The notes under the pieces: model-generated | The model's input: the letters and a program-made list of their open reading frames with translations, nothing else | Told to the model about the DNA's origin: nothing | The model's database searches: none | Part shown: positions 1 through 64,000 of the stretch, in pieces | How the letters are laid out: every line of letters starts with the position of its first letter | Numbering within the stretch: the first letter of the stretch is position 1 | Assembly (NCBI GenBank): GCA_016838895.1 | Contig: JAEKNU010000006.1 | Coordinates: 50,808 to 114,807 of the forward strand | From: Chloroflexota bacterium | GTDB lineage: Bacteria > Chloroflexota > Anaerolineae > Anaerolineales > Anaerolineaceae | DNA length: 64,000 nt | Direction: 5' to 3' | Position numbers and translations under genes: made by a program

Positions 1-354
1 ATCCCCTCTTTTCAGTGTAGAAAAATCTGCCAGGGCCTTGTTGAAATCCGCCATTGATGGAGCAGCGGCGTATGTTTGCAGTGCGGCATTCAGTATTGGA
101 TTATGGCTGCTTACAAAAACGGTATAGCCTTGCGCGGCAGTCTGAAGGGCGAATAGTGGATGTGAGCCAAATGCGTCAAAAAGCATATCCCCGGATTGGC
201 ATGTTGTTTTCAGCCACTGATTCACGCCATTTGCATGATATGGTGGAAGGAAACGTTCGAGAACCAGGTTGTGAACTTCTTCTTCATATGGATATGGAAA
301 ATGGTTGAACATATTGCACCACGTGATATTTTCAAACCTAACATCATCCGGCAA
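1..354 (-). CDS. DNA methylase-like protein, N-terminal part, truncated by the left window edge
   Basis: Open minus-strand frame not in the ORF track: (TTG start?) LPDDVRFENITWCNMFNHFPYPYEEEVHNLVLERFLPPYHANGVNQWLKTTCQSGDMLFDAFGSHPLFALQTAAQGYTVFVSSHNPILNAALQTYAAAPSMADFNKALADFSTLKRG. The GDxLFDAFGSxPxxALQAAxxGYxVxVxxxNPIL stretch resembles an N6-adenine methylase motif I region; in-frame stop just upstream. Confidence 0.6.
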   Translation of the reverse strand, partial: MPDDVRFENITWCNMFNHFPYPYEEEVHNLVLERFLPPYHANGVNQWLKTTCQSGDMLFDAFGSHPLFALQTAAQGYTVFVSSHNPILNAALQTYAAAPSMADFNKALADFSTLKRGD

Positions 355-566
355 ATTCTTTCCAAAAAAGCAGAATGGGTGATTTTGCAGGAATCTTATT
401 TAATATTTACCTGGTAATTACATAACTTTTTTTTTATTTTACATATAATTAAACATATCTTACAGTATTTCTCAATAATTTATTATTCGTTTAATTTGCA
501 ATGGGCAGGTGAACGGTTTGCTTCATAAAATTGGAGGCATTGGAACACCAGGGAGTAAGGAGGCAT

Positions 567-1721
567 ATGCACGAACTATTTGAATGTCATACGGAAGAAC
601 ATTTTTTTAATGAGTTCAAAAACAATATTGAAGGAATAATAGCGGTAGAGAAATTACAAATATGGGTAAAGAACATTCCATTTTCAACGTATCGATCCAT
701 TAATGAACCTGCAAAGACAGCCGTTCGAATAAACAAAGATACAATGCAACCATTGCTTAAAAAAACGTTGTTGTGGAAAAATGGCGCTGTTGGATCAACA
801 TTGGATGTGTTTTGTTCAGACGCGAACTGTTTAATTGCTGCAATATTTGTCAATCCGGAATATTTGTTAGGCTGGTTTGTTATCAAATACAAGGATATAA
901 ACCAAGCCCAGGCCAAACAAACAGAATTATTGGATGTTATCAAACTAGCCGGATATGCATATGAGAGAATGGTTTTATTTTCCATGGTGAATTTATTAAC
1001 CAACCCATCAAAAGAAAAGTCACCCGCAACAAATGAGGATTTATTGACTGTGATTTCGAGTTATGTGTCGCAGCTTTCTCATCAATTGAAGAATCCAATG
1101 ACAGCCATACGTGGCTATTCAGATTTGCTGACCAACGGGTTTTTGGGGGATATCAATCCCCAGCAATCCCAGAGCCTAGAAACAGTGATTTACAATTTGG
1201 ACCGCGTAAATGAAGGCATACTGGTACCAAACTCGATCTTTAAAATGTATGCCAATCGCTTAAACAAGCATATGCAGGAAGAAAATATCGAAGAATTGAT
1301 ATCTCATATATGTTCGGTATTTACGCGTACCAATCAGCGTTCACAAGTCCGTATGAAATGCATCGTTGAACCTGATTTAGTATTCCTAACTGATCGTTTG
1401 TTTTTTGAGGAGTCTTTCAGAGGCATTATCAAGACGCTGATGCATTTCATGGAAGTCAATCAGGAGTGTGCAGTAAAAGTAGACATTGTGGATAATGCTT
1501 TGCATTTAGTTATTATTTGCCGCGTTGATTTCCTACATCAAATATCGTGTATTGATCATTTTGAGACATTTATTTCGAATTTGTTAGAGAAGGGTAATTT
1601 TACTGAAATGTATTCCCTATGGAAAAAATCGACTTTATTATGGGCGTTTATTGGGGGCAGCATTGCTGATGCTGAGTTGAAGGATCATAATTTAAAACTG
1701 ACTTTGCAATTATGTGCTTAA
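567..1721 (+). CDS. Histidine-kinase-like protein with HisKA H-box and degenerate C-terminal ATPase region
   Basis: SQLSHQLKNPMTAIRGYSDLL H-box; RBS AAGGAGG directly before ATG at 567; no clear N/G boxes downstream. Confidence 0.65.
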   Translation: MHELFECHTEEHFFNEFKNNIEGIIAVEKLQIWVKNIPFSTYRSINEPAKTAVRINKDTMQPLLKKTLLWKNGAVGSTLDVFCSDANCLIAAIFVNPEYLLGWFVIKYKDINQAQAKQTELLDVIKLAGYAYERMVLFSMVNLLTNPSKEKSPATNEDLLTVISSYVSQLSHQLKNPMTAIRGYSDLLTNGFLGDINPQQSQSLETVIYNLDRVNEGILVPNSIFKMYANRLNKHMQEENIEELISHICSVFTRTNQRSQVRMKCIVEPDLVFLTDRLFFEESFRGIIKTLMHFMEVNQECAVKVDIVDNALHLVIICRVDFLHQISCIDHFETFISNLLEKGNFTEMYSLWKKSTLLWAFIGGSIADAELKDHNLKLTLQLCA

Positions 1722-1727
1722 AACAAA

Positions 1728-1750
1728 ACATGCCGGTCAACCCGGCATGT
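1728..1750. terminator. Bidirectional hairpin between convergent genes
   Basis: ACATGCCGG-TCAAC-CCGGCATGT, 9-bp perfect stem. Confidence 0.7.
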
Positions 1751-1770
1751 TCTTTAATCCATATCATAAA

Positions 1771-3153
1771 TTAAGCAGCAATTTTATCGAGATCAATTTG
1801 TGGAAGTCGATCCGGAATACTTTGAATATACTCATCCGTGCAGGCGAAATCTTCCAGATCTTCCTGCATGTATGCCTGATAGGCAGCCAAATCAAAATGC
1901 CCATGACCGGATAAATTGAAAAGGATCACACGTTTTTCACCCTTCTCTTTGGCATCCAGTGCTTCATCAACCGCTGCGCAGATGGCATGGTTCGATTCCG
2001 GAGCAGGCAGGATACCTTCGGATTTAGCAAATAACTGACCGGCCTGAAAAGCACGAATCTGCGGTAAAGCCACAGCATCAATGTATCCGGCATCATAGAG
2101 AGAGCTAACCGTGGGTGCCATTCCATGATAGCGTAAGCCACCGGCATGAATTGGAGCAGGTATGAAGGAATGTCCCAGGGTATGCATCTTGACAATAGGG
2201 GCCATTTTGCCGGTATCCCCATAATCAAACGAATACAGGCCACGGGTAAGTGTTGGCGCTGCTGTAGGTTCAACAGCTACTAGACGGGTTTTCATACCAT
2301 TGCGCAGATTTTCCCGTAGGAATGGGAAAGCAATACCAGAAAAGTTGGAGCCGCCGCCGACGCAGCCGATAACGACATCCGGATACTCATCGGCCATATC
2401 CATTTGTTTCAGACATTCTTCACCGATGACCGATTGATGAATGAGTACATGATGCAATACTGATCCCAGGCTGTATTTGATTTTGCCATTGGATTTCGCG
2501 GCAACCTCCACTGCTTCCGAGATGGCGAGCCCCAATGAACCTGGGCAATCGGGGTCTTCTGCCAGCATGGCTCGTCCTGTATCTGTACGATCGGTGGGGC
2601 TGGCGAAACAATTGGCACCAAAGGTCTCCATGAGGATACGGCGATAGGGTTTTTGCTGGTAGGAACACTTAACCATATAAACATCCAGTGCCATGTCATA
2701 AAAACTGCAGGCGATGGATAAGGCAGAACCCCACTGACCGGCACCGGTTTCGGTGGTCAGGGATTCGATGCCTGAGATTTTATTGTAGTAGGCCTGGGCG
2801 ATGGCAGTATTGATTTTGTGGCTGCCGGAAGGACTGGTGCCCTCGTACTTGTAATAAATATGCGCAGGAGTACCCAGGGCTTTCTCTAAGCGGTATGCAC
2901 GGATCAAAGGTGTGGGCCGATAGAGTTTATAGACATCCTGCACTTCCTCAGGAATATCGATGAAACGATCCGAGCTGATTTCCTGTTCGATCAATGCCAT
3001 AGGGAATAGTACGCTAAGAAACTCCGGTGTAACGGGTTCCTTGGTTACCGGATGCAGTACCGGAGCAGGGGGAATGGGGCTATCGCCATTGATGTTGTAC
3101 CATTGTTTTGGAATATCATTTTCCGTGAGTGTGAATCGAGTTTTCTGGTTCAT
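1771..3153 (-). CDS. trpB2: TrpB-like pyridoxal-phosphate enzyme (TrpB2-type tryptophan synthase beta chain)
   Basis: YEGTSPSGSHKINTA PLP-lysine motif, ETGAGQWGSALS, GCVGGGSNFSG; ~460 aa TrpB2 length. Confidence 0.9.
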   Translation of the reverse strand: MNQKTRFTLTENDIPKQWYNINGDSPIPPAPVLHPVTKEPVTPEFLSVLFPMALIEQEISSDRFIDIPEEVQDVYKLYRPTPLIRAYRLEKALGTPAHIYYKYEGTSPSGSHKINTAIAQAYYNKISGIESLTTETGAGQWGSALSIACSFYDMALDVYMVKCSYQQKPYRRILMETFGANCFASPTDRTDTGRAMLAEDPDCPGSLGLAISEAVEVAAKSNGKIKYSLGSVLHHVLIHQSVIGEECLKQMDMADEYPDVVIGCVGGGSNFSGIAFPFLRENLRNGMKTRLVAVEPTAAPTLTRGLYSFDYGDTGKMAPIVKMHTLGHSFIPAPIHAGGLRYHGMAPTVSSLYDAGYIDAVALPQIRAFQAGQLFAKSEGILPAPESNHAICAAVDEALDAKEKGEKRVILFNLSGHGHFDLAAYQAYMQEDLEDFACTDEYIQSIPDRLPQIDLDKIAA

Positions 3154-3204
3154 TTCCTTATCTCCTTCTATTTGTCTGAGCTTTGCTCAAGTTTTTGCCT
3201 ATGT

Positions 3205-3546
3205 AAACAAAAAAACATTCATCCCAATCAGGGACGAACGTTTAATCCGCGGTACCACCCAACTTAGACTACCTTGCAGCGCCTATTAACAAAAAAATCC
3301 CGGATGAAACACCCGGGAAAATAGGTTAAGCCAGTCTCACTTTTTTTAGATACGCCGTTGAAATAACGGATATATCCTAAGCCCTGATAACGGTGGCTGT
3401 TCCGGCGAAGGCTACTGTTATTTCACCTTGCAACTCCGAGGTCCATTCGGATTTCTTGTACGGGCAGGTTCTCACCAATCTCTGCTCTCTGTGCCGCCTT
3501 GAGAAAACGTACTAGTCCTCTTCAAAGTTTTTTGAATATTTAACTG
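3205..3546 (-). promoter_or_regulatory. T-box leader, tRNA-Trp specific (specifier UGG), upstream of trpB2
   Basis: Minus strand: GGGTGGTACCGCGG (T-box core, 3247-3260), AGAGAGCAGAG and GGTGAGAACC stem I motifs, GAA-TGG-ACCTCGGAG specifier region (TGG at 3445-3443), terminator CGTTCGTCCC-TGATT-GGGATGAATG-T7 (3240-3216). Confidence 0.93.
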
Positions 3547-3552
3547 TTTTTG

Positions 3553-3580
3553 ATTATAAGGAATAATGAGCGTTTGTCAA
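3553..3580 (-). promoter_or_regulatory. Sigma70-type promoter of the T-box/trpB2 transcript
   Basis: TTGACA (3580-3575), 16-nt spacer, TATAAT (3558-3553). Confidence 0.85.
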
Positions 3581-3592
3581 TACCCAAATTGT

Positions 3593-4450
3593 CTAAACAT
3601 GTTGTTTATTGTTTTTAGCATAAAATTGAATCCAATGATCCAGTGTTTTCTTGACCATCCATTGGCTCTCATCACTGATCTCAACAGTATCTGGTATTTT
3701 TATATCCTCAGATGAACCGTTTTTGGCTATCACATCCTTGGTATTTTTTTTCAATTGCTCAAATAATTTCAGTGTTTGCTCAACCACTTCCAATCCCATC
3801 ACCGGACCATGACCGGGCACCAATTTATCAATAGGCATGTCCAACCATGTGCGTAGAACAGCCATCCATTTTTCGGGATCACAGGTGTCGTCTCCGGCGT
3901 AAGGGAACATATTGGCGAAAATCAGATCACCGCTGAAGAGCACTTTCTCATCCGGAAAATATGCCCAGGCGGAGTCATCCGCATGTCCGGCGCTGTGATG
4001 AAATTCAATATTCTGTTGTGCATTGAGAATTTCCATATGTTGATGAAATAAGATGGGTGGAATAATGAACTCCACTTCATCGATCCAATCTGCGGGTGCA
4101 AGACCTGACCCTTTCATTTCTTCCATTTGTTCCGGGGTCCATTGGTTTTGCATTCGACGGGAAAGGCTTTCCTGCAATTGGGCAGAACTAAACATGGTTA
4201 TGTCTTTGAAGGCAGTCAGTCCCATGACATGATCTCCATGAGAATGTGTAACAAAAAGATATTTAACGGGTAATTGGAATTGATCTTCCAATTTTTCGCG
4301 GAACAGGCGAGCCGTACGAGGCCACATCGTGCAATCCATGGCGACGATAAAATCCTTGAGAATCACGGCTCCGGCATTGGACCGACCGGCTTCATGACTA
4401 CCTATGACGGTGTTATTGCTAACCTGCGTTAATTCAAAATTGTTCTCCAT
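3593..4450 (-). CDS. MBL-fold metallohydrolase
   Basis: VTHSHGDHVMG, HHSAGHADDSAW, FSGDLIFA, VPGHGPVMG motifs. Confidence 0.88.
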   Translation of the reverse strand: MENNFELTQVSNNTVIGSHEAGRSNAGAVILKDFIVAMDCTMWPRTARLFREKLEDQFQLPVKYLFVTHSHGDHVMGLTAFKDITMFSSAQLQESLSRRMQNQWTPEQMEEMKGSGLAPADWIDEVEFIIPPILFHQHMEILNAQQNIEFHHSAGHADDSAWAYFPDEKVLFSGDLIFANMFPYAGDDTCDPEKWMAVLRTWLDMPIDKLVPGHGPVMGLEVVEQTLKLFEQLKKNTKDVIAKNGSSEDIKIPDTVEISDESQWMVKKTLDHWIQFYAKNNKQHV

Positions 4451-4523
4451 TTTTCCTCCTTTTCCATCCTATTGCTGATTTTAGGGGATGCTCAAGTGAG
4501 AATAAAATCCTCATACTGTTCCC

Positions 4524-5993
4524 CTAGATTTTCTTGAAATCAATATAGCCGCGATCTACATCCACGGATTCCAACTGCACCCGAACACGATGACCCACAT
4601 CCACGTGTTCATAACCGGATACCAATTTGCCTTCTATAGGAATGTCCAGTAATCGCACCCAAGTTCCTTTTGATGCTGCACCGGTCACAATGGCGTTGAA
4701 TTCTTCTCCGATTTTTGAGGCAAACAATAATGCGGCTGCCGATTTGCTGACTTGCCGTTCAACTTTATTGACGGCATTTTCCTGCAAAGTACATTGTCGA
4801 GCGAGGGCTTCCAGTTCTACCATTCTATAAGGATTAGGTTGTTGGTCCAGAACGGCTTTTACCAAACGATGCGTAATCAAATCCGTAAAACGCCGGTTGG
4901 GTGCAGTGGAGTGGGTATAATCCTTAACCGCCAGGCCAAAATGTCCTGGTGCTTCATCCCCGGGATGTTCGGCCATATATTCTCCTGCACCCAGAAGTTT
5001 AATCACCGAGAGGGATACGTCCGGGAACCGCAGGGGATCCTTCTTACGCTGTAAGGTCAAGAATTTTTCCAGTGCTTTGGAATCAGGTGTTTCGGGCAAT
5101 GAATATTCGTATTCGGCTGCCAATTCAACAATACGTTCCCAACGCTTGGGTGAACGCACCACACGACGAATGGATGGAAACTGATTACGGCTAAGGAAAC
5201 GTGCCACCACGCCATTGGCTGTGATCATAAAATCCTCCACAATGGCCTTGGCACGGTTCTTTTTATCCACTTCCAGCCCCTGTAATTGATCACCAACAAA
5301 CAGGGGATGTGATTCAATCGTCTCCAGGCTGAGAGCCCCTTGCTGATGCCGGAATTGATGCATGCGTTGTGCAACGGTATCTTGCAGGCGAATGTTATCC
5401 GCCATGCCTTTCACCGCTAAAATAGCTTGCGGCGTGTCAATTTTCTCGTCCAGCCAGGCAGCTACACTGTTATAGGCCAGTTTGGCATGGCTAAAAACGA
5501 CAGCACGATAAACATCTTCATCAACGAGTACACCATTAGCATTGATGTGCATCTCGATCACTAGCGCAATACGTTCCGATTGAACATTCAGGGAGGTGTA
5601 TCCAGTGGATAATTGCTCGGGCAGCATGGGGAAAATTACGGCTGACGTATATACTGAGGTGGTATTGTGGCTGGCGTGTTGGTCAATAGCGCTTTCCTTC
5701 TTGACCAGGGCATCCACATCGGCGATGGCTACATAGAGGATGGTGCTGCCATCCGGGAGAATCTCAGCGGCGGTTAGCTGATCAATATCCAGTGAATCAT
5801 CGTTATCGATAGAAGACCATAATAAATGCTTCAAATTTCGCAGTTTTTGACCATCCTGTTCAGCCGGGCCAGAAATGCGGGATAATTCTTTCTCTACTGC
5901 TGCAGAAAAGTCGGGCTGCAAACCGCGATCAATCATCGCCTGATGAGCGATACGGGTTAATATGGCGCGGTGTTTATTTTCATTATGGTCCAT
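4524..5993 (-). CDS. RNB-domain ribonuclease (RNase II/R family)
   Basis: IDNDDSLDIDQLTAAE ... VAIADVDALV, YTHSTAPNRRFTDLITHRLV motifs. Confidence 0.88.
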   Translation of the reverse strand: MDHNENKHRAILTRIAHQAMIDRGLQPDFSAAVEKELSRISGPAEQDGQKLRNLKHLLWSSIDNDDSLDIDQLTAAEILPDGSTILYVAIADVDALVKKESAIDQHASHNTTSVYTSAVIFPMLPEQLSTGYTSLNVQSERIALVIEMHINANGVLVDEDVYRAVVFSHAKLAYNSVAAWLDEKIDTPQAILAVKGMADNIRLQDTVAQRMHQFRHQQGALSLETIESHPLFVGDQLQGLEVDKKNRAKAIVEDFMITANGVVARFLSRNQFPSIRRVVRSPKRWERIVELAAEYEYSLPETPDSKALEKFLTLQRKKDPLRFPDVSLSVIKLLGAGEYMAEHPGDEAPGHFGLAVKDYTHSTAPNRRFTDLITHRLVKAVLDQQPNPYRMVELEALARQCTLQENAVNKVERQVSKSAAALLFASKIGEEFNAIVTGAASKGTWVRLLDIPIEGKLVSGYEHVDVGHRVRVQLESVDVDRGYIDFKKI

Positions 5994-6160
5994 AGGTACA
6001 CCTTTTTATTTTCGACCAGTATCATATTTGGAATCATTATACCGAAGAAAGGAAATGGATTGTGACATAATTTCGGTTAACAACGCGGATGAATCAGTGC
6101 AATGATAAAAAAACAGCAGGAAAGCAATACTTCCTGCTATTTCCCCAGATGAGTGTTTCA

Positions 6161-7735
6161 TTATCCATTCAAATATTTGTAAATCGGGGACATTTGTTTA
6201 TATATTTTCTTGAATATCCTGAATTTGTCAGCATAAATTTTGCAATTTTCTTGCTTGGGATGATATACCTGATTTATTTTTACTAACCCGGATACATCCT
6301 GTAAGTCAATTTCTCCCATTCCCGCTGCTGCAATCCAGGCAGCACCGCGAGCATTGGCCTGAATGGGGTCACTGATCTGAACGACCTGCAAATTAAGCAC
6401 ATCCGCAAAGATCTGGCACCAAACCGGGGATTGCGCCCCGCCGCCTACAATATGAATCTTACGGGGTTTTTCCTTGAGGAAATTGTTGACCGGTTTCATC
6501 AGCCAGTTGGTATTAAAGGCAACCCCTTCCAGAAAGGCACGGATAATATCCTCGCGATTATTTTTCAAGGAGATGTTATACAAACCTGCGCGGACAGCCC
6601 GATCATCCACCGGAGCACGTTCTCCCCAAATCCAGGGGGTGTATATGACGCCATTGGATCCAGGTGGCACGCGTTCCGCAATCTGATCGAGCACCTTGAA
6701 AATATCGGGCACATCCGCTTCCTGAAGTAATTCATCTTGATGATACAAAATGTTGTCCCGCAAGTAAGTTAGATTTCCACCTGCCGTGGCCTGTAAGGCA
6801 GTCAGCAAGTATTTACCTGGCATGGCACAAGGAATGGACGCCATACTGGAAGCGATGTCGGTTTTTTTGTAAGGTACATGGGCTGCCACCCAAGATGAGG
6901 TTCCAATATACAAGTGGGGCAGATAGTCTTTCACGGCACCGGCACCGATGGCGGCGGCGGTATTGTCAATGGCCCCAGCAACGATCTTGATGGATTGCGG
7001 CAGGTCTAATACTTCAGCTACTTCTTTTTGCAGGTTGCCAATAACAGCCTGGCAGGAGACAATTTCTGGTAATTTGTCCGCATCAATACCCAAAGTGTTG
7101 ATCAAACCCTGATGATAATTTATATCATCAGGGTTTCGGTTATCAGTCACCCATGACGTGACGATGGAATCAAAAGAGGCCACAAATTCACCAGTCAATT
7201 TCAGATTGAGATAATCGAGCACGTTGAGGAATTTGTATGTTTGCGCATAGATATCGGGATGTTGATCACGAATGTAGAGCATGTGTCCGGCTGGATCTTT
7301 GCCGGTCATGGAGGGCATGCCGCCAGTCAGCTGAATATAACGCAATACTTTCAGGAAGTTTGCGCCGTCAATGTTAATCAGTCCCCCCAGTTGTTTTTTC
7401 AGGTTCTCTGCTCCACGCATGTCCATCCACAGAATACAATTGCTTAGCGGATTCCCTTGCCGGTCAACCGGAATGGTGCCTTCGCCTTGTGTGGAGCAGC
7501 AAATGGCTATGATTTTGTTTTTGGCCTGTGGATTTTTCCTGAGTAAGATTTTTGTCGTTGTTATAAAGGCCTGCCACCATTCATTGGGGTCCTGTTCGGA
7601 TCCACCGTCTGCGGTGACAATCAGTTTAACCGGATAGGCTTCCCAGCCTACTACCGTGCCATCCGTACGGATAAGCGCAGTTTTCATGCCGGAAGTCCCT
7701 AAATCGATAGCTAAATAAAGAGCGTCCATTGCCAT
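6161..7735 (-). CDS. FGGY-family carbohydrate kinase (xylulokinase-like)
   Basis: AIDLGTSGMKTALI, AGAIDNTAAAIGAGAV, IHIVGGGAQSPVWCQIFADVL motifs. Confidence 0.9.
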   Translation of the reverse strand: MAMDALYLAIDLGTSGMKTALIRTDGTVVGWEAYPVKLIVTADGGSEQDPNEWWQAFITTTKILLRKNPQAKNKIIAICCSTQGEGTIPVDRQGNPLSNCILWMDMRGAENLKKQLGGLINIDGANFLKVLRYIQLTGGMPSMTGKDPAGHMLYIRDQHPDIYAQTYKFLNVLDYLNLKLTGEFVASFDSIVTSWVTDNRNPDDINYHQGLINTLGIDADKLPEIVSCQAVIGNLQKEVAEVLDLPQSIKIVAGAIDNTAAAIGAGAVKDYLPHLYIGTSSWVAAHVPYKKTDIASSMASIPCAMPGKYLLTALQATAGGNLTYLRDNILYHQDELLQEADVPDIFKVLDQIAERVPPGSNGVIYTPWIWGERAPVDDRAVRAGLYNISLKNNREDIIRAFLEGVAFNTNWLMKPVNNFLKEKPRKIHIVGGGAQSPVWCQIFADVLNLQVVQISDPIQANARGAAWIAAAGMGEIDLQDVSGLVKINQVYHPKQENCKIYADKFRIFKKIYKQMSPIYKYLNG

Positions 7736-7736
7736 T

Positions 7737-8939
7737 TTATACCGTTTGAGATTCTTTCATTTGAGTGATTGCCAGGGCACTGATGATGAGCAATCCCACA
7801 GCCAACAGCAATGCTGGTGTAAATGAGCCATCAGAGGTTTTGACCACTTCCATGATATACACAAATACGACAGATGCCTGTCCAAATAATTGAATTAGCC
7901 CATTGGACGTGCCTTCGGGAGTGGGATGGGTTACTTCTGCTGCGTATTGCATACCAACCGGATTGGCGCTGATCAGGAAAAATCCGAACCAGAATGCTGA
8001 GAGGAATAATAACCAGGCTTGTGTGGCAAAGGCGATACCCAGTAATCCTGGAATGGAAAGGACAAATCCCAAAAGGATATATGGTTTACGCTTATGCTGT
8101 TTATCGGAGAAATGGGGGATGATTACGGCACCTAATACGCCGCCGATTAACATCAAAGCACCCAGCGTACCTGCATCCGTAGGCGTAAATCCGCGTGGAC
8201 GAATAATATTCTCCACCCAGGTGTTGATACCATTGAATAATCCTAGACCAATGAACGAGATAAATAAATACAGCCAGAATGATTTCACTTTTAAAGCACT
8301 TTTTAAACCATCCAGCATTAAAGCGCGTACATCCTCTCCGGGAGGACAGGGAGGTGTAGCCGGTTTTTCTTTTGCCAGTATTATAAATAGCAAAGAAGAA
8401 AACGCAGCAATACCACCAAAGATAATCTGAATCGTAGGAATACTCATGCTTTCATGCAGCAAGGGTGTAAGGACCATACCCAATGCAGTTCCAACCAGAC
8501 TTGCCAGTGTTATTAACCCTACGGCTGTGGCTCTTTCTTCAATTGAAAACCAATTCGCAGGTACTTTAGTCCATGTATTTAATAAAAAGGGCTGGGCAGC
8601 GGCAATGCCAATGGTGCTCCATAATACGAGATTGTAATTACTTCCGGCAAACCCACGTAATAAACCAAAGACGCCCATCAAAATAACACCCAAATTCACT
8701 GCCGGACGGAATCCGAATGTGTCAATCATCCAGGAAACCGGGATGGATAACGGTATGAAAGCAATCATAAACGTCATGGATAATAAACCGATTTGCTGAT
8801 CCTGTACGCCATAAAACAAGGCTGCAGGGCCGGTGATGGGGGCATAGGTGATCCACAGGATTTGAATTGTAAGATTAACAAACATAAAAGCGGCTAATAC
8901 AACCCAACGGTAACCATATAAGCGGTATTGTTTTTCCAT
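7737..8939 (-). CDS. MFS transporter
   Basis: ~400 aa, about 12 hydrophobic segments, 1 nt upstream of the kinase gene. Confidence 0.82.
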   Translation of the reverse strand: MEKQYRLYGYRWVVLAAFMFVNLTIQILWITYAPITGPAALFYGVQDQQIGLLSMTFMIAFIPLSIPVSWMIDTFGFRPAVNLGVILMGVFGLLRGFAGSNYNLVLWSTIGIAAAQPFLLNTWTKVPANWFSIEERATAVGLITLASLVGTALGMVLTPLLHESMSIPTIQIIFGGIAAFSSLLFIILAKEKPATPPCPPGEDVRALMLDGLKSALKVKSFWLYLFISFIGLGLFNGINTWVENIIRPRGFTPTDAGTLGALMLIGGVLGAVIIPHFSDKQHKRKPYILLGFVLSIPGLLGIAFATQAWLLFLSAFWFGFFLISANPVGMQYAAEVTHPTPEGTSNGLIQLFGQASVVFVYIMEVVKTSDGSFTPALLLAVGLLIISALAITQMKESQTV

Positions 8940-9050
8940 TAGTGCTCCTTCAGATGGAGTGAGTTTTGATGAAAATGATTCAATGAATATAACCCATAGT
9001 TTGGGTAATAAGTGTGCTTCATTCTACATGAAACGTATGATTAATAAAAT

Positions 9051-9085
9051 CAAACAGGCAGGAAGAAATCCTTCCTGCCTGTTTG
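9051..9085 (-). terminator. Strong intrinsic terminator after the aminotransferase gene
   Basis: CAAACAGGCAGGAAG-GATTT-CTTCCTGCCTGTTTG, 15-bp perfect stem, followed by ATTTTATT on the minus strand. Confidence 0.75.
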
Positions 9086-9086
9086 A

Positions 9087-10535
9087 TTATTGCACAATAT
9101 TTTGGAAGACACTTTCAAAACGAGCCAGTGCGTCATCGATGATTTCATCGGTATCGGCCAGTGAGGTATACATGCGGCTGCCTGCCAGGGTCACCAGGCC
9201 ATTGGCCATATAGGCTGCGCCCATCTCTTCCATCATATGTTTGCGTGGTTTGAGTTCTTTTGCCAGGCGCAAGGGATGGCGCAAATCCAGCAGCATGACA
9301 CCGGTCGTTTCCAGATGGACAATGGAGCCTTGATTGAAGGCAACAAACGGCAGACTGTATTTTTCAATCAAAGCCTGTAATCCGGCAGTCAGGCGGTCAC
9401 CAGCCAGACCAGCAATGACGGGGGCGTTGGTGCGTTCCATTTCCTTGATGGCATGATATCCTGCCACACAGGAGAGCGGATTGGCAGATAAAGTGCCGCC
9501 GATATAGGCGCGTTCACCGATTCCGCCAATGCCAGCAGCAAACATCATAATCACATCGCGCCGACCACCAACACCACCTGCCATGGGGTAGCCACCGGTA
9601 ACGCATTTGCCAAACACAGTCAGATCCGGTTTGACACCGAAATAGCCCTGGGCACCACCCAAGCCAATACGAAAACCTGATACAACCTCATCAAAAATGA
9701 GCAAAGTACCAAATTCATCACATAATTCACGGACCATTTGGTTGAAATCAAAAGGAACAGGGCGGGTGCCGCTCTCAGGGCCGATTGGCTCCACGATGAC
9801 TGCCGCAGTACCGCCGCGAATGAGGTTAAGAATCAGGTGACGGCGCAGCGCATTAATGGCATTGGGGAAGAATTCGCTTGTTTTACGTGTAGCACCAAGG
9901 GGAATGCCAGTAGCTTCCAAACGGCCTGTGCCAGGAATATGAAGACCATAAACCATCTGATCACTCCAACCGTGATAGGCACCGCCAACTTTGATAATAC
10001 ACTTCTTTTTCGTATAGGTACGCGCGGCTCGGATAGCAGCCATTACGCTTTCAGTGCCAGATCCAAGCATACGAAACATTTCAACAGCCGGCATGTGGCG
10101 GGTGATCTCTTCAGCCAGTTTAAGTTCATATTCATGAAACAATCCGGTGACTGGGCCGCAGCTTTGCAGCATTTCCATTACTTTTTCACGAACAGGTGCG
10201 TAATTACTGCCCAGCAGCGTCGGACCGCCAGCCTGGAGAAAATCGATATACTCATTACCATCTGCATCCACCAATTTAGCCCCTTCAGCTTTTTCTATGG
10301 CAATCGGGAAAGGATAATTGAAGGCTAAATTGTGTTGCACACCGCCTGGGATAAATTTCTTGGCGTTGTCGGTTAATTCTTTTGATTTTTTGCATTTTGT
10401 ATTGAAGTAATCCAGATATTGCTGCATTACTTCCGCTTTAACCGGTCGCAAAGGCTGACTGATCAGAGCATTCAGCCGGCGGTAAACATCTTCTACGTCG
10501 GGATATTTTGAAATTGCGTATGCTTGTGTATTCAT
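9087..10535 (-). CDS. Class III aminotransferase / glutamate-1-semialdehyde aminomutase-like enzyme
   Basis: GSGTESVMAAIRAAR, FDEVVSGFRIG, FGKCVTGGYPMAGGVGG PLP-lysine motif. Confidence 0.88.
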   Translation of the reverse strand: MNTQAYAISKYPDVEDVYRRLNALISQPLRPVKAEVMQQYLDYFNTKCKKSKELTDNAKKFIPGGVQHNLAFNYPFPIAIEKAEGAKLVDADGNEYIDFLQAGGPTLLGSNYAPVREKVMEMLQSCGPVTGLFHEYELKLAEEITRHMPAVEMFRMLGSGTESVMAAIRAARTYTKKKCIIKVGGAYHGWSDQMVYGLHIPGTGRLEATGIPLGATRKTSEFFPNAINALRRHLILNLIRGGTAAVIVEPIGPESGTRPVPFDFNQMVRELCDEFGTLLIFDEVVSGFRIGLGGAQGYFGVKPDLTVFGKCVTGGYPMAGGVGGRRDVIMMFAAGIGGIGERAYIGGTLSANPLSCVAGYHAIKEMERTNAPVIAGLAGDRLTAGLQALIEKYSLPFVAFNQGSIVHLETTGVMLLDLRHPLRLAKELKPRKHMMEEMGAAYMANGLVTLAGSRMYTSLADTDEIIDDALARFESVFQNIVQ

Positions 10536-10557
10536 TATTACATCCTACTTAACTGTA

Positions 10558-11238
10558 TTATTCACCTGAGGTTGATATTTCGCCATCAATGATTTTTTTC
10601 TGATCTTTTTTCAGTTTATTAAATGCGATTTCGCGGATGGCCAGAGGGATTTTGCTGACTTTTTCTTCTGTACATAAGGCCAGTAGATATGCCAGAGAAC
10701 ATTTTTCAAGGATTTCAACATTGTGTATAGCGCGTTCCATGTCGTGGCCAAAAATTAATGCGCCGTGATTTTGCATCATAAAGGCATTGTTTTTGTTTTT
10801 GACATGTTTAGCGACGGTTTTTTTCAACATGCCTGTACCGGAAGGGCCATATGGAATGATATCCACCTGACGCCCTAAGAAGCGAGCCTGCTCGTCAAAG
10901 AGGGCAGGGATAGGTTTCTTGATTAGCGTTAAAGCACTGGCGTAAACCTGATGTGTATGAACGATGGCACTTACATCCTGGCGGGTAATGTAAATACCAC
11001 AATGCATACCGGCTTCAACAGAAGGGGGTAAATCACCTTCGAGTTGCTTCAGATCAAAATCCAAAATACAAATTTGATCGGAGGTCATTGTCATGTAATC
11101 AACATTGGATGGGGTGACAGCAAAGGATTTGTTTCCTGGGAGACGTAATGAGATATTGCCCCCGGTGGCCATCAGATAGCCTTTCTTGACCAGTTCCTGA
11201 GCGGTTGAAACAATGAGCTGTTTTTCTTGCTCAAACAT
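10558..11238 (-). CDS. Class II aldolase/adducin family protein (fuculose-phosphate-aldolase-like)
   Basis: ATGGNISLR, HTHQVYASAL, NHGALIFG; RBS AGGAGG. Confidence 0.88.
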   Translation of the reverse strand: MFEQEKQLIVSTAQELVKKGYLMATGGNISLRLPGNKSFAVTPSNVDYMTMTSDQICILDFDLKQLEGDLPPSVEAGMHCGIYITRQDVSAIVHTHQVYASALTLIKKPIPALFDEQARFLGRQVDIIPYGPSGTGMLKKTVAKHVKNKNNAFMMQNHGALIFGHDMERAIHNVEILEKCSLAYLLALCTEEKVSKIPLAIREIAFNKLKKDQKKIIDGEISTSGE

Positions 11239-11261
11239 AAAAAGTGACCTCCTGAATTAAA

Positions 11262-11306
11262 CTAGACACTGTAAAGATTTTACAATTAAAACTTGACAGT
11301 GTCAAG
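11262..11306. promoter_or_regulatory. Two TetR-type operators in the divergent promoter region
   Basis: Perfect CTTGACA-G-TGTCAAG (11292-11306) and related CTAGACA-C-TGTAAAG (11262-11276), centres 30 bp apart. Confidence 0.75.
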
Positions 11307-11327
11307 ATACTGTTTTACCATATCCTT

Positions 11328-11939
11328 ATGGACGTAAAGAAATATCATCATGGTGATCTAAAAAATGCATTGATTCAAGCTGGCATTGAGGTACTGACAC
11401 ATGAAGGCCTGGCAGGATTAAGTTTACGCAAGGTTGCCAAGCAGGCGGGGGTAAGCCATGCTGCCCCTTATGCTCATTTCACGGATAAACAAGCCATAAT
11501 TGCTGCTATCTCAACAGAAGGCTATCGAAAACTTTATCAATGCCTGTCTGATGCCATTGATAAAGCAAAAGGGAATCCACACAAACAATTGATTGAGACT
11601 GCCTGGGCATATATTCAATTTGCCCGTCAGGAATCGGGTTGTTTTAAAATCATGTTCTCGGGTGTACTGGAACAGGAAAAAGATTATCCTGAGTTTGTTG
11701 AGGTTTCACAACGCACTTTTGCTTTGGTAGTAGATATCGTGAAAGCTTGTCAGAAGGCAAAAATCCTGCGCGAAGAGACGCCCCAGTTATTGGGCGTCGT
11801 CATATGGGGGCAAGTACATGGGGTAATATCCTTGATTTTTTTGGGGCAAATTCCCCATATGGTTTTGGATCGCTATCCAATGCGAGAGATGCTGATCCGC
11901 ACGATGAATCAACTGACGTTAGTAAATTATTCTGAATAA
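11328..11939 (+). CDS. TetR/AcrR family transcriptional regulator
   Basis: N-terminal HTH LSLRKVAKQAGVSHAAPYAHFTDKQAIIAAI; WHG-type C-terminus. Confidence 0.9.
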   Translation: MDVKKYHHGDLKNALIQAGIEVLTHEGLAGLSLRKVAKQAGVSHAAPYAHFTDKQAIIAAISTEGYRKLYQCLSDAIDKAKGNPHKQLIETAWAYIQFARQESGCFKIMFSGVLEQEKDYPEFVEVSQRTFALVVDIVKACQKAKILREETPQLLGVVIWGQVHGVISLIFLGQIPHMVLDRYPMREMLIRTMNQLTLVNYSE

Positions 11940-11944
11940 AAAAA

Positions 11945-11970
11945 CTCCCTCATCGATAGAGGGAGTTTTA
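11945..11970. terminator. Bidirectional terminator
   Basis: CTCCCTC-ATCGATA-GAGGGAG-TTTT. Confidence 0.8.
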
Positions 11971-11985
11971 TGATCAAATTTTCAA

Positions 11986-12981
11986 TCAATCCGTTTCCAA
12001 ATCCAGGGCAGGTTCTTCAATAGGTTTAATGAAATTTTCCAGTATTTTGAATTTGATTTCACCATACTGCCATTTGACCCATAATAAAGTAAGCATCGTA
12101 CCGAGAATCATGGCTACTATACCCATCAGACCGGCTTCAGGTCCAAAATCGCCACCTGTGATTAATTCATTCCCGTGTTGTACACTATCGATGAACGAGA
12201 AGGGATTGAAAACCCCGCTAACCGGAAAACCAAATACGTTCCCTTGAAAGAAATTCCAGGTGATGTGAATACCAATCGAGAGACCAATATTTCCCGTTAG
12301 TACATATCCTAACCCTAGAAATAAACCAGCCAATGTAATATTTAAAGTGCTTATCAGAGTTGTATTTGGATTCAGCATATGCATGATGCCAAATATGCTT
12401 GAAGTTAAGATATATGCGACAATCAAACCCACTTTTTGGTTTTTGATAAATGTGAAACCTTCAGAAAAATTTGTTAGGAGATAACCACGGAAGAAAGTCT
12501 CCTCATAAATACCTACCATGATGAATTGGAACAAAACGATGACCAATCCAATGATAAAGGGATATTCACCAGCATCCTGACGGAAGAAACCTTCAACACT
12601 TACCCATCCAAAGCTTAGTTCAACCAGAAAGATGATTAGCATTAAAAACCCACCCAGGAACAAACCAAAGGCAATATCCTTCCACCATTGTTTCGAAAAA
12701 GAAAATCCGAGCGAGGTTAGACTTCGTTTGTCGATCCAGCGAGCACCAATGAGTGGTCCAAGTAGAAATACACCACTCATGACGATGATATTAAGCACGT
12801 TGCTAAACAAAGAAAAGGCAATTGTATCCGTTAATATCCAGTTGGCAGCAAATAGGAGAATACCAGCGACCAGCCCCAAGATAAGAAGTAAGGCACCAAA
12901 TATTACGGCTTGTGCCAACAATCGAAATACTGCCCGCAGGCGCTTTTCATTCGTGTTCCAAAAAAAATCTTTTATGTTCAT
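11986..12981 (-). CDS. CPBP-family intramembrane metalloprotease
   Basis: GIYEETFFRGYL (EExxxR) and FGIMHMLNP, multiple TM segments; start chosen at MNIKDFF, directly after thyX. Confidence 0.82.
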   Translation of the reverse strand: MNIKDFFWNTNEKRLRAVFRLLAQAVIFGALLLILGLVAGILLFAANWILTDTIAFSLFSNVLNIIVMSGVFLLGPLIGARWIDKRSLTSLGFSFSKQWWKDIAFGLFLGGFLMLIIFLVELSFGWVSVEGFFRQDAGEYPFIIGLVIVLFQFIMVGIYEETFFRGYLLTNFSEGFTFIKNQKVGLIVAYILTSSIFGIMHMLNPNTTLISTLNITLAGLFLGLGYVLTGNIGLSIGIHITWNFFQGNVFGFPVSGVFNPFSFIDSVQHGNELITGGDFGPEAGLMGIVAMILGTMLTLLWVKWQYGEIKFKILENFIKPIEEPALDLETD

Positions 12982-12986
12982 AAGTA

Positions 12987-14399
12987 TTATCCAAAATATT
13001 GCTGATTTATTTCCTGCCAGTTTTGACAAGAGTATTTTTCAAAATATATGCCCATGCTCGGGTAAACTTTTTTGAGTTCTTGCAGCATCATTTCTGTACT
13101 TTTGCGTATAGAAAAATGTGCATTTTTGGCGCAGCGTAATTTAACCAGGTGAAGCATACTACGTAAATTTGTTGTGATGAGCAGCCTTCGATTGAAGGCA
13201 TTGGGCATCAGGTATGATCCTATCCCAGGGAATTGATCTTCAAATAAAGGGTATGCTTTAATGATTTCTTGCATGCTGTGATGATACTCATCAGCCAGAC
13301 CAGCCTCATAAATCCATTTTGGCGTGGTATATCCCCAGGTAGGTGTTAAATCTTGGGGGGATTGAGTCATCATACGGTGACGTTTTAATTCAAAATATGC
13401 ACCCTGATCCAGAATCATATCGAAGGTCAGTGAAGCATGTTCTAATTCGCGGATGGGGATATCAAATTTATCGGGCAATTCCAGTATATCTTTTATCAAA
13501 GCAGATTTCTCATTTATTGACATCTGCTGTACAGTCAATTTTGCCTGCGGATAGGTGACCGGTTGATATCGATAAAGTGCAGCAATTAGGATACGTTCCT
13601 CGCCATCAGCATCCCAGGCGACAAGTTGACAATTAGCCGATGATTTATCTGAATCAGTGACCACAGGTAAATTGGCAAAAGCTTTTTCTGCTGTTGATAA
13701 GTGTTTTGCGGCTGAAACATATTTAACCAATGTGGGCACTTCGCTTTGGGAGATTTTGCGGATTTCATCACCCATGTGGCGTACCTCTGCCAGGGGATGA
13801 GCAAACATCTTTTGCAAGGCATGTTCTAATGCGCGGGCGTTAATGGTGACGCCGACATTTGCTAGAGAGGCCGCAGGAAGAAGAAACCGCGCAACATCAA
13901 TATATTTCGTACGGATGCGCTGCTGCCAGATTTTTGCTGATTCATCTTCTTTTTGAGGAAAATGTTTTTTTGCTACCAGTTCGAGTTTGGGTAGAAAGGT
14001 TTGATACTGTTCAAATAAACCCTTAATCAGGTTTTGATAGGTTTCCAGCAAAGGATGATCTAATAATTCCTGTGGTGTATGAAAACTATCACTATCCCAT
14101 TTCTGATAGCGGCTGGATTTTTCTGTGTAGGATGCTAAACGATTGCTTTCCAGACATTCAATGGCCAAACGAGAAATATTTTCAACTGCAATATGCAAAA
14201 TTGCATGTTCTGCAACCGAGGAATGTCCGTATCCAACGACCCACTTCTCATGAAATTGAGCGCTTTTTTCGTCAGAAAGCTCTGCTGCGATTACGTCGAA
14301 TGATTCCGGCGAGCGGGATGTTTTTGCAAATGCAACCGCTATGGTTTCAGGAGAGAACTCCTGTGGATCCAATAAATAAATTCTTCTCTTGTTTGGCAT
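12987..14399 (-). CDS. thyX: Tandem-domain FAD-dependent thymidylate synthase (ThyX-like)
   Basis: N half GYGHSSVAEHAILHIAVENISRL ... LASYTEKSSRY; C half ELEHASLTFDMILDQGAYFELKRHRMMTQS. Confidence 0.83.
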   Translation of the reverse strand: MPNKRRIYLLDPQEFSPETIAVAFAKTSRSPESFDVIAAELSDEKSAQFHEKWVVGYGHSSVAEHAILHIAVENISRLAIECLESNRLASYTEKSSRYQKWDSDSFHTPQELLDHPLLETYQNLIKGLFEQYQTFLPKLELVAKKHFPQKEDESAKIWQQRIRTKYIDVARFLLPAASLANVGVTINARALEHALQKMFAHPLAEVRHMGDEIRKISQSEVPTLVKYVSAAKHLSTAEKAFANLPVVTDSDKSSANCQLVAWDADGEERILIAALYRYQPVTYPQAKLTVQQMSINEKSALIKDILELPDKFDIPIRELEHASLTFDMILDQGAYFELKRHRMMTQSPQDLTPTWGYTTPKWIYEAGLADEYHHSMQEIIKAYPLFEDQFPGIGSYLMPNAFNRRLLITTNLRSMLHLVKLRCAKNAHFSIRKSTEMMLQELKKVYPSMGIYFEKYSCQNWQEINQQYFG

Positions 14400-15318
14400 C
14401 AGCTAAGATCTCACGTGTTTTTAGAATATCTTGATCAATTTGTTTGTATAACAAATCGGAAGATGAAAATTTCATCTCCGGGCGAATAAATGCTGCAAAA
14501 TACAAATCCATGGGTTGGGAATATATCGTCTCTTGGAAATCCAGAATGAATGTTTCGATGGTAACGTTTAACTCATCCTGATTAAAAGTAGGGCGGTAGC
14601 CCACATTGGTGATTGCCGGTAAGATGCGTCCTTGACAGTGTACAAATGTTGCATAGACTCCAAATTTGGGCAATAGTCGATCCTTATCGGGGATCAGGTT
14701 GGCGGTCGGATAACCGAATTGCCTGCCACGATGATCTCCATCTACAATTGCCCCACTAAAATGATAGTAGCGACCGAGCAGATGATTGGCCTCGCCAATT
14801 CTGCCATCGGCAATTAGTTTGCGAATGTAAGTCGAAGAAATCCTGTTTCCGGCATTATCCACTTCCGGAATTTGGTGTAGAGCGAATTGGAGTTGATGGC
14901 TTAAGGATTGTAAAACACTTGTTTTACCACGCTGGTCCTTGCCTAATGCAAAATCCTGACCGGTAACCAGGGTTTTCATATTCAGTTTTTGACTGAGTTG
15001 CGTGACGAACTGTTCTGCTTCAATAGCAGCAAAAGTTGTAGTAAAAGGGATAGTGATGAGATAATCTACACCCAGCGAGGCAATCAGTGCTGTTTTTATG
15101 TCGGCATCCAATAAATTCTGTGGATGTTGCATTTTTCCAAGCACATAAGCGGGGTGCGGAGAAAAAGTGATGACAACAGATGGTATTTGTTGGTTTTTGG
15201 CATATGCCAACATGGATTCAATCACCTTTTTATGTCCAAGGTGAATACCGTCAAATACACCAATTGTCACACAGGAGGACTCTAGTTCAAGTTGCTCAAG
15301 TGAATGATATTGCTGCAT
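14347..15318 (-). CDS. ribF: Bifunctional riboflavin kinase/FAD synthetase
   Basis: IGVFDGIHLGHKKVI; GDHRGRQFGYPTANL; TNVGYRPTF. Confidence 0.93.
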   Translation of the reverse strand: MQQYHSLEQLELESSCVTIGVFDGIHLGHKKVIESMLAYAKNQQIPSVVITFSPHPAYVLGKMQHPQNLLDADIKTALIASLGVDYLITIPFTTTFAAIEAEQFVTQLSQKLNMKTLVTGQDFALGKDQRGKTSVLQSLSHQLQFALHQIPEVDNAGNRISSTYIRKLIADGRIGEANHLLGRYYHFSGAIVDGDHRGRQFGYPTANLIPDKDRLLPKFGVYATFVHCQGRILPAITNVGYRPTFNQDELNVTIETFILDFQETIYSQPMDLYFAAFIRPEMKFSSSDLLYKQIDQDILKTREILADAKQEKNLFIGSTGVLS

Positions 15319-15361
15319 ATTAAGTTATTTTATTCTCTTTTTCAGATCCCCCCGATCTGAT

Positions 15362-16276
15362 TTACTGGAAGAAAACCTTTTTCGGCTGCCATTCATTGGT
15401 GTCTTCTTTGAATTCAAAAAGAGCAACCAATTCACCTTGTTCACTGATTCCGCGTGCCCACATGCCTGCTTGGCCGCCTTCACCTGGAATACGGTGACCA
15501 TGCTGAACAAGATCAAGTTGTTCCTGATTAAGTTCAATGGAGAACCAATCAGACAAGGCTTCTGCTGCTGGAATCAGGTATTGATACCAGGTACCATTTT
15601 CAAATGCTTCACGCAATTTGCGTAGTGGTACGGCATCGCGGAGGGTAAATTGTCCACTTTTTGTTCTTCGTAAGCCAACTAAATGCGCGCCACAACCTAA
15701 TTCTCTGCCCAAATCATGCGCCAAAGAGCGCACATAGGTACCAGAGGAACAAAACACATCAATCACGGCTTCAGGAGCTTCCCATTCCAACAATTCAAGA
15801 TTGTGTACCATAATCTTGCGTGGTTTTAGATCAGGGGTCTCACCTTCACGCGCCATATCATAAGCTTTGCGTCCTTGCACTTTTACCGCTGAATACGGCG
15901 GCGGAACCTGTTCGATTTCTCCAACATAGTGGGATAGGATATCATTGAATCGGTCTTCAGTTATTTCAACTGGTGAGACATTCATGACTTGGCCTTCAGA
16001 GTCAAAGGTATCTGTGCTTTCACCCAGACGAACGATGGCCTGATAGCGCTTATCCGAGGCAGAAACATATTCGCTCAAACGAACTGCTGGACCCAACAAT
16101 ACCACTAATACGCCTGATGCACGTGGGTCTAAAGTACCGGTGTGCCCTGCTCTACGAATATTGGTTCCACGACGAACAATTTGTACAACATCATGCGATG
16201 TTAACCCTACCGGCTTGTCAATAACTAATACACCTGAAATTGCATTTGATAAATTGATATCTTTATTTTTATTCAT
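15362..16276 (-). CDS. truB: tRNA pseudouridine(55) synthase
   Basis: GVLVIDKPVGLTSHDVV, GHTGTLDPRASGVL, PPPYSAVKVQGRKAYDMAREGE. Confidence 0.95.
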   Translation of the reverse strand: MNKNKDINLSNAISGVLVIDKPVGLTSHDVVQIVRRGTNIRRAGHTGTLDPRASGVLVVLLGPAVRLSEYVSASDKRYQAIVRLGESTDTFDSEGQVMNVSPVEITEDRFNDILSHYVGEIEQVPPPYSAVKVQGRKAYDMAREGETPDLKPRKIMVHNLELLEWEAPEAVIDVFCSSGTYVRSLAHDLGRELGCGAHLVGLRRTKSGQFTLRDAVPLRKLREAFENGTWYQYLIPAAEALSDWFSIELNQEQLDLVQHGHRIPGEGGQAGMWARGISEQGELVALFEFKEDTNEWQPKKVFFQ

Positions 16277-16334
16277 TTATACTCTCTCCCCATAAACAAC
16301 AACTAATAATATTTTTTTGAACAGTGGATTCTGC

Positions 16335-17309
16335 TTATGAAGGGTTGATGACATGTTCAAAATATTCCTCAATAAATAATTTTGTTCTTTCTAAAACTCT
16401 AGCTTCCACGCGGTTAATAGAGTCTTTAATTTCCGCACCTGCTGCTGAAGGATGGCCCCCACCACCATATTCCTCTGCCAATACTGATACATCAATATCA
16501 GGTTTGGAACGCCAACTGATTTTAGTTTCTCCATTCTGTTGTTCATTGAATAACAGATAAACATATCCGTCTGCGATGTTAGCCATGAAATTAACCAAAT
16601 CGGCATCATCATTCCCCGAATAATTGGTTTCTTTTCGATCAGCTTGAGTAATTGTAGTCCAGACGACACCTCCCTCAAATTTAATTTTGGAAAGTCCGCA
16701 TCCCCACAAGCGAACGGATTTCATATCCTTCTCAGTGAGCGTTTTATCGTATATATCATTCAGATTTGCTCCTGCATCCATCAAAACCGATGTATAGCGT
16801 AGCGTAGCAGAGGTGGTATTGTTGGTCGCAAAGCCTTGAGAATCTGTAAGAATGCCGCACATCAAGGCAGTAGCAGACTGCTGTGAGATAGACAATCCCC
16901 ATGCAGGCATTTGTCGGGTGAGCAGTTCAGCAGTGGCTGCGCATTCTGGGGCGACGAGGTTAATCTCAGCAAAATGCGTGTTGGTTTTATGGTGATCCAA
17001 ATTGATATCAATTTTTCTGTCGCCAAAAACACCACCACAACGTTCCAGATCTGCACAATCGACAGTGATTGTTAAATCAACGTGGGTTTCTAATTTTTTG
17101 GTAAAGTTCTTTGCACCGGAGATAAAATGAAATCGCGTTGCGATGCCATCCGGGAAAAGGTATTGCACACTTTTCCCGGCTTCTTGTAAAGCTATTCCCA
17201 AACCATATACTGAGCCAATTGCATCGCCATCAGGGCGTATGTGTGCTGCAATTGCTATTGTTTGTGCTTTCTTAATTTTAGCGTGAATCTGTTGGTCCGT
17301 GTTCATCAT
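16335..17309 (-). CDS. nrnA: DHH/DHHA1 phosphoesterase (NrnA-like)
   Basis: AAHIRPDGDAIGSVYGL, NLDHHKTNTHF, GGGGHPSAAG. Confidence 0.9.
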   Translation of the reverse strand: MMNTDQQIHAKIKKAQTIAIAAHIRPDGDAIGSVYGLGIALQEAGKSVQYLFPDGIATRFHFISGAKNFTKKLETHVDLTITVDCADLERCGGVFGDRKIDINLDHHKTNTHFAEINLVAPECAATAELLTRQMPAWGLSISQQSATALMCGILTDSQGFATNNTTSATLRYTSVLMDAGANLNDIYDKTLTEKDMKSVRLWGCGLSKIKFEGGVVWTTITQADRKETNYSGNDDADLVNFMANIADGYVYLLFNEQQNGETKISWRSKPDIDVSVLAEEYGGGGHPSAAGAEIKDSINRVEARVLERTKLFIEEYFEHVINPS

Positions 17310-17700
17310 TTGAGGTTGAGTTTTCCTGATTCAAAGCATTTTCATCAATTGGCGGCTCAGTTTCGATCGTCGATAACAAACGTTCAATTTGATCTGCTTT
17401 TTCTGGTGTGGCATCCCAATAAAATCGTAATTGTGGAAAGGAGCGCAAGTTTATATGTTTTGCCAGATATTTACGGATAAAAACTTTTGCACTATTTAAT
17501 CCGGCCAGCACATCATCCTTGCGTTCAATACCTTCTAATGCGGATACATAGATACTTGCATAGGATAATTCACGATCTACATTTACGTCTGTAACAAAAA
17601 TACCAGTTAAACGCGGATCTCTAATTTCAAAAATCAACAACTCTGATAATTCTTCTTTTATTCGTCCTGCTATTCTTTCAACTCTAATATTTGATGGCAT
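17278..17700 (-). CDS. rbfA: 30S ribosome-binding factor A
   Basis: RVERIAGRIKEELSELL, RDPRLTGIFVTDVNVDRELSYASIYVS, LRSFPQLRFYWD. Confidence 0.93.
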   Translation of the reverse strand: MPSNIRVERIAGRIKEELSELLIFEIRDPRLTGIFVTDVNVDRELSYASIYVSALEGIERKDDVLAGLNSAKVFIRKYLAKHINLRSFPQLRFYWDATPEKADQIERLLSTIETEPPIDENALNQENSTSNDEHGPTDSR

Positions 17701-17708
17701 GCTACGCT

Positions 17709-19505
17709 CTAAAAATGACTAGCTTTATGAACAGTATAACATTCTACAGTATCGCCTTCAGCAAATTCAGTGAAATTTTTAAAGGCTAAACCACAATCCC
17801 AACCAGTTTTCACTTCTTTTACATCATCTTTTTCATGTTTCAAAGAAGATAGTTCGCCGGTAAAGACAACTTCATCATCTCTGGTGATTCTCACTTTTGC
17901 ATTTCGATGAATTTCTCCATCTATTACACGACAACCGGCAATATTACCAACTTTTGATATATTGAAAACGGCGCGAATCTCAGCATGTCCAACCATTGTT
18001 TCGATCATTTCTGGTTCAAGCATACCCTTCAACGCTTTTTCAAGATCTTCAAGCAGACGATAAATAATACTGTACAGACGGATGGAAATGCGTTCAGATG
18101 CGGCTTGCGCTTTTGCAGCATTATCAACCTTAACATTGAAACCAATAATGATGGCTTTGGATGCGGTCGCCAGCATCACATCAGATTCAGTGATATCGCC
18201 AGTGGCACTGCGCAAAATATTTACACTGATTTCACTGTTTGCACCGAGATCAGAAATTGAATTTATGATGGGTTCCAATGATCCCTGGACATCAGCATTG
18301 ATAATCAAACGCAGCTCTTTCTCTTCACCAGCCTGAACCTTCAAAAAGAGTTCTTCAAGGGTGGCACGTGGTGCCGATTGCTTTTTAATTTTTGCTGCAT
18401 TTTTCAAATTAAGGGTAAATGCGCGAGCTTCTTTATCATTATCGAAGACCTGGAAGCGATCACCAGCTTTTGGAACACCGTTTAAGCCCATAATCTGTAC
18501 AGGCGTGGCAGGACCAGCTTTTTTGATCGCTTTGCCGCGATCATTAAACATGGCCCGAATATGACCATTGGTAGTGCCTGCAGCAATGATGTCACCAAGC
18601 TTCAATGTGCCATTCTGAACTAACAACGTTGCAACAACACCTTTTGCTTTTGCAATTTCTGCTTCAATAACAGTACCCAATACCGTGCCGTCAGGATTAG
18701 CCTGGATACCATTGGTTTCAGCAACCAACAAAACAGCTTCCAATAAATCATCAATACCGTCACCTGTTTTTGCAGAAACCGGGATGACCATTGTATCGCC
18801 ATCCCATTCATCTGGTACCATACCGGCTTCAGCCAGTTGGTTTTTGGTGAAATCAACATTGGCATCGGGACGGTCAATTTTATTAAGCGCAACAATCGTG
18901 GGTACCTGGGCTGCTTTGGCGTGAGCAATGGCTTCTTTGGTCTGTGGCATGACGCCATCATTGGCAGCTACCACAAGGATTACGATATCAGCACCTTGAG
19001 CACCACGGGCACGCATTGCAGTAAACGCTGCATGGCCTGGTGTATCCAGAAAGGTGATTTTCTGATCTTTTGCTTCAATTTGGTAAGCGCCAATGTGTTG
19101 GGTAATGCCGCCTGCTTCCCTATCTGCAACATGTGTGTTTCGTATCGCATCCAGTAAGGTTGTTTTTCCATGATCAACGTGACCAAGAATCGTAACAACC
19201 GGAGGGCGATTAACCAACTTTGATGGATCTTCTTCTGAGATCATTTGACGCCAATGGGGAATTTCTCCAATCTCTTGCAGATCTTCTTCTTCGGCTGCTT
19301 CTAAAACTGCTTCATAACCACATTCACTGGCTACAATTGCAGCAGTGTCAAAATCAATTTGTTGGTTAATGTTTGCCATAACGCCATTGGCCATCAAAAT
19401 CTTAATGATTTGAATGGGACTGGTGTCAATGGACTTTGCGAGATCGCGAACGATTATAGTTGCAGGTAAAATAATTTCAGTTTGATTATTCTCGCTCATA
19501 TGCAC
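17709..19505 (-). CDS. infB: Translation initiation factor IF-2 (short, lacks long N-terminal extension)
   Basis: TILGHVDHGKTTLLDAIR, GGITQHIGAYQIE, DTPGHAAFTAMRARGAQGADI. Confidence 0.97.
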   Translation of the reverse strand: MHMSENNQTEIILPATIIVRDLAKSIDTSPIQIIKILMANGVMANINQQIDFDTAAIVASECGYEAVLEAAEEEDLQEIGEIPHWRQMISEEDPSKLVNRPPVVTILGHVDHGKTTLLDAIRNTHVADREAGGITQHIGAYQIEAKDQKITFLDTPGHAAFTAMRARGAQGADIVILVVAANDGVMPQTKEAIAHAKAAQVPTIVALNKIDRPDANVDFTKNQLAEAGMVPDEWDGDTMVIPVSAKTGDGIDDLLEAVLLVAETNGIQANPDGTVLGTVIEAEIAKAKGVVATLLVQNGTLKLGDIIAAGTTNGHIRAMFNDRGKAIKKAGPATPVQIMGLNGVPKAGDRFQVFDNDKEARAFTLNLKNAAKIKKQSAPRATLEELFLKVQAGEEKELRLIINADVQGSLEPIINSISDLGANSEISVNILRSATGDITESDVMLATASKAIIIGFNVKVDNAAKAQAASERISIRLYSIIYRLLEDLEKALKGMLEPEMIETMVGHAEIRAVFNISKVGNIAGCRVIDGEIHRNAKVRITRDDEVVFTGELSSLKHEKDDVKEVKTGWDCGLAFKNFTEFAEGDTVECYTVHKASHF

Positions 19506-19546
19506 CTCCTATGAATTTCTACCCTTACAATTACCTCACGGAAAAG

Positions 19547-19584
19547 GTGGCTGCAATCCGGTTTCCCTTTGATCTTGCAGCCAC
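19547..19584 (-). other. Intergenic RNA hairpin between ylxR and infB
   Basis: GTGGCTGCAA-(18 nt)-TTGCAGCCAC perfect 10-bp stem. Confidence 0.6.
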
Positions 19585-19591
19585 ACCTGAT

Positions 19592-19924
19592 TCAGTCTTC
19601 TTTTGTTGATAGATTTTCTGTTTCATCATCTTGCATTGTACTAAGGTGATCAGATAGAAATTCTTTCAACTGATTCAGGTTTGCTTCAGTTATTTCCGAT
19701 TTTAAAGCGCGGGCAATCGCACCATTTATTCCTTTTGATATACAATCTTGTTGTACGTGCAGGTAAGCACCTCTTCCGGGCTGTTTCCCGGTTGAATCGA
19801 CGATAACACCGTCATTCGTGCGTACCAAACGTATCATTGATTTTTTGCCTTGTACTTCTCGACAGCCAATACAAGTACGTTGGGGTATATGTTTCCTGGG
19901 TTTCCTAGTTTGTGTACCCATCAT
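19592..19924 (-). CDS. ylxR: YlxR/RnpM family protein (DUF448)
   Basis: IPQRTCIGCREVQGKKSMIRLVR, GKQPGRGAYLHV. Confidence 0.92.
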   Translation of the reverse strand: MMGTQTRKPRKHIPQRTCIGCREVQGKKSMIRLVRTNDGVIVDSTGKQPGRGAYLHVQQDCISKGINGAIARALKSEITEANLNQLKEFLSDHLSTMQDDETENLSTKED

Positions 19925-19942
19925 ATTCCCTTTCTGAGAAGG

Positions 19943-21889
19943 CTATAGTTCCCAATCCCATTCACCGCCGCCACCACGTTTGTGTTTCTTGTGTTTGATG
20001 ACCAGATCGGCATCTGGATCGTACTCAATGGTTTGGTGTTTTCGTTTTTTCTTCTTGGCTTTTTCAGCCGTACTCAATGATTCATCGGATTCATCCTCAG
20101 AATCATGATTGATATTCATTGGGTCAAGCAGTTCCGGTTTGAGCGTGAAGATTTCTTCAAAGGAAATTTCTTCTTCGATGACTTCTTCTACAGGTTCTTT
20201 TTTCGTTAAGGTTTCCTCAATTACGGGTTCCTCAGCCATTTTTTCTTCGATTTGGATTACTTCTTCAACTAGAGCAGCAGCTTCTTCAACCGTTTCGACA
20301 TCAAGCACTGTATCAGGTTCTTCTGCAGCCAAATCAACCTCAATTTCAGGTTTTGCTGGCGCATATTTTTGTAAGCAAGAATCTACAACCAACGCAATAT
20401 CTGCCATGGCTTTTGGACCAATACCCTGTAGTTTCAAAATATCGTCAGGATGCAGTTTTAAACCAACGGATAAATCAGCAATTGTATTGAACCCAGCTTC
20501 GTTGAGAATATCTGCTAAATTGCTATTCAGATCAGACTCAAGAATACGAATAGTGGTCAGTTCTTCTGGTAGCTCTTCCCGCAAGCGCAGCTCATCATCT
20601 GATACTGTTACTTCTGCTTCTTCCTCTTCTTTACCGTAAGTGGATAAGAAGCTCTCAACGCGATCAATTAATCCGCTGAGTTTATCGTAATCTTCCGGGT
20701 TAAGCGGACGCCCTTCAGCTTTTCTAGTTAACAGCGTTTCAATAGTATCGTAATTTTCTTTTTCTTCCTCGGCAAGTTCTGCCAAATCCGGATTGTTCTG
20801 CAATCTATAGAGTGCGTCTGCCGCAGCTTCACTAACGCTTTTAATATCAATGCGCCAACTGGTTAATTTTGCAGCCAGACGAGCGTTTTGACCATCCCGA
20901 CCAATTGCCAGACTAAGCTGATCTTCTGGTACGACAACAGTAGCTGTTTTTCCACTCATTTGGTCATTATTCAAATAAACGCCAACCACGCGAGCAGGAC
21001 TGATCGCTTTGGCGATGAATGCAGCCGGGTCTTGATTCCATTCAATGACGTCGATTTTTTCATCGTGTAATTCACGCACAATGGCTTGAATACGAACGCC
21101 ACGGATGCCAACACAGGCACCCACTGGATCAATACCGGATTGAGTGGCTGCTACAGCAACTTTAGCTCGTTCACCTGGTTCACGGGAGATGGAACGTATT
21201 TCTACCACGCCATGGAAGATCTCGGGAACTTCATTTTCCAATAATCGCCGCAAAAAATCGCGGTGGGTACGTGATAAAAGGATTTGCGGGCCGCGTGGTG
21301 TATCCTTAATTTCAGATACCAGACAACGGATGCGATCATGGATACGAAAACGTTCACCAGGGATCATGTCTTTTTTCAACATGGTGCCTTCAGCACGCAT
21401 TTCCAACCCGATGGTTAACCCCTGAGAGTTAATGGCTTGAATAACGCCGCTGATGATTTCACCTAATTGTTTCTGGTAATGATTCAATTGTGATAGACGC
21501 TCTGCATCACGGATACGTTGCTGAATCACCTGGCGAGCGGTTTGGGCTGCAACACGACCAAAATCTTTAGGCGTACTCTCAACGACAACCATGCTGCCTA
21601 ATTCAGCTTCAGGGTCGTATTGTTGAGCGACATCCAAAACAACTTCAGTGCGATCATCCTGAACTTCGTCAACTACCTCTTTTTCAGCCGATATGGTGAC
21701 TTTGCCGGTATCAGGATCAACGACAGCTTCAACAAGTTGAGCTGTAGATGCGTTTACAGATTTGCGATAGGCAGATACCATTGCGGATTCTATCGCTTTT
21801 AAAATAACATCCTTAGGAAGTTGTTTTTCTTCCAGGACCTCATTAAAGGCGAGTGCAAATTCATTCTTCATTTTAGAAAAGATCTCCAA
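19943..21889 (-). CDS. nusA: Transcription termination/antitermination protein NusA with long acidic then basic C-terminal extension
   Basis: S1/KH signatures: GSMVVVESTPKDFGRVAAQTARQVI, GERAKVAVAATQSGIDPVGACVGIRGVRIQAIVREL, LAIGRDGQNARLAAKLTSWRIDI. Confidence 0.96.
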   Translation of the reverse strand: MEIFSKMKNEFALAFNEVLEEKQLPKDVILKAIESAMVSAYRKSVNASTAQLVEAVVDPDTGKVTISAEKEVVDEVQDDRTEVVLDVAQQYDPEAELGSMVVVESTPKDFGRVAAQTARQVIQQRIRDAERLSQLNHYQKQLGEIISGVIQAINSQGLTIGLEMRAEGTMLKKDMIPGERFRIHDRIRCLVSEIKDTPRGPQILLSRTHRDFLRRLLENEVPEIFHGVVEIRSISREPGERAKVAVAATQSGIDPVGACVGIRGVRIQAIVRELHDEKIDVIEWNQDPAAFIAKAISPARVVGVYLNNDQMSGKTATVVVPEDQLSLAIGRDGQNARLAAKLTSWRIDIKSVSEAAADALYRLQNNPDLAELAEEEKENYDTIETLLTRKAEGRPLNPEDYDKLSGLIDRVESFLSTYGKEEEEAEVTVSDDELRLREELPEELTTIRILESDLNSNLADILNEAGFNTIADLSVGLKLHPDDILKLQGIGPKAMADIALVVDSCLQKYAPAKPEIEVDLAAEEPDTVLDVETVEEAAALVEEVIQIEEKMAEEPVIEETLTKKEPVEEVIEEEISFEEIFTLKPELLDPMNINHDSEDESDESLSTAEKAKKKKRKHQTIEYDPDADLVIKHKKHKRGGGGEWDWEL

Positions 21890-22052
21890 AAGGACCTAAT
21901 AAGCAGAAAAGTGGGGTCAACCCACTTCCCGGTGCATTCTTTATTGATTTCTCAAGCTACATTTCCATTTTAACATAGATTCAAGTTCCCTGCAATACAA
22001 ATAATGAAGGAGGTATCACTTTATTCGGAAATTTAGTATAAAATTGATACTA

Positions 22053-22063
22053 GAAACCGTTTC
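22053..22063 (+). promoter_or_regulatory. Candidate LacI-family operator
   Basis: GAAAC-C-GTTTC palindrome between the TATAAA-like -10 and the RBS of the GH13 gene. Confidence 0.45.
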
Positions 22064-22079
22064 AAATAAAGGAGTCCAT

Positions 22080-23684
22080 ATGGGATCAGAGCGAAAATGG
22101 TGGCAAGATGGTGTAATCTATCAGATTTATCCCCGTTCCTTCTGTGATAGCAATGCAGACGGTATTGGTGATCTACAGGGGATACGACAAAAATTGGATT
22201 ATCTGCAGGATTTAGGAGTGGATGCAATCTGGCTGTCACCGATTTATCCAAGCCCGGACGCAGACTTTGGCTATGATGTTTCTAATTATGTGGATATTGA
22301 TCCTAAATATGGAACGCTGGATGACTTCAAAGCCTTGGTGAAAGACGCAAAGGCACACAATATTCGTATTGTGTTGGATCTGGTGTTGAATCATACCTCT
22401 GATCAACATCCCTGGTTCATTGAATCCAAATCCGGCAAGGATAATCCAAAAAAGGATTGGTACATGTGGTTGCCACCAAAAAAGGATGGTAGCGTGCCAA
22501 ATGGTTGGCAGTCCATTTTCGGCGGAAAAGGGTGGGAGTATATTCCCGAACGGGATGAATATTATTTCCATATGTTTTACAAACAACAGCCTGATTTGAA
22601 TTGGCGCAATCCTGATGTTGAAGCGGCTATATATGATGTTTTCCGATTCTGGTTAGATTTAGGGGTGGATGGTTTTCGATTGGATGTCTTTAATTGTTAT
22701 TATAAGGATGCTAAACATCGCGATAATCCTGCCAAGCTGGGGATTCGTGGTTTTGATCGTCAAGACCATATTTATGATACAGATCAACCGGAGTTATTGG
22801 GTGTATTACAAAATATACGAAAAATCGTAGATGAAAATCCGGATGGTTTTACTGTGGGAGAAACCTTTTTATCCACACCGCAAAAAGCTGCATTATATTG
22901 CCAACCAGGCAATCTACATATGACTTTTAATTTTGATTTTTTGTGGTGTAAATGGAACCCTCGTGCTTTTGCCAATGTTATTCAATCTTGGGAAGCCACA
23001 CTGGCCCATGGTGCCTGGCCAACCTATGTGCTAAACAATCATGATGTTATCCGTGCTGGCACGCGTTATGGGAAAGGCGAGGATGATGATATTCTGAAAT
23101 CTGCAGCCGTGCTGTTATTAACCATGCGTGGCACCCCTTTCCTTTATTATGGTGAAGAAATTGGTATGCGTGATATTTCTGTTCAGCGAAAAGATATTCA
23201 GGATCCAATAGGACGTAAATATTGGCCTTTCCATAAAGGTCGGGATGGCTGCCGCTCGCCGATGCAATGGGATAATTCCATGCATGCTGGGTTCAGTACT
23301 GGTACACCCTGGCTGCCGGTTCATCCCAATGCCGCTGGACGCAATGTAAAAGCACAATTACAGGAACCGGAATCACTCTGGTATGTTTATCAAAAATTGT
23401 TGAAATTGCGCAAAGAAAATCAGGCATTACGTACCGGGATGTTTATGCCGGTTACTTTTGATCAAAAGTCATTGTTGGCCTATTTGCGGCAGGATGATGA
23501 ACAAACGATTCTGGTGATTATTAATTTCAGAAAGCGCAAAACACGTCTGGCATTAGGCACAAATTTGCAGCGAGCGGATTGGAAAGTATTATTTACAACG
23601 AATGAGTATGGAGATTTATTCAAGGATAAAGGATATATTGGGCTAACAGGTTATGAAGCCTGTGTGTTATTGAAGAATAATTGA
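22080..23684 (+). CDS. GH13 alpha-glucosidase (oligo-1,6-glucosidase-like)
   Basis: WWQDGVIYQIYPRSFCDSNADGIGDLQGI, GVDGFRLDVFN, GETF, LNNHD; RBS AAAGGAG; start at MGSERK. Confidence 0.95.
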   Translation: MGSERKWWQDGVIYQIYPRSFCDSNADGIGDLQGIRQKLDYLQDLGVDAIWLSPIYPSPDADFGYDVSNYVDIDPKYGTLDDFKALVKDAKAHNIRIVLDLVLNHTSDQHPWFIESKSGKDNPKKDWYMWLPPKKDGSVPNGWQSIFGGKGWEYIPERDEYYFHMFYKQQPDLNWRNPDVEAAIYDVFRFWLDLGVDGFRLDVFNCYYKDAKHRDNPAKLGIRGFDRQDHIYDTDQPELLGVLQNIRKIVDENPDGFTVGETFLSTPQKAALYCQPGNLHMTFNFDFLWCKWNPRAFANVIQSWEATLAHGAWPTYVLNNHDVIRAGTRYGKGEDDDILKSAAVLLLTMRGTPFLYYGEEIGMRDISVQRKDIQDPIGRKYWPFHKGRDGCRSPMQWDNSMHAGFSTGTPWLPVHPNAAGRNVKAQLQEPESLWYVYQKLLKLRKENQALRTGMFMPVTFDQKSLLAYLRQDDEQTILVIINFRKRKTRLALGTNLQRADWKVLFTTNEYGDLFKDKGYIGLTGYEACVLLKNN

Positions 23685-23691
23685 AATAAAA

Positions 23692-23718
23692 ATCTCCGGG
23701 ATTTTCCCGGAGATTTTT
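23692..23718. terminator. Bidirectional terminator
   Basis: AATCTCCGGG-ATTTT-CCCGGAGATT-TTTT. Confidence 0.8.
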
Positions 23719-23724
23719 TCTATG

Positions 23725-24813
23725 CTAAATGGTAATCGGCTGCAAATTGAATGGTACACCAATTTCATTTCCAGCTTCTTTCAGAGATTCAACGACAGTC
23801 TCCATGAGCGGAATACCTTCTTTAAGGTATTTCTCAGATTTCTCGATTTCTTTTTCTCCATGAATAAAGATGCGAGGTTCGTTTTCGGCTTTAGGGGCAT
23901 TTTTTAGTATCTGAATCATTTCATCCATATCTGATTTAAACTCAGCAACATCCCGGAAAAAAGAAATATTTATCGCTGCAAAAAAATGTCCCACATTGGC
24001 GGTATCATCTGATGTACGTGGACGGGCGACATGGGGTCCAAATGCAGCACCCGCCAAAATACCTGAGAAGATATCCACCATTAATCCCAGACCGTAGCCT
24101 TTATAGCCACGCATTATTTCGGGTCCGCCCAAAGGCATTAATGCACCCCCATTAATTACCTCAGCGGGAGTCGTTGTCATGTTTCCTTTATTGTCAACGC
24201 CCCAACCTTCGGGAATCGGCTCGGCGGCTTTATCATATACTGCAACCTTACCCAAGGGAACGATACTGGTCGCCATATCCAGAATATAAGGACGCTCATT
24301 TCCTGCTGGTGCAGCCACAGCAATAGGATTGGTACCCAATATGGCTGTTTTACCAAAAGTAGGTGCGACCAGGGGTTGCGAATTTGTGAAGCTCATACCG
24401 ATCATGTCATTAGCTATTGCCATCTTGGCATAGTATCCGGCAATGCCATAATGGTTACTGTTGCTAACGGTTGCGAAGCAAACACCGGATGTTTGGGCTT
24501 TTTCAATACTGCGCTGCATAGTGTAAAAACCGGCAACCTGTCCCATACCGTTTCCAGCATCAATGGCCAATGTTGCTGGTGTTTCATTTTTGATGGTGAT
24601 TTGGGTAACTGGCTGCATCTGTTTGTTTTTCAATCTCTTTCCATAATAGGTAAACAATCGGATAATGCCATGAGAATTGATGCCATGTAAATCAGCAGCA
24701 AGAAGAATTTCCGCACTCCGCCGTGCGTCTTCATGGGGGACACCCAGTTTGCGAAAGAAATCCACCATATAGTTTTGTAAATCATCAGCTCTGAATAATA
24801 GATTTGCTACCAT
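23725..24813 (-). CDS. Ldh family oxidoreductase (malate/L-lactate dehydrogenase type II)
   Basis: HGINSHGIIRL, SNSNHYGIAGYYAKMA, GTNPIAVAAPAG, GYKGYGLGLMVDIFSGIL. Confidence 0.92.
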   Translation of the reverse strand: MVANLLFRADDLQNYMVDFFRKLGVPHEDARRSAEILLAADLHGINSHGIIRLFTYYGKRLKNKQMQPVTQITIKNETPATLAIDAGNGMGQVAGFYTMQRSIEKAQTSGVCFATVSNSNHYGIAGYYAKMAIANDMIGMSFTNSQPLVAPTFGKTAILGTNPIAVAAPAGNERPYILDMATSIVPLGKVAVYDKAAEPIPEGWGVDNKGNMTTTPAEVINGGALMPLGGPEIMRGYKGYGLGLMVDIFSGILAGAAFGPHVARPRTSDDTANVGHFFAAINISFFRDVAEFKSDMDEMIQILKNAPKAENEPRIFIHGEKEIEKSEKYLKEGIPLMETVVESLKEAGNEIGVPFNLQPITI

Positions 24814-24834
24814 GCCTACCTCACTTTATTGTAA

Positions 24835-24880
24835 AAAAAAGAATCCCCTCCATTATACATAAGGAAAGGGATTCTCCGTA
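24835..24880 (-). terminator. Terminator of the cheW-like gene
   Basis: Minus strand GAATCCCTTTCC-TTATGTATAAT-GGAGGGGATTC followed by T8. Confidence 0.75.
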
Positions 24881-24898
24881 TTCAATTTGCTGAAAAAT

Positions 24899-25813
24899 TT
24901 ATTTTATCAGGTGAATTTGGTTTTTATCACTTGTTTCCACAATAATGGATTCGAATATCTTTATTGGATCAAGAATAATAACCAGACCGTGATCTCCACT
25001 TTTTGCAATCCCTTTGATATATTTGGTGTTTATTGAGGTAACCATTGGAGATGGTGGAGAAATTTCTTTAGAGGGTATTCGATAAACAGATTCAACATTG
25101 TCAACAACGAAGCCAGCAGTAATATCCTCAACGGCTACCACAATAATTCGTTTATTTTCCTGGTTCTCGGAGGCTTGCAGGTCAAGTTTTTTACATAAGT
25201 CAATTACCGGAAGCACAATACCCCGCAAATTTGTTGCACCCTCAATAGAAGGATGCGCACGCGGAACACGGGTTATATTTTGCATTTTGATAATGCTTTC
25301 AACAATCATGATACTGATGCCATATGATTGATCGGCTAGGGAAAAAATAACCAAATGTTCATCGGTATCATAATCACTTATTGATTTACTGGCAACGATG
25401 GCATCCGTCATAGGCTTATCAATTTCAGTTTTCGGTTTTTCGGTAATTGCAGACTGCATCTCATTTGCCTTTTGAACGTTATGTTCAGGTTCTGGTTGTA
25501 CCTCTTTTGCAGGTTTTGGTTTTTGTTCTGCCTTTTCTGCAATTGGTGCTTCTACTGACACTGGTACATTTTCTTCCTTATTTTTCGGAAGCGTGGATTT
25601 TTTAGATTTTGATTTCTCTGGCTTGTCTTTTTTCGGTTTTGTAGCTTTTTTCTGATCAGATTTTTTAGGTGGCTTCTCTTCGACTTGAGCAGGCTCTACA
25701 ACTGCATCTTTTGATGCTGCCAGGGTGGATTCATCCGATTGACTTACCAGATCACTTTTCTTTGCGGAAAATAAACGTTCCAGGCTGTTTTCAACTTTAT
25801 TTTTTTTCTTCAT
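24899..25813 (-). CDS. CheW-domain protein with ~140-aa charged, low-complexity N-terminus
   Basis: C-terminal VIFSLADQSYGISIMIVESIIKMQNITRVPRAHPSIEGATNLRGIVLPVIDLCKKL is CheW-like; N-terminus K/P/E rich. Confidence 0.87.
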   Translation of the reverse strand: MKKKNKVENSLERLFSAKKSDLVSQSDESTLAASKDAVVEPAQVEEKPPKKSDQKKATKPKKDKPEKSKSKKSTLPKNKEENVPVSVEAPIAEKAEQKPKPAKEVQPEPEHNVQKANEMQSAITEKPKTEIDKPMTDAIVASKSISDYDTDEHLVIFSLADQSYGISIMIVESIIKMQNITRVPRAHPSIEGATNLRGIVLPVIDLCKKLDLQASENQENKRIIVVAVEDITAGFVVDNVESVYRIPSKEISPPSPMVTSINTKYIKGIAKSGDHGLVIILDPIKIFESIIVETSDKNQIHLIK

Positions 25814-25826
25814 ATTTTCATTCCTG

Positions 25827-26615
25827 TTATTTCATTAAATGGATAACTTCCAATGCTAATTGTTCATATTCCAGATTTGAACGGGACTTTGGCGAATAAA
25901 CTGGTATCGGTTCTCCAGCAGCGGCACTTTCCCTGATTTGATTATCAATGCCGATAACCGTTTCAAAAATATTGCCTTCAAATGTGATAAATAACTGAGA
26001 AAGTACATCACGGCATATACGATTTCTACGATCATAAATGGTACCGACCAGATGATATGTCAATGCCGAATTGAGATGATTCTGGACTGCATCAATGGTT
26101 TCCAGTAATCTTTCAAGACCTCGAGCTGCGTAATATTCGGTCTGCACGGGTACTAATACCATATCAGCGGCAGCCAGGGCGATTAATGTTAGCGGACTTA
26201 AAGCAGGCGGACAATCGATCAGAATAAAGTCATACTCATTTTGTACAGGTTTGATTGTATTGGCCAGAAGCCATTCATAACCTTCTATCGACACAATGCC
26301 TGTTTCTGTAGCGGCCAGACGTACATCACTGGGAAGAATGTCCAAATTTTCCAGATTCGTTTTTTGAATGACCATTTGAATACTGATGGATTCATCTTTG
26401 TCTTCAGGATCAATTAAATCCGGAATTGCCAATTCAATATCATCCGGATCCAGTCCAACCGCCATAGTTAAATTGGCTTGAGAATCCAGATCAATTATTA
26501 AGACCTTCTTCTTCTGTAGAGCAATGTTTGCACCAAGCGATACACAAGTGGTTGTTTTTCCAACGCCACCTTTTTGATTGCTAACGGCAATTATTTTTGC
26601 CATAAAATGCCTCAC
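25827..26615 (-). CDS. ParA/Soj family ATPase
   Basis: AVSNQKGGVGKTTTCVSLGANIA, DSQANLT, YDFILIDCPPALSPLT. Confidence 0.93.
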   Translation of the reverse strand: MRHFMAKIIAVSNQKGGVGKTTTCVSLGANIALQKKKVLIIDLDSQANLTMAVGLDPDDIELAIPDLIDPEDKDESISIQMVIQKTNLENLDILPSDVRLAATETGIVSIEGYEWLLANTIKPVQNEYDFILIDCPPALSPLTLIALAAADMVLVPVQTEYYAARGLERLLETIDAVQNHLNSALTYHLVGTIYDRRNRICRDVLSQLFITFEGNIFETVIGIDNQIRESAAAGEPIPVYSPKSRSNLEYEQLALEVIHLMK

Positions 26616-26828
26616 AATGAAAATAACTCATCAATGGTTTTTATATAGCTCAGTAATAATCAATTTTGATCTAGTATTATGATAAATTATTTCAATTTCT
26701 TGACCATAAACACTGAATAAAGCTTTCATAAAACTTTATAAAATAATGCAGTGGAAATTAACAAAAAATGGATCTTGCTTGAATGCAACACTAATTTGGA
26801 TCAATTAATCCTATTTTACACAAATACC

Positions 26829-26856
26829 TTGACAAAAAAAAATTATTATGTAGAAT
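26829..26856 (+). promoter_or_regulatory. Promoter of the pyrFE-pyrD operon
   Basis: TTGACA - 16 nt - TAGAAT. Confidence 0.8.
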
Positions 26857-26865
26857 TGTCTGGAC

Positions 26866-26994
26866 ATGATTTGTAAATCAGACACTCAACGCCAATATAT
26901 AAATCAGGAATGCATAACTCCTGCAGTTGCCGTTTCGAAAAGAGCCGTTAGTGGCTCTTTTTTTTTTGTCCAATCCATTATTCAGGTGAATTAA
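26866..26994 (+). CDS. Candidate 42-codon leader peptide running through the attenuator
   Basis: ATG at 26866 to TAA at 26992-26994: MICKSDTQRQYINQECITPAVAVSKRAVSGSFFFVQSIIQVN; ends 1 nt before the pyrF ATG. Confidence 0.5.
   Translation: MICKSDTQRQYINQECITPAVAVSKRAVSGSFFFVQSIIQVN
26938..26967 (+). terminator. Intrinsic terminator/attenuator in the pyr leader
   Basis: AAAAGAGCC-GTTAGT-GGCTCTTTT in a run of 10 T, between promoter and pyrF start. Confidence 0.87.
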
Positions 26995-26995
26995 A

Positions 26996-28423
26996 ATGAA
27001 ATCATTTTTCCAACGTTTAGAGGATCGGGTTGACGCTGCTGACTCCATCCTTTGTATCGGGCTGGATCCACATCCAAATGAAATCAGCGAATTAACCCTC
27101 AAGGGGTTGGTTGAATTTTGTAAACCAATCATCCATGCCACCAGTAAATATGCTGCGGTATACAAACCTAATATGGCATTTTTTGAATCGCTGGGTGCTG
27201 AAGGATGGTTGGCACTGCAGGATGTTCTTGCTTTGATCCCTGATGAGATACCCGTTTTATTGGATGCTAAAAGAGGGGATATTGCATCAACGGCAAAAGC
27301 CTATGCGGCTGCTGCCTTTGAACATCTCGGTGTAGACGCGATGACTTTGAATCCGTTACTGGGACAAGATTCCATTCAACCTTTCCTTCAATATGATGAG
27401 AAAGGTTTTTTTTTGTTATGTAAAACATCCAACCCGGGTGCAGATGATTTTCAGAATCTGGCCATATCAAATGGAAAAGGTACTCAAAAGCTGTATGAAG
27501 TTATTGCAGAAAAAGCAAAAGGGTGGAATACCCATAGTCAGATTGGTTTGGTGATTGGAGCGACCCAAATTGAAGCTTTGAAGAAAATTCGCCAAAATGA
27601 TCCGCAAATCTGGCTGTTGGTGCCTGGTGTGGGGGCACAGGGTGGAGATCTGGAAAGCGCATTAAATAGCGGGCTGCGTGCGGATGGAAAAGGGATATTA
27701 CTACCTGTATCCAGAGCAATCTCTCAAGCAGAAGATCCCGAAAAAGCTGCCTCAGCATTATGCCAGGAAATAAATGAAATTCGCGAGAAGTTTATCGCAG
27801 TAAGCGCACCTATCGTTGAACCGAAAAATGACTTGTTGAGCCTGATTGGTGATCAATTGTTATCCAGTGGATGTGTGAAATTTGGTGATTTCACTTTAAA
27901 ATCCGGATTGCAATCACCAATTTATATCGATTTGCGTCGATTAATTTCTTATCCGGCGTTGATGAATCAAGTCTGTGAAGCTTTTACTGAAAAACTGAAG
28001 ACATTGCAATTTGATCGCATTGCCGGATTACCCTATGCGGCTTTACCATTGGCGACCTTAATTGGCCAGAAAGGTAATTGGCCAATGATTTATCCTCGCA
28101 AAGAGGTAAAAGCCTACGGTACCAAAGCCAGTTTAGAAGGTGTATACAAGGCGGGCGAAAAAATTGCGATTATCGATGACCTGGCTACCACAGGTGAATC
28201 CAAATTCGAAGCCATTGATAAACTGGTCGAGGCTGGGTTGAAAGTACAAGATGTTGTTGTATTGATTGACCGGCAGAGTGGAGCGGCGCAGACACTGGCA
28301 ACACGGGGATACCAATTACATGCAGTTTTGCAGTTCAATGATTTATTGCATTACTGGCGTGATACACATCAAGTTTCGGAAAACCAAATTCAAGCTGTAT
28401 TTCAATTCCTGGAGACCCACTAA
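26996..28423 (+). CDS. pyrFE: Fused orotidine-5'-phosphate decarboxylase/orotate phosphoribosyltransferase (order F-E)
   Basis: N half LCIGLDPHPNEI, LLDAKRGDIASTAKAYA; C half FGDFTLKSGLQSPIYIDLR, IAIIDDLATTGESKFEAI. Confidence 0.95.
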   Translation: MKSFFQRLEDRVDAADSILCIGLDPHPNEISELTLKGLVEFCKPIIHATSKYAAVYKPNMAFFESLGAEGWLALQDVLALIPDEIPVLLDAKRGDIASTAKAYAAAAFEHLGVDAMTLNPLLGQDSIQPFLQYDEKGFFLLCKTSNPGADDFQNLAISNGKGTQKLYEVIAEKAKGWNTHSQIGLVIGATQIEALKKIRQNDPQIWLLVPGVGAQGGDLESALNSGLRADGKGILLPVSRAISQAEDPEKAASALCQEINEIREKFIAVSAPIVEPKNDLLSLIGDQLLSSGCVKFGDFTLKSGLQSPIYIDLRRLISYPALMNQVCEAFTEKLKTLQFDRIAGLPYAALPLATLIGQKGNWPMIYPRKEVKAYGTKASLEGVYKAGEKIAIIDDLATTGESKFEAIDKLVEAGLKVQDVVVLIDRQSGAAQTLATRGYQLHAVLQFNDLLHYWRDTHQVSENQIQAVFQFLETH

Positions 28424-28425
28424 AT

Positions 28426-29460
28426 ATGTACTCACTCTATAAACCACTTGTATTCATGCTCAGTCCAGAATCGGCTCATCATTTGACTATTACAATGCTT
28501 AAAATCGCTGGAAATCTGGCACCGACCAGAGCGCTGATTAAAGCATTATACTTTCCGAAAATGAATGGTCCGGCAGTGGATGTAATGGGCCTTCATTTTG
28601 CCAATCCGATTGGTATGGCAGCCGGATACGATAAGGATGGCGATGGATGGCGTGGTTTATCAGCTCTGGGATTTGGACATATTGAATTGGGTACGGTTAC
28701 AGTGGATCCTCAGTCAGGGAATGCCAAACCGCGTATTTTCCGTATCCCGGAAGAGCGGGCAGTGATCAATCGATGTGGTTTTCCAAACCTGGGCGCTGAC
28801 TATATGTTGCAGCGTATGAATGGGCATAAACCCAAGGATTTGATATTGGGCGTCAGCATTGGCAAAAACAAAAATGTGCCATTGGAAAGAGCGGAAGAAG
28901 ATTATGTGCAATTGATGGAGTTGTTCGCTGAAAAATCCGATTACCTGGCAGTTAATGTCAGTTCGCCGAATACGCCTGGGTTACGTGAACTGCAAGTGAA
29001 AGGACGTTTTGATCGTTTATTACGTGCAGTAGCTGAGAAGCGAGCGGCTTTAGTATCAAAATTCGGTAAAAAAGTACCGGTTGTTGTCAAACTGGCTCCT
29101 GAGTTGCAGGAAAATGAGATGGATGAGTGTTTGTCAGTGATCATGGATACCGGATTGGATGGTGTGATTATCAGTAATACCAGTCTGGATCGACATGGCT
29201 TGAAGTCAGCATTGGGTGAAACAGAATATGGCGGTTTATCAGGGGCGCCGATCATGAAGCACAGTACTGAATTAATCAAAACAGTGATGAAACGTACCGA
29301 AGGAAAATTACCAATCATCGCCAGTGGCGGTGTAATGAATGTACATGATGCGCAGGAAAAACTTGATGCTGGTGCGAAACTGGTTCAGTTGTATACCGGT
29401 ATGATTTTTGAAGGCCCGGAAATGCCCGGGAAAATTATCCACAGCGGATTGCGATTGTAG
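28426..29460 (+). CDS. pyrD: Dihydroorotate dehydrogenase, class 2
   Basis: FANPIGMAAGYDKDGDGWRGLSALGFGHIELGTVT, NVSSPNTPGLRELQ, LPIIASGGVMNVHDA. Confidence 0.95.
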   Translation: MYSLYKPLVFMLSPESAHHLTITMLKIAGNLAPTRALIKALYFPKMNGPAVDVMGLHFANPIGMAAGYDKDGDGWRGLSALGFGHIELGTVTVDPQSGNAKPRIFRIPEERAVINRCGFPNLGADYMLQRMNGHKPKDLILGVSIGKNKNVPLERAEEDYVQLMELFAEKSDYLAVNVSSPNTPGLRELQVKGRFDRLLRAVAEKRAALVSKFGKKVPVVVKLAPELQENEMDECLSVIMDTGLDGVIISNTSLDRHGLKSALGETEYGGLSGAPIMKHSTELIKTVMKRTEGKLPIIASGGVMNVHDAQEKLDAGAKLVQLYTGMIFEGPEMPGKIIHSGLRL

Positions 29461-29488
29461 GCCATACAATCGTTTTCTCTCCATTTAT

Positions 29489-29521
29489 AACCGGCGGTCC
29501 GGCCATGACTGCCGGTTATTG
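29489..29521 (+). terminator. Terminator of the pyr operon
   Basis: ATAACCGGC-GGTCCGGCCATGACT-GCCGGTTAT. Confidence 0.6.
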
Positions 29522-29539
29522 TATTAACAAAAGCTTGTT

Positions 29540-30697
29540 TTAGGAGTGAACCATTTCTGAGATGGCATTGACGAATGCATCAACATCGTTTTGGGTGTTA
29601 TATTCCTGTATGGAGATTCGCCCGGTTAACTGCTCATTCCAGATATAAATGGGCAGCTCGATTTTATAGTCATCATAAAGTTTATTTTTGGTTTCCATTA
29701 CATCCCAATGATTGGGTAATTTGAAAGCTGCGAACTGTCCATACCAGAAATCACCACCCTGATAGTAGCCATCTAATCCGGTAATCTGATTGATGCGTTT
29801 TAGTGCATTCGTTACCAATTGGTGGCATTGGAAACGTACTTCAGGCCAGTTGCGCTGTTGTTGATATTCCAGTGCAGTCGGTACACTAAGAAATGCCGCC
29901 AGATCACGTGTACCGATGTATTCATGGTAATCCACAAGGGTAGATGGTCCGGGTTTCACAGGCTGCCAACCAAAACTGATTACAAAGGGCTCCAGCAAAT
30001 GTTGGGCGGATTCCCTTGCATAAAGAAAAGTCGAGCCTTTGGGGGAGCAAACCCATTTGTGCAGATTGCCCGTATAAAAATCACAATCCAAATCATGTAA
30101 CTCCAGATCAATTTGGCCAGGAGCGTGTGCACCGTCAATAACGGTCAGAATACCTGCCTGGCGGGCACGCTGGCAAATTTTCTGGACGGGGAAGATCGCT
30201 GCTGTTTCGGACGTAATATGGCTTAAGAATATCACTTTGGTATTAGCATTAACACCCTGCCAGAATTCTTTAATCAGGGTTTCATGTGTGGTGAAAGGCG
30301 TACTGATGGGTTGTATGCGATATATGAACCCCTGTTTTTGTGCCAGGAATTGCCAGGCACGATTGGTTGCACCATATTCCTGATTACAGGTAAGGACTTC
30401 ATCACCAGAAGTTAGTTTCAGGGATCTGGCTACTGCATTAAGGCCGTAAGTAGAATTTGTAACATATACCAACTCAGAAGATTGACAATGTAAATAGTCA
30501 GCCAATACATGACGTGCATCGTTCAGCAGTGCGGGGGATTTGCGTGCGATAAATAAAACAGGCTGGGTTTCAAGTTCACGCTGCTAGGTCTGATATTTTT
30601 CAAAAACAGGAATCGGTGTTGCGCCAAATGCACCATGATTCAGGAAGGTAATGGTAGGGTCAAGCATGTAACCTGCGTAGCGTTGTTGTGTCATCAT
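29540..30697 (-). pseudogene. Class V aminotransferase (cysteine desulfurase/isopenicillin-N-epimerase-like) with in-frame TAG at codon 38
   Basis: Frame from ATG 30697: MMTQQRYAGYMLDPTITFLNHGAFGATPIPVFEKYQT*QRELETQPVLFIARKSPALLNDARHVLADYLHC..., continuous with the listed ORF; TAG at 30586-30584. Confidence 0.83.
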
Positions 30698-30819
30698 GTA
30701 CCTCTAAATTTACATTGGAATTGTAGAAAATTGTAGTCTCAAAATGTTGTTTTTACTATACCTTTAGATGATTTATTATTTGTGGTTATTTACAAATAGG
30801 AAGTAATAAATTAAAAAAA

Positions 30820-30848
30820 AGTGCCTTCATAATTGAAGACACTTTATC
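30820..30848 (-). terminator. gyrB terminator
   Basis: Minus strand AGTGTCTTCA-ATTA-TGAAGGCACT-TTTTTTT. Confidence 0.8.
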
Positions 30849-30869
30849 AATTTTGATATGGTGTTGTTT

Positions 30870-32810
<1,941 letters not shown>

Positions 32811-32841
32811 TTACGAATAACGAACCCTTTGGCGATTTGTA

Positions 32842-33879
32842 TTATGCCTGGAAAGGTCGGCTTGTCTGATTTGATTGTTGTGCGAACTTTTTAAGGTTAT
32901 GGTTCATCCAGCGAATTCCATCCTGATAATAAATAAAACTGGATGCAAGCAAACCGGAACAGATGAATGCATGACCAAAAATGCCGCCCAATAACATAAA
33001 AGATGAGAACTTAGGTTGTAACCAGAGCAATTGATTCAGTCCCTGGTAGAGTAACAAACTAAATAAAATAAAGAAACCAGTACCTGGCAAGTAGAAACGA
33101 ATCAATCTAATACTGGCCAATATTGCTTTGATTGGATTTTGGCGTTGGATAATGACTCCGTGAGGTGTAAAAACCAGTGGAATGATCACCCAGAATAAAA
33201 CAAGTAGTAAGACAAAGTAAATGATATTGCCAACTGTTTGGTTAATCATATTTGCCAGAACGGCAATTGCCATACTGGGAAATAACACAAGAATTACCAT
33301 GATCCACAAACTGAAATTGATAAGCACCATCCAAAGAATATCGGTACCTAATTTTGCAAAAGAAAAGAACTGTTGTTCAGCATTTTGATGTGTTTTCCGG
33401 CCAATTTCAGAAAAAAAGATGCCACCCAAGAAGCTGCCAATTACGACAAGCCCAACCAGATACAAAAACTCCTCAGTCATAGAAGTGGTTGCGATTTTTT
33501 GTATCATACCAAAAGGATTTTCCGGAACACTTTGAAAAGACAAAAGACTGGGAACACCAATGGGTGTCGTAGTCAGAAATCCAAATAAATTGAATGTATT
33601 AGCAAATTCAACAAGTAAAGGATGAATTGTTTCAAATTGACTTAATTGTTCAGTCATTCCTGGTTGAGTGATCTGCTGTTGAATACTTTTCTCCATTAAA
33701 TTGATAAAGGTATTCAATGTTTTGCTTGTAGATAAATTTGGGCCTATCCATAAGAAAATATCTAACAGAAAAGGCAGGATTAACAAATATGCGTGATTCG
33801 CAATTGTGTTAAACCCTTTTACCAATGCCTGAAAAATGCTCGGTGGTCTCTCGTTTTCTACCGCAATTTTAGTATCCAT
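32842..33879 (-). CDS. Multi-pass membrane protein of unknown function
   Basis: Several hydrophobic segments; start chosen at MDTKIAVENERPP. Confidence 0.6.
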   Translation of the reverse strand: MDTKIAVENERPPSIFQALVKGFNTIANHAYLLILPFLLDIFLWIGPNLSTSKTLNTFINLMEKSIQQQITQPGMTEQLSQFETIHPLLVEFANTFNLFGFLTTTPIGVPSLLSFQSVPENPFGMIQKIATTSMTEEFLYLVGLVVIGSFLGGIFFSEIGRKTHQNAEQQFFSFAKLGTDILWMVLINFSLWIMVILVLFPSMAIAVLANMINQTVGNIIYFVLLLVLFWVIIPLVFTPHGVIIQRQNPIKAILASIRLIRFYLPGTGFFILFSLLLYQGLNQLLWLQPKFSSFMLLGGIFGHAFICSGLLASSFIYYQDGIRWMNHNLKKFAQQSNQTSRPFQA

Positions 33880-33946
33880 ACAATATTTTATTTTACCACA
33901 TCCGGCTTTACTTGGCATCTTTTCTGCCTAAGGGTAGAATAGAGGA

Positions 33947-34762
33947 GTGAGTGAAAACCGCAATCTTCCGGATATTAATAGAATGAGTATTTTAGTGGCA
34001 TTAATATGCCTTTTATATGTATTAACGCCATATATTCAATTTACTGCCATCCCAGTTGATTTTTCAATTGGGGGGATTCAATTTAATTATCTGATCGGGT
34101 TTTCCACATTAGTGTCGCTATTATCAGCGGCATTGGCAATTTCTGGTGCGAATTGGATATTCTCCTCTCATCCAGGAAGACGTCAAAGAAGACTATTTCC
34201 ACACTGGCTATTACCAGGACTTACAGCATGGGCAATTGGTGTGCCTTTAGGAAGCCTGGATGTGGGCGTTGCCTGGTGGATTGCGTTTGGTTTTGGCACT
34301 TTTATCTTGCTTGTTGTGATTTTATTTGAATATATTGTTATTGATCTGGCTGATTTCCAGTATCCGATTGCTGCTATTGGGTTAAGCGCGGTTGCCTTTG
34401 TTTTGTTTTTAATACTGGTTATCAGTGCACAATCTGCTGGTTTACGTTTATATCTGAAATTACCCATCATCATACTTCCCCTGGCATTAATTTCATTACG
34501 GGTTTTATATTTACGCACGAATGGCACCTGGATGGTGGAATGGGCTTTTAGTATTGCTGTTATTATTGCTCAAATTGCCATGGCATTTCATTATTTACCA
34601 ATTCGTCCAATCGCTGCTGGCATTTTCCTTTCAGGTAGTTCATACGCTTTGAACAGTCTGGCTAATGCATATCAGGAAAATCGGGAAAATCAACGGATGT
34701 GGATTGAACCGACAATAATCATTGTTTTATCTATCATTTTATTTACATTCTCGCAGCTATGA
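33947..34762 (+). CDS. Multi-pass membrane protein of unknown function
   Basis: GTG start; about 8 hydrophobic helices. Confidence 0.6.
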   Translation: MSENRNLPDINRMSILVALICLLYVLTPYIQFTAIPVDFSIGGIQFNYLIGFSTLVSLLSAALAISGANWIFSSHPGRRQRRLFPHWLLPGLTAWAIGVPLGSLDVGVAWWIAFGFGTFILLVVILFEYIVIDLADFQYPIAAIGLSAVAFVLFLILVISAQSAGLRLYLKLPIIILPLALISLRVLYLRTNGTWMVEWAFSIAVIIAQIAMAFHYLPIRPIAAGIFLSGSSYALNSLANAYQENRENQRMWIEPTIIIVLSIILFTFSQL

Positions 34763-34870
34763 TTCCAGAATTAATATTATTTTTTCAATGTAATTATATT
34801 TATGAATAATTTGTGCAACGCAGCACTACAAAATGGGTTAAAATAAATATATACGTGATAGGAGAAAAAA

Positions 34871-35554
34871 ATGATAGGCAAAATCCTAATCGTGCTGTTT
34901 TCCGCATATATCATTGGTTCAATTCCATTTGGACTTTTGGTTGTTCGATTACTTAGCGGTAAAGACATACGACAAATTGAAAGCGGCAGAACTGGCGGAA
35001 CCAATGCCATGCGAGCCGCTGGTTTCTTGTCCGGCTTAGTTACCATGATATTTGATGCACTTAAGGGAACTTTTGCGATTTGGTTAGTACAAGAATTAGT
35101 TCCTTTGGAAGCGCCAGCCATTTATTGGCTACAAATTACAGCAGGTATCCTAGCCATTATTGGACATAATTATTCGCTATTTCTGATTGAAAGAGATAGT
35201 AACGGAAAAGCCCACTTCCGCGGAGGTGCAGGTGGTGCGACAACTTTAGGCGGGGCGATAGGGTTATGGCCGCTCAGTTTGGCAATCATATTGCCAATGT
35301 CAATATTGGTCTTTGTATTTATAGGGTACGCCTCTGTCACAACGATGGGGATTGCCTTTTTGACAACAATGGTATTTTTATACCGGGCAATAATCGGCGC
35401 TTCCCCCTGGGCATATGTTCTGTTTGGCGTGATTGCTGAGATATTGTTAATCATCGCACTAAAGCCAAATATTCAGCGCCTTAAAGAAGGAAAAGAACGT
35501 CTTGTAGGATTAAGAGCGTACATATTGAAGAAGAAGCAAACACCCGCCAATTAG
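34871..35554 (+). CDS. plsY: Glycerol-3-phosphate acyltransferase PlsY
   Basis: AYIIGSIPFGLLVVRLLSGKDIRQIESGRTGGTNAMRAAG, GHNYSLFL, KAHFRGGAGGATTLGG. Confidence 0.93.
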   Translation: MIGKILIVLFSAYIIGSIPFGLLVVRLLSGKDIRQIESGRTGGTNAMRAAGFLSGLVTMIFDALKGTFAIWLVQELVPLEAPAIYWLQITAGILAIIGHNYSLFLIERDSNGKAHFRGGAGGATTLGGAIGLWPLSLAIILPMSILVFVFIGYASVTTMGIAFLTTMVFLYRAIIGASPWAYVLFGVIAEILLIIALKPNIQRLKEGKERLVGLRAYILKKKQTPAN

Positions 35555-35571
35555 GCGGGTGTTTTTTTATA
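35542..35571. terminator. Bidirectional terminator
   Basis: ACACCCGCC-AATTA-GGCGGGTGT-TTTTTT. Confidence 0.85.
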
Positions 35572-36427
35572 AGGGAGCGATATCTTTTTCTTTGTGGTGC
35601 TGATTCTGGCATTTTTGGTAAAGAAAAACCAGATTTCTTTTATGCAAACTATCCACCAGACCACCCAGCAAAATCCGCTCCTTGCCAAATTCTTCAATAC
35701 TGGCTTCGGTAATGATCTCCTGAATGCTCATTGAATCTGCGTGATCCTCAATATAAGTCTCAATTGCGGTGAGATAAGTAATGTTATTCTCAATGGCAGC
35801 ATCGATTTCACCACGTAAAATAATATCTCCATGGCCCTGAATTATATTTTCAAGGGTCAAATTATGATACATTTGTAAAGTCGCTACATTTTTATGGAGA
35901 TCACCATTAACAATGTACGGTAAGGGCAAGAAGGCATCACCAGCAAATAAGACTCGATCTTCTTCAATCAGGATACTGATTCCATCATCACTATGACCAT
36001 CACTGGCGAATATATTTAGCGTTTTTTTGCCGACTTTCAATGTCAGCGTGCCATTCCTCAAAGTGATATGAGGGGCGATAATTTTTACATTCTTAAGCGC
36101 TGGATTGTGTTTACTGGATTCTTCCAATGCTGCTGTTTCGTTTTCCAGCATATTTGAACGACAAATTGCATGACCAATGATTGTTGCACCAGGGAAGAAG
36201 CAATTTCCCCATGAATGATCAGCATGACTATGTGTATTGATGATGTACCGAACCGGAGCACGTAAATCATCTTCAATGAATGAACGCATGGCAAGGGTCT
36301 CGTCGGGCATTGCGAGTGTATCAATTAGAACCGACCATTGCGGACCTACAATCACGCCCGCAGTTACTTGCGCATAGATGTCACTTTGAAACCAGAATAC
36401 ATTATCAGAGATGCGTTCACGCTGCAT
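35567..36427 (-). CDS. MBL-fold metallohydrolase
   Basis: INTHSHADHSWGN, DGHSDDGISI, FAGDAFLPLPYI. Confidence 0.88.
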   Translation of the reverse strand: MQRERISDNVFWFQSDIYAQVTAGVIVGPQWSVLIDTLAMPDETLAMRSFIEDDLRAPVRYIINTHSHADHSWGNCFFPGATIIGHAICRSNMLENETAALEESSKHNPALKNVKIIAPHITLRNGTLTLKVGKKTLNIFASDGHSDDGISILIEEDRVLFAGDAFLPLPYIVNGDLHKNVATLQMYHNLTLENIIQGHGDIILRGEIDAAIENNITYLTAIETYIEDHADSMSIQEIITEASIEEFGKERILLGGLVDSLHKRNLVFLYQKCQNQHHKEKDIAPL

Positions 36428-36644
36428 TTATACCTTCCAATCGAAATAGATGAAATCAGGTAGAAGAATAGCATAAATAAAATGAAATGTCAAAAAATCA
36501 GTTTTTTGCGGATAAAGGTCAGGAAAAAACGTGACCAAAACCGGTTGACATGGCATTTTGCTTTCTATATAGTAAAAGGCAAGGGGTTTTACATTCATAC
36601 ATTTAGCAGTAGTGTGCCAAGAGGATATTTTAGGAGGTATAGCA

Positions 36645-37439
36645 GTGAAACGTTATTTCTTCGTATGCAGTATTTTGTTACTGGTATCAATATTGGCAGC
36701 CTGTCAATCTACTCCGGCAAATCATTGGGAAAAAATTCAAAGAGAGGGGACGATTATCATTGGTACTTCCGCAGATTACCCACCATTTGAATATGTTGAT
36801 GAAAATGGCGAATTTGCGGGTTTTGATGTTGACGTTATGAAGGAATTAGCTGCGCGTCTTGATCTGGAACTGGAAATCATTGATATGCCATTTGACAGTC
36901 TAATTGCAGCAGTTCGTACAGGGAAAATTGATATTGCTGTTGCGGCTTTCAATTATAGTGAAGAAAGAGATATCAGCGTGGATTTTACTGAAGCATATCA
37001 TTATCAGGAAAATGGATTTCTGGTTTCTACTGATTTTTTGGGCACAATTGATGATCCTGAAGACGTTGCGAATTACAAATTAGGTGTTCAAACTGGTTCT
37101 GTTGCTGATGTTTGGGCAACTGAGATGTTGGTAAACAATGGGATGATGGATGATGGTAATCTTTTTCGATATGAAAGGGTTGATCAGGCTGGTTTAGATG
37201 TGCTCAATGGCCGCATTGAAATATTAATGGCTGACTATTACCCGCTATTGACACTGGAGCAGGAATCCACAGCGCTAAAAATCATTTATCATGGCGAAGT
37301 TGCTGCTGGTCCAATGATGATGATTATCCCTGATAACGATGTAGAGACGAAGGCGGAGATTGATGCAATGATCGATGAAATGATCAGTGATGGATTTATT
37401 GACAGTACAGCTACAGCACATTTCAGTGTGATTAAATAA
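36645..37439 (+). CDS. Extracellular solute-binding protein family 3 (amino-acid type lipoprotein)
   Basis: GTG start with GGAGG RBS; lipobox SILAACQS; IIIGTSADYPPFEYVDENGEFAGFDVDVMKELAARL. Confidence 0.9.
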   Translation: MKRYFFVCSILLLVSILAACQSTPANHWEKIQREGTIIIGTSADYPPFEYVDENGEFAGFDVDVMKELAARLDLELEIIDMPFDSLIAAVRTGKIDIAVAAFNYSEERDISVDFTEAYHYQENGFLVSTDFLGTIDDPEDVANYKLGVQTGSVADVWATEMLVNNGMMDDGNLFRYERVDQAGLDVLNGRIEILMADYYPLLTLEQESTALKIIYHGEVAAGPMMMIIPDNDVETKAEIDAMIDEMISDGFIDSTATAHFSVIK

Positions 37440-37641
37440 GTTGAAAGACTGCTTTTTCAGCAATAGAGAATCCTGAATTTTATTTCAATATCAAAAACTA
37501 TGATTTCAAACATTCACGATTGCAAGAAAAAAAATATTTGGGCGTACCCTGGTATTGTTGATCAGAGGACGTTGGTTTTACGTTGCTGAACTAACCAAAA
37601 TGTGAACAAATGACGCAAAGAAAAGGAGTGAAATACGTACA

Positions 37642-38601
37642 ATGCTGAGGAAATTCTTTATTTGGCTATCCAGATTGAATTGGGCACAGCGTTTAATAAC
37701 AAAATCAAAAATCGCTTCTCGTATGGTATTAAGATTTGTAGCTGGTGAATCCATTGATGATGCAGTGGAAGTCATTCGGATACTCAATCAACAAGGGTTG
37801 CTGGCAACTGTGGATTTTTTGGGTGAGGATACACATACCAGTGCAGATGCAGATGATGCGACTCAGGAGATTATAGGCGCATTGGAGGCTATTCAGAAAA
37901 CAGAATTACGCTGCAATGTTTCTTTGAAACTAAGTCAGCTTGGATTGATGTTGGACGAGCAGATTTGTCGAACTAATTTGAGTATGATTTTAAATAAGGC
38001 AGCAGCGTTAGGCAATTTTGTGCGTATCGACATGGAAGACTCATCATTAACAGATGTGAGTTTAACCATATTGTCTTGGGCAGTTGAGCAGGGATTTAGC
38101 AATGTGGGTATCGTATTGCAATCGTACCTGTACCGAACAGCAGATGATATTCAAACAATGCCGATTAAGGGAATGACTTTCCGTCTTTGTAAAGGAGCTT
38201 ATAATGAACCCGCCACTGTCGCTTTTCCCCAAAAAACAGATGTGGATGCAAATTTTGACAAGATCGTTAAATTGCTGTTTGAGCGTTCAAAAGCCCTGAA
38301 TTTTCCTTGCCTGAGTGAGAGTGGCCGCTATCCGAGTATTCCCGGTATTGCCACACATGATGAGGTTCGCATTCAGAATGCGATACAATTGATGGAAGAA
38401 TTTCAAATGCCTCGAGACGCAATGGAATTTCAGATGCTATATGGCATTCGTCGAGAATTACAAATGGAATTGGTTGAGCAAAAGTATCAAGTAAGGGTCT
38501 ATGTACCCTATGGTACACATTGGTATCGTTATTTTATGCGTCGCTTAGCCGAACGACCCGCGAATATCTGGTTTATTGTGTCCAATTTCTTCAAGAAATG
38601 A
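37642..38601 (+). CDS. Proline dehydrogenase family protein
   Basis: RFVAGESIDDAVEVIRILNQQGLLATVDFLGEDT, FRLCKGAYNEPATVAFPQKTDVDANF, GIATHDE. Confidence 0.9.
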   Translation: MLRKFFIWLSRLNWAQRLITKSKIASRMVLRFVAGESIDDAVEVIRILNQQGLLATVDFLGEDTHTSADADDATQEIIGALEAIQKTELRCNVSLKLSQLGLMLDEQICRTNLSMILNKAAALGNFVRIDMEDSSLTDVSLTILSWAVEQGFSNVGIVLQSYLYRTADDIQTMPIKGMTFRLCKGAYNEPATVAFPQKTDVDANFDKIVKLLFERSKALNFPCLSESGRYPSIPGIATHDEVRIQNAIQLMEEFQMPRDAMEFQMLYGIRRELQMELVEQKYQVRVYVPYGTHWYRYFMRRLAERPANIWFIVSNFFKK

Positions 38602-38621
38602 GGTAAAGGATATAACAGGGA

Positions 38622-39341
38622 ATGAGCAGAAGTGCCTTGGTCACAGGCGGAGCCCGACGTATTGGCAAAGCGATTGCCAATACCTTGGCAGAAAATGGAT
38701 TTCACATATATTTGCACTATTTTCATTCTGCTGATCAGGCAGAAGTAACAGCGCAGCAAATTCGTCAATCAGGCAGTTCATGTGATACTTTGCAGGCTGA
38801 TCTACAGGATGCACATGCAATTGCTGAGATGATGGATGAGATACGGAAGAAAGATACAGGCCTGCAGGTATTAGTTAATAATGCATCTGTTTTTCAACAA
38901 GCTTCTCTGGATGATACCAAAATTGATGAGTGGGATCAGATGATGCAGGTAAATTTACGGGCTCCCTGGCTGTGTGTAAAATCTGCCAGGGATCTGCTGC
39001 AAAAAAACAATGGCTGTGTGATTAATATGCTCGATTCAGGTATTGAAAAAATCTGGACAAATCATGCTGCGTATCAGCTTAGCAAAGTCGGATTGGCACA
39101 TCTAACCAAACTTATGGCGAAAGAATATGCTCCTATGATTCGGGTAAATGGTATTGCCCCAGGGTTGATACTGCCCTCGGCTGAAGAAGAAGTTGCGCAT
39201 TGGGATACCCTGGTGAACCGGTTGCCCATGAAAAAGCAGGGTGATCCGACAGATGTTGTTGAGGCGGTACTTTTTTTGATTAATCAAACCTATATTACAG
39301 GTGAAATTCTCTTTATTGATGGCGGGTATCAATTAATTTAA
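38622..39341 (+). CDS. SDR-family oxidoreductase, pteridine-reductase/FolM-like
   Basis: ALVTGGARRIGKAIANTLAENGF, VLVNNASVFQ, AAYQLSKVGL, RVNGIAPGLILP. Confidence 0.87.
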   Translation: MSRSALVTGGARRIGKAIANTLAENGFHIYLHYFHSADQAEVTAQQIRQSGSSCDTLQADLQDAHAIAEMMDEIRKKDTGLQVLVNNASVFQQASLDDTKIDEWDQMMQVNLRAPWLCVKSARDLLQKNNGCVINMLDSGIEKIWTNHAAYQLSKVGLAHLTKLMAKEYAPMIRVNGIAPGLILPSAEEEVAHWDTLVNRLPMKKQGDPTDVVEAVLFLINQTYITGEILFIDGGYQLI

Positions 39342-39360
39342 TGTTTGGAGCAAATAAGTA

Positions 39361-40284
39361 ATGATGAAGGAAATCCTTAAAAAAGCAAACCGATCCAATT
39401 TAGTGTTTGATCTGTTTATAGTATCAGGAATATTCCTGGTGGGATTGAGTTTGGCAAATTATCTGGGAGTCACAGCCCGATTTGATGGATTTATTTTTGG
39501 CTGGATTAGTTGTGTATTACTATTTATTGGTATCAAAGTTATGGAATTTTATACATTGTCTGAAGAACAACTTGATATGGATCATAGTTTTCTTAAGCGT
39601 ATATTTCCAGGCTTATCCGCAACTGATACTAAAAAGCTGGCGCATCCAGAATACACTGGTTTGATTATTTTACTGATTTTCTTTGGTAGCTGGTCTGCTT
39701 TCCAATTTGTCTTATTAAAAAATGGTATTCTATCGGATATTCACATTATATGGTTGGCGCTGATTTTAATAACTACTTTCCTGTTGGGGATGCCTACACT
39801 GCGTATTGTAAATTCTGGATTTGCTGAACTGATTCAGGCCATGCTGCTCTTTGGTTTGATACCTATATATGCATATCAGGTAATTAGTGGGCAATCTCAT
39901 ATATTAATGAGTTTGATGTGCATGCCAATAGCTCTGTTCTATTTGGCCGCAAAATTGATCTATGGATTATATAAATATTCGGAAGATCAGAAAAGTGGTC
40001 GGCAGAATTTTTTACAAAAAACGGGTTGGAAGCAAGGTATGGTTTATCATAATATGTTTCTCCTGCTAGGCTTTGTTGTTTTTGCTTGCATCCCACTTTT
40101 TGGCTTTGCCACACGCATTTTCTTGAATCCATTGCTTGTATTACCATTGGGATTGGTAGTAATCATGATGCTTTATCGGATTGAGCATGGTAAAAAACCA
40201 GAGTGGCAAAGTTTGATCTTCATTGAAAAAGTTTTAATATTATTGGTTTTTTATTTTCTAATTGCGGCGATGATATTGCGCTAA
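39361..40284 (+). CDS. Multi-pass membrane protein of unknown function
   Basis: About 8 hydrophobic segments. Confidence 0.6.
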   Translation: MMKEILKKANRSNLVFDLFIVSGIFLVGLSLANYLGVTARFDGFIFGWISCVLLFIGIKVMEFYTLSEEQLDMDHSFLKRIFPGLSATDTKKLAHPEYTGLIILLIFFGSWSAFQFVLLKNGILSDIHIIWLALILITTFLLGMPTLRIVNSGFAELIQAMLLFGLIPIYAYQVISGQSHILMSLMCMPIALFYLAAKLIYGLYKYSEDQKSGRQNFLQKTGWKQGMVYHNMFLLLGFVVFACIPLFGFATRIFLNPLLVLPLGLVVIMMLYRIEHGKKPEWQSLIFIEKVLILLVFYFLIAAMILR

Positions 40285-40674
40285 GATATGGGTGTGATGA
40301 CAATCGATATGCCAGACTAGTGTGGGTATTGTCCAAATCTTGTGTACGTATATTGTTATCAAAATTGTGTTATTAATAGTGTATACAGATTTACGTTTTC
40401 GGTATTGTTTACGATATTTGTTTTGCAAAATGAATTTCGATGTATTAATAGTTCCAAAAAATAAGGCAGAGTTGACTATATTCCGGTAAAATTGAAGCAA
40501 GGATTCAGGAGCGCATTATTATTTCTGTTTTCCTCAAGCGGAAGAAAAAACATCCCTTGCCCGTGCAGATGGCTTGAAATTAATCCCAGATGCGATTGCC
40601 AGGTTTCAGGTTGGCAGCAGGGAAAATATTTTTTATGTAAAAAAAATCCAATAACCAAGAATGAGGTTTTTCTG

Positions 40675-41670
40675 ATGAAACGAACACTACTCTTTTTTTT
40701 GATATTGACTTTTATCCTGGCTGGTTGTTCACCAAGGCAATTAACTACGGAAGAGAAATCTGTTTTATACACTGCGGCGGTTGAAACTGTTGGTGCACAA
40801 TTGACAGCGGATTTTGATAAAATACCAACATCCACGGAAACACTGGTACCCCCTACACTGGCACCGACGGCAACAATTACAGAAACACTAATGCCAACAC
40901 CCAGTCCGACACCATCCTGGGATCGGGTTGGTCCTGGCGATGTAGAAACATTGATCCTGATGTATAACAGCACTGCCAGCAGCACGGATGAAGATCCCTT
41001 CTATCAATGGGAAAGTGACACCTATATTGCAGTGGAAGATTTTCGTTACCAATTGAAGGTATTAAAAGATAGCGGATATACAACGATACCCATATCTTTG
41101 TTGACAGAAGCCATTCGGAATGGGGCAGAGCTACCTCCAAAGCCATTAATCATCACCTTTGAAGCCAGTCATAGAAATATATACGAAATTACATTCCCGA
41201 TTATGCAGGAATTTGGTTTTACCGGTACGGTTTTCCTGGTTGAAAATTATCATAACGGAAAATATATGGCAACATCCGATCAAATTAAGGAATTAATTGC
41301 TGCAGGCTGGGAAATTGGCAGTAAAGGAAAAACCGGAGAGGCAAATTTAACCACACCAGGCATCGAGTTAGGGCCAGAAATATCTGGTTCACGATTATTT
41401 TTGGAAGAAGCCTATGGTGTTCCTGTAAACATATTCTCCTATCCATACGCAACAGCTGATGGAAATGTTACTTCACGTGTAGCTGAATGGGGCTATATTG
41501 GCGCTGTGGGAATTTTTAAAGCAACAACATATAATCTCGGTAATATTTATTATTTGCCGCGTTATGAGGTATTAAATACCTGGACGGATGAGGATTTCTT
41601 CAATATCTTGCCGTGGAAGCCGATGAATATGCCGGTACGTGATGTAGCAGTGGAACAACCCGCGCAATAA
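40675..41670 (+). CDS. Lipoprotein with polysaccharide-deacetylase-like domain
   Basis: Lipobox FILAGCSP; LKDSGYTTIPISLLTEAI, PLIITFEASHRNIYEITFPIMQEFGFTGTVFLVENY resembles NodB-fold proteins; Thr/Pro linker. Confidence 0.75.
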   Translation: MKRTLLFFLILTFILAGCSPRQLTTEEKSVLYTAAVETVGAQLTADFDKIPTSTETLVPPTLAPTATITETLMPTPSPTPSWDRVGPGDVETLILMYNSTASSTDEDPFYQWESDTYIAVEDFRYQLKVLKDSGYTTIPISLLTEAIRNGAELPPKPLIITFEASHRNIYEITFPIMQEFGFTGTVFLVENYHNGKYMATSDQIKELIAAGWEIGSKGKTGEANLTTPGIELGPEISGSRLFLEEAYGVPVNIFSYPYATADGNVTSRVAEWGYIGAVGIFKATTYNLGNIYYLPRYEVLNTWTDEDFFNILPWKPMNMPVRDVAVEQPAQ

Positions 41671-41884
41671 AAGCGAAACAGGAATTTCTAAGGTTTGAAT
41701 ATATAAAGGATATCTGCCAAATATATTTCAAAAATATTTTATAAAAGGAAACAAAATGTGCCTTGGTGTAATCTCAATCCTGCATCAGGGCATATTTGTT
41801 TTAACCAGAGGACCAGTAGCATTTGTTTCAGAGAGTGGCTTTGTACTATAATGCGATAAAGCAAGGCATAAAAGGAGAAATATC

Positions 41885-42346
41885 ATGGTTATAACCAACG
41901 ATATACAGGCTCCTGATTTTAGTTTATTGAATCAGGATGAAGAGACAGTAAACCTTTCTGATTATAAAGGTAAAAAAGTTGTTTTGTATTTTTACCCAAA
42001 AGACGACACAAAAGGATGTACAACAGAAGCCTGTAATTTCAGAGATGATTACAGTGCCTATGAGAAAACTGATATTGTTATTCTCGGCGTCAGCGCGGAT
42101 TCTCCGGCATCACATCGTAAATTCCAAAAGAAATATGATTTACCTTTTACGTTACTCTCAGATGAAGAGCACATAGTCTGTGAATTGTATGGGGTTTGGG
42201 GACTTAAAAAATTTATGGGCCGTGAATATGATGGCATATTCAGAACAACCTTTTTAATTAATGGAAACGGAAAAATAATTAAAGTTTTTGAAAACGTAAA
42301 ACCAGCAGCCCACAGTGAAGAGGTATTGGCAGCTTTTAGCGAATGA
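41885..42346 (+). CDS. bcp: Thioredoxin-dependent peroxiredoxin (Bcp/AhpC-TSA)
   Basis: KKVVLYFYPKDDTKGCTTEACNFRDDY, VSADSPASHRKFQKKYDLPFTLLSDEE. Confidence 0.93.
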   Translation: MVITNDIQAPDFSLLNQDEETVNLSDYKGKKVVLYFYPKDDTKGCTTEACNFRDDYSAYEKTDIVILGVSADSPASHRKFQKKYDLPFTLLSDEEHIVCELYGVWGLKKFMGREYDGIFRTTFLINGNGKIIKVFENVKPAAHSEEVLAAFSE

Positions 42347-42359
42347 GTCTGTTTCAGGA

Positions 42360-42767
42360 TTACTCTGCAGAATTGAGAGCTGATAGAGGTGTGTTTCTCA
42401 ACTTATCAGTAATCTCATTTTGCAGGGTATTCCAAATCAAAACTGTCGCTTTTTTTGCCTCATGTGAAGAATCTTCATCCTGATCTGTATAAGGGGAAAG
42501 TTGAATATCACCTTCCAGCACATTTACAATTTCCAATATTGATAATTCATCTGGATTTATGTTCAGCCGCAATCCACCTCGTGGACCTGGTACAGCATGA
42601 ATATACCCTGCTTGCATCAATGAATGGGCAATTTGATGCAAAAATGGCAACGGAATGTCTAATTCTTTAGATAATATAGCCGTTGGCGTTAATTTACCCC
42701 CAGGTTGGTGAGCCAATGTGTGTAAAAGATGCAGACCATAATCCAATCTGCGGCTGATTCGAAACAT
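42360..42767 (-). CDS. Rrf2 family transcriptional regulator
   Basis: RISRRLDYGLHLLHTLAHQPGGKLTPTAILSKELDIPLPFLHQIAHSLMQAGYIHAVPGPRGGLRL. Confidence 0.9.
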   Translation of the reverse strand: MFRISRRLDYGLHLLHTLAHQPGGKLTPTAILSKELDIPLPFLHQIAHSLMQAGYIHAVPGPRGGLRLNINPDELSILEIVNVLEGDIQLSPYTDQDEDSSHEAKKATVLIWNTLQNEITDKLRNTPLSALNSAE

Positions 42768-42796
42768 GATGTAGTACCTCGCTAGCTATAATGTTG

Positions 42797-42826
42797 AATG
42801 AAATCATATTTATATATGATTTCATT
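42797..42826. promoter_or_regulatory. Perfect 13-bp inverted repeat upstream of the Rrf2 gene
   Basis: AATGAAATCATAT-TTAT-ATATGATTTCATT. Confidence 0.55.
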
Positions 42827-43191
42827 GTTTACGCAGTGTGTGATGCTCAATCGTTTGGACAACACGGTACGTTGATTAACTTTAGCATAAAATATAAAAA
42901 AGTATATAATTTTACCGTAAATGATTTTATTAGGTGTTATCCTAATACAAATGGACAAAATGGATGTGGAAGAAGCAATTTACAATGATATGATTTTATC
43001 GCAATTTCTAAAAAGGATTTTATGTTAATGATTGTGTTGAAAAAAAATGATGCAAAATAATCCTAAAGACATCATTATTTGGGTACATTTTATTCGAAAA
43101 GATGATTTAATTTTACATAATCAATAGTTATCGGTTAAAATGTGCATTGAAAGAATTCGTTTGGCAAAGATATTTATTGGAGAAGAATACA

Positions 43192-43836
43192 ATGACGATG
43201 GACCCAATCCGGCTTCTTGTCGTAGATGATCATAGCTTATTCCGACAGGGATTAATTAATATCCTGATGAATATGCCGGAATTTATTATTGTTGGAGAAG
43301 CTGCGAATGGTGTCGAAGCATTAAAAATGCTGGAGAAAACAGAGGTGGATGTCATGTTGATGGACATCAATATGCCGCAAATGGATGGTATTGAAACCAT
43401 TGCAGAAATTCGTGAAAGGGGATACAAACTACCGGTCTTTATGTTAACCATTTCAAAAAGTGATAAAGATTTATTTAAGGCCATCAAAGCGGGTGCGGAC
43501 GGGTACATACTCAAAAATATTGAACCTGAAGATCTGAAATTAGCTATTTTGCGTGGATATAATGGACAAGGATTCCTATCTCCGGAGATGACATCCAGTG
43601 TGCTAAACGTGATCTCAAAGGGAAAGAATCAATATCAAAAATCCCCATTAACAGAACGTGAGTTGCAAATTCTAAATTATTTACGGAAAGGTTGGACAAC
43701 GGCTGATATAAGCTCGGAGTTGGTAATCTCAGAGAATACGGTAAAAACCCATATTCGACACATTCTGGAAAAACTGAATGCTTCCAATCGAACTGAGGCA
43801 GTCAGCATCGCGATTCAGAATGGCATTATTTCCTGA
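43192..43836 (+). CDS. NarL/FixJ-family response regulator
   Basis: IRLLVVDDHSLFRQGL receiver; LuxR-type LTERELQILNYLRKGWTTADISSELVISENTVKTHIRHILEKL. Confidence 0.95.
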   Translation: MTMDPIRLLVVDDHSLFRQGLINILMNMPEFIIVGEAANGVEALKMLEKTEVDVMLMDINMPQMDGIETIAEIRERGYKLPVFMLTISKSDKDLFKAIKAGADGYILKNIEPEDLKLAILRGYNGQGFLSPEMTSSVLNVISKGKNQYQKSPLTERELQILNYLRKGWTTADISSELVISENTVKTHIRHILEKLNASNRTEAVSIAIQNGIIS

Positions 43837-43847
43837 TTAAAACAAAG

Positions 43848-43876
43848 AAGATGATTTGAAATCATCTTTTTTCTTT
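43848..43876 (+). terminator. Terminator of the response regulator gene
   Basis: AAGATGATTTGAAATCATCTTTTTTC. Confidence 0.7.
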
Positions 43877-43971
43877 TTGGGGGATTACCGTTTTCTATTA
43901 TTCATTCCAACAGAAAACAATAAATCGATCTTAGGATTGTGAATAAGTATTCGTTTAGTGATTGGTCTATA

Positions 43972-44286
43972 TTACTGCAAATGTAATACGGTCTTTCCAT
44001 CTGACCAGAGTTGTTCTAGCTGGTAATAATCCCGCTGGTCAGGGGTGAAGACGTGCACAACAATGTCACCATAATCACCAATTAACCATCCATCCGTGCC
44101 TTCCCCTTGAAATTTACCCGGAATTTTGCTTACTTTTGTATAATCATGTACGGCATGCACTAGACTTTCAATCATGCGGTTGCTAGTACCGGAGCAGATT
44201 AGGAAATAGTCGGTGAAATCCGCTGTTTCCTGAATATCTAACAGTAAGATGTTTTCAGCTTTTTTCTCTTCCAGTATATCAACCAT
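43972..44286 (-). CDS. rsfS: Ribosome silencing factor
   Basis: DYFLICSGTSNRMIESLVHAV, GEGTDGWLIGDYGDIVVHVFTPDQRDYYQLEQLW. Confidence 0.94.
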   Translation of the reverse strand: MVDILEEKKAENILLLDIQETADFTDYFLICSGTSNRMIESLVHAVHDYTKVSKIPGKFQGEGTDGWLIGDYGDIVVHVFTPDQRDYYQLEQLWSDGKTVLHLQ

Positions 44287-44369
44287 TTTTCTGGCTAATT
44301 CAATTGTTTTCAGGTTTCACCTCTTTTTGTTTGATCTATTAATTCTAGCACAGATTGTCTATCTAGTCG

Positions 44370-44945
44370 TTATTGAATTAATTGTGTCCAAAGTGCCTGA
44401 TACACAGGACCTTGTTTTGACAATTGACTCTCGAAGAGTGTGATTTTTTGAATAAATGTTGAGAGCTGCAATACCTGACTTCCATTTTGTAAAGGACTAA
44501 GTAATTGAGGCAATTTTTGCTTTGGAAAAAAGTCCTTGATTCTTGCTAATGTCAGGTGAGGTTTAAATGGACGTTTCTCCTGTGGAATATTAATTTGATT
44601 TAATGATTTATCTAATGATTTTTGAAAATCAATTAATGCATGGGCTGGCTGAATCCCTGCCCAAAGCACCGTTGGATGATTTTGATCAGGAAATACACCA
44701 AATCCGCTGATTTCAATAGGAAACGATAGGCCGGGTTTGACCGATTTTTCACAGATTTTCCGAATAGCAGGGATCAGATCAATTGGAGTGTCTCCCAGAA
44801 ATTTCAATGTCAGATGGTATTGATCTAGCGGTATCCATTTGATTCCCTTGTAAGCGACAGGCCATTGTGTTTTAACCACCAGGTGTATATTTTCAATGAG
44901 AGCGTCAGGCAATTCTGCAGCGATAAAGAGTCGTTTTGTTTGCAT
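44370..44945 (-). CDS. thpR: RNA 2',3'-cyclic phosphodiesterase
   Basis: RLFIAAELPDALIENI, QYHLTLKFLGD, FKPHLTLARIK (two HxTL motifs). Confidence 0.92.
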   Translation of the reverse strand: MQTKRLFIAAELPDALIENIHLVVKTQWPVAYKGIKWIPLDQYHLTLKFLGDTPIDLIPAIRKICEKSVKPGLSFPIEISGFGVFPDQNHPTVLWAGIQPAHALIDFQKSLDKSLNQINIPQEKRPFKPHLTLARIKDFFPKQKLPQLLSPLQNGSQVLQLSTFIQKITLFESQLSKQGPVYQALWTQLIQ

Positions 44946-45141
44946 TTTTTTACTCCAGACAGATTTTGAGCAATGATTTGTTAAAATTTTACCTCTAAAT
45001 TTTGGTGTTTGCGTACATTTATTCCGATGGAAGTGGGAAATTCATATTTTTAAGTGTACCTTGCAAATTTGAAAATCCTCCTGATCTGAGGATGATATTA
45101 AATCTCTATACTTTTTAAATAATCTATGGTATAAGAAGAAT

Positions 45142-45314
45142 ACCTGCTGTATTTGTGATGATGCATCATCGGTTCTGGGCCAACACCTTATAAATGGGAC
45201 TCACATTCGCATCAGTGCCGCGATAGGCTTCGGCCAAGGCGAAGCTGATGGAGCGAGACCCGCCTGCGAAAGCAGGTTCAGAACCTTGCTTCACACGGTA
45301 CAGCGGGTCCTTTT
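45142..45314 (+). ncRNA. ssrS: 6S RNA-like (SsrS)
   Basis: Closing stem ACCTGCTGTA(45142-)/..TACAGCGGGT(-45308); inner stem GGTTCTG (45171-45177)/CAGAACC (45279-45285); central bubble with 3'-side hairpin CCTGC-GAAA-GCAGG; terminal stem CATCAG/CTGATG with GCTTCG/CGAAGC tip; TATAAG -10 at 45130-45135; U-rich end. Confidence 0.75.
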
Positions 45315-45414
45315 ATTAATCCCCGTGTTCAGTTTTCTGACTTGATAGAATTATGATAAGATAAGGAAAATCTTTTTGGTATGACCATGAAACGATTCAT
45401 GGAGGAGGATGTGA

Positions 45415-46164
45415 ATGTATAAGGTTGTCTTACTACGACATGGTGAAAGTGTCTGGAATAAAGAAAATCGTTTCACTGGCTGGACGGACGTAGATCTTTC
45501 TGAGAAGGGTGTATCTGAAGCGACAAGTGCCGGCAAGTATTTAAAAGAAAACAATTTTGTATTTGATATTGCCTATACTTCAGTATTGAAACGTGCGATC
45601 CGTACGTTGTGGTTGACGCTGGAAGGAATGGATTTGATGTGGATTCCTGTAATTAACTCGTGGCGCTTGAATGAACGCCATTATGGCGCATTACAGGGTT
45701 TGAACAAGGCAGAGACCGCAGAAAAATTCGGTGACGAACAGGTATTAGTTTGGCGCCGCAGCTATTCTACCCCACCCCCCGCATTAGAATTGGATGATGA
45801 ACGATTTCCAGGAAAGGATCCGCGTTATAGTGGATTAACTGATGATGAACTGCCAAAAGCAGAATGTTTGAAAGATACTGTAGACCGTTTCTTGCCATAT
45901 TGGCATGATGTCATTGCTCCGATGATCAAAACGGGTAAACGTGTTCTGATTACTGCACACGGGAACAGCCTACGTGCTTTGGTAAAATATCTTGACAATA
46001 TCTCGGAAGATGAGATTGTTGGATTGAATATTCCCACTGGTATGCCATTGGTGTATGAATTGGATGAACACCTGAAACCCATTCGCCATTATTATCTCGG
46101 AGATCCGGCTGAAGTTGAGAAAGCAATGCAAGCAGTTGCGAATCAAGGCAAAGCAAAAAAGTAA
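45415..46164 (+). CDS. gpmA: 2,3-bisphosphoglycerate-dependent phosphoglycerate mutase
   Basis: [63 protein letters not shown]. Confidence 0.96.
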
Positions 46165-46179
46165 TACACTTAAATCAGA

Positions 46180-46207
46180 TACCGCCCGAATTTCGGGCGG
46201 TATTTTT
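46180..46207. terminator. Bidirectional terminator
   Basis: ATACCGCCCG-AATT-TCGGGCGGTATTTTT. Confidence 0.8.
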
Positions 46208-46219
46208 ATGTCTGATCTT

Positions 46220-46888
46220 TTATTGATTTTGTTTGACAAATCTCCTGCCAATAAATCCGAGCAGCAAGCCGAAGATCATCGTGCCGGACATGATGTAGAT
46301 AAAGATATCTCGCCAGAATACAATTGGGTACAATCGGATGAGCGTATCCGAGTAACGGAACAACCAGGTTTCACCTTCAAAGAAGATATGATGGAAAGCA
46401 GTAAACAGGGCATCAAAGTCCATTGTCAGGAATAGTAAGATAGCAGCAATCAGGACAACGGTCAGCCAACCTCCGGTCGATGTGCCCATGTATAATGCCA
46501 GACGCTGTTTACTGACAAAAGACAGGGCGATGAAGGCAATCAGGAAGAAGCTGATAATATACCAGGCAATCAACATGCCCTGGACAACCACTTTAACATC
46601 TTCCATATGGCTCAATTCAGATTCAATAAAGAGTGCGTCACCATTCTCAAATGTTAAATCAGCCAGATAGCTGATATCCTCATTGTTGGTCAGGTAATTG
46701 ATGCCGTAGGTGGCCCATTTCAGGCGTTCTTCCTGAGAGAAGCCATAGCTATCCTCTGGAAAATATGGCCTGTTGTATTCAAAGGAAGCATATGCAGGGG
46801 TCATAAAAACACGTATCAAGGTCATCAGTAAATATACTGGAATGATAATGATATATATCCATTGTCCAATTCGAAAAAACAGTTTCAT
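46220..46888 (-). CDS. TIGR01906/DUF1461-like membrane protein of unknown function
   Basis: 4 TM segments with FTPAYASFEYNR...FPEDSYGFSQEERLKWATYGINYL loop; start at MKLFFRIGQW, overlapping the upstream gene stop (TAATG). Confidence 0.6.
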   Translation of the reverse strand: MKLFFRIGQWIYIIIIPVYLLMTLIRVFMTPAYASFEYNRPYFPEDSYGFSQEERLKWATYGINYLTNNEDISYLADLTFENGDALFIESELSHMEDVKVVVQGMLIAWYIISFFLIAFIALSFVSKQRLALYMGTSTGGWLTVVLIAAILLFLTMDFDALFTAFHHIFFEGETWLFRYSDTLIRLYPIVFWRDIFIYIMSGTMIFGLLLGFIGRRFVKQNQ

Positions 46889-48441
46889 TAATTCGTCTCC
46901 AAATTTTCTTGAAATAGGAAGCTGAGAACCATATTGTTCGTAATCCATTCAATAGGGGCTTTATCATCCGTGAAAACGATTGTACTTTGTGGAGCAGGCT
47001 GCATATTAAGATATGCCGTTGCGGTAGCATTCTGAAGCAAATCATGAGGTGGTGGATCTTGTTGTGCAAGGTGATTAATATTCTCTATGAGATTGTTTTG
47101 ATCGGTGGGTTGTCGTGTGGCAAAAATAATGGAGTTAAATGAATTAGGGACATCCATGACGTGAATGGTTGGGAAAACAGTCAGTATTGTTGTTGACAAG
47201 GCATCAATCAGACGGCGATCGTTGGGCGCTCGGCCAACATTGATTACCATTACACCATCTTCCGCCAGGTGATCAAAAACAACTTCAAAAAACTCCTGAC
47301 TCGTCATATGAGCTGGAATATATGGTGGGCGATAAGCATCAATGCTGATAATCTGATACTGGTATGGTGATTTTGATAACCCCCAACGGCCATCCTGCAC
47401 AATAACATTCAGATTTGGCATATCCATACCAAAATATTCTTTGCCTACCTCTACAATTTTTGGGTCAATTTCATATCCATCAATAGGAATATCCCCGTAA
47501 ACCGCAGTGGCCTGACGGGCAGTTGTACCACCTGCTAAACCGATGATTGCTATGCGTTTGACCTGATCCATGGTATATGGGGGGGTGTTAAAAAAGGGAG
47601 CTACCAAAACTTGCTGCCAGGGACCGGAATAATTGAGATATTCAGGGTGGTATACAGAGTGAATGCCCTGTCCTTCGTTCAAGCGCAGTAAATGATAATC
47701 ATTTTGATCCAATACTTGAATATAGTTATATCCGGATTCTGTCTCGTAAATCATACCGGTAGTGTTTTTATCTGTCCCGGATAAACCCCAAATCCATAAG
47801 GCAACCACAATCAGGATTGTCCAGGCAAATTTCAAGGTTATTTTCCAACCCTGATGCCGTTGTATACCCCATAAAGCAAACAGAAGTAGAATCCCACCGA
47901 TGGATAGAAATGTTCGGTAGGTACCAATTAATGGAATCAGGATCAATACGGGTAAGAAAGTACCCAGAAATGAGCCAAATGTTGAGATGCCGTAGATTCT
48001 ACCGGAAACATTTCCGGCAGTTTTTGTATCCTGTATGGCTAGTTTAATTGCAAAAGGAGAAATACAGCCCATCAGGATGATGGGAACGCAGAGGATGATT
48101 AACACGACAACAAATGAGCCTGCCAATGCGCCCATGCGTAATTGATCAAATCCATCAGCCGCCAGACGTAAAATAGGTCTGGATATCAACGGAATGAGAC
48201 TTGCAGAAAATCCAGCCCAAAGCAAAATACGGTAAAAAAGATTGATTGAAGGATTTTTATCTGCCCAACGTCCACCGACAAAATTACCAACTGCGATGTA
48301 GATCAGGATCAATCCTATAATGGATGCCCAGACCAGATTGCTGGTACCAAAGACATTGCCTAATAATCTTGATGCGGCCATTTCAATAGCCAGGGAACTC
48401 ATGCCCGATATAAATACTGCCACGTACAATTCTTTGCGCAT
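46888..48441 (-). CDS. Membrane-anchored spermidine-synthase-like protein (fused transporter-like TM + synthase domain)
   Basis: N-terminal TM bundle ISGMSSLAIEMAASRLLGNVFGTSNLVWASIIGLILIYIAVGNFVGGRWAD; C-terminal AIIGLAGGTTARQATAVYGDIPIDGYEIDPKIVEVGKEYF. Confidence 0.87.
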   Translation of the reverse strand: MRKELYVAVFISGMSSLAIEMAASRLLGNVFGTSNLVWASIIGLILIYIAVGNFVGGRWADKNPSINLFYRILLWAGFSASLIPLISRPILRLAADGFDQLRMGALAGSFVVVLIILCVPIILMGCISPFAIKLAIQDTKTAGNVSGRIYGISTFGSFLGTFLPVLILIPLIGTYRTFLSIGGILLLFALWGIQRHQGWKITLKFAWTILIVVALWIWGLSGTDKNTTGMIYETESGYNYIQVLDQNDYHLLRLNEGQGIHSVYHPEYLNYSGPWQQVLVAPFFNTPPYTMDQVKRIAIIGLAGGTTARQATAVYGDIPIDGYEIDPKIVEVGKEYFGMDMPNLNVIVQDGRWGLSKSPYQYQIISIDAYRPPYIPAHMTSQEFFEVVFDHLAEDGVMVINVGRAPNDRRLIDALSTTILTVFPTIHVMDVPNSFNSIIFATRQPTDQNNLIENINHLAQQDPPPHDLLQNATATAYLNMQPAPQSTIVFTDDKAPIEWITNNMVLSFLFQENLETN

Positions 48442-48563
48442 AGTTTATTCCTACGTCTATTAATCTTGTATTTAAATTTTTTATTGAATGAACACTTTCT
48501 TTTTTTTAGATCACCCGTCAAGTATAATACTAGCATGGAAATTAAAAAAGTTGAGGCTCGATT

Positions 48564-50177
48564 ATGAAATTACTATCTGTGTCTGAAATGAAAGCTATTG
48601 AACAGGAAGCAGATGCTTCCGGTTATTCTTATCGAAATATGATGGAAGCAGCCGGCACTCATTTGGCTGAAGTAATCCATACTTTGTATGTTCCCGAGGA
48701 AGAAAATATTGCTGTAGGCATTATTGGCGGAGGGAACAATGGGGGGGATGCGCTGGTTGCATTATCCAAGTTGCTTCAATTTGGATGGCAGGTGAGAGCG
48801 TATGTTGTAAAACCCCGTGCAGCCGATGATATTGATTTGAAGTTACTGCAAAGCAAAGGTGTTGAGATCACAACCCTGGCGGGTGACAAGAAATTAGAAA
48901 AAATAAATGAATGGATTGTAACTTCCTCTGTGATTATTGACGGCATTTTGGGTACAGGAAGCAAGTTGCCTGTATCTGCTGACTTATCAAAAGTGATGGC
49001 ATTTATTCGTGATCATGATGAATTGCCTTTGGTTGTAGCAGTAGATTGTCCATCAGGGATGGATTGTGATAGCGGTGCGGTTGATGATAGCTGTATTCCA
49101 GCTGATGTTACAGTTTGCATGCAAGCCATCAAAGCCGGTATGTTGAAGTTTCCGGCATATTCATATTTAGGTGAATTGGAAGTAGTTTCTATTGATTTGC
49201 CTGATGATGCGCTCGTAGATAAACATGCATCCGCTGAAGTGATTGATCAATTCCTGGTAGAAGATCATTTGCCCGAACGTGATTTAGATGCGCATAAGGG
49301 TATCTTTGGTACTGCGATGATTGTGGCCGGGTCATTAAATTATACAGGTGCTGCCTATTTAGCCGGTATGGGTGCATATCGAACAGGTACCGGACTTGTG
49401 CGTTTGGCTGTGCCCGGCCCATTACACACCGCATTGGCAGGGAAATTTCCTGAAGCTACCTGGTTATTGTTGCCCCATGAATTAGGGGTCATTGCAGAAG
49501 GTGCGATGGATGTTTTGGGCAAAAATCTTGAGAAAGTTTCTGCAATATTAATTGGACCAGGGATAGGAACTGAAAACACAACCAGTATGTTCATGAAACG
49601 ATTATTAAACAAGGAAATTGTACGTGGAAAGAAAAACAGTATTGGATTTTTGTCTGCTGAAATGAATCCTCAAGATAAAGAATCTACTGAATTTCCCCAC
49701 ATGGTGATTGATGCTGATGGGTTGAAATTGTTAGCAAAACATGAAGATTGGTACAAGTCCTTGCCGGAAAATACGATATTAACACCTCATCCAGGTGAAA
49801 TGGCTATTTTAGCCGATTTATCCGTGGATGAAATTCAAAATGACCGTATTCAGATCGCAAAGCAGTATGCAAAAAAATGGCATCAGATCGTGGTACTAAA
49901 AGGGGCCATGACGGTTGTTGCGGCAGCGGATGGTCGCTGTGGTGTACTGCCGGTTGCCACACCGGCTTTATCAAAAGCCGGAACAGGTGATGTCTTGGCT
50001 GGCATCATAACCGGGTTGTTAGCCCAGGGTGTGCCTGCATTTGAGGCAGCAGCAGCAGGAGTATGGTTGCACGCACAAGCCGGTCTGGTTGCCGAATCAT
50101 GGCATGGTTCTTCTGCTACAGTAATGGCGACCGATTTATTAGACGCGCTACCAGAAGTATTTTCTGATTTGTGGTAA
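48564..50177 (+). CDS. nnrDE: Bifunctional NAD(P)H-hydrate epimerase/dehydratase
   Basis: VGIIGGGNNGGDALVALSKLL, VDCPSGMDCDSG; HKGIFGTAMIVAGS, TPHPGEMA, SKAGTGDVLAGIITGLLAQG. Confidence 0.94.
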   Translation: MKLLSVSEMKAIEQEADASGYSYRNMMEAAGTHLAEVIHTLYVPEEENIAVGIIGGGNNGGDALVALSKLLQFGWQVRAYVVKPRAADDIDLKLLQSKGVEITTLAGDKKLEKINEWIVTSSVIIDGILGTGSKLPVSADLSKVMAFIRDHDELPLVVAVDCPSGMDCDSGAVDDSCIPADVTVCMQAIKAGMLKFPAYSYLGELEVVSIDLPDDALVDKHASAEVIDQFLVEDHLPERDLDAHKGIFGTAMIVAGSLNYTGAAYLAGMGAYRTGTGLVRLAVPGPLHTALAGKFPEATWLLLPHELGVIAEGAMDVLGKNLEKVSAILIGPGIGTENTTSMFMKRLLNKEIVRGKKNSIGFLSAEMNPQDKESTEFPHMVIDADGLKLLAKHEDWYKSLPENTILTPHPGEMAILADLSVDEIQNDRIQIAKQYAKKWHQIVVLKGAMTVVAAADGRCGVLPVATPALSKAGTGDVLAGIITGLLAQGVPAFEAAAAGVWLHAQAGLVAESWHGSSATVMATDLLDALPEVFSDLW

Positions 50178-50183
50178 TACAAA

Positions 50184-50216
50184 AACCGCCCTCGCAAGAG
50201 GGCGGTAGTTTTTTTA
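50184..50216. terminator. Bidirectional terminator
   Basis: ACCGCCCTC-GCAA-GAGGGCGGT-AGTTTTTTT. Confidence 0.85.
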
Positions 50217-50227
50217 CCAATTAATCT

Positions 50228-50632
50228 TTATTTTGCTGAGTCAGATTTTTCAATCGGAATCTCAACTTTTTTCTTGGGCTGCAATTTTTCTTCCAGCTTG
50301 GATTTTTGTTCCTCTAGCACAATCTGCCCTTTTTTCTGTAATTCAGCAGATTTCTCTTTGGTCATTGCTGCTAATTCAGCAGATCTTTCTTTGGTCATCG
50401 CAGCCAATTCCTGGAAGCGTTCTTGTGCTTCAATCGCGGCTTTTTCAGCCTGAGCATAGGCTTCATCAACCGATTCACCGGCTTTATCTTTTATCTCAAT
50501 TGCTTTTTCCCGAATCAATGTGCGAGTTTCATCTCCAGATTGGGGGGCCATTAATAAGGCTGTTACAGCTCCCGCCATACCACCGATGATGAATCCAAGC
50601 AAAAATGCGCCAAAATCGTCACGCTCAGCCAT
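50228..50632 (-). CDS. YtxH-domain protein with 11-aa repeats
   Basis: FLLGFIIGGMAGAVTALLMAPQSGDETRTLIREKA; repeats ELAAMTKERSA/ELAAMTKEKSA. Confidence 0.82.
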   Translation of the reverse strand: MAERDDFGAFLLGFIIGGMAGAVTALLMAPQSGDETRTLIREKAIEIKDKAGESVDEAYAQAEKAAIEAQERFQELAAMTKERSAELAAMTKEKSAELQKKGQIVLEEQKSKLEEKLQPKKKVEIPIEKSDSAK

Positions 50633-50678
50633 TTTTAACTCCTTTTTCTTCTAAGGTTGAATATCTGAATGATCTAAA

Positions 50679-51134
50679 TCACTTTTTCTTAGGATTAAAT
50701 ATGTCAGCGACTTTTTGTAATCCGGCGAGATATTCATTTAATTTAATCACTGGCTGGACCATATTATCACTCAAGAAAACAGCAGTACCTTTTATGGTGT
50801 GTACTGTTTCATTTGTTGAGTCAATAATTGGTTTGATCTCATTTTGTAACAAATTAATCAATACAGCCAGTTGTACAACCAATACAATTAATGCAGCGCC
50901 AATGATCAGGGATTCCAATGCAAAAAAGATGATAAACACGTCACGGATTTGTCCGGTTGTTTGTGCATCTTGTCTGAAAAGAAAAACCAATCCTAATACG
51001 ATTAACGCGACAACGACAATACCACCGATAACGACCCAAACATTTACTTTGGGGGATTCTTCTGCAGGTTCAGTGGTGTTGGCATCAGTTGGAGCAACAT
51101 TGGTTTGTTTTTTTAATTCTTCATTATTTTCCAT
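50679..51134 (-). CDS. Small membrane protein of unknown function
   Basis: Two TM segments; start at MENNEELKK. Confidence 0.55.
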   Translation of the reverse strand: MENNEELKKQTNVAPTDANTTEPAEESPKVNVWVVIGGIVVVALIVLGLVFLFRQDAQTTGQIRDVFIIFFALESLIIGAALIVLVVQLAVLINLLQNEIKPIIDSTNETVHTIKGTAVFLSDNMVQPVIKLNEYLAGLQKVADIFNPKKK

Positions 51135-51323
51135 TTTTTTCCTACATTTCCCATCACTATTATAGCATATCCCAATTTCCAACATGATTCTGTCTAGTTT
51201 AATTTTACTCAAATTTGTGAAAGAATCAAATGAAAGAATATAGGAGATCTGTTAATATCCCCAAAATTTGCCGGGAAAAGTGAAGTATGTTAAAATTAAC
51301 GATTGCAAATTTGACTGGGTGAA

Positions 51324-51947
51324 GTGGCTATGTTTTCATTTTTAAGAAAAAAAGATACCGAAATGCTAGAAAAAAGAATATTTCTGGTTGCCGGTTTGGG
51401 TAATCCGGGACGAGAGTATAAACAAACACGACACAATATCGGTTTTATGGTTGCAGAACAATTATCTGGTGATGTATCCGTTCCGATGGGAAAAGTGCAA
51501 GCTCGTGCAATTATTGGCATTGGGAAATATTCTGATGCGAAAATTATTCTTGCCAGGCCGCAAACCTATATGAATCGCTCCGGTGAATCTGTGAAGTCGT
51601 TGTTGAATTATTATAAAATCCCTATCGATCAATTGATTGTGATCCACGATGATCTGGATATCCCGTTTGGTGCGATTCGTATTCGCAAACAAGGCGGGCC
51701 GGGTGGTCAGAAGGGGATTAAATCCATCATTGATCATCTGGGAACCCAGGATTTTGTGCGCCTGCGTATGGGCATTGATCGTCCGCCTGGAAGGATGGAT
51801 GCTGCTGATTATGTACTGCAACGGTTTTCTCGTGCAGAGGAAGAACACCTTTCACAATTTATTACGCAGGCCTCTTTGGCTGTGCAATCGATTTTAAATG
51901 ACGGCGTAGATCAGGCAATGAATGAGTATAACGGTCAGGCAGTATAG
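51324..51947 (+). CDS. pth: Peptidyl-tRNA hydrolase (start may be 51363)
   Basis: LVAGLGNPGREYKQTRHNIGFMV, IVIHDDLDIPFGAIRIRKQGGPGGQKGIKSI. Confidence 0.95.
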   Translation: MAMFSFLRKKDTEMLEKRIFLVAGLGNPGREYKQTRHNIGFMVAEQLSGDVSVPMGKVQARAIIGIGKYSDAKIILARPQTYMNRSGESVKSLLNYYKIPIDQLIVIHDDLDIPFGAIRIRKQGGPGGQKGIKSIIDHLGTQDFVRLRMGIDRPPGRMDAADYVLQRFSRAEEEHLSQFITQASLAVQSILNDGVDQAMNEYNGQAV

Positions 51948-51955
51948 GTGATTAC

Positions 51956-54900
51956 GTGTTAGCCCATTTGCATAATCTCCCGATTGTAAAGGAAATTATT
52001 CAATCCGTATCCGATGAGACAAATCCCCGGAGTATGTCTTTTCGGCGCTCTGTTCGTATACCTCTATTATCTGTACTTGCCCAGAAATTAAAACACCCCA
52101 TACTGTATATCACAGGAAATGGCCCACAAGCATTAACGGCATTAGATGAATTCAATTTTTGGTCCGCAGAACGGTCAGCGATTGGCTTTCCGGAACCAAA
52201 TCCATTATTTTATGAAGAAGCTTCTTGGAGTGCCGCAACACGCCAGGAACGCATACAGGTGTTAACCAAATTGGCGCTTATGCAGATTCCAGGGGAAAAG
52301 AAAAATGGCTCCCTGCCAGTCATGGTGGCGCCGATCCGCAGTATTATGACCAAAACATTGCCTAGGCGAGAGTTTGTAAAACATTGCCGCAGTGTAAAGA
52401 TCAATCAAACTTTTCAATTGGATCAATTGATGCAAACCTGGATGCAAATTGGTTATCAACCGGCTGTGGTGGTTGTTGAGCCAGGTCAGTTTTCCAGCAG
52501 AGGTGGCATTCTGGATTTATGGCCGCCCTCAGAACCTGCACCCATTCGTCTGGATTTCTTCGGTGACACATTGGATACGATTCGCCGATTTGATCCGGCT
52601 TCACAACGTACGATTGAGAATTTGCAACGCTTTACCTATTCGCCAGCTAGGGAATATTTCCTGCCCAGCACTTCATTGCATGCAGATGAAATTGAAAAAA
52701 TAAATGAATTTCATATTCCATTTTTACATCCAATGTCATCTACGTTGTTGGATTATTTACCAACACAAACATTAATCATATTTGAGGATTTTGATCATGC
52801 CCGTATGGTGGCACAGGATGTAGAGGAAAGGGCGCTGGATCAGCGAAAAAACAGCATTCGGGAAGAGTTACTTGCTGATGATTTCCCAGTTCCCTACTAT
52901 AGTTGGTCCGAGATCGAGGATGAATTGGGGCGGCATCATTGGCTGGATTTTGGCAATGAATTTAATCCTGAAGAAACCAATGCCTATGCTGAGGTATTTA
53001 AATCGGGCCCCAGATATTTTGGTCAGTTAAAGCATTTCATGGAAGAAGTATTTCTGCAGTTGGAAAACCATGATCAATTAATTATCGTTTCTCGTCAGGC
53101 AAATCGTCTGAAAGAAATATGGATGGATTATAAACGTCATACTGAATATGCGCCCGTTTTCATTGAAGGCACGATTAGTGAGGGTTGGGTCAGTCAACTG
53201 ACAGATGATATATCCTTACGAATTATCTCGGATAGTGAGATATTTGGGTGGGATCGTCCAAAACCACGCAAGAAATATAACGAAAATGTGCAGGCACCTG
53301 AAGCCAAGTATATTGATTTCCAACCGGAAGATTGGGTGGTGCATGTTGATTATGGGATTGGTAAATATGAAGGTCTGGTGACACGCACACTGGATGGATC
53401 TGAACATGAGTACTTGTGTGTCGGTTATGCTGAAGGGGATCAATTATTTGTACCGATCTATCAAGCTGATCGGCTAACACGATATATTGGTTCAAATCAT
53501 ACTGCGCCACGTCCGACACGTTTGGGCACAACGGATTGGCAAACTGCCAAACAGAAAGTGCGCGAATCGGTTGTGGAAATAGCACAGGAATTACTGGATC
53601 TGTATGCGAAACGCCAACTAGCTGAAGGCATTCAATACGAAGAAGACACAGCCTGGCAGCAAGAACTGGAAGCCAGTTTTCCTTATATAGAAACAGAAGA
53701 TCAGATTCGTGCAATTCGTGAAATTAAAAATGACATGCAAAACGTACGCCCCATGGATCGCCTGCTGTGCGGGGATGTGGGGTATGGAAAGACCGAAGTC
53801 GCTTTGCGGGCAGCTTTCAAAGCTGTCATGGATAGTTATCAGGTGGCGATTTTAGTGCCCACAACGGTGTTGGCACAACAGCATTTCCAGACGTTTCAAC
53901 AGCGTCTGGCAGCTTATCCAGTCAAGGTTGAAATGTTATCCCGTTTCCGTACAGTGGCAGAACAACGCAGCATCCTCAAAAAATTGGCAAACGGGGAGAT
54001 AGACATTGTTATTGGCACCCATCGTTTGGTGCAGTCCGATATTGCATTTAAAAAATTGGGACTGGTGATTATTGATGAGGAACAACGTTTTGGGGTTACT
54101 CATAAAGAGCATTTGAAGAAATATCGCAATAATGTGGATGTGCTGACACTTACGGCAACACCCATTCCACGAACCCTGTATATGGCATTGACTGGTGTAA
54201 GGGATATATCAACGATTGCTACACCGCCTGAGGAACGTTTACCGATCACAACACATGTTGGACCCTATGTACCCAAACTGGTTCGTCAGGCATTAATCCG
54301 TGAGATTGAGCGCGGCGGGCAGATTTATTTTGTGCATAATCGAGTGCAATCTATTTACGCTATGAAAAGCCATCTGCAATCTTTGGTACCTGAAGCCAAA
54401 ATTGGTGTTGGGCATGGACAGATGAAAGAGAATGAACTTTCTGATGTGATGGACGAGTTTCGGGCAGGTGAGATAGATGTATTGCTTTGCACATCAATCA
54501 TTGAATCCGGGCTGGATATTCCGAATGCCAATACCCTGATTGTGGACCGCGCAGACACCTTTGGTTTGGCGCAATTGTATCAATTACGCGGCAGAGTAGG
54601 GCGTGGTGCTCAACGTGCGTATGCCTATTTCTTCCGTCACCGTCGCAAACCATCCACCCCTGAGGGATTGGAACGCCTGGATACGATTGCCGAGAACAAT
54701 CAATTGGGGTCAGGATATTCTATTGCCATGCGTGATCTGGAAATGCGCGGTGCAGGTGAATTACTGGGTACCCGTCAGCATGGTGCCATTCAATCCGTAG
54801 GATTCCACCTGTATACGCAGTTGTTGAGTCAGGCGGTAGATATTTTAAAAACAACATCAGATCTATCCTTCGAAAGTATTCTCGAGGGGCAGGTCAGTGC

Positions 54901-55384
54901 ATCTTTGCAACCACCAGCCAGCGTTGATTTACCATTGACGATTGGTATTCCCTCAACATATGTACCAAATCAAAACATGCGTCTGAGATTATATCGACGG
55001 ATCTCCAATCTGCAACAGGAACAGGAAGTGGATCAATTGGTGGATGAATTCAATGATCGTTTTGGTGTGCTTCCGGACGATGTGTCAAATTTGTTATTTC
55101 AAGTACGTATCAAAGTGATGGCGCAGCAAGTGGGTATTACTTCCGTATCTATGGAAGGCCAGCAAATCGTATGTCAATATCCGACCTTGCCGGAGGGAAT
55201 TCGCTCACGAAATTTGCCTGCTATGGGACACGGTGAACGTGTTGGCAAGAATGCCTATTGGTTGAGCGTTTCCTTGAAAGACAAACATTGGCAAGAGCAA
55301 TTGGTTGCCTTTATGCGGGTTTTGATTGAATTAAAGAAAAACAATGGCAAATTCGTGAAAAGCAAGATGGAACATATTTCCTAA
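51956..55384 (+). CDS. mfd: Transcription-repair coupling factor
   Basis: DWVVHVDYGIGKYEGLV (RID), DRLLCGDVGYGKTEVALRAAFKA, DEEQRFGV, LTLTATPIPRTLYMALTGVRDIS, GRVGRGAQRAYAYF. Confidence 0.97.
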   Translation: MLAHLHNLPIVKEIIQSVSDETNPRSMSFRRSVRIPLLSVLAQKLKHPILYITGNGPQALTALDEFNFWSAERSAIGFPEPNPLFYEEASWSAATRQERIQVLTKLALMQIPGEKKNGSLPVMVAPIRSIMTKTLPRREFVKHCRSVKINQTFQLDQLMQTWMQIGYQPAVVVVEPGQFSSRGGILDLWPPSEPAPIRLDFFGDTLDTIRRFDPASQRTIENLQRFTYSPAREYFLPSTSLHADEIEKINEFHIPFLHPMSSTLLDYLPTQTLIIFEDFDHARMVAQDVEERALDQRKNSIREELLADDFPVPYYSWSEIEDELGRHHWLDFGNEFNPEETNAYAEVFKSGPRYFGQLKHFMEEVFLQLENHDQLIIVSRQANRLKEIWMDYKRHTEYAPVFIEGTISEGWVSQLTDDISLRIISDSEIFGWDRPKPRKKYNENVQAPEAKYIDFQPEDWVVHVDYGIGKYEGLVTRTLDGSEHEYLCVGYAEGDQLFVPIYQADRLTRYIGSNHTAPRPTRLGTTDWQTAKQKVRESVVEIAQELLDLYAKRQLAEGIQYEEDTAWQQELEASFPYIETEDQIRAIREIKNDMQNVRPMDRLLCGDVGYGKTEVALRAAFKAVMDSYQVAILVPTTVLAQQHFQTFQQRLAAYPVKVEMLSRFRTVAEQRSILKKLANGEIDIVIGTHRLVQSDIAFKKLGLVIIDEEQRFGVTHKEHLKKYRNNVDVLTLTATPIPRTLYMALTGVRDISTIATPPEERLPITTHVGPYVPKLVRQALIREIERGGQIYFVHNRVQSIYAMKSHLQSLVPEAKIGVGHGQMKENELSDVMDEFRAGEIDVLLCTSIIESGLDIPNANTLIVDRADTFGLAQLYQLRGRVGRGAQRAYAYFFRHRRKPSTPEGLERLDTIAENNQLGSGYSIAMRDLEMRGAGELLGTRQHGAIQSVGFHLYTQLLSQAVDILKTTSDLSFESILEGQVSASLQPPASVDLPLTIGIPSTYVPNQNMRLRLYRRISNLQQEQEVDQLVDEFNDRFGVLPDDVSNLLFQVRIKVMAQQVGITSVSMEGQQIVCQYPTLPEGIRSRNLPAMGHGERVGKNAYWLSVSLKDKHWQEQLVAFMRVLIELKKNNGKFVKSKMEHIS

Positions 55385-55451
55385 TATTAATGTTACAATA
55401 CAGAATGTATGTTCGAAGAATAAAAATTTATTACAGGTTTTGAGGTGACTG

Positions 55452-57503
55452 ATGGAATTCAAATTACAGGCTCCATTTATACCAACTGGCGATCAGCCTG
55501 AAGCTATCAAACAATTGGTACAGGGTGTTCAAAAAGGCTATCAGCATCAGGTATTGTTGGGGGCAACCGGTACCGGAAAAACCTTTACCATGGCAAATAT
55601 TATCCAGGAATTACAAAAACCAGCCTTGATCATGGCTCACAATAAAACACTGGCCGCGCAGCTATACACTGAATTCAAGGAATTTTTTCCTGAAAATGCA
55701 GTTGAATTCTTTATCTCTTACTATGATTATTATCAACCTGAAGCATACGTTCCCCAACGGGATTTGTTTATTGAAAAAGAGACTTCCATTAATGAAGAAA
55801 TTGACCGGCTGCGATTAGCCGCAACCAAAGCAATTATGTCACGGCGGGATGTGATTATTGTGGCCTCCGTCTCCTGTATTTATGGTTTGGGCAGCCCGGA
55901 TGCGTATGGGAAAAGTGTAATTGATTTAGAGTTGGGCAATGTTTATCGTAGAAATGCGCTCTTGCGCCAATTGATCGAGAGCCAATATCAACGCAACGAT
56001 TTTGAATTAAAACCAGGCACTTTTCGTGTACGTGGCGATGTACTGGAGATTTTCCCAGCATATGAGGATAAACTCGTCTATCGGATATCTTTCTTTGGCG
56101 ATGAAGTGGAAAAGATTCTGATGATGAATCCGGTTACCGGGGAGATTCTGGATAAATTGGAAAAAGTCGATATTTACCCCGCCAAGCATTTTATTACTGA
56201 AGAAGGATATATAAAAAAAGCAGTTGAGGGTATCGAAAGTGAGTTGGCTATTCAGTTGAGCAAATTCCAAAAGAATGAGAAGTATCTGGAAGCACAGCGC
56301 ATAGAACAGCGAACGCGCTATGATCTTGAGATGTTGAGGGAAGTTGGATACTGCTCCGGAATTGAAAACTATTCGCGTCATCTGGATCAACGCGATACTG
56401 GGTCGCCACCCTGGACGATGATTGATTATTTGCCATCAGATTACTTATTGTTCATAGATGAATCGCATATGAGCATTCCACAAATTCGGGGCATGTATCG
56501 GGGGGATCGCTCGCGAAAAGAAGTGCTGGTCGATTATGGTTTTCGTCTTCCTTCTGCATTGGATAATCGCCCGCTAACCTTTGAAGAATTTGAAACGCAT
56601 ATGGGGCATACCATTTATACCTCTGCTACTCCGGCTCAATATGAATTGGATAAGGCCGAACAGATTACCGAACAAATTATTCGTCCTACAGGATTATTGG
56701 ATCCTCAAGTTGAAGTACGTGAGACTGAAGGACAGATTGATGATTTGATCAAAGAGATCAACATACGCACTCAATTAGGGGAGCGTGTGTTGATAACTAC
56801 ACTCACGAAACGTATGGCAGAAGATCTGGCAGATTATTTGACAGAAGTTGGCATAAAAGTACATTACCTGCATAGTGAAGTTGATACTTTGGAGCGCGTC
56901 AGTATCCTGCGGGATTTGCGTCTGGGTGTTTTCGATGTGATTGTGGGTATTAACCTGCTGCGTGAAGGTCTTGATTTACCGGAAGTCTCGCTGATTGCTA
57001 TTCTGGATGCCGATAAACAAGGTTTCCTGCGTTCCGGAACTGCATTAATCCAAACCATTGGTCGTGCTGCTCGGAATATCAATGGGCGGGTGATTATGTA
57101 TGCAGACAAAATGACAGATGCCATGAATTTTGCGATTGATGAAACCAATCGGCGGCGTAAAAAACAGGCTGACTATAATACCAATCATGGTATTCAGCCG
57201 GTCTCCATCCTGAAAGAGATCCGCGAATTATCTCTTAAAATGCAAGAGCACCATGGTGTAGCAGAGAAACGGGCAGGGTACGAAGCCAAACGCGAACGCG
57301 ATTTTAATCAGAGTGAGCTGCGCAATATGGTTAAAGGATTGGAAGCCAAGATGAAAGAAGCTGCAGGCAATCTTGAGTTTGAGAAAGCGGCACAGTTTCG
57401 TGACCAGATTCTGGAGTTACGTGCATTACAACTGGATGATGCTAGTTTATCTCCAATGGAAAAGATTAAATTACTAAAGGAAGAGATTGTTCTGAAAAGC
57501 TAG
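55452..57503 (+). CDS. uvrB: UvrABC system protein B
   Basis: [82 protein letters not shown] motif. Confidence 0.98.
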
Positions 57504-57790
57504 ATTGACGATACAATGGAAAAACGGCCATATTTTTCTTGCGCATCCAGCCAATCTACTTTTGTATGTATCACCGTTGCCATGGGTGGTCCATTACGAA
57601 TTTGTTGAAGGAAAATCTCTAATTGTGGTCGACTACCTTCGGCCATAACCTCAACTTGCCGACCGGAAGTATTGCGCACCCAGCCGGTTATGCCCATACT
57701 ATTTGCTTTATCTAATACATAGTAGCGAAATCCTACCCCCTGAACACGACCTTCAACGACTAAATGAAGCCGGGCTTTTTCATCTGCCAT
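57500..57790 (-). CDS. acyP: Acylphosphatase
   Basis: [44 protein letters not shown]. Confidence 0.94.
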
Positions 57791-57851
57791 GACTTTTCTC
57801 CTTGCTTGAATATCGTCCTATTTTATTATCGTATAAAATGTATTCAGGATG

Positions 57852-58877
57852 TTATTCTATATCATCCACATACGCATCTTCATCATCCAAACCCTCTGCG
57901 TGGAAATGGTCATTTGCAGGATCAAATGAGAAAAAGTCCAGTGAATCATTACTATGTTTAATCTCTAGATTATCCAGGGCGTTTTCCAGAAACTCAATAT
58001 CTTCTTCGCTCTGCGCATTTTCAAGCAATGTGTTGATTAATTCGATTGTAGTGTCTCCACCAATCTGGGAGAGTGCCCATACAATTGTAGTGAAATACTC
58101 ATCTGATATTTCATCTGAATCTTCAATGAAAGCAACCAGAAATTCAACCGCAGCACCAATCTCCAGCTCACCTGCAGTACGCATGGCTTCCAGTTGAATT
58201 TCTGTATCCTGATGATCCAGATTTTCCAGCACGTAGGGTTCCCATTGCTCATCAACCGTACGACCCATGGCGATCAGCGCGGAGAGCAGCCAATCTTGAT
58301 CATGGGAATCAACAGCTTTTTGAATTAAATCAGGGATCTCATCCAGGCAGGAATATCCTAATGATTCAAGTGCTTTTTGCCTTTTGTATCCAATTTCATC
58401 CGAATGAATAACTTCAAGTAGATAGTTTTCAATGGCTTCTTTTTTATGGTCAGAAAATTTATCCAGTTCACCTAAGTAAACATAAGTACCCAGTGCACGG
58501 ACAGCAGCGATTTGTACAGATATATCAGCATCATCTTTGGCAATCTGAAATAATTCATCCGCAAATCGATAATCCTCGGATTCCCAAAGTAATTCGATAG
58601 CTGCTTTCCGTATTGCTGGCGCTGGATCGTGAATCAGCATCATGCCCAATGCTTCATAGGAGACCAGTGTTTCACTTGCCGCTGTTAATTCCAGGCCTTC
58701 AAAGAAATCCAATTTTCGTTGAATAGTTCCAGTTTTCCAGAATCTGCTAAAGATATCCAGATCCGAGGCAGGCAGATCGGAGAATTGCTCGTAGAATTCT
58801 TTTGGCACATCATATTCACTATTTTGTAGAAAAAGCTGCAATGATTGACCATCCAATTTCGTTTCATCTGTGCTCAT
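57852..58877 (-). CDS. HEAT-repeat protein
   Basis: Repeated helical pairs (AIRKAAIELLWESEDYRFADEL, SVQIAAVRALGTY, EIQLEAMRTAGEL); acidic C-terminus. Confidence 0.8.
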   Translation of the reverse strand: MSTDETKLDGQSLQLFLQNSEYDVPKEFYEQFSDLPASDLDIFSRFWKTGTIQRKLDFFEGLELTAASETLVSYEALGMMLIHDPAPAIRKAAIELLWESEDYRFADELFQIAKDDADISVQIAAVRALGTYVYLGELDKFSDHKKEAIENYLLEVIHSDEIGYKRQKALESLGYSCLDEIPDLIQKAVDSHDQDWLLSALIAMGRTVDEQWEPYVLENLDHQDTEIQLEAMRTAGELEIGAAVEFLVAFIEDSDEISDEYFTTIVWALSQIGGDTTIELINTLLENAQSEEDIEFLENALDNLEIKHSNDSLDFFSFDPANDHFHAEGLDDEDAYVDDIE

Positions 58878-58889
58878 GCTAATCTCGCT

Positions 58890-59981
58890 TTAAGGTAATT
58901 GAACCGGATTGAAAATATCCTGAAAGGTAATGAAGAAAAGCAACATGATTAATGCAGAAAAACCAATAAAATGTACCATATTCTCAAACTTTGCCGGAAC
59001 GCGTTTCCTGAAAAGAATTTCCGGTAAAACGAACAGAATTCTACCTCCATCTAGTGCAGGCAACGGCAAAAGATTGGTCAACCCGAAAGCAACAGAGATC
59101 ATGGCGGTAATTAGCAAAACATTTAAGCCAATTGGTTCTTTGCTTTGTGTGGTTTCCTGGATTTCTTTATCCCTTTCTGCGAAATTATTATATATGCCAT
59201 ACAATCCAACAGGTCCCACAACACGTGCTTCTTCGGAACTAACCTGTCCGGAAGCAAGCTTCCCAGGCATCAGGAAAAGTTGGCGAGCTTGTTCAAAAGT
59301 AGCCATGAATCCATAGGGTATTGCCTGTCCAATCGAAATTGGTTCAAACGGATTGGTGATACCAACACCGATAGGTCCCTGATCACTGGGGTATTCACTA
59401 CGCGGGGTTAGCATGACTGTTTGCAGGACATCGTCCCGATTGAAGGATAATGAAATTTCCTGATCCAGATTGGAGCGTACCAATGTAGATAATTTTTCCA
59501 TTGAATCAATGTTCTCGCCATTTATGTTTGCGATAATATCACCGGGTAATAATCCGGCTTCATAGGCCGGCGAAGGTTCACTAATTTCCATAATTTGTAC
59601 TTTGGAAAAATCGGGTGCACCTGTTTGCTGGAAAACAAAACTAAATAGGATAGCACCAATGAGTAGATTGAATACAGGACCAGCGAATAAGACCGCCAGC
59701 CTTGCCCAGGGTGAGGCTGCAGCCAACCCACCGGGAATCTCCGGATTATTTTCGCCTTTGGGACGTACAAATGCGCCAAAGGGAATCCAGTTCAGGGTGA
59801 CATCCGTCCCACGCCAAGTGAAGAGTTTAACCAGACGAGGAGGGAATCCAAACCCGAATTCTTCTACTTCTATTTTGAAAGCTTTTGAAATGATGAAATG
59901 TCCAAATTCATGCAAAAAAGCAAGAATTCCGATAACGAATATAAATTCAATGATACGAACAATGCTTTCGGTTATTTCCAT
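58890..59981 (-). CDS. rseP: RIP metalloprotease (site-2 protease, RseP-like)
   Basis: LAFLHEFGHFIISKAF (HExxH), PDZ region GLLPGDIIANINGENIDS, LPLPALDGGRILFVLPE; start with GAGGT RBS at 59981. Confidence 0.93.
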   Translation of the reverse strand: MEITESIVRIIEFIFVIGILAFLHEFGHFIISKAFKIEVEEFGFGFPPRLVKLFTWRGTDVTLNWIPFGAFVRPKGENNPEIPGGLAAASPWARLAVLFAGPVFNLLIGAILFSFVFQQTGAPDFSKVQIMEISEPSPAYEAGLLPGDIIANINGENIDSMEKLSTLVRSNLDQEISLSFNRDDVLQTVMLTPRSEYPSDQGPIGVGITNPFEPISIGQAIPYGFMATFEQARQLFLMPGKLASGQVSSEEARVVGPVGLYGIYNNFAERDKEIQETTQSKEPIGLNVLLITAMISVAFGLTNLLPLPALDGGRILFVLPEILFRKRVPAKFENMVHFIGFSALIMLLFFITFQDIFNPVQLP

Positions 59982-60014
59982 ACTTACCTCGAATAAATCC
60001 AACAGGATGAAAAA

Positions 60015-60989
60015 TTAGACTAGTCTTGCCGGACCGCCAACTTCGGAATCAATTACAGACTGAACCCCGGGGAATTCTGCCAGCAATTTGTGCACTTTTT
60101 GCTTGCTGGATGCCTCACAAAAAACATGAACGTTGGCACCTGCATCCAAAGTATAGCATACCGCTAATCCTTTTGCTCTGAGCAGAGGAATTTCTTTCAT
60201 AACGCTTATAGAGGCTGGTTCCCAGTAAAAAAGCGCCGGATTAGAGGTCATCATGACGGAATGCATCATGGTGCTGTCCAGTTCAGTTACCGTTGCCAGA
60301 CGCTCAAAATCCTTCTGCAGTATAGCCTGACGGCATTCATCCAGACGTTGGGGTGCTGTTTGTAGACGAACTTCCTGGAATGGGCTGGTATCTGCGATGG
60401 TGTGCCCCAGCGATGATCCAATGATTTTATGAGAAGCATTGATGATGGCGACACAATCTGCCAATGCCCAATGATTTTCATCTGCAATGGAAACAGCGTA
60501 GGAATCGGCATCGTCCGAACCTGCCTGCCATTCTACATATCCAGCCGGAATGGAACGCGATGCAGAACCGGATCCACGACGTGCCAGACGTGAGAGAGCC
60601 TTTTCATCCAGGGAAAGCCCTGTTGCTGCACTACCTGCCAGTGCCAGCGCTGAGAATGCTGCCGCAGAGGAGGCGATGCCGGCACCCATGGGGAAGTTGT
60701 TGCTGCTGATTACCTCTGCGTTGCTGTTTATACCCGCCAATGTACGGACAAGATCCAGAAATAAACTGACACGTTTCAGCGCCCCATCTTCGGCAGGTTG
60801 ATCATTGATGTGCAAGGTGTCTGCTGTTAAATCATCCCGGAAGGTGACTTTGGTGCAGGTATGTAGATCACGTAGATTTGCAGAAATAGAATTTGTATGC
60901 GGCAGGCGCAACGCCGTATTACGGTTTCCCCAATACTTAATGAAGGCGATATTCGGGTGCGCGATGGCTGTGGCAGTATGAGTTTTCAT
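60015..60989 (-). CDS. mvaD: (Di)phosphomevalonate decarboxylase
   Basis: AIAHPNIAFIKYWGNRNTALRLPHTNSIS, NNFPMGAGIASSAAAFSALALA, RRGSGSASRSIPAGYVEW. Confidence 0.92.
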   Translation of the reverse strand: MKTHTATAIAHPNIAFIKYWGNRNTALRLPHTNSISANLRDLHTCTKVTFRDDLTADTLHINDQPAEDGALKRVSLFLDLVRTLAGINSNAEVISSNNFPMGAGIASSAAAFSALALAGSAATGLSLDEKALSRLARRGSGSASRSIPAGYVEWQAGSDDADSYAVSIADENHWALADCVAIINASHKIIGSSLGHTIADTSPFQEVRLQTAPQRLDECRQAILQKDFERLATVTELDSTMMHSVMMTSNPALFYWEPASISVMKEIPLLRAKGLAVCYTLDAGANVHVFCEASSKQKVHKLLAEFPGVQSVIDSEVGGPARLV

Positions 60990-61151
60990 AGAGTTATCTC
61001 TTTGTTTAAATAATTTATGCAAGTTTACCATGAAGCGAAAAAGAGGGGTATTTCGAATTTGTATCTGGATTGCTTGAAGCGTTGGTTAAAGTAAGAAGTC
61101 AAGGATCAGCATTGCAAGTGAAATCATTTCTATCTTGCAGGACAATTATTT

Positions 61152-61901
61152 TTACTCATAAAAAAATTCATGCCATTCTTTATGCAGAAAATCACATGAG
61201 CATTCCTCGACGGCTTTTTCGTAGGGTATACGGGTAGGGGATTGATTTACCGTTTTGAGGTAGGATTGGGAATTTGTGATTGCATTTAGAATATTGGATT
61301 CACCAGTCATTGGATTACCATGTGCTAATAACAAAGTATGGTTTTTGTACATTTTCAATGTTTCCAATGCATTGATGAATTCCGGGATGCGATGAGACTC
61401 GGTTGTTGGTAAGAGCGGGAAATCCTCATTGGACTGCACAATATCATCGCCGATATGTATGTATTTGTCATTGATAATGGTGTATAACCCACAAATGGCA
61501 TGACCAGGAATGACGTGAAATCGAATATGAAAATCTCCATATTGGAATGTTGTTTCATCTGTGACGATGTCGGTCGGTTTGAATAATTTATGGTCTTCTT
61601 CTGGCGTATATAGATCCAATGTAATTTGATGTGATTTGCTTCCAAAAACCTGTAAATTCTGAAAAACACGCAAGCCATCAAAGTGGTCATCATGAAAATG
61701 GGAAATTATCACTTTTTCAGGCGCAATGCCATTGGCAGATAAATCCTCATGAACCAAAGCAGCATGTTCTTGATATCCCGTGTCAATTAAAAGCGCACGT
61801 TTTCCATCAAACACTGCAAAAACATTGTATCCAAAATGCTGTTGTGGACAGGGCGGGAATTGATATTGAATTAAATTTTCTGTGATGATTATTTTTTCCA
61901 T
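61152..61901 (-). CDS. MBL-fold metallohydrolase
   Basis: LIDTGYQEHAAL, ISHFHDDHFDGLRVF, VIPGHAICGLYTII. Confidence 0.88.
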   Translation of the reverse strand: MEKIIITENLIQYQFPPCPQQHFGYNVFAVFDGKRALLIDTGYQEHAALVHEDLSANGIAPEKVIISHFHDDHFDGLRVFQNLQVFGSKSHQITLDLYTPEEDHKLFKPTDIVTDETTFQYGDFHIRFHVIPGHAICGLYTIINDKYIHIGDDIVQSNEDFPLLPTTESHRIPEFINALETLKMYKNHTLLLAHGNPMTGESNILNAITNSQSYLKTVNQSPTRIPYEKAVEECSCDFLHKEWHEFFYE

Positions 61902-62249
61902 TGTGTACTCTTTTTGTTTTTTGTCTGAGAAAGGATTGTTGAAATTATACTATTCAAAATTCGAAGATTGGGCGGATTGATTACTACCCTATACAGATAC
62001 AACACAGAATATGGATTTTCCAAGCTACTTCATCGTAAACTATGCTAGGCGCAATGGATGAGTGCGATTTCATTCGGGGAAGACATTTTTCATGAGTTTG
62101 ACAAGCTATACTTAACAGAAATCAATAGTTTTAGTAAACTGTGATTATTACAGGAAATGATTTCCGTTCCTGGATATCAAAACAATATATATTTGGAAAT
62201 GGATAATTAATCGTGCTTGTTGGAATAAGAGTATGGGATAAGAGTAGTC

Positions 62250-63023
62250 ATGAGCAAAAGAGACATTGTTAATCAGGCACGTGCGCGTTTTGACCAGGAA
62301 TTGCATACGGATGAATATCGGAAAATTCATGGAGATGGTGCCCATCTAGAAGCCTTGATGAATTTAATTGATGTTCACGCTCAGAAATGTTACCTGGATT
62401 TAGGAACGGGAAATGGTTATCTTGCTTTTGAGATGGCACGCCGCTTCCCTGACATTAAAGTAACGGGTATTGATATTGCCACACGGTCAATTCAACAAAA
62501 TCAGCGGCTCCAGCAGGAACAAGATATTCAGAATCTTGATTTCCGTTCATACAATGGCATGAAGTTTCCGTTTGATGATGGTTTGTTTGCTGGCGTGATA
62601 TGCAGATATGCCTTTCACCATTTCCCTGATCCGGCTTTCTCAATAGAGGAATTGCATCGCATAATTGAACCTGATGGATTTGTCATCATATCTGATCCAA
62701 TCACATATGCAGATGATACTGATGGTTTTATAGACCAGTTTCAATTGCTCAAAACAGATGGACATGTACATTTTTTCAGAATAGCGGAATTGGATGCATT
62801 GTTTCAACAGCGTGGATTTATCAAGGAGACCTGTTTTTTTAGCACTGTCTCTTATTCGCGAGATATGAACGACGCGTATAGCAAGTTATTCGGAAAATCA
62901 CCAGCATCCATTCTGGAGAAATATTGTATTGAACTTGAAGAAAAAACGGTCAGGGTGACTGTATCGGTTATGAATGTGCAATATCGAAAGATTGGAAAGC
63001 AGGAAAAAGATATACGATATTAA
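62250..63023 (+). CDS. Class I SAM-dependent methyltransferase
   Basis: YLDLGTGNGYLAFEMARRFPDIKVTGIDIA; CRYAFHHFPDPAFSIEELHRIIEPDGFVIISDP. Confidence 0.9.
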   Translation: MSKRDIVNQARARFDQELHTDEYRKIHGDGAHLEALMNLIDVHAQKCYLDLGTGNGYLAFEMARRFPDIKVTGIDIATRSIQQNQRLQQEQDIQNLDFRSYNGMKFPFDDGLFAGVICRYAFHHFPDPAFSIEELHRIIEPDGFVIISDPITYADDTDGFIDQFQLLKTDGHVHFFRIAELDALFQQRGFIKETCFFSTVSYSRDMNDAYSKLFGKSPASILEKYCIELEEKTVRVTVSVMNVQYRKIGKQEKDIRY

Positions 63024-63095
63024 TTATCTGGAGAGCTGGTATAGAGACGCTCATATTTCTGAGTAAACTGATAAAAGATTCAAAGGTGATGCAAC

Positions 63096-63860
63096 ATGAT
63101 CAAAACAGGGCAAGAATTTCAGGAAGTGGTGTATGGATACTGGTCCAGACGGTTTACTTGTGACCGTAATAATTTTAAGACCTTAGGCACGCACATCATC
63201 AAAGAGGAAGAATTAAATGGGACCAATAAAGCTATCGTTTATCATATTGACAAAATGAGTGTTGTGCGGATAGATCCTTTGTTGGTGAGAAAAATGAGAT
63301 TGCTGGATAAACTGGATGGAAAAGCAATCTCGCTGGCAGTGAATGATTTGCAGGCATCTGCGGAGGATAAATATCGGATTGAGTTGACAAGTACGCTCCT
63401 GGATTGCTTCCTGGATGCGAATGATTTTAAACCCCATACTGTACCCGCTGATTTTACTGCCCGCAGAGTATTCCCAGAAAATGGTAGCGCACAGTTAAGT
63501 GATTTGTTTCATGCATGCACTGCAGAAGACCTGGATGAAGCAGATATCTATGTTGATGACCCGGACCCTGTCATTTACGGCATGTTTGATGGCGAGAGTA
63601 TGGTAGCCTATGCAAGTCACCGATATTGGGACAACGTGATAGCCGATATGGGCGTATTGATTCATCCGGCGTATAGAAGTAGAGGTTTGGGCAAAGCCGT
63701 CGTTTCAGCATTATGTGCATGGTGTATACAAAATGAAATCGTGCCCATGTATCGAGTGTTTGATGACCACACTCATTCTGTGAAGATCCCACAGGCATTA
63801 GGATTCAAGGAATTGGTTGTCATTGAATCCTTGAAATGTATTGATACGAGCAGAACTTGA
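63096..63860 (+). CDS. GNAT family N-acetyltransferase
   Basis: DMGVLIHPAYRSRGLGKAVVSALCAWCIQNEIVPMYRVFDDHTHSVKIPQALGFKEL. Confidence 0.87.
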   Translation: MIKTGQEFQEVVYGYWSRRFTCDRNNFKTLGTHIIKEEELNGTNKAIVYHIDKMSVVRIDPLLVRKMRLLDKLDGKAISLAVNDLQASAEDKYRIELTSTLLDCFLDANDFKPHTVPADFTARRVFPENGSAQLSDLFHACTAEDLDEADIYVDDPDPVIYGMFDGESMVAYASHRYWDNVIADMGVLIHPAYRSRGLGKAVVSALCAWCIQNEIVPMYRVFDDHTHSVKIPQALGFKELVVIESLKCIDTSRT

Positions 63861-63929
63861 TACTGTGAGGGTAGTGCAAGGGGAGGGAATCATTGAAGAA
63901 TGGAGAGCGTCTATATCTGAATATTATAA

Positions 63930-64000
63930 TGACCCCAAAAAACTAGACCACAAGCTAAGGTAAAATTAATAGAGCTTGTGGAGGCAAAAAGTGACAGGAA
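63930..64000 (+). mobile_element. Left end of an IS3-like insertion sequence, truncated by the window; transposase OrfA start at GTG 63991
   Basis: TGACCCCAAAAAACTAGACC resembles IS3-family terminal repeats; GGAGG then GTGACAGGAA start. Confidence 0.5.

Follow-up and report, generated by a model that had tools for sequence, protein, structure and literature searches.

Expression of the pyrFE-pyrD genes of an Anaerolineaceae bacterium (Chloroflexota) is very probably set by a translation-coupled, UTP-sensing attenuator that resembles the one of pyrBI, a textbook example in the enteric bacteria. The argument comes from DNA sequence comparison: it draws on the anatomy of the leader, the conservation of its reading frame, a U-rich zone ahead of the terminator, the absence of PyrR, the lack of excess antiterminator pairing, and targets that are exclusively pyrimidine genes. 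From these features we infer the transcription start site, the translation of the leader, and the response to UTP. The layout was recognised in a single stretch of 64,000 nucleotides (the window, meaning the whole stretch that was analysed) and recurs in relatives across the class Anaerolineae, where it is centred on pyrC and extends to the uracil permease gene uraA; neither was mentioned in the preliminary description of this DNA.

The pyrFE leader and its genome

The following features make up the locus:

26829..26834, + strand: -35 box TTGACA (sequence; TTGACA-16-TANAAT is also found upstream of pyrC in relatives)
26851..26856, + strand: -10 box TAGAAT (sequence; TAGAATTGTCTRGACATG is common to this leader and the G172 pyrC leader, L123)
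26863..26864, + strand: predicted transcription start (G/A), placed by its spacing from the -10 box, 2-3 nt 5' of the leader ATG
26866..26994, + strand: leader ORF of 42 codons (MICKSDTQRQYINQECITPAVAVSKRAVSGSFFFVQSIIQVN), passing through the terminator; frame kept across 48 leaders
26905..26923, + strand: small hairpin CAGGA..TCCTG 5' of the terminator (sequence), a weak candidate for an RNA polymerase pause hairpin
26915..26936, + strand: zone directly 5' of the terminator stem, U-rich in the leader family (U fraction 0.36 in the window)
26937..26967, + strand: intrinsic terminator (attenuator), with stem-loop 26937-26962 and 10-T run 26958-26967
26984..26989, + strand: Shine-Dalgarno-like AGGTGA of pyrFE (sequence)
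26996..28423, + strand: pyrFE fusion, orotidine-5'-phosphate decarboxylase / orotate phosphoribosyltransferase (profile matches)
28426..29460, + strand: pyrD, quinone-dependent dihydroorotate dehydrogenase (profile match), presumably in the same operon as pyrFE

The promoter is near-consensus (16-nt spacer, 11 of 12 positions matching), and a purine occupies the predicted start position in most relatives. The leader ATG at 26866 lies 9 nt 3' of the -10 box and 71 nt from the stem; its frame ends at a TAA (26992-26994), which one base separates from the pyrFE ATG at 26996. Promoter, ATG, frame, terminator, 10-T run, and a stop 1 nt before the gene had all been described from the sequence beforehand, and each lies where it had been placed. 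The scan assigns 11 pairs to the terminator, while shuffles of the 500-nt region are expected to yield 0.2 terminator-like sites, and no promoter-like site was seen between it and pyrFE. The small CAGGA..TCCTG hairpin is absent from the minimum-energy fold of the window leader. Taken alone, an open frame through this terminator is moderately surprising (shuffle P 0.18-0.32); it is the relatives that make it significant.

The downstream PyrF-PyrE fusion has 475 aa. It scores 408.7 bits against NF004034, under the 656-bit cut-off of that family, and exceeds the respective cut-offs of TIGR02127 and TIGR00336. A genome-wide pattern for the leader layout matched a single place in this genome, the pyrFE leader. 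When 424 kb were scanned for a promoter-terminator-gene layout, the other cases were two weak ones with a terminator only 26-34 nt 3' of the -10 box, a tRNA gene, and a T-box; a promoter-terminator match in L183 was rejected as a leader because it is tRNA-Leu. The pyrB of the same genome (L174/L142, G000:C66) lacks such a leader and is clustered with a dihydropyrimidinase gene (TIGR02033 above cut-off). The cluster possibly serves pyrimidine catabolism or a replaced pathway; it also holds an ORF that resembles PEP carboxykinase by eye. Elsewhere in the window, a T-box leader (3227-3534, - strand; RF00230, 113 bits, E 2.9e-24) and a 6S RNA (45138-45313, + strand; RF00013, 78 bits) were detected.

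A leader family in the Anaerolineae

The first gene of the pyr operon in most Anaerolineae is pyrC. Since pyrFE directly follows pyrB in most relatives, it needs no leader of its own there, and a search upstream of pyrFE alone accordingly returned few. The family was recognised once the region 5' of pyrC was searched: more than 25 relatives carry the same leader at this position, consisting of TTGACA-16-TANAAT, an ATG usually 8-12 nt further on, a terminator of the type GAGAGCC..GGCTCTC + T7, and then pyrC. The median distance from ATG to stem in the family is 84 nt. One relative with an unlinked pyrFE-pyrD, as in the window (G031), has TTGACA-16-TAAAAT, nine bases, an ATG, and a 49-codon frame that runs through AAAAAGAGAGCC-ATTCA-ATGGCTCTCTTTTTTT. 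The class-wide search extended the set to three more families, two with a pyrFE leader (L202, L212) and one with a pyrB leader (L218). It is plausible that pyrFE-pyrD kept its leader in the lineage of the window after pyrC and pyrB had left the operon.

Leaders were picked by promoter and terminator, apart from nine found with a pattern that requires an ATG and leaves the openness of its frame free; many of the genomes are MAGs. For the frame test, the ATG nearest to the -10 box within a range of 3-25 nt was used, whatever its frame. Of the 35 frames in the first set, 32 ended no more than 4 nt short of the stem or went further, against 12 and 15 for the +1 and +2 frames (Fisher p = 1e-7). After this result had been seen, the tolerance was widened from 4 to 10 nt from the stem base, and both figures are reported here. 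By the wider definition, the first-ATG frame reaches or passes the terminator in 48/48 leaders of an enlarged set (the first set, four leaders of genus g11, and the nine pattern-found ones), compared with 17/48 and 20/48 for the other frames. These leaders represent 23 genera and share ancestry, which genus weighting handles in part, so the genus counts are not fully independent; the per-genus shuffle null gave 11.8 +/- 2.3 and reached at most 21 in 2000 draws. Some leader frames stop at the base of the stem, often 1 nt short of it, and the others within the hairpin or past it; in leader L286 the stop lies 8 nt 5' of the stem. The in-frame ORF proposed in the preliminary description is thus conserved in relatives, and stops ahead of the hairpin, which would have counted against it, were not encountered in any of the 48 at the 10-nt tolerance.

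Neither the leader sequence nor the encoded peptide is conserved between genera. Substitutions are spread evenly over codon positions and indels are mostly multiples of three; because the peptide sequence varies, the case for coding rests on the openness of the frame. Two terminators were left out of the counts, a weak one in G348 and one in G182 (L144). The latter is a second terminator within the operon, located between pyrC and pyrB; from an ATG at its 5' base, a frame continues into pyrB with no stop. In front of the pyrB of G016 (L161) is a 22-codon ORF with a Shine-Dalgarno-led start; it ends at the terminator base, the same logic with an ordinary 5' leader. Upstream of pyrC at L031, L033, L128, L134, L143, and L274, all from other genera, there is no terminator, with a plain promoter or none, an apparent loss of the attenuator. 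The leader is missing from genera g13, g15, and g16.

A start codon close behind the promoter is the rule in this group, as the near-leaderless layout suggested earlier for the window would have it, with the start site itself predicted: the -10 box and ATG are 8-12 nt apart in 29/35 leaders, which leaves no room for a Shine-Dalgarno sequence and hence for a Shine-Dalgarno-led start. Leaders of f57 have longer 5' ends, with the ATG 17-22 nt after the -10 box. Where leaderless genes were detected in Chloroflexi genomes, they make up about 4.7% (PMC3160421). In the window genome, 213/297 genes carry an SD-like sequence and a few well-promoted genes look near-leaderless. Two candidates for such genes, both on a - strand copy, are L178 (start at 5418; TTGACA-16-TAAAAT-7-ATG, 801-codon frame) and L190 (8840; a 5/6 -35 box, 17 nt, TACAAT-9-ATG, 408-codon frame).

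The targets of the family were assessed with a pattern that combines promoter, ATG, and GAGCC, appropriately spaced. Across 147 family genomes it gave 26 matches, while the reversed pattern used as a control gave none. All 18 matches with a terminator precede pyrC or pyrFE, and the eight without one are tRNA or unrelated genes. In the class-wide run, where several matches without a returned locus lie outside the target assignments, further matches with a matching terminator precede pyrC, and two other matches with a terminator proved to be an unrelated gene and a tRNA. The sole match outside the class in the phylum-wide sample has no terminator. In G347 and G559, two other genomes of the order, the leader also stands 5' of Xan_ur_permease (uraA, uracil permease). 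Consecutive leaders of the same type (L318, L339, L340, L317) precede uraA and pyrC in these genomes, a predicted small pyrimidine regulon.

Proposed UTP sensing and its alternatives

U accounts for a fraction of 0.49 of the last 22 nt before the stem and 0.21 of the remaining leader, a difference found in 23/23 genera (p = 2.4e-7). The window leader shows it more weakly than most (0.36 against 0.24), and G031, at 0.32 before the stem, also lies below the family level; judged by base composition, the sensing zone of the window would be weaker or different. In genus g11, a conserved small hairpin, with one pair changed on both sides, sits just 5' of the U tract at a similar place to the hairpin of the window, and is a candidate pause hairpin.

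In the proposed mechanism, transcription would start 1-5 nt upstream of the leader AUG and allow a ribosome to load on a nearly leaderless RNA, while RNA polymerase would move fast through the U-poor first part before entering the U-rich stretch just ahead of the terminator. With plentiful UTP, the polymerase would not pause, the ribosome would stay behind, and the hairpin would form and stop transcription. With UTP in short supply, the polymerase would pause in the U-rich stretch and the ribosome would catch up; since the ORF extends to the stem base or through it, the ribosome would cover the 5' arm of the hairpin and allow read-through into pyrFE-pyrD in the window, or into pyrC-pyrB-pyrFE or uraA in relatives.

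An unlikely alternative is that pyrimidines are sensed with no ribosome involved, by NTP-dependent pausing and termination or by an RNA-binding protein, with the ORF incidental. A U-rich tract and a terminator could by themselves answer to UTP; frame conservation far above that of shuffles and of the other frames speaks against this reading, as does the pre-terminator RNA, which is hardly structured (mean z -0.7). The obvious protein would be PyrR: in attenuation of the Bacillus type, a terminator 5' of the pyr genes, the trait shared with the present leaders, answers to pyrimidines and needs both PyrR and an RNA binding loop. None of 61 relatives has a PyrR above the NF003549 cut-off, which 6 of 14 controls exceed. 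At the leader no Rfam family scores above its gathering score, and so no PyrR binding loop was found, in keeping with the preliminary description, in which no obvious one was seen; two weak sRNA matches at a permissive threshold (21.7 bits against a gathering score of 50, and 18.2 against 55) were discarded.

Still less probable is an amino-acid-sensing leader peptide of the trp/his type, in which a stall at control codons switches between antiterminator and terminator. A short leader ORF followed by a terminator would suit it, and the leaders are somewhat rich in Arg, Pro, Leu, and Phe. No single-residue run or conserved residue set occurs, however, and the largest residue makes up about 18% of a leader (median). 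The pairing search found no antiterminator above shuffles: the 5' arm of the terminator pairs with upstream RNA in 23/40 leaders, against 27.1 +/- 3.1 in shuffles. The lack of an antiterminator, the scarcity of leader structure, and the absence of conserved residue runs together argue against PyrR, a riboswitch, and amino-acid attenuation alike. The leader genes of amino-acid attenuators end >20 bp ahead of the terminator (PMC4824070); here neither control codons nor a terminator clearly 3' of the leader stop was found, the ORF reaching or passing the stem in every leader at the 10-nt tolerance, and the targets are only pyrimidine genes. That the promoter-terminator unit makes a small RNA, with pyrFE expressed through incidental read-through, is the least credible explanation, for although a terminated transcript of ~100 nt would arise, there is no other promoter between terminator and pyrFE, the unit recurs before pyrC, pyrB, pyrFE, and uraA, and its sequence is not conserved between genera.

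Relation to known attenuators and significance

Translation-coupled attenuation, proposed in the preliminary description, finds support in the frame conservation and in the missing PyrR. Passage through an intrinsic terminator before a pyr gene at low UTP, owing to a nearby ribosome, is also known from rph-pyrE of E. coli; there the translated gene is the full upstream gene rph, whereas here it is a dedicated short leader. The closer parallel is the E. coli pyrBI attenuator with its leader gene pyrL (Roland et al., 1988, as described in PMC5021804 and PMC4824070), where the role of the ribosome has been described (PMC5021804). pyrL has 44 codons, spans the terminator, and ends 3 nt before pyrB, compared with 42 codons and 1 nt before pyrFE in the window; its ATG lies 88 nt from the stem, against 71 nt in the window and the family median given above. 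The leaders share with pyrBI an ORF that overlaps or abuts a terminator before pyrimidine genes, a U-rich stretch (in the family), and a peptide sequence that is apparently irrelevant. They differ in their targets (pyrC-pyrB-pyrFE, pyrFE-pyrD, and uraA), in belonging to another phylum, and in an unrelated leader sequence. They also lack the Shine-Dalgarno-led leader start, which characterises the prototype, not the mechanism: in pyrL, ~20 nt that include a Shine-Dalgarno-like sequence precede the ATG on the transcript, and TATAAT and ATG are ~25 nt apart, against 8-12 nt in most of the Anaerolineae leaders. In the trpL attenuator of Sinorhizobium meliloti, too, the ORF begins right at the 5' end of the RNA; unlike the present leaders, it senses tryptophan via ribosome stalling and has a 14-codon peptide and a different terminator geometry (PMC7298713). 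Among the papers searched, none dealt with pyr attenuation in Chloroflexi and none combined a leaderless attenuator ORF with pyrimidine control. It is the near-leaderless start, with the AUG at the predicted 5' end, that would set the leaders apart from pyrL.

A broader proposal, which we consider probable, is that the Anaerolineae possess a pyrimidine regulon (pyrC-pyrB-pyrFE, pyrFE-pyrD, uraA) that evolved independently of that in Gammaproteobacteria and is run by near-leaderless leader ORFs that read UTP irrespective of their own sequence, with the AUG-adjacent start as part of the mechanism; such a start would give the ribosome the shortest way to RNA polymerase. That a class in another phylum shares this logic, down to the spacing between ATG and hairpin, suggests convergence, and some 50 natural variants are at hand for testing which features matter. 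The leaders may also offer a natural setting for a long-open question, namely how fast a ribosome starts on a leaderless message and how it couples to RNA polymerase. For the organisms themselves, the attenuator would offer an explanation of pyrimidine control in a group that lacks PyrR, and it yields a predicted regulon in a lineage that is ecologically common and little studied.
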